A stretch of DNA of 20,714 bases, taken from a virus. The notes beneath the pieces are model-generated. The model was not told the origin of the DNA. It saw only the letters and a program-made list of their open reading frames with translations, and did not search any database. Positions 1-20,714 of the stretch are shown piece after piece (positions within the stretch are counted from its first letter, which is position 1; every line of letters begins with the position of its first letter). The DNA lies in IMG/VR virus record IMGVR_UViG_3300032304_000405, positions 1 through 20,714 of that record. One strand, written 5' to 3'. The translations under genes and the position numbers were made by a program.

Positions 1-76
1 CGGGACAGCGCCCGTGCATCCAGCCGCCCCATCCGTCATTCTTACCGCAACATTTGTGTCTGCACTGCCAACATGA
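1..76 (+). CDS. Possible C-terminal end of an upstream gene (partial)
   Basis: Frame 2 is open from the window edge to a TGA at 74-76 and would encode a short tail ending in SVILTATFVSALPT, which has the alternating hydrophobic look of a beta strand and would leave a 34-base gap before the next gene. Frame 1 is also open, ending at a TGA (112-114) that overlaps the next start codon as ATGA, but its product is Arg/Ser/Cys-rich and looks less protein-like. I favour frame 2 weakly. By position it would be another virion gene, but no function can be read from about 24 residues. Confidence 0.25.
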   Translation, partial: GTAPVHPAAPSVILTATFVSALPT

Positions 77-110
77 TACTATCAAACAACCCCCATTTTG
101 AGAGGCAAAA

Positions 111-3100
111 ATGAGCCTTCACGTACTAGCCGATCACATGGCGTCCAAGGGTCGCAACGGCGATTCAATGCTTGTCCACATGACTCCCGGAGAAGTCGCT
201 GGACTTCATGCGCTTGCCCTTAAACATGGCGGTGAACTGACAATTAACCCAGATACTGGTTTACCCGAAGCTAACTTTCTAAAGTCACTGTTGCCAATGT
301 TGGCAGGGGCAGCGCTTAACTTCTTTGTTCCCGGTTTGGGTGCGGCTGTTGGCGGTGCGTTTGGTCTTGGTGCGGCGGCGGGTACTGGTATTGCTGTGGG
401 CGGATTGACTACTCTGGCTACTGGCAGCTTGTCTCGTGGTTTGATGGCCGGTATGGGAGCATACGGCGGCGCTGGGTTGGCTGAAGGTTTGACTACCGCG
501 GGATTGCAGAGTGAAGTTGCCGCTAATTTACCTACAGTTCCTTCTGAAGGCCTTACACAAGCGCAAATACCTGACTATATTAAAAACGTTGAAAATGCAC
601 GCGGTGCAGCTATAGATAAATTTGGTGGTATGGGCGGAATGGACAAGCTGTCCGCAGGTTTTGATGCAGCTAAAAACGCTCCCGGCGCGTTCCTTAAAGA
701 CAACTTGATGCCTTTAGGTATGGCCGCAGCGCCAATCATGGCTGACATGATGGTTCCAACAACCACAAAGATGCCTGCGGCCACAGACACAGGTTACATC
801 CGTCAAAAAGTTTTTGACCCCGGTTCACAAACGTACCGTAGCTTGACGCCTGTCAAGGCCAGTGAGTTTGGCAGCCGTAACTTCTCCGACATTTATCGCG
901 GTTACAACGGCGGCGGTATTGTGGCTTTGGCTGGCGGCGGAGACGCGGCCCTTGAAGCATATCAAGCTGGAGATTACGGAAAAGCTAGCCAGCTACTTGC
1001 TGATGCTGGCATGAATGCACAAGATGTTGTGAGCAAATACGGTTTGAGTCAAGCAGATGCTGCAAATGTGGCACAAAATCTAGGCTATACCGGTGACATG
1101 AGCGGAATTCAATACGCAGCACCAGCAACGCAAGCTTCGTCATCCGGTCTATCCGCCGATGCCGCACGAAATTTGATAGAAGCGCAATACGCTACGATTG
1201 GGCGTTCTGGCGTTGGCACGGGCGCAAATCAAATTGACGAAGCAGGTCTTAACGCATGGACTAACGCTCTGGTTAGCGGTGAATTTAAGCCCGAAGACCT
1301 TAGCTCCCGTTTTGGCACAGCCGTTACTGACTACATGGCGCAGAACCCGGATGACCAGTACACCCAATATGTAAAAGATTATCAAGCAAAGCAAGCGACT
1401 ACTGGCGGCGGGGGCGTGTCTAATTTGGATACAACAGGGGGCGGCACAGCTACAGTCGCAGACACTTCCGGCATAGCTACACTGAACAACGCTGCCACAG
1501 GCACTAATTTAAATGCGTTCTCAAACGCCTACACAGGCGCAAACATTAACGACTATATTGCCAACAATAATCTAGATGCCGCAGGTATTGCCGCCGCAGC
1601 TAAGCAATTTAATGTAGACCCCGCTCAGATTGTTGCGGCTCAAAATGCCCAGAACATCGTGACCAATGTGTATCGCAACGTGCTTGGTCGTGATCCAGAC
1701 CCCGCTGGCCTGTCTTGGTGGACTAACCAAATTATGAACGGCGACCGTACAGGCGCTGAGATGTATGCAGAGTTCCAAAAAAGTGCTAAGAGCTTGCTTG
1801 GCACTGGCGGCACAAAAGAACTTTTTAAAGAGATGTCTCTTGAAAACGCGGTCAAAGATTTTGGCGGTTACCAATCTGCTGACAAACGTACGATTGCCGA
1901 TGAGTGGGTACGCAATACGCTTGGCCGCGAAGTAACTGAGGATGACCGCAAACAGCAATGGTACAAAGACGCGGCCAATAGCTCCGTCATGACTACCGTT
2001 GGTAAAGCTGAGGACATTTACAGCAAGTTTAAAGACTTTGCTAGAGACAATGCTTCAACTACTGTTGCACAACAGATTAAAGACGCTAAAGCAACGCTTT
2101 CTAAAAACGGCTTAACTGAAATGGACGTTCTGCGGCAGACAGGTAAGACTATTGCTGAGTTGGTTGGTAGCGGCATAAACCTTGAGAATGACCTTTTCAA
2201 AGCGTCTCAGTTACGCAAGCCCGGAGAAAAAGCTGGGTTTGATTTCAACACAATTAAAAAGCCCGTCATACCCAATACGTTTACTAAGGACGACGGCACG
2301 GGTGATAAAAAAGTTGTGGATCGTTTTGAAACCAACCCCTACGGCAACGTCACCAACCCCGGCGATTTAACATACAACCGAGACGGCACAGTAACTGTGA
2401 CGCCTAACATCCCATACCGTCCATACGGTGGCTTCTCTGGGATGGGCGAAGTTAAAAATGCTTATACGCAAGGTGGCGGCAGTCTCGGCTACACACCAAG
2501 GGTTGTAAATTCTGCGGACGAACACGACGAGTTGTACAACCGCTTTACACCGGGCGGCGATTCTGAAGCTGCATACAACTACCTGATGGGTAAAGGCGGC
2601 GCTAAGTACCCAACCAAATCTACTGTTGGCGAAATTGCTCGACCTTACCGCGAAGCTACCATGGGCTACCCAACCAGCACAAACAAAGCGTACAACTACG
2701 ACGCGGCCACTGGCAAGATGGTGCGCAACCCTGACTATGTAGCTCCCGGTCGTGATGCGGCAGGCAATGTCAACTACACCTTGTCTTTAAGCGAGATGAA
2801 AAAGTACTTGACGGCAAACCCGCTGTCAGGTCAAGCGCTCTATGACTGGGCGCAAGAAAACGGCGCTTCTGCACAAGACGTTGCCGATGCCACAGGGCGC
2901 AAGCTGTCCGAAGTTTATGCTGAGTTCCGTGCTGCGTCTAAGAAAGTCGCTGACGCTAAGAAAACAGATACAACTAATACCGACGCTATTATTAGCAACA
3001 CCAATGATGGTGGCGGTGGGGGCGGAGAAGCCGCTGGTGGTTTACAACAAAGCTATGCTATGGGCGGCTACGCCGTAGGCGGCGGTCTTGGCTCTCTGGG

Positions 3101-3380
3101 TTCTTACTCAGATGGCGGTCGACTGCTTAAAGGCCCCGGTGACGGCGTGTCTGACAGCATCCCTGCAACCATTGGTCAAAAGCAACAACCTGCCCGTCTT
3201 GCCGATGGTGAGTTTGTAGTGCCTGCCCGTATCGTGTCTGAGTTGGGTAACGGCTCAACAGAAGCGGGTGCTAAAAAGCTTTACGCCATGATGGATCGTG
3301 TGCAACGCGCACGGGGTAAGACCACAGGCAAAAACAAAGTAGCGGCTAACAGCCGCGCTGACAAATATCTTCCCGCTTAA
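111..3380 (+). CDS. Large DUF4214-containing putative virion protein
   Basis: A 1089-aa protein of the type found in the late region of environmental tailed phages. The first 50 residues carry a characteristic LVHMTPGEVAGL...GGELTINPDTGLPE segment, followed by a long Gly/Ala-rich hydrophobic stretch (about 57-125) that could insert in a membrane. A Gly motif (GGGIVALAGGG, 267-277) precedes a repeat-rich middle. The clearest known domain is DUF4214 (about 516-562, with VYRNVLGRDPDPAGLSWW). Two weaker look-alikes lie near 351-409 and 590-645, and short two-helix repeats near 282-325, 480-515, 656-690 and 905-943. The C-terminus carries a conserved-looking ARLADGEFVVPARIVSELG segment. DUF4214 is known mainly from surface and S-layer-type proteins, so a tail, adhesion or ejection role is inferred, not shown. 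The start is supported by GAGAGG five bases upstream. The next gene begins 10 bases after the stop, so the two are probably co-transcribed. Confidence 0.85.
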   Translation: MSLHVLADHMASKGRNGDSMLVHMTPGEVAGLHALALKHGGELTINPDTGLPEANFLKSLLPMLAGAALNFFVPGLGAAVGGAFGLGAAAGTGIAVGGLTTLATGSLSRGLMAGMGAYGGAGLAEGLTTAGLQSEVAANLPTVPSEGLTQAQIPDYIKNVENARGAAIDKFGGMGGMDKLSAGFDAAKNAPGAFLKDNLMPLGMAAAPIMADMMVPTTTKMPAATDTGYIRQKVFDPGSQTYRSLTPVKASEFGSRNFSDIYRGYNGGGIVALAGGGDAALEAYQAGDYGKASQLLADAGMNAQDVVSKYGLSQADAANVAQNLGYTGDMSGIQYAAPATQASSSGLSADAARNLIEAQYATIGRSGVGTGANQIDEAGLNAWTNALVSGEFKPEDLSSRFGTAVTDYMAQNPDDQYTQYVKDYQAKQATTGGGGVSNLDTTGGGTATVADTSGIATLNNAATGTNLNAFSNAYTGANINDYIANNNLDAAGIAAAAKQFNVDPAQIVAAQNAQNIVTNVYRNVLGRDPDPAGLSWWTNQIMNGDRTGAEMYAEFQKSAKSLLGTGGTKELFKEMSLENAVKDFGGYQSADKRTIADEWVRNTLGREVTEDDRKQQWYKDAANSSVMTTVGKAEDIYSKFKDFARDNASTTVAQQIKDAKATLSKNGLTEMDVLRQTGKTIAELVGSGINLENDLFKASQLRKPGEKAGFDFNTIKKPVIPNTFTKDDGTGDKKVVDRFETNPYGNVTNPGDLTYNRDGTVTVTPNIPYRPYGGFSGMGEVKNAYTQGGGSLGYTPRVVNSADEHDELYNRFTPGGDSEAAYNYLMGKGGAKYPTKSTVGEIARPYREATMGYPTSTNKAYNYDAATGKMVRNPDYVAPGRDAAGNVNYTLSLSEMKKYLTANPLSGQALYDWAQENGASAQDVADATGRKLSEVYAEFRAASKKVADAKKTDTTNTDAIISNTNDGGGGGGEAAGGLQQSYAMGGYAVGGGLGSLGSYSDGGRLLKGPGDGVSDSIPATIGQKQQPARLADGEFVVPARIVSELGNGSTEAGAKKLYAMMDRVQRARGKTTGKNKVAANSRADKYLPA

Positions 3381-3390
3381 GGAATAGATC

Positions 3391-4446
3391 ATGGCTGATC
3401 CACAAGTATCCCTACAAACAATAAACCAGTCGCAAACCACAATCCCTGACTACGCCAAGCCGTATGTTGAGGATTTGTTAGGCCAAGCCCAAGCGGTCAC
3501 GGACATCAATGCCAACCCCTACATGCAATACATGGGGGATCGCGTAGCGCAGTTCACGCCTTTGCAACAGCAAGCGTACGAAAATGCAGGCTTGATGCAG
3601 ACTGCCCCGCAGTTGGGCGATGCTACGGCTATGGCGGGTATGGCTGGTTTGGGCGCTCTCAATACTCAGTACACATTTAGACCTTCAGATTTCAACACAG
3701 CATTTGGTGCCGCCACTACTAGAGACGCGCAAGGCAATGTAACGGGCAACACCATGATGAACCCCTACATGCAGAATGTAGTGGAGCGTCAGCAAGCAGA
3801 TGCACAACGCCAAGCGGCTATTGCAGGTCAAGCACAACAAGCTCAAGCGGCTCGTTCAGGTGCTTTTGGCGGCAGTGGTGACTACCTCATGCGCGGTCAA
3901 GCCGCAGGTAACTTGGCTCGTCAAAAGGGCGACATCCAAGCACAAGGTTTGCAAAATGCTTACAACCAAGCAATGCAACAGTTCAACACGCAGTATCAAC
4001 AAAATGCACAGCAGCAACAGTATGGCGCAGGGTTGGGACTTCAAGGTCTGCAAACAGCCAATACTGCCGCAGGCAACTTGGCCAACATTGGCAACACACA
4101 GTACAACCAGAACATGGGCATCAATCAGATGCAGAATCAGTACGGTGGCCAGCAGCAACAGCAAATACAAAATGTGCTGAACAACCAATACGGTGATTTT
4201 TTAAACTACCAGAACTACCCATACAAACAGTTGGGTTTCATGTCTGACATGCTCCGTGGTTTGCCACTGACTCAGCAATCAACATCAATATATGGGCAAG
4301 CACCTTCTATGGCGTCTCAAGTAGCAGGTCTTGGTGGCGCGGCACTGACTGGCGCTAAGTTGTTTGGTGCGGCTGGTGGAGCTACCAGCGATTTGGAACG
4401 CCGCCCTGCGGGTTTGGCTGAGTTAGCTATCTATAACATGGGTTGA
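3391..4446 (+). CDS. Gln-rich putative internal virion / DNA-ejection protein
   Basis: A 351-aa protein with no cysteine and very high Gln, Asn and Ala content. The N-terminus (IPDYAKPYVEDLLGQAQ, then FTPLQQQAYE) and a central NPYMQNVVERQQADAQRQ helix (about 125-145), followed by a Gln/Ala-rich helix and a GAFGGSGD turn, are a pattern I know from unannotated structural proteins of environmental phages. Residues 170-270 are almost entirely Gln/Asn/Gly repeats such as QYQQNAQQQQYGAG. The C-terminus is a small hydrophobic Gly/Ala segment (about 305-330) that may contact membrane. Size and position between other virion genes fit a podovirus-like internal or ejection protein (compare T7 gp14), but no homology to a named family is visible. 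AAGGA seven bases before the ATG supports the start. It abuts the next gene. Confidence 0.8.
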   Translation: MADPQVSLQTINQSQTTIPDYAKPYVEDLLGQAQAVTDINANPYMQYMGDRVAQFTPLQQQAYENAGLMQTAPQLGDATAMAGMAGLGALNTQYTFRPSDFNTAFGAATTRDAQGNVTGNTMMNPYMQNVVERQQADAQRQAAIAGQAQQAQAARSGAFGGSGDYLMRGQAAGNLARQKGDIQAQGLQNAYNQAMQQFNTQYQQNAQQQQYGAGLGLQGLQTANTAAGNLANIGNTQYNQNMGINQMQNQYGGQQQQQIQNVLNNQYGDFLNYQNYPYKQLGFMSDMLRGLPLTQQSTSIYGQAPSMASQVAGLGGAALTGAKLFGAAGGATSDLERRPAGLAELAIYNMG

Positions 4447-4451
4447 AGAAC

Positions 4452-6326
4452 ATGATTGATGTAAACCAAATCACCTCTACCCTGCGCGGGATGCCTGACC
4501 AGCAGTTGCAGCAGTATGCCATGATGCACAAGGGCGACCCTTATATTCTTTCTCTTGCCGTTTCAGAAAGCAACCAACGCAAACAACTGCGCACAGCCGC
4601 TCAAGGTCAAGGCGGCGGGCAACAAATGCCCAAAGTAGCCGACTCTGCAATTGCAGGCATGGCTCAGCAACAACTTCCCGAGAACCAAGGCATAGCGCAG
4701 ATTCCCACCCCTAACATTCAGCGCATGGCTGACGGCGGTATTGCAGGCTACGAAGACGACGAAGAAGGCATGGCTACTGGCGGTATGGGCGGCATGTTTA
4801 ACTTTGCCCAGCAAAGCGAGCCTGTAGTTCGTATGGCTGGTGGCGGCGCAGTTCAGAAGTTTGCTGGTAAAGGCGAGTCACTTGTTCGTACAACCGACGG
4901 CGGTAAGTCTTGGTTCTTGGACATCCCAAAAACAATCCGTGATCCTAGCGTTCCTTACTACCGCGAGATTCCAAACCCAGCAGCCAAATTAGGTGACATG
5001 AAGTTCCCGTCAAGAGCGGCGGCTTTGGAAGCTGCTACTACTGCTAGTACAAAATTCTCAAGCGCCCGCGGCGCAGAACCTTATTCGGCGGCTTTAGGAG
5101 CCGCACTCCCGACTGTATCTAATACGTACGATGCTACAGACGGCACCACAAGAATACGTCGTGCAAATGACCCAATAGAAAAAATAGGTCAGTCACGAGA
5201 ACTGTTTGGAAAAACAGAACAAACAGCAACTTTCCAAGGGCCAGATTACCCAATAGTTCCTCGTTTTCAGCCCGGTGTAAGCGATGCTCCTGTGCCTGCC
5301 GTTGCTGCCGCACCTGATGTTGCCGCACCCCCAACTGCTACCCCGCCTGCTGCTGGTGGCGTTACAGACCTTATTCCAAGTATTGCAGGACTTAATACGA
5401 GTTTTAAACCATCAAAAGCACCGACTATTGACGACGCCAAAACTTTGTCAGACAAGTTTTTTAATACAGATAAACGTGTAAACGAAATTAACCGTCAAGT
5501 CACGCAAGAGCAGATGGACGCAAACACTGCCAAAGAAAACAGTATTGCTGCTCTGGAAGCTTTCAACAAAAAGCAAGGCCCCGCTTTTGCAGGGTACGAG
5601 GCAACGTTGAAGAAAGAAGAACTGCAAGACGCCACCGACAAAGAAAAAGCCGGTTTGCAGGCGTTGTTTAAAGGCTTCTTGGCTATGGCTGCTGGCGAAT
5701 CTCCAAATGCGGCGACAAACATTGCCAAAGGCGCTATGTCGGGTCTGGAAGATTACTCTGGCGCTATGAAAGAACTTAAGAAATCTGCCAAAGAACGCAA
5801 CAAAGAGATGCAGTATATTGAGCAAGCCCGTCGTGCAGAAGAGCGCGGTAACTTTGATAAAGCGCAATCGTTTGAGGAAAAAGCTGAAACGTCTAGACAA
5901 GCATCCGCTCGTTTTGGTATTGCAGCTATTAACGACATTACAAACGCGGGAGCCAAAGCTTCTACAGACATATACAACACAATAACAACTAACAGGTCGC
6001 GTGAGAATGTCGCAGCAATGGGTGAGGCCGCACAAAATTTACGCACCAAAGCAACTATTGAAGCACAACTAAACACGCCGGATAGACTGGTGTTTAATCA
6101 ACTTGTTAAAGACAATAAAAACGACCCTGTAGCAGCAGCGGAAGCGCTTCAGAAGATGAAAGCCGAGAAGTTTAACTTATACGATTCGTACAGCAAGTAC
6201 TTGACAGCTTTTGCAAACAAAGAAGGCGTGTCACCGCCATTACCGTTTGACCAGTACGCAAAGCAGTTTATTCCTGAAGTTAACCCGAATAAAAATACTA
6301 CTATACGAACTCAGCCGGGTGGTTGA
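4452..6326 (+). CDS. Putative virion-associated protein with Gly motifs and coiled coil
   Basis: About 624 aa. The N-terminus (MPDQQLQQYAMMHKGDPY) is followed by a Gln/Pro-rich stretch and two Gly motifs, MADGGIAGY (from residue 92) and MAGGGAVQKFAG (from 128), which resemble the GGGIVALAGGG motif in the first large gene. The middle (about 280-305) is an Ala/Pro linker. The C-terminal half (about 342-500) is strongly helical and charged, with heptad-like runs such as KELKKSAKERNKEMQYIEQA, and probably forms a coiled coil. I do not recognise a catalytic domain. The order beside the DUF4214 and Gln-rich proteins suggests a structural or ejected protein. An in-frame TTG at 4443 overlaps the preceding stop as TTGA and is an alternative coupled start. 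I chose the ATG six codon-bases downstream because neither has a strong Shine-Dalgarno sequence. Confidence 0.8.
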   Translation: MIDVNQITSTLRGMPDQQLQQYAMMHKGDPYILSLAVSESNQRKQLRTAAQGQGGGQQMPKVADSAIAGMAQQQLPENQGIAQIPTPNIQRMADGGIAGYEDDEEGMATGGMGGMFNFAQQSEPVVRMAGGGAVQKFAGKGESLVRTTDGGKSWFLDIPKTIRDPSVPYYREIPNPAAKLGDMKFPSRAAALEAATTASTKFSSARGAEPYSAALGAALPTVSNTYDATDGTTRIRRANDPIEKIGQSRELFGKTEQTATFQGPDYPIVPRFQPGVSDAPVPAVAAAPDVAAPPTATPPAAGGVTDLIPSIAGLNTSFKPSKAPTIDDAKTLSDKFFNTDKRVNEINRQVTQEQMDANTAKENSIAALEAFNKKQGPAFAGYEATLKKEELQDATDKEKAGLQALFKGFLAMAAGESPNAATNIAKGAMSGLEDYSGAMKELKKSAKERNKEMQYIEQARRAEERGNFDKAQSFEEKAETSRQASARFGIAAINDITNAGAKASTDIYNTITTNRSRENVAAMGEAAQNLRTKATIEAQLNTPDRLVFNQLVKDNKNDPVAAAEALQKMKAEKFNLYDSYSKYLTAFANKEGVSPPLPFDQYAKQFIPEVNPNKNTTIRTQPGG

Positions 6327-6349
6327 TAATACGTAAAGGCGCTTAAACA

Positions 6350-6370
6350 TCTGAGCCCGCGCCGCTCAGA
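6350..6370 (+). repeat. Short inverted repeat upstream of the giant gene
   Basis: TCTGAGC (6350-6356) and GCTCAGA (6364-6370) can pair as a 7-bp stem around a CCGCGCC loop, in the 63-base gap between the 624-aa and 2928-aa genes. No U-tract follows, so an intrinsic terminator is unlikely. It could be an RNA processing or stability element, or chance. This is the longest non-coding gap in the + block. Confidence 0.35.
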
Positions 6371-6389
6371 CACAATTTGCGAGAACAAC

Positions 6390-9300
6390 ATGGCACGATA
6401 CATAGAACTACCTGACGGCAGCGCCCTTGAATTAAAGAAGGGGCAGTCGCCCGTAGAAGGAATGATGGCCGCTCGCCAGTTGTTCCCCGAGTTGTTTAAA
6501 AGTGAAGACAAACCCAAAGAAGACACCAAAGGTTTTAAAGCTGCCGCGGCCGCAGGCTTTGAGCGTTTAAAAGGTGAGACCGCACTGACTGCGGCTAAGC
6601 TCGGGCTAAAGGATATAGACGAAGCAGAAGCGTATCGAAAAGAAAAACAGGCGTCGGCGGCCAGACGCTTCACGCCCACTGAAGACAGCTTCATAGAGTC
6701 CCCATTTCAAAACGTTAAAGAATTACTGGGCGGGTCTGTTCCGTACATGTTGGCTCCTGCCGCCGCAGGTCTTGCGGCTTTAGCCGCCCCAGTATCAGCA
6801 CCAGTTGCGGCCGGCTTAGGTTTGTTGGGTGCTGGCGCTGTGTCTACTGGCCAGTTCACAGGTTCCAACCTTGCACGTCAAATGGACACCGGCAAGTCTT
6901 TGGAAGAAACAAGTCTAGGAAAAGCTGCAGCAGCCGCTGTGCCACAAGCGTTAATTGACACCGCTGCCATGGCGTTGTTGCCCGGTGTGGGCAAGCTGTT
7001 CGGCTCTGTGGGCTCTAAGCTTACGACTGAACAAGCCAAGGCTATTGCTTCCCAAACACTCACTCGAACAATTGCAGACTACACCGCCAAGACGGGCGTA
7101 GTGATGGGCCGAGAGGGTGTAACAGAAGCCACGCAACAACTGCTTGAGCGCCTACAGGCAGGCTTGGAGATTACCGATCCTGAAGCCCGTAAAGAGTATA
7201 TTGACAGCTTTATTGGCGGCGCTGTATTAGGCGGTGTGCTTGCACCTGCTGGCCGTGCTTTTGAGCGTGGGGGAGCCAAGCGGCAAGCAGCGGCGGCTGA
7301 CCGAGCCGAAGCTTTGCAACTAAGTTCCGAAAAGCTACAGCAACAAAGAACCCAAGAAGAAGCGGCTGCGCAGGCACTAGAAGCAGAAAGACAATCGCCT
7401 GCGTACGCAACAAAACTCGGCACAGATTACGAAGCACTGCTGAAAGACTATCAAGCCAAACGCTCAGTTCTTAAAGACCCCGGCAAAAACGCTACGCCTG
7501 AAGAAAAGGCCGTGTACAAAGAAGCTAAAGCCGAAGTCAGCGCCCTGTACGACCAACTAGCCGAGTTAACTCCTGAGTACCGACGAACCAAACCCATACG
7601 TGCGCAAGAAGCAGAGAAAGCGCGTATTGCCGGTATGTCGCCTTACGACTACATGTTGGAGCAGACTGGCGAAGTTTCTTCAGCCCCCACACCAAAAGGT
7701 ACGGCTGATCTTGCAGGCTACTATGAACAGCAGATAGCCAATCCACAACAAGAAGTTATGGACTACGCTGCAAAACAACTACAGCTAGCCAATACACAAC
7801 AACTAGCTAACGAAAAAGAACCGACGTTAGCCGCTAAAGACTACGTTGCATACTTGATGGTTAATCCTTCAATGGCCGCACAGGTTTTGCAATCCCGCAC
7901 AACACTACCCGGACTGACAAAACAACAGAGAAATTTGGTCTTTGCTAGTCTTGAACAGCAGTTAGAAGCACTTCGTGCAGAGAACGCAGTAAAAGCCGCG
8001 CGGCCTAATCAGGCTCGTTTAGAAACAGTTGAAGACGAAGAGCAAGCCGCACTTGAAGCTAGCCGTGCAGCCGATGCTCAAGCCGCAGAGAAAGCCGCCT
8101 TACTTGAGCGTATGACGCCTGAGATGCAGGCACTACAGCGAATGAAACGCGCCCCGTCTCCAATGACCGAGAACTTGGGGCTATTTGGAAACGAAGAAGC
8201 TACACCATCGACATCTGCTGCGTTTGGTCAGTTGCAACAACGCTTGCAGGGTATACCCTTAGAGGAAGGCACACTGCCTACAGCCGAGGACGTTGGCCCC
8301 GAAGGTGAACAGCAGCGCGTAATTAAACGCGTGTCAGATGCCGAGTTTAAACTGCGCCCCGGCACTACTTCTGTCCCAGCCAATAGAAAAAAAGAAACAG
8401 AAGCGCGTATTAAATCAATTCAGGAAACACAAGATTTAACGCCTGAACAAATAGACGTTTTGCGTACGGCATTTAATGCTCCTACATCAACAAAAAATGC
8501 AATCCTTGATCGTATTAACCGCGTACTGTCTACATACCAGCTGTCCCCTGAAGCAGCCGCTTTTTTGCGCCGTGCTGAACAAGTAGTACCGGAAGCAGAC
8601 GCAAAAATTAAACAAGCCACACAAGTTTTAGCAAATCAAGAAAACATAGCTGGTGATATTGTTGCAAGCAAAGGGTTGGTAAAAAATGTATCGGAGTCGC
8701 AGGGCTTCCTTACACTACTTGACCGACAGTTGACAAAGATTGAGAGCGGCGCAGAGGGTGTGCCGCGTAAAGGTGCTGGCCGTCCAGTAACTCTCAAGAC
8801 CTTCCCGTTGGACATGACGGGCGCTACAGCCGCCAAAGCCAGCACAACCACGCCAACTGAGCCGTTTAAGAAAGATGTTGATAGTATTACTGGGGCTGCC
8901 CCCGGCCAAGCCGCATCGGTATCTCAGACTGAGATGTATGCCCAGCGTGAGCGTCTTGAGCGTACAGGCAAGCCCGGCAAGCTACCCGGTTTTGTAACCC
9001 AGCCTAAAGAAGCAGAACGCACAACTGGCGAAGCAGCCCAGCCCACCGTTGAGAAACGTGGGCAAGAGATTAACAAGCCGGTGTATCGCATCAACCCTGT
9101 AACAGGCAAACAGGAACTTGTGTCTGGAACCATACGTGGTAAGAGTGCTGAAGCCTTACCGCTGTCTTTACAGGCTGAGTTAGAGCCGCTAGTGCGTTTG
9201 TCCGAGACTGTTCGTGACGAGCAAGCAGGTCAGTTGCCTTTGTTTGGTGCAGCCGATGAACGTAGCCGTGTACAGAAAGCCGAACGCCGCGGCATTGAAG

Positions 9301-12300
9301 CTGGCCCTAGCCTAGACATAGGCGCCCGTCCAGACGTTGAGTCGTTCCAACGATTCATGAACAGCCCCTACGTTCGTAAGCTCAAGCAAGACATGAAGCA
9401 GTCTGAGAAAGACTTAGCTCCTGTCCGTGCGTTCCTGAGCAGGGCTTTGCCGCGTCTGAAACAGATGCTGAAAGACAGCAAAGCGACCACTGCCCGTATG
9501 AGCAAGATCAAGAACTGGACTAAGTTCTTAAAAGAAAACCAAGAGTTGACTGCGTTCCAGACTAACACTGAGAACATGGTGCTGAAGATGAACAATCTGA
9601 AGCTCAGCGTCAGTGACCTGAACGCCCGTATTAAATCGTACGAACAGGCTAAAGAAGATCTAATCAAAGAAGCCAATCGCGCCGGCGTACGCGCCAGAGG
9701 CGGCGCTCCAGAAATAAAGTTTTTCAAAGAACTAGACGACTTAATTTCGTTGCATCAAGAAGCTAAGGCTGAATATACTCAGACCAAAAGCGCACTAGAC
9801 TTAGTGCGTACGCAAATTAAAGTGCTGGTGGGTGAGCAGCGTTTGGCTGAACTTAAAGCAACAACAGACCCGCTGGCTAAATCTAATGCCGCCGCTCAAG
9901 ACGAGATAAAACGTTTGCAAGAAGCCGTACGCACAGCACAGGCTGAAGTTGGCGAAGCTGAAACCAAAGAACGTCAAGCCGCCGCAGACAAAGCACAGGC
10001 CGTGCAGGGCGCTAAAGCTGGCTCTATACAAGCGTTGGAGAAAAAAATCTCTGACGAACGTGCCCGCCGTTTGAATGTGGCGCTATCTGGTTTCTCGCAA
10101 GGCGTACAAGTACGCGCTTTGTCTGCCGCAGAAAGAGATGCCCGTGATCGTGGGTTGACAGCAGATGCTGCTGGTGAAGTTAAGTACAACAACGATCTGT
10201 ATAACAAGCCACTGCTATCTTTGATTCTGGAACTTGGCCGTATTGATGAACAGTTAAGAGAAACTGAAGCCACTGTACTGGCGGCTAAAAGAAAGTCTAG
10301 TGAGTATGCCGGAGGTGTAGAAACGGTATTACCACTTACACCAGAGCTTAGGGGTTCAGGCTACGCTATGGCGTTTAAAGGCATGATGTCTGCCATTCGT
10401 CTGCAAAGCCGTTTGTCTGTTCGTAAGGGTTTACTAGAAGACGCAATTAACTTTATGCGTGCACGTAATGTGCCGCTCAAAAAAACCCTTGGCGCAGAAC
10501 CAGAAGTCCGTTCGGCCAGCATCGAAGAACAAGACGCTATCGATCAGTACATAGATCAAGTGCAAGAGCTGGGCAAAGCAACAGACCGCCTTGCTGACCT
10601 AAATACTAAACGCGATATAGCTATTAAAGAAGGAAAGACCAAAACTGTTGCGCAACTCAACGACCAAATTGACCAACTTAATACTGAAATTTCTGTTGGC
10701 ACAGAAGATAAAGCTAGGCTTGCTATTGCTCTACAAGGTCGTGTGTCGGCTGGCGCTCGTCAAACTACCAGTGCCCCCGCTAAATTCCGTACAGGGACAG
10801 CCGAATCTAAGCGTAACGTTGGTTCTGTCAAACAGCCGTTGGTTGAGCAACGCAACATCAAAGCGCCATCCGTGGCGCAAGCGGTAGCCGAAGCTAATGC
10901 GTTTGCCGAGCAACGTGCGGCCGGTGAAAAAGATCTAACCAAGGCTCAGTTAGCGGCCATTGAAGCTGAACGTCAAGCTGAGTTCCAAGTTATCTTGGAG
11001 CGTCGTGATGAAGAGTTGACCAATAAGTTGAACGACGCCAAGGATCGTTTGACCGTAATGCAAGCAAGAGCCGCTCGTCCCCCCACTGGTAGAAGCAATA
11101 TGCCTTCTCTTGAAGACATTAAAAATGCTGAACTTGATGTTGCAGACTACGATTGGGAACGCCGTGCGGTTCGTCAAGAACTTGAAGCCGTTAAGAAAGC
11201 GCTGTATCAGTCAGCCAACGAAGCTGACATCAGAGCCGCAGAAGAAGCCGCTTCTGAACCCGTTGAGAAAGAAGCCAAGCCTCGTGGCCGTCGACGTAAG
11301 GCTACGGAAGAAGATGTGTATGGCGAGGCTACCCGTACAGAAGGCGCGGTGGAAGACGTTTACTTTGATGAGCAAGGTGGGCTGGATTTTTCTCGCGGGC
11401 CTACGACTGATCCTAGTACGGTTAACACAGTCAGCACAGAACTGAAAAAATATTTTAAGAATTTATCGCGTATAAAAATTTACAGTTCTGTTGACGAATT
11501 AATAAAGGCCAACCCTCAGTACAAAAAACTTATTCCAGCAGACGCTAGAGGTTTTGTAGACACCGCAGGTAACAAAGCGTTTTTAATTGCTGAGAACATT
11601 GACCGAGGACAAGCGCTGGGCGTTTTGCTTCACGAAGTAGGGGCACACGTAGGGCTTAAAAATATTTTGGGTGAGAGTCAGTACACCGGAATGGTCAATG
11701 CGATTAAAGGCTGGGCTAAAAAGAACGACGGCTCTTTAGAGTCTGTTGTTGCCAAAGCAGCATTAGAGCGAGTAGAGGCAGCAAAAACAGACGCCAAATA
11801 CAGAGACGATGAAACTCTTGCGTACGCCATTGAAGAAGCGGTTAAAGCTGGCGTTATCCCAAATCAAACTAAGGGGGTTTTAGGTACGTGGTTAAGCAGG
11901 ATTGCAGACGGGTTCCGTAAACTGTTAACAAAATTTGGCATGGATTTGAAATCCTTTGACGCGCAGGGGTTAGTTGATATTGCGTATGGGGCAGCGCAAA
12001 TGGAAATGCGTGCAATGCCTGAAGGTATGAGTCGCCGTACTTTTTTACGCGGCGCGGTTTCTGCTGTTGGGCAAATGTATCTGCCGGCAGTTAACAAGGG
12101 TTTGTCCATTAACGCTAAAGCAAAATTGTTTGATGCAACACTGGATGCCGCCGACGCATGGTTTAGCACCGTAGTTGGCATGGCTAAAACCCCAGCTTTA
12201 CGAAACATGTTAAAAAATTATTCTTTTGACATAGATAACGAACTATTTTCTGAAGCGCTGTACAACGTGGATTCTGATGTAGAAGGTACAGACAGCCTGT

Positions 12301-15176
12301 ATTCTCACATGTTCATGAGGAGCTATGGTAACGGCGATTCAACTGAATCTTTAATAGATTTGTTAGAAAGCAAACCTGACTCGGTTGAAAGACTACAAGC
12401 GGCTGTTTTAGATATGCGTTCACAGCTTATTGCCGCAGTAGAAAAACTACCTAAAAAAGCAAATGGAGAAATTGCAGAAGATAAATTGCCCGCAGTTGGG
12501 GACTTATTATTTTCCCGCAAAGTCGCTGCTGAACCAGACAACGCGTTGATTGCGTTGTCAAAACAGATTACCACGCAGCCTAAGACGCTCAAAGAAAAGC
12601 TAAGCAACAACCTTGCTTTGCAAGCCGAGATGCAAGCGGTGGACATGCGTGCTGGACTGCGCGACACCCTTAAGTTTGGTGACGATAATTTGTTTACCCA
12701 AGCCATGTATCACGTACGCAAGGCTGAACAGAAGATGGCGCAGATGTTTACCGTCATGAATAGCGGCCCGTTAGTTGCGTACAGAGACTCTAAAGGTTTT
12801 GTAGGCTACCGCAGTTCCAACGAGAACAGCGCTCGTGAAGTGTTTGATGCAATCGCCGACATCCCCGTAGACGATCCACAGTTAAAGACTAACATTGCGC
12901 AGGCTTACATGGTTGCTCAGCGTACCGCCAACAAAGGGTTACCAAAGCTAGACCTTGGCGAGTTAGGTATTACGCAAGAACAACTGACTGCGGCTTTGGC
13001 TGCGGCTGATGCCGACCCTGCTTTAAAGAAAGCGCTAGAGAATGTGCGTAGTAAGTACAACGCATACAACAGAGGCATGATTGAGTTTCTTGCTAGCACT
13101 GGACGCATCACCAAGAAGGTGGCGGCGGATTTGCTTAAGGAAGGCGACTACGTGCCTTTCTATCGCGTTGACAAAAACGGCAACGCAAATTTGGTTTTTA
13201 ACAACAACATCACGTTTAACGTCGGAGACATCCGCCGTCAGCCATACCTTGCAGAACTCAAAGGCGGCGACACAAAGTTGCTACCACTGAACGAAGCTAT
13301 TCAGCGCAACACGTTGCTGCTGACAGACATGGCGCTGACCAACAATGCTGCTAAGAGTGTGGCCTATGGCCTGCAAGCACTGGGCAAAGGCAAGGGCCCT
13401 ATCGATCCCAAGACAGGCAAACCCACGGACTTGATGGCCATTAAAAAGGGTCTAGGCCCTGCCGATGCTAAAGTGATTCGGTTCTACCAAGAGCCTGACC
13501 CAAACAAACCCGACGATAAAGGTGAGCGCCACATTGTGGTGGATACCAAAGGCACTGCCGCCGAAGGCATTCCTGCCGAGCTAGTGGTGCAGAGTTTGGA
13601 AGGCGCAAGCCTTGCGCTCCCCGGGTTCTTTAAATTAGCTGGGGCGGCTGCTGATCTGCTACGCGCTGGTGTGACCCGCACACCTTTGTATATTGCTCGC
13701 AAACTATTGCGCGAACCGATGGCCGCATCTTTTACTGGCGGCCTAGACGAAAACGTATTTTCAGCAGTGTTCAAAGCAGGCTCTGAGTTTGTACGCATGA
13801 GCGCGGGCAATAGTGCTATGCAAGCCAAGTTGATTGAAAAAGGATTGATCCAGTCCAACATCTTTGCAGGCGATATGTCTGACATGAAGAAGATGGCGCT
13901 TCAGCTTGCCAGCGGTAAAGACCAAAGTGCTTTAGACAAGGTGATAGCCGCAGCCGACCGGTACGCGATGCGTGCTGATGCTGCCACACTAGCGCTGGTG
14001 CTTAAAAACGCTGAAGCTAACGGCTTGTCCGAAGTCGAGGCTGACATGGCCACGATGGAGTCAATGAACTTCTATAAGCGCGGGTTGTCCCCCACGCTGC
14101 AATACGCCAGTCGTTTAATACCGTTCTTTAACGCGCAGATCCAAGGCTTGAACGTGTTGTACAAAGCAGCCCGTGGCAAGATGCCTTTTGAGGAACAACA
14201 GCAAATTAAACGCAAGTTCTTTAACAACGCTGTGTTGCTGATGGGCACTGGTATTGTGTACGCCATGGCCATGGAAGACGACGAAACCTTCCGTAACGCT
14301 CGCCCACGGGACAAGTACGCCAACTTCTTCTTGCCTATTCCGGGCGTGGATGAGCCGCTCAAACTGCCCATCCCGTTTGAAGCCGGTTACTTCTTCTCGC
14401 TGGCTGTGGCCGCAGTAGACGGCATGCGTGCTGAAACTGATGGCAAGGCGCAGTTCCAAGCTCTGCGAGATTTGTTCTTGGGATCTATCCCCGGCTACTC
14501 GTCTATGGGAGTGCCGGCACTTGTTAAGCCTGTGTTTGAAGTGTGGACTGATAAGAACTTCTTAACTGGAGGCCCTGTCGAGCCTCGCCGCATGCAAGGA
14601 TACAACACTGAAGAGCGCTACCTTGCGACCACTACAGAGTTGGCCAAGCAGATGAGTAGCCTGTTACCAGTCCTGTCTCCGATCCAAATAGAACACATCG
14701 TTCGCGGTTATCTGGGCGTGTTGCCTTTGGCGGCAGCGGCAGCGGCCAACGGTTTGTTTGAACGCGAAGGCAAGGGAGAAAAGCCTGAAGGCCGCGCATC
14801 TGACTTGCCTTTAATTGGTACAGCGTTCCAAAAGAAGTACGGTGGTGGCGATGCCGATGTGGTGTACCGCGAAGCACAAGAGGCGGTTGAAGCCAATGCT
14901 ACATTTAAGAAAATACTTAGCGAAGGTCGTCGTGAGGAGGCTGTGGCCTACCGCGAGAAAAACAAAGTGGAGCTGGCCATGGCTCCTGCCGCAGGGCAGT
15001 ATCGCCAAATCATTGGGCGTATCAACACCGACATCCGCCGCGTGCAGGAGCGTGGCGACTTGACGGCAGAAGAGAAGCGGTTGCGCCTTGATGCGCTAGA
15101 AAAAGCCAAGCAAGACCGAGCAGATGCTTTTATTCGGCAGTCGCGTGCTGTGGAGGAGCGGCTTGGCGGCGGTTAA
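6390..15176 (+). CDS. Giant polyvalent protein with zincin-like segment and LPD38-type C-terminus
   Basis: A single uninterrupted 2928-aa frame. Visible layout: a short basic/acidic N-terminus starting MARYIELPDG; hydrophobic helices (about 112-150 and 188-205); charged coiled coils (about 300-400); disordered linkers with LGLFG (596-600) and QLPLFG (948-953); a long coiled-coil region (about 983-1250); a zincin-like segment (about 1680-1870) with HEVGAH at 1748-1753 and DETLAYAIEEAV downstream; a Tat-like SRRTFLRG (1881-1888); and a long C-terminal region including YASRLIPFFNAQIQGLN (from 2572), a hydrophobic helix near 2610-2628 and a final charged coiled coil, which I match to LPD38 (large polyvalent protein associated domain 38). 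Polyvalent proteins are described in phages and conjugative elements as multi-domain proteins thought to be delivered with DNA and to protect or prepare it in the new host. Here delivery is inferred. Its place at the end of the virion operon resembles T7 gp16 or N4 gp50. No strong Shine-Dalgarno is seen before the ATG. Confidence 0.85.
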   Translation: MARYIELPDGSALELKKGQSPVEGMMAARQLFPELFKSEDKPKEDTKGFKAAAAAGFERLKGETALTAAKLGLKDIDEAEAYRKEKQASAARRFTPTEDSFIESPFQNVKELLGGSVPYMLAPAAAGLAALAAPVSAPVAAGLGLLGAGAVSTGQFTGSNLARQMDTGKSLEETSLGKAAAAAVPQALIDTAAMALLPGVGKLFGSVGSKLTTEQAKAIASQTLTRTIADYTAKTGVVMGREGVTEATQQLLERLQAGLEITDPEARKEYIDSFIGGAVLGGVLAPAGRAFERGGAKRQAAAADRAEALQLSSEKLQQQRTQEEAAAQALEAERQSPAYATKLGTDYEALLKDYQAKRSVLKDPGKNATPEEKAVYKEAKAEVSALYDQLAELTPEYRRTKPIRAQEAEKARIAGMSPYDYMLEQTGEVSSAPTPKGTADLAGYYEQQIANPQQEVMDYAAKQLQLANTQQLANEKEPTLAAKDYVAYLMVNPSMAAQVLQSRTTLPGLTKQQRNLVFASLEQQLEALRAENAVKAARPNQARLETVEDEEQAALEASRAADAQAAEKAALLERMTPEMQALQRMKRAPSPMTENLGLFGNEEATPSTSAAFGQLQQRLQGIPLEEGTLPTAEDVGPEGEQQRVIKRVSDAEFKLRPGTTSVPANRKKETEARIKSIQETQDLTPEQIDVLRTAFNAPTSTKNAILDRINRVLSTYQLSPEAAAFLRRAEQVVPEADAKIKQATQVLANQENIAGDIVASKGLVKNVSESQGFLTLLDRQLTKIESGAEGVPRKGAGRPVTLKTFPLDMTGATAAKASTTTPTEPFKKDVDSITGAAPGQAASVSQTEMYAQRERLERTGKPGKLPGFVTQPKEAERTTGEAAQPTVEKRGQEINKPVYRINPVTGKQELVSGTIRGKSAEALPLSLQAELEPLVRLSETVRDEQAGQLPLFGAADERSRVQKAERRGIEAGPSLDIGARPDVESFQRFMNSPYVRKLKQDMKQSEKDLAPVRAFLSRALPRLKQMLKDSKATTARMSKIKNWTKFLKENQELTAFQTNTENMVLKMNNLKLSVSDLNARIKSYEQAKEDLIKEANRAGVRARGGAPEIKFFKELDDLISLHQEAKAEYTQTKSALDLVRTQIKVLVGEQRLAELKATTDPLAKSNAAAQDEIKRLQEAVRTAQAEVGEAETKERQAAADKAQAVQGAKAGSIQALEKKISDERARRLNVALSGFSQGVQVRALSAAERDARDRGLTADAAGEVKYNNDLYNKPLLSLILELGRIDEQLRETEATVLAAKRKSSEYAGGVETVLPLTPELRGSGYAMAFKGMMSAIRLQSRLSVRKGLLEDAINFMRARNVPLKKTLGAEPEVRSASIEEQDAIDQYIDQVQELGKATDRLADLNTKRDIAIKEGKTKTVAQLNDQIDQLNTEISVGTEDKARLAIALQGRVSAGARQTTSAPAKFRTGTAESKRNVGSVKQPLVEQRNIKAPSVAQAVAEANAFAEQRAAGEKDLTKAQLAAIEAERQAEFQVILERRDEELTNKLNDAKDRLTVMQARAARPPTGRSNMPSLEDIKNAELDVADYDWERRAVRQELEAVKKALYQSANEADIRAAEEAASEPVEKEAKPRGRRRKATEEDVYGEATRTEGAVEDVYFDEQGGLDFSRGPTTDPSTVNTVSTELKKYFKNLSRIKIYSSVDELIKANPQYKKLIPADARGFVDTAGNKAFLIAENIDRGQALGVLLHEVGAHVGLKNILGESQYTGMVNAIKGWAKKNDGSLESVVAKAALERVEAAKTDAKYRDDETLAYAIEEAVKAGVIPNQTKGVLGTWLSRIADGFRKLLTKFGMDLKSFDAQGLVDIAYGAAQMEMRAMPEGMSRRTFLRGAVSAVGQMYLPAVNKGLSINAKAKLFDATLDAADAWFSTVVGMAKTPALRNMLKNYSFDIDNELFSEALYNVDSDVEGTDSLYSHMFMRSYGNGDSTESLIDLLESKPDSVERLQAAVLDMRSQLIAAVEKLPKKANGEIAEDKLPAVGDLLFSRKVAAEPDNALIALSKQITTQPKTLKEKLSNNLALQAEMQAVDMRAGLRDTLKFGDDNLFTQAMYHVRKAEQKMAQMFTVMNSGPLVAYRDSKGFVGYRSSNENSAREVFDAIADIPVDDPQLKTNIAQAYMVAQRTANKGLPKLDLGELGITQEQLTAALAAADADPALKKALENVRSKYNAYNRGMIEFLASTGRITKKVAADLLKEGDYVPFYRVDKNGNANLVFNNNITFNVGDIRRQPYLAELKGGDTKLLPLNEAIQRNTLLLTDMALTNNAAKSVAYGLQALGKGKGPIDPKTGKPTDLMAIKKGLGPADAKVIRFYQEPDPNKPDDKGERHIVVDTKGTAAEGIPAELVVQSLEGASLALPGFFKLAGAAADLLRAGVTRTPLYIARKLLREPMAASFTGGLDENVFSAVFKAGSEFVRMSAGNSAMQAKLIEKGLIQSNIFAGDMSDMKKMALQLASGKDQSALDKVIAAADRYAMRADAATLALVLKNAEANGLSEVEADMATMESMNFYKRGLSPTLQYASRLIPFFNAQIQGLNVLYKAARGKMPFEEQQQIKRKFFNNAVLLMGTGIVYAMAMEDDETFRNARPRDKYANFFLPIPGVDEPLKLPIPFEAGYFFSLAVAAVDGMRAETDGKAQFQALRDLFLGSIPGYSSMGVPALVKPVFEVWTDKNFLTGGPVEPRRMQGYNTEERYLATTTELAKQMSSLLPVLSPIQIEHIVRGYLGVLPLAAAAAANGLFEREGKGEKPEGRASDLPLIGTAFQKKYGGGDADVVYREAQEAVEANATFKKILSEGRREEAVAYREKNKVELAMAPAAGQYRQIIGRINTDIRRVQERGDLTAEEKRLRLDALEKAKQDRADAFIRQSRAVEERLGGG

Positions 15177-15354
15177 ACATAACGCCTAGCTTGCCGTCAA
15201 GGATGCCCACGCTAGCGTGGGCATCTAGTATCCGCAAGGAGAAGGCTTTCTTTAAGCCCCACTCTTTCATGGCTTCAGTGTCGAGGCAGGGGATAAAGAA
15301 CCCCTGCCCCTTTTCAACTTTCTCCCACGGAAGGCGCAGTAAGGAGTACTTCAT
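15130..15354 (-). CDS. Small conserved-looking phage protein of unknown function
   Basis: A 74-aa frame at the end of the replication operon. It starts inside the last codons of the primase-helicase (41-base overlap) and ends inside the 3' end of the convergent giant gene (47-base overlap). The protein has a pattern I recognise from small unannotated phage proteins: a basic start, GQGFFIPCLDTE near residues 16-27, a helix with EWGLKKAFSLRIL, and a strand pair ending DGKLGVMFNRR. That pattern, plus tight operon placement, argues that it is real and not a shadow frame. There is only a weak GAAG before the ATG, so translation may be coupled to the primase. A perfect 24-bp palindrome encodes its DAHASVGI segment. 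Function unknown. Confidence 0.62.
   Translation of the reverse strand: MKYSLLRLPWEKVEKGQGFFIPCLDTEAMKEWGLKKAFSLRILDAHASVGILDGKLGVMFNRRQAAPPQHATAE
15202..15225. repeat. Perfect 24-bp palindrome at the convergent gene junction
   Basis: GATGCCCACGCT is followed directly by its exact reverse complement, giving a 24-bp palindrome 25 bases after the stop of the giant gene. As RNA from either strand it can form a stem of 10 bp with a CUAG loop. There is no U-tract on either side, so it is not a classical intrinsic terminator. It may act as a bidirectional transcription barrier, an mRNA 3'-end stabiliser, or a protein-binding site. On the - strand it lies inside the 74-aa coding frame. Confidence 0.8.
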
Positions 15355-18205
15355 CGGCTTCGATAATCTCGCGTCTGATTTTCATAACTGTTACCCGCAT
15401 CTGCGGCCCTTTGGTCTTGGCCATCATATCTTTCTTAAGATACTCTACGTTGTACAGTTGTTCAAGCTGGCGCTTAAATGATGAATACCCGAAGCTCATG
15501 GTGGCGCAGTACGCCTTGAGCAGTTGCTCCTCGATGAAGTAGTCGATGTGGTTGGGGATCGGCTCATGCTCCACCCGCCCGAACACCTTGTTGCGTGTAA
15601 TCGACAGATCGATGTCCTTGCCACTACCCAGTTCAGCCATGAGGCCGCCCTTGCTAGGCTTAATCACCACAAAACTGCCGTAGTTGTCACGGGTATAGGC
15701 GTTCAGTACATCTACAGCGGTGCGCACACTGCTCTTCATACTGGCTCGCATATAGTCCACAGCCTTTTTGTAGGAGTTCAGAATGTGGCGGTAGGGTATC
15801 TCGGCCACACCTAGCTCTTTAAACGCTTTAAGGGCGCATATAGAAGCCCCCACGCCAGCCATCCAGAAGCGCTCATCGTTGGTTGCCTTGAACTCGGTAT
15901 ACATACCGGCAACGGCTTCGCCAACTATCTTAGGGAACTGGTCAACGTTGTCAGCAAGGTACTGAGCCAAGGCGTAACCCGCCACGCCGTAGTTGTGCTG
16001 TAAAGACTTGATGATCTCAATCTCATGGGGTTCCCACTTCAACTCGTCTTCAAGCACAAACTCTAGCAAGCGGCGTAGTTCACCTTCCGATGAATGAGTA
16101 CGCCCACCAGTCAAGTAGTCCACGATGTGGGTATTGGAAGACATCAACGCATTGGTCATCCATGTCGACAAGTTCAGGCGCTCTTTGTTGGAGCCAGACT
16201 CCATACGCTCTTTGCCACGGCCTTCGGTCATGTCCAGTAGGAACTCAGGCAACCACTCGAAGTCGTCTCGGTTCTTGGATGTGATCTCGTCAGTGATAAG
16301 CGGGTGGCTGTTAAGCAGGCCCAAGCGTTGTTGCATAGCAACAGGCGATGTGCTCTTGCCTGTGCGGTAGTGGGTGGGGTGTCCCCAGACCGATGCTGCA
16401 GCCTCCAGCGCCAGCGTCTTACCTGTACCAGATTCGGTACTGGCACAGTGGTACGTCATGCCGTAGATGCCTGTAAAGCGCATGAAAGGTGCGCCAGCAC
16501 CGGCAAGCAAAACGGCTAGGTGATCCCACATCTTCTTGGCGATCAGCATGTCGATGAACGCACGCCATGCTTCCATAGTGCCGCGAGGCTCGGTGTTCTT
16601 GGTGATGTTCTCCAAGCCCGGCATTGGGACTTTGACAGGGGGTTTACCCTTAGTAAAGATACGACCCGCAAATACATACGAGTTGTCAGGTTGCCAACCA
16701 TAGCTGTCTGGAACTTTGATTGGTGTTTTGTTAGTGCTAGATTCTTCCACGCATGCCCTCACATATTCAAAAAGGTTTTTGTCGTTGTTGTGGCCAAAAG
16801 AGGCCACGATGTTTTGACTCGCCAGTGCTTTGACTGTCTCGTCCTTGCTGACCACGGCTCTTTGCGGCATGACTACGTTGATCGCCCCTTCGGGTCTGAG
16901 CGCAATCATGTGCACAGTGTGGTCGTTGTTGCTGTTGAGTATGTCCACTACAAACAATTCGTAGGGCAGCAGCATCACTTGCTTCTTTGTCTTAACGCCT
17001 TCGTCATCCTCGACCATACGCTCCATAAAGATGCCACCATTGGTGCCATAGGCATAACCACGAGGCGGTGTTGGGCGTGTGACCTTGACGACTTCTTTCT
17101 CCGTGACTGTGCTGTCACTCGTTAGCTTGACCTCAATTTCTTTCTCCTCTACTTCCACAGACAACTCACGTCCAAGGATCAGGGGGTTAGTTATTTTTCC
17201 CCAGTGCGGGCATGTTGGGCACACGCCGGGGTTCTCTGAGTCCATCTTGATACAGGGATATGGGCCCTTGATGCTTTGCAGCTTTTGATTCATGCGCTCA
17301 GGCTCATAGGGGTGCATCTGGCTAAGCCAGACAGCCGCCTTGTTGCCGTCTTCACAGACCTTAGTCCATGAAAGCAAGCCCCTCCAGATCGGCTCCATGC
17401 CCTCTTCTGTCGCATGTTCTACGTAGTGCCCCAACTGACCACAGCCACGCCCTTGCTGAGTCGCCAACCAAATTGGTTTGAACTTGGTTATGCTGTTCTC
17501 AAACAGTTTGACGCTAGTCGCTGAAGGCGCGGCAGACGGGCGAGCCCCCGGCAAATCTAGTTTCGGCACGGCCTGCGGCTCGTAGATTGACCCAGACAGC
17601 TTCTCCCTGATGAGGGTAGCCACGGCATCAAAATCAAAGTTATCGCCTTCAGTCAGTATGCGCACGGGGCGCGGTGTTGCGTACTTCTTCTTGAAGTTGG
17701 TTGTCTCGGGTACACGCAATACACGGGCGGCATCAGCCGTCACAGTCATATCAATCGCCAAGCTCTCCTGTTTGCATAGGCGCTTGAAGTTCTCGGCCAC
17801 AGGTTTCCAAGAGTCCACCGGCACAGCCGCATGCAATGGCCAGTAGCAGTGCAGACCGCCACCAGAACCAACAACATAGGGCGTACCCAAGGCTCCTAAG
17901 CCCGTCTTCTCCAAAAACGCATTGAGTGCAAAGGCGGCATCTTTCTTCGATGCGTACCCATCCATGTCAATGAACAGTGATTTCACATACTGCGCATTTG
18001 CAGCCTGTCGATTGTCTTCAATGCCAAAGGTAGCCAAGGCAAAGTAAACATCCAACTTACTGCTGTGCCAGCGCTTGATAGGCGCTGTTGTTTCGTCGAG
18101 TGCGTCAACAAAGACGTGCTCTTTCGCTCTAGTAAGTTCCGCCACACAATACCGGCCAAATTCTGGCGGCGGCAGAACAACCGCTAAAAACTCAAGCGGA
18201 GTCAT
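15314..18205 (-). CDS. Primase-helicase fusion (AEP-type primase plus ATPase helicase)
   Basis: A 963-aa replication protein. The N-terminal part looks like an archaeo-eukaryotic-type primase: SLFIDMDGY gives the acidic pair D80 and D82, GSGGGLHCYW gives H119, and MTVTADAARVLRVP (153-166) supplies a conserved-looking Arg region. A Cys cluster (C318, C329, C332, with H334) may bind zinc. A DUF927-like segment (about 500-540, YGWQPDNSYVFAGRIF) precedes a P-loop ATPase with Walker A ESGTGKT (591-597) and a likely Walker B LITDE (636-640), as in phage superfamily 3-like helicases. The protein would unwind DNA and lay primers at the phage replication fork. AAGGA five bases before the ATG supports the start. 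It lies 17 bases downstream of the clamp-motif microprotein and overlaps the 74-aa gene. The primase and ATPase assignments are confident; the exact helicase family is less so. Confidence 0.9.
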   Translation of the reverse strand: MTPLEFLAVVLPPPEFGRYCVAELTRAKEHVFVDALDETTAPIKRWHSSKLDVYFALATFGIEDNRQAANAQYVKSLFIDMDGYASKKDAAFALNAFLEKTGLGALGTPYVVGSGGGLHCYWPLHAAVPVDSWKPVAENFKRLCKQESLAIDMTVTADAARVLRVPETTNFKKKYATPRPVRILTEGDNFDFDAVATLIREKLSGSIYEPQAVPKLDLPGARPSAAPSATSVKLFENSITKFKPIWLATQQGRGCGQLGHYVEHATEEGMEPIWRGLLSWTKVCEDGNKAAVWLSQMHPYEPERMNQKLQSIKGPYPCIKMDSENPGVCPTCPHWGKITNPLILGRELSVEVEEKEIEVKLTSDSTVTEKEVVKVTRPTPPRGYAYGTNGGIFMERMVEDDEGVKTKKQVMLLPYELFVVDILNSNNDHTVHMIALRPEGAINVVMPQRAVVSKDETVKALASQNIVASFGHNNDKNLFEYVRACVEESSTNKTPIKVPDSYGWQPDNSYVFAGRIFTKGKPPVKVPMPGLENITKNTEPRGTMEAWRAFIDMLIAKKMWDHLAVLLAGAGAPFMRFTGIYGMTYHCASTESGTGKTLALEAAASVWGHPTHYRTGKSTSPVAMQQRLGLLNSHPLITDEITSKNRDDFEWLPEFLLDMTEGRGKERMESGSNKERLNLSTWMTNALMSSNTHIVDYLTGGRTHSSEGELRRLLEFVLEDELKWEPHEIEIIKSLQHNYGVAGYALAQYLADNVDQFPKIVGEAVAGMYTEFKATNDERFWMAGVGASICALKAFKELGVAEIPYRHILNSYKKAVDYMRASMKSSVRTAVDVLNAYTRDNYGSFVVIKPSKGGLMAELGSGKDIDLSITRNKVFGRVEHEPIPNHIDYFIEEQLLKAYCATMSFGYSSFKRQLEQLYNVEYLKKDMMAKTKGPQMRVTVMKIRREIIEADEVLLTAPSVGES

Positions 18206-18222
18206 TAAATTCCTTGGTGGGG

Positions 18223-18408
18223 TTACTGGAACAGATCTAATTGCTTGGGATCTATTGGCAAGCGCTCATCGCCCGGAGTCAAAGCTTCCAAGCGTCTGAT
18301 GAGTTCAAGCTGAAAGTCCTTGGGTAACCCGTTGGGAAATTCAATCATCTCTGCGCTGAAGTAAATCAGCTCTTTCGTGGTGAGGGATCGAGGTTGTATT
18401 CTTTGCAT
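18223..18408 (-). CDS. 61-aa protein with C-terminal sliding-clamp-binding motif
   Basis: A small charged, helical protein beginning MQRIQPRSLTTKELIYF and ending PIDPKQLDLFQ. The body has a TTKEL...LPKDFQLELIRRLEAL pattern seen in small unannotated phage replication-region proteins. QLDLF matches the consensus QL[SD]LF by which bacterial polymerases and regulators bind the DnaN sliding clamp, and it sits at the free C-terminus after a Pro/Asp-rich spacer, where such motifs are usually exposed. It is therefore a candidate recruiter, or inhibitor, of the host or phage clamp. This is inference from a short motif. An upstream ATG at 18420 would add four residues, but GGAG lies only correctly for the ATG at 18408. 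The gene overlaps the end of the HTH gene by 43 bases and sits 17 bases before the primase-helicase. Confidence 0.75.
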   Translation of the reverse strand: MQRIQPRSLTTKELIYFSAEMIEFPNGLPKDFQLELIRRLEALTPGDERLPIDPKQLDLFQ

Positions 18409-18659
18409 ATTTTTCTCCATGCCTCGTCTGCTGAATGCGAGGTCTTCATTATGTGAGTTAAGAAATCGACGCGGTCACGATAGGCTACAAACACTTCCGT
18501 GCCTGTAAACCAGTTGTAGACAGTCTGCCGAGAGACGCCAAGCGCATAGGCAATCTTCGTGACGGGGAAGTCAAGATGGATCGCCCAACGCCCAAGCTGG
18601 TTGCCCAGAGACTTGGGTGTCTTAGCTACTTCGTCAATAATTTTTTGAGAATAGGCCAT
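18366..18659 (-). CDS. Small helix-turn-helix protein
   Basis: A 97-aa protein with a clear helix-turn-helix at about 31-53: FPVTKIAYALGVSRQTVYNW, where ALGVSRQTVYNW is the turn and recognition helix. N-terminal residues form a charged helix, and the C-terminal third (DEAWRKICKEYNLD) is probably another helix. It likely binds DNA, as a regulator of early phage genes or as a replication accessory protein. The operon position between the acidic-tailed protein and the primase does not decide which. No Shine-Dalgarno is visible before the ATG; instead a GC-rich hairpin ends eight bases upstream, so its translation may be weak or controlled by RNA folding. It overlaps the start of the 61-aa gene. 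Confidence 0.8.
   Translation of the reverse strand: MAYSQKIIDEVAKTPKSLGNQLGRWAIHLDFPVTKIAYALGVSRQTVYNWFTGTEVFVAYRDRVDFLTHIMKTSHSADEAWRKICKEYNLDPSPRKS
18409..18418 (-). promoter_or_regulatory. Ribosome binding site deciding the 61-aa start
   Basis: GGAG (18418 down to 18415) followed by AAAAAT lies at ideal spacing before the ATG at 18408. The alternative ATG at 18420 has GAGG only one base away, which is too close to work well. Confidence 0.6.
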
Positions 18660-18667
18660 GTTTTTAA

Positions 18668-18685
18668 AGGGGGCCGAAGCCCCCT
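18668..18685 (-). terminator. cUUCGg hairpin, possible terminator or attenuator
   Basis: On the - strand AGGGGGC and GCCCCCT pair as a 7-bp stem closed by a TTCG loop, i.e. a C(UUCG)G tetraloop, which is unusually stable. It is followed by TTTAAAAAC and then the ATG of the HTH gene. The stem fits an intrinsic terminator after the 327-aa gene, but the T-run is only three bases long. It may therefore be a partial terminator, or an mRNA end-protecting and translation-limiting hairpin, that lowers expression of the downstream replication genes. Confidence 0.6.
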
Positions 18686-18691
18686 GTGTAC

Positions 18692-19675
18692 TTACTCATC
18701 GTCCCAATCAGCAACGATGTCGGCCAGCTTGTTCTTCTTAGCTGGAACGGACTCAACCTTGGCCGCGGCTTTGCGCACTTCGGGTTCTTCTTCAGCCTCC
18801 ACTTCAGCGGCTTTGGCTTTCTTGGCCTTGGTTGCTTTGACTTCAGCAATGGCTTGAGCATCGTCCTCATCCAGCAGATCACCAAGGGTCTTGGTGCTAG
18901 GCGCTTTGCCAGACAGGGCAAGCGGTGCGGGTGAGGCAACGCCATCAGCAAAGGCAGGGGTAACAGCTACGGCCTTCTCTGCATCCTTAGAGTTGGCTTG
19001 GTTCTGCGCAGACTCATACTCAGCATCAGTCAACCAACGCACAGGGGCAAAGACAATCTTTGGAGACTCAGCTTGTGTATCAAACTTCATGCGTGTGACG
19101 ATGGCGTCCAAGTTAACAGGCGGTGTCTGCGCGGCCATGTAGCGAGCGTATGCTTGCAGTGGGCGCTTCTCGCCGTCTTCCTTGCCGAAAATAGATGTAG
19201 CAGGCAAAGTAACTTGTAACACGTCACCATCCGGATTGTTAGCCAACACGACAGCCAAGCGCTGTTGGTAGCGGCATGCACGGCTTTGACCATTACCAGA
19301 CCCAGCGATGTTCTGTGGGCATGTAGCACAGCTTGATGACTGCTTGTTCTTCACGTTGGAGTCAGGCTTCTCACCATCAGCAGACGTGCAGTCAGGGGGT
19401 GCGGCTGCAGCATCTTTATCGTAGCCACCAGCGTAGAAAATACGGCTGACCTTTGGGGCAGCTTTGACCACGATCACATCCAAGTGACGCTCATCAATCG
19501 ATGCGATCTCTTTGCCGTTAGACAACAGTCTGAACACACCGCCCTTGATAGAGACGCGTTTCATGCCACCGCCAGAACCTGCACCACCAGCCAAGGCTAG
19601 CGTGGTTGCTGACAGGACTGCATTCTTAGCAAATGCAGGGACGTTTGAGGGGTTGAACATTGCAATATTGCTCAT
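18692..19675 (-). CDS. Putative ssDNA-binding protein with acidic C-terminal tail
   Basis: A 327-aa protein. The N-terminal two thirds have beta-rich stretches (MKRVSIKGGVFRLLSNGKEI, 38-57; LDVIVVKAAPKVSRIFYAGG, 65-84; DVLQVTLPATSIFG, about 151-164) that could form an OB-like or related fold. Four cysteines (C96, C116, C119, C134) are spaced as a possible zinc site. Residues about 240-315 are a Lys/Glu/Ala-rich, low-complexity linker, and the protein ends in a short acidic tail, ADWDDE. A folded core, flexible linker and acidic tail is the layout of phage and bacterial SSB proteins, and the gene lies in a replication operon with a helicase and primase. I see no diagnostic SSB family motif, so the function is inferred. 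A weak TGGAAA precedes the ATG, and the gene starts 11 bases after the 133-aa gene. Confidence 0.85.
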   Translation of the reverse strand: MSNIAMFNPSNVPAFAKNAVLSATTLALAGGAGSGGGMKRVSIKGGVFRLLSNGKEIASIDERHLDVIVVKAAPKVSRIFYAGGYDKDAAAAPPDCTSADGEKPDSNVKNKQSSSCATCPQNIAGSGNGQSRACRYQQRLAVVLANNPDGDVLQVTLPATSIFGKEDGEKRPLQAYARYMAAQTPPVNLDAIVTRMKFDTQAESPKIVFAPVRWLTDAEYESAQNQANSKDAEKAVAVTPAFADGVASPAPLALSGKAPSTKTLGDLLDEDDAQAIAEVKATKAKKAKAAEVEAEEEPEVRKAAAKVESVPAKKNKLADIVADWDDE

Positions 19676-19686
19676 TTGATTTCCAT

Positions 19687-20088
19687 TTAAGTTGGTTTAC
19701 GTACAGAGATGTCATACTCGGATGTCGAGTTTAGGCCGGGCGGTACGACCCCGGGGTTTTCTTCTAAGAACTGAGCCATGTTGGTCTGCGCAATGCGCTT
19801 CTCCAGTAGCTCAACAGCTTCGTGCGCCAGTACGAACTTTTTAAATTCGTCCCAGTCTTGCGTGGTGTAGCGAGTCTTCACGGACATGACTGCCGTGCCC
19901 TCGGTAGTGCGAACTGATGTGACGCCCATCGCCTTCATCTGCTCCTTGATTGCGTTCTTGATTTCGTCTTGTTGAGCCTTGAGTATTTCCGCTTGGGTGT
20001 CGTACTCTTGGGTCAATGTAGTCATGCGAGAGCGCAGCTTGCGGTATATCTTGACAAGCTTATCTAACGGTACGTTATCTTCTTCCAT
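19687..20088 (-). CDS. 133-aa coiled-coil phage protein of unknown function
   Basis: The N-terminal half (about 8-52) is a charged helix with heptad character (KLVKIYRKLRSRMTTLTQEY onward) and should form a coiled coil. It is followed by a short beta section (GVTSVRTTEGTAVMSVKTRY, 55-74), a helix (WDEFKKFVLAHEAVELLEKR), and a C-terminal FLEENPGVVPPGLN segment. The layout of a long helix then a beta hairpin recalls Gp157-type phage proteins, but I cannot claim membership. As the first gene after the promoter in the replication operon, directly before the putative ssDNA-binding protein, an accessory role in replication or recombination is plausible. AGGAG five bases before the ATG strongly supports the start. 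Confidence 0.83.
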   Translation of the reverse strand: MEEDNVPLDKLVKIYRKLRSRMTTLTQEYDTQAEILKAQQDEIKNAIKEQMKAMGVTSVRTTEGTAVMSVKTRYTTQDWDEFKKFVLAHEAVELLEKRIAQTNMAQFLEENPGVVPPGLNSTSEYDISVRKPT

Positions 20089-20098
20089 TACTTCTCCT
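20089..20098 (-). promoter_or_regulatory. Strong ribosome binding site of the 133-aa gene
   Basis: AGGAG (20098 down to 20094) with spacer AAGTA before the ATG at 20088. It is the best Shine-Dalgarno match before a real gene in the - strand block, consistent with high expression of the first gene after the promoter. Confidence 0.6.
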
Positions 20099-20126
20099 GT
20101 TTATGAATGTTTGTCTAAGGTTGGAC

Positions 20127-20156
20127 AGTATAGACGGGTTTTATAGCATGTGTAAA
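20127..20156 (-). promoter_or_regulatory. Probable sigma70-type promoter of the replication operon
   Basis: On the - strand TTTACA (20156 to 20151) and TATACT (20132 to 20127) match the -35 and -10 consensus at five of six positions each, with an 18-base spacer. Transcription would start near 20120, about 30 bases before the ATG of the 133-aa gene. It lies in the only sizeable gap (74 bases) of the - strand block, between the helicase and that gene. Confidence 0.5.
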
Positions 20157-20162
20157 CTCCTT

Positions 20163-20714
20163 TTACGATTTAATTTCAGTGTCGAACATCTGGGTTAGTA
20201 GTAAGTTATCACTAACTTTCCCTGCTAAGGCTTTAAACATTCGTTCCTCAATTGCACTGCCTTGAATGTGAATCACCGTAACTTTGTCTGACGTTTGCCC
20301 CTTGCGGTCAGCACGCGCACAGCACTGGATGTACTGCTCAACAGACATGAGCGGCCCGTAGAACACCACAGTATCGGCGGCAGTAAGCGTAATGCCGTGC
20401 GCAGTAGCCGCAGGTTGCATCACCAGTACGCGGGGGTTGTCCTCGGTCTGAAAGCGGTTGATGATTCCGCCTCGCTTGCTAGGCGACACGTCCCCTTGGA
20501 TGCACTCGTTGGAGATACCGCGTTTGGTCAGGTGTGTGCTTATGGTGTCGATGATGCTGCGAAACAGTGCAAAGACGATGACCTTGCGGTTGGTCTCTTC
20601 TAGTATCTCCTCCAGTACCGCAAGCCTAGGCGCAGAATCGAACTCCACAACTTCTCTGTCGTCTGTGTAAGCCGCGCCACAACTGATCTGCAACAGCTTA
20701 CTTACCCCAGCCGC
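20163..20714 (-). CDS. SNF2-type DNA helicase/ATPase, C-terminal part (cut by window edge)
   Basis: The frame is open through the right edge of the window (…AAGVSKLLQISCGAAYTDD), so the N-terminal ATPase half with Walker A and B lies outside, and any start codon inside the window is not the true start. The visible part is the second RecA-like lobe: RKVIVFALFRSIIDT (motif IV region), VLVMQPAATAHGITLTAADT (motif V) and QYIQCCARADRKGQT (motif VI with the arginine finger; compare QxxxRxxRxGQ of SNF2 proteins). Phage SNF2-like helicases remodel protein-DNA complexes or help replication and recombination. Here the gene heads a replication block and may be read in one transcript with the genes below. 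It stops 74 bases before the next gene, with a promoter in between. Confidence 0.9.
   Translation of the reverse strand, partial: AAGVSKLLQISCGAAYTDDREVVEFDSAPRLAVLEEILEETNRKVIVFALFRSIIDTISTHLTKRGISNECIQGDVSPSKRGGIINRFQTEDNPRVLVMQPAATAHGITLTAADTVVFYGPLMSVEQYIQCCARADRKGQTSDKVTVIHIQGSAIEERMFKALAGKVSDNLLLTQMFDTEIKS

Follow-up and report, generated by a model that had tools for sequence, protein, structure and literature searches.

The replication operon of an uncultured freshwater phage encodes a 61-residue microprotein that, judging from the pattern of its sequence and those of its relatives, very probably binds the sliding clamp (DnaN) of the bacterial host. The protein ends in a bacterial-type clamp-binding motif, QLDLF, and selection preserves this tail as the remainder of the sequence varies. 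The microprotein belongs to a new family of ~60-residue proteins of uncultured freshwater phages, although the clamp-motif anatomy itself is already known from other systems. Regarding its function, a role as an adaptor recruiting the host clamp for phage replication is favoured over a role as a blocker of host replication, and we consider the chances that the adaptor reading is correct to be about even.

The microprotein gene and its operon

The window, that is, the whole stretch of DNA analysed, is the 20,714-base virus record IMGVR_UViG_3300032304_000405, and its relevant features are collected in Table 1. Translation of positions 18408 to 18223 on the minus strand gives the 61-residue product MQRIQPRSLTTKELIYFSAEMIEFPNGLPKDFQLELIRRLEALTPGDERLPIDPKQLDLFQ, followed by TAA. 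On the plus strand, this interval contains stops and is not open. The 61-residue open reading frame is real. Its ATG is kept in homologues, most of which also carry the GGAG element. The mechanically called frame in the ORF table begins four codons earlier and would yield 65 residues. This longer start was rejected because in several relatives a stop lies just ahead of it or another codon replaces its ATG, and because the spacing of the GGAG fits the 61-residue start.

The operon around the microprotein gene is a phage replication operon. The microprotein gene directly precedes the primase gene among the loci listed, and in the window the two are separated by 17 nt. In loci listed for the family, the HTH gene likewise adjoins the microprotein gene. 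Further genes upstream encode a 133-aa protein weakly similar to Mu Gam, as well as a helicase fragment whose C-terminal domain is SNF2-like. An earlier note, made from the DNA letters, had described a 61-residue product ending in QLDLFQ whose gene adjoins that of the primase-helicase. The translation and the short intergenic gap bear out both statements, and the strand, which the note had not given, is minus. The acidic tail of the 327-aa protein is kept in relatives and recalls the C-termini of SSB proteins; the counterpart in Pseudomonas phage Rollin ends in AFAGWDD.

Table 1. Positions of the microprotein gene, its predicted parts and its neighbours in the window, and of a second small protein in a related contig
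Feature	Position	Strand	Basis or remark
61-aa microprotein gene	18223..18408	minus	ATG 18408, stop 18225-18223 (TAA)
Ribosome-binding site GGAG	18415..18418	minus	6 nt before ATG, inside the HTH gene; sequence
Helix 1 of body, residues 11-21	18346..18378	minus	AlphaFold pLDDT >90
Helix 2 of body, residues 30-43	18280..18321	minus	AlphaFold pLDDT >90; pN/pS 0.34
Variable linker, residues 44-55 (TPGDERLPIDPK)	18244..18279	minus	Conserved Asp three residues before Q; low AlphaFold confidence
Clamp-binding motif QLDLF, residues 56-60	18229..18243	minus	Predicted from sequence; followed by Q61 and the stop
43-nt overlap, microprotein start with HTH gene end	18366..18408	minus	ORF table; pS lowered to 0.36, codons 2-14
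97-aa helix-turn-helix (HTH) protein, upstream neighbour	18366..18659	minus	Weak HTH matches
963-aa primase-helicase (DUF927), downstream neighbour	15314..18205	minus	PF06048 3.7e-22; phrog_8841 DNA primase/helicase 3.5e-27
327-aa protein, acidic C-terminus ADIVADWDDE	18692..19675	minus	SSB-like tail by inspection; phrog_27714 (unknown function)
KQLRLL protein	L245:14156-14362 (G001)		Also in G002, G004-G006, G017 and G058

A protein family of uncultured phages

A close search returned ten relatives at a level of at least 84%. About 240 loci were gathered through the neighbouring gene, from three starting points, together with a profile of the microprotein, and all of them are uncultured viral contigs with the sole exception of one metagenome bin. 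An HMM run over all collected loci gave 261 matches, representing 124 distinct proteins. The bin, which is the only genome match, is labelled Armatimonadetes and contains a phage contig; it was not trusted as an indication that Armatimonadetes are the hosts.

No Pfam, PHROG or NCBIfam profile matched the 61-residue protein above threshold, in line with the earlier view that no described family has such a layout. When 56 family members were searched against profiles, only phrog_4785, of unknown function, was returned, for five members (best 4.9e-5). Neither the family nor its layout is described in the open-access literature (subscription papers and preprints were outside the search). Among 50,697 records of isolated phages, tblastn with three family members gave chance-level matches or none, the former including one weak match in a staphylococcal phage. 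The closest isolate primases, those of Pseudomonas phage Rollin and Rhizobium phage RHph_TM3_14A (~25% identity), lie in operons of similar order from which the microprotein gene is absent.

Agreement with beta-clamp binding rules

Peptides that bind the beta clamp begin with Q. Leu is best at the second position, which is nonetheless tolerant, and the third accepts any residue with a slight preference for Asp; the fourth is Leu or Met, and the fifth Phe, Leu or Ile (PMC11139829). The consensus QLDLF ranks among the strongest clamp-binding pentapeptides (PMC11139829). In the microprotein, QLDLF occupies residues 56-60 of a tail modelled at low confidence, and thus follows the pattern of beta-clamp-binding (CBM) proteins, namely QLxLF or Q-aliphatic-x-[LM]-[FL] in an accessible tail.

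The substitutions seen in the family follow the same rules, which strengthens the original identification of the motif as the bacterial consensus. Across 94 sequences, position 2 is L in 78, Q in 4, K in 4, R in 3, A in 2, and P, I or G in one each, the minority with K, R, Q, P or G departing from the rule of a strictly aliphatic residue. The third position holds D (46), E (39), N (5), R (3) or K (1). The residues that follow the F vary freely and include L, K, Q, M, V, A, LQN and LNQ.

Structure prediction is consistent with an exposed tail. An AlphaFold2 model built with 56 sequences contains two high-confidence helices, at residues 11-21 and 30-43, and a tail of pLDDT ~58-74 that is weakly helical at 54-60. 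For L242, which has one of the most divergent bodies, helices are predicted at 11-23 and 32-47, and the tail is unstructured. The tail is therefore neither confidently folded nor buried in these models, as expected for the free C-terminal motif behind a flexible spacer that had been read from the letters. A fold search of the model against the PDB gave nothing better than E 4, and the best result of a profile search of PDB sequences (E 0.035, a designed repeat protein) is at chance level.

Conservation of the tail

The QxxLF ending, with 0-3 residues following the F, is present in most of the family (95 of 124 distinct homologues). This ending is commoner in the family than expected by chance. 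Among the 1,342 genes (≥50 aa) called in 18 related contigs, only 9 end in this way, eight of them belonging to the microprotein family, while shuffled ends predict 0.73 in all. The remaining 29 homologues have wholly different tails, and near-miss or half-decayed motifs are absent.

Within the gene, pN/pS is lowest at the five motif codons, where it is 0.18 in a set of 65 sequences free of indels and 0.20 in all 94 unambiguous sequences; the 94-95 sequences were picked by the QxxLF pattern, and the fixed Q, L and F are thus partly circular. Independent of that choice are the lack of near-miss tails among the 29 and the mapping of the losses to about three lineages. In the set of 65, pN/pS is 0.34 for helix 2, 0.67 for linker codons 44-52, 0.37 for codons 53-55 (D-P-K), and 0.33 for the N-terminus, where conservation is confounded because the overlapping HTH gene also lowers pS. 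In the set of 94, values of 0.52-0.72 outside the motif compare with 0.20 within it. The tail, as the earlier note anticipated, is by this measure the most conserved part of the protein in lineages that keep it.

Constraint on the DNA itself is not the reason for this conservation, since all six Leu codons are used for the fourth residue of the motif among the 94 sequences. The motif is also retained between proteins that otherwise have little in common. Pairs whose bodies are only 10-40% identical still share ~80% of the motif, and L235, L238 and L242, with almost unrelated bodies, all end in DPRQLRLF.

Exchange of bodies and loss of tails

Two body types, SAEL and FAED, occur in a set of 41 close relatives. 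Mapped onto the primase tree, they replace one another at least 4-5 times, and the clamp tail is present throughout. L070 has a different body type from L062 and L064, yet the primases of all three are almost identical. The small gene appears to be exchanged by recombination. Because bodies are swapped between near-identical primases, the body is not co-evolving with the neighbouring primase, and the initial proposal of a tether between the host clamp and the primase-helicase has to be downgraded.

The state of the motif changes three times on the primase tree: in a large clade comprising L164 and relatives, in L075 with L088, and in L079. The method does not distinguish gain from loss, and with two long outgroup branches the root is unsure; loss nevertheless seems the simpler reading, because both branches of the deepest divergence among these phages include motif-bearing members. 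The body of the large tail-less clade is under strong purifying selection (pN/pS 0.20-0.23). A body that is kept under selection without its tail must have a tail-independent role, something not easily reconciled with a protein that acts purely as a clamp blocker. The earlier note had regarded homologues that keep the body and lose QL.LF as evidence against its reading; such homologues do occur, in three lineages, but the motif is the most strongly constrained part of the protein wherever it is kept. In L164, L165 and their relatives, the place of the clamp tail is taken by DEGFADG-type GxxxG repeats, with one member weakly matching Yae1_N (E 0.0013).

A second small protein, helical, 66-68 aa long and ending in KQLRLL, is found in 6 of 10 tail-less contigs versus 1 of 39 with the tail, a co-occurrence that counts as one event because the tail-less contigs form one clade. 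The four tail-less contigs without it seem, by position, not to reach its usual region. Its homologues end in QLRLL, QLRLI, QLRMFR or, after an insertion, KQSRLF, and these endings mostly fit the clamp-motif rules.

Replication context and a possible adaptor

A family-A DNA polymerase is encoded in 20 of 21 longer related contigs. These 21 contigs, which are possibly incomplete genomes, contain no bacterial-type beta clamp, no delta-prime/DnaX-type clamp-loader domain (DNA_pol3_delta2) and no thioredoxin, and the control genomes gave matches in each of these searches. Neither Q-aliphatic-x-[LM]-[FL] nor a six-residue clamp motif was found in 17 family-A polymerases. T7-type family-A polymerases function without a sliding clamp. 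The absence of a phage clamp alone consequently does not demand the use of a host clamp.

In the adaptor reading, the QLDLF tail would dock in the protein-binding pocket of host DnaN, and the two-helix body would bind a partner in the phage replication machinery. Candidate partners are the polymerase, the primase-helicase, the HTH protein, or a host factor. In this way, the host clamp would be supplied in trans to the replisome of a phage whose family-A polymerase has no clamp motif. The occurrence of a motif-less polymerase beside a small protein that is hardly more than a motif accords with an adaptor acting in trans, and a tail-less body under purifying selection suits a protein made up of a partner-binding body and an accessory tail. 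A more extended scenario is conceivable but doubtful: phages with motif-less polymerases may have outsourced clamp binding to a swappable microprotein whose tail is kept, and where the tail is lost, the 68-aa protein ending in KQLRLL, QLRMF or KQSRLF might take over.

If the adaptor reading is correct, the phage borrows the sliding clamp of its host through a separate, tiny protein rather than through its polymerase, a simple hijack of host processivity. The family would then offer a concrete case in which to examine whether host clamps serve family-A phage polymerases, as well as a natural phage ligand of the QLxLF type. Should the protein be a blocker instead, it would represent a genetically encoded, pocket-binding DnaN inhibitor from phages, unlike Twort gp168.

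Alternative roles and known systems

A blocker of host replication, a role that the earlier note had also raised, would fill the DnaN pocket and compete with host polymerases. This has a modest chance of being right and is not the best fit, given the tail-less bodies that are kept. QLDLF would be well suited to the task, being among the strongest clamp-binding pentapeptides (PMC11139829), and there is a bacterial parallel in SocB of Caulobacter, which works by placing a clamp motif in the clamp pocket (PMC9690074). Phages are known to shut off host replication via DnaN or the clamp loader (PMC3594737), and a phage with its own polymerase might spare the host clamp. A pure blocker, however, needs its tail, whereas three lineages keep the body without one, under purifying selection. 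The gene also lies in the middle of a replication operon, flanked by the HTH and primase genes, rather than among early small genes. SocB itself is the toxin of a bacterial toxin–antitoxin pair and stops elongation. Twort gp168 and G1 gp240 are likewise small proteins, by which phages target host DnaN (PMC3594737), and the Twort inhibitor had been put forward as a precedent. This comparison does not hold, since gp168, compared here by description only, binds the DNA channel of the clamp rather than the motif pocket (PMC11139829), which is a different mechanism.

T4 gp33/gp55 and plasmid RK2 TrfA appear to be closer analogues than Twort gp168, which is a poor one. Like the microprotein, the T4 proteins are small phage proteins in which a flexible, divergent linker joins the body to a widely kept C-terminal clamp epitope (PMC2988020). 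This shared anatomy, together with the 43-nt overlap between the microprotein and HTH genes, raises the idea of clamp-coupled transcription, in which the protein would link the clamp with either RNA polymerase or the neighbouring HTH regulator and so tie late transcription to replication. Such a role is improbable. Profile and fold searches revealed no sigma-like or RNA-polymerase-binding feature, although a body may bind RNA polymerase without showing such a match, and the control of a search for a phage single-subunit RNA polymerase was empty, so that this search carries no information. Moreover, the clamp of T4 is the phage's own: gp33 and gp55 bind gp45 and RNA polymerase, using an LDFL-type motif (PMC9690074), unlike the bacterial-type QLDLF(Q) tail of the microprotein. 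TrfA is replicon-encoded and uses a clamp motif to recruit the host beta clamp for its own replication (PMC4980987). It differs in that it is a complete DNA-binding initiator and carries its motif internally, whereas the microprotein has 61 residues, two helices, a C-terminal motif and no detected DNA-binding domain. It is also improbable that the tail is conserved for a reason other than clamp binding, for instance as a peptide resembling an SSB C-terminus, a degradation tag, or a packing element. The tail is indeed short, acidic-hydrophobic and C-terminal, and residues 54-60 are weakly helical in the AlphaFold model. A fixed free end would nevertheless be expected of an SSB-like tip or C-degron, and the residues after the F vary; the tail is unstructured in the most divergent model; and clamp pockets select for the combination seen here, tolerance at position 2 with invariant Q, L and F (PMC11139829).

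Similar motifs in other proteins

A scan for KQLDLF followed by a stop returned 19 stretches, most of which do not make credible ORFs; they include a few small, unrelated ORFs. Two unrelated small phage ORFs, in L304 and L319 (79 and ~77 aa), likewise end in KQLDLF. In the window, a giant protein of 2928 aa (6390-15176), probably an ejected virion protein, contains an internal QLPLF (DEQAGQLPLFGAADE), which could be a further clamp motif or a chance occurrence. Homologues of the giant protein in related contigs carry QxxLF-like peptides, including QKALF, QLDLF, QQELF and QMDMF, in linker-like stretches.
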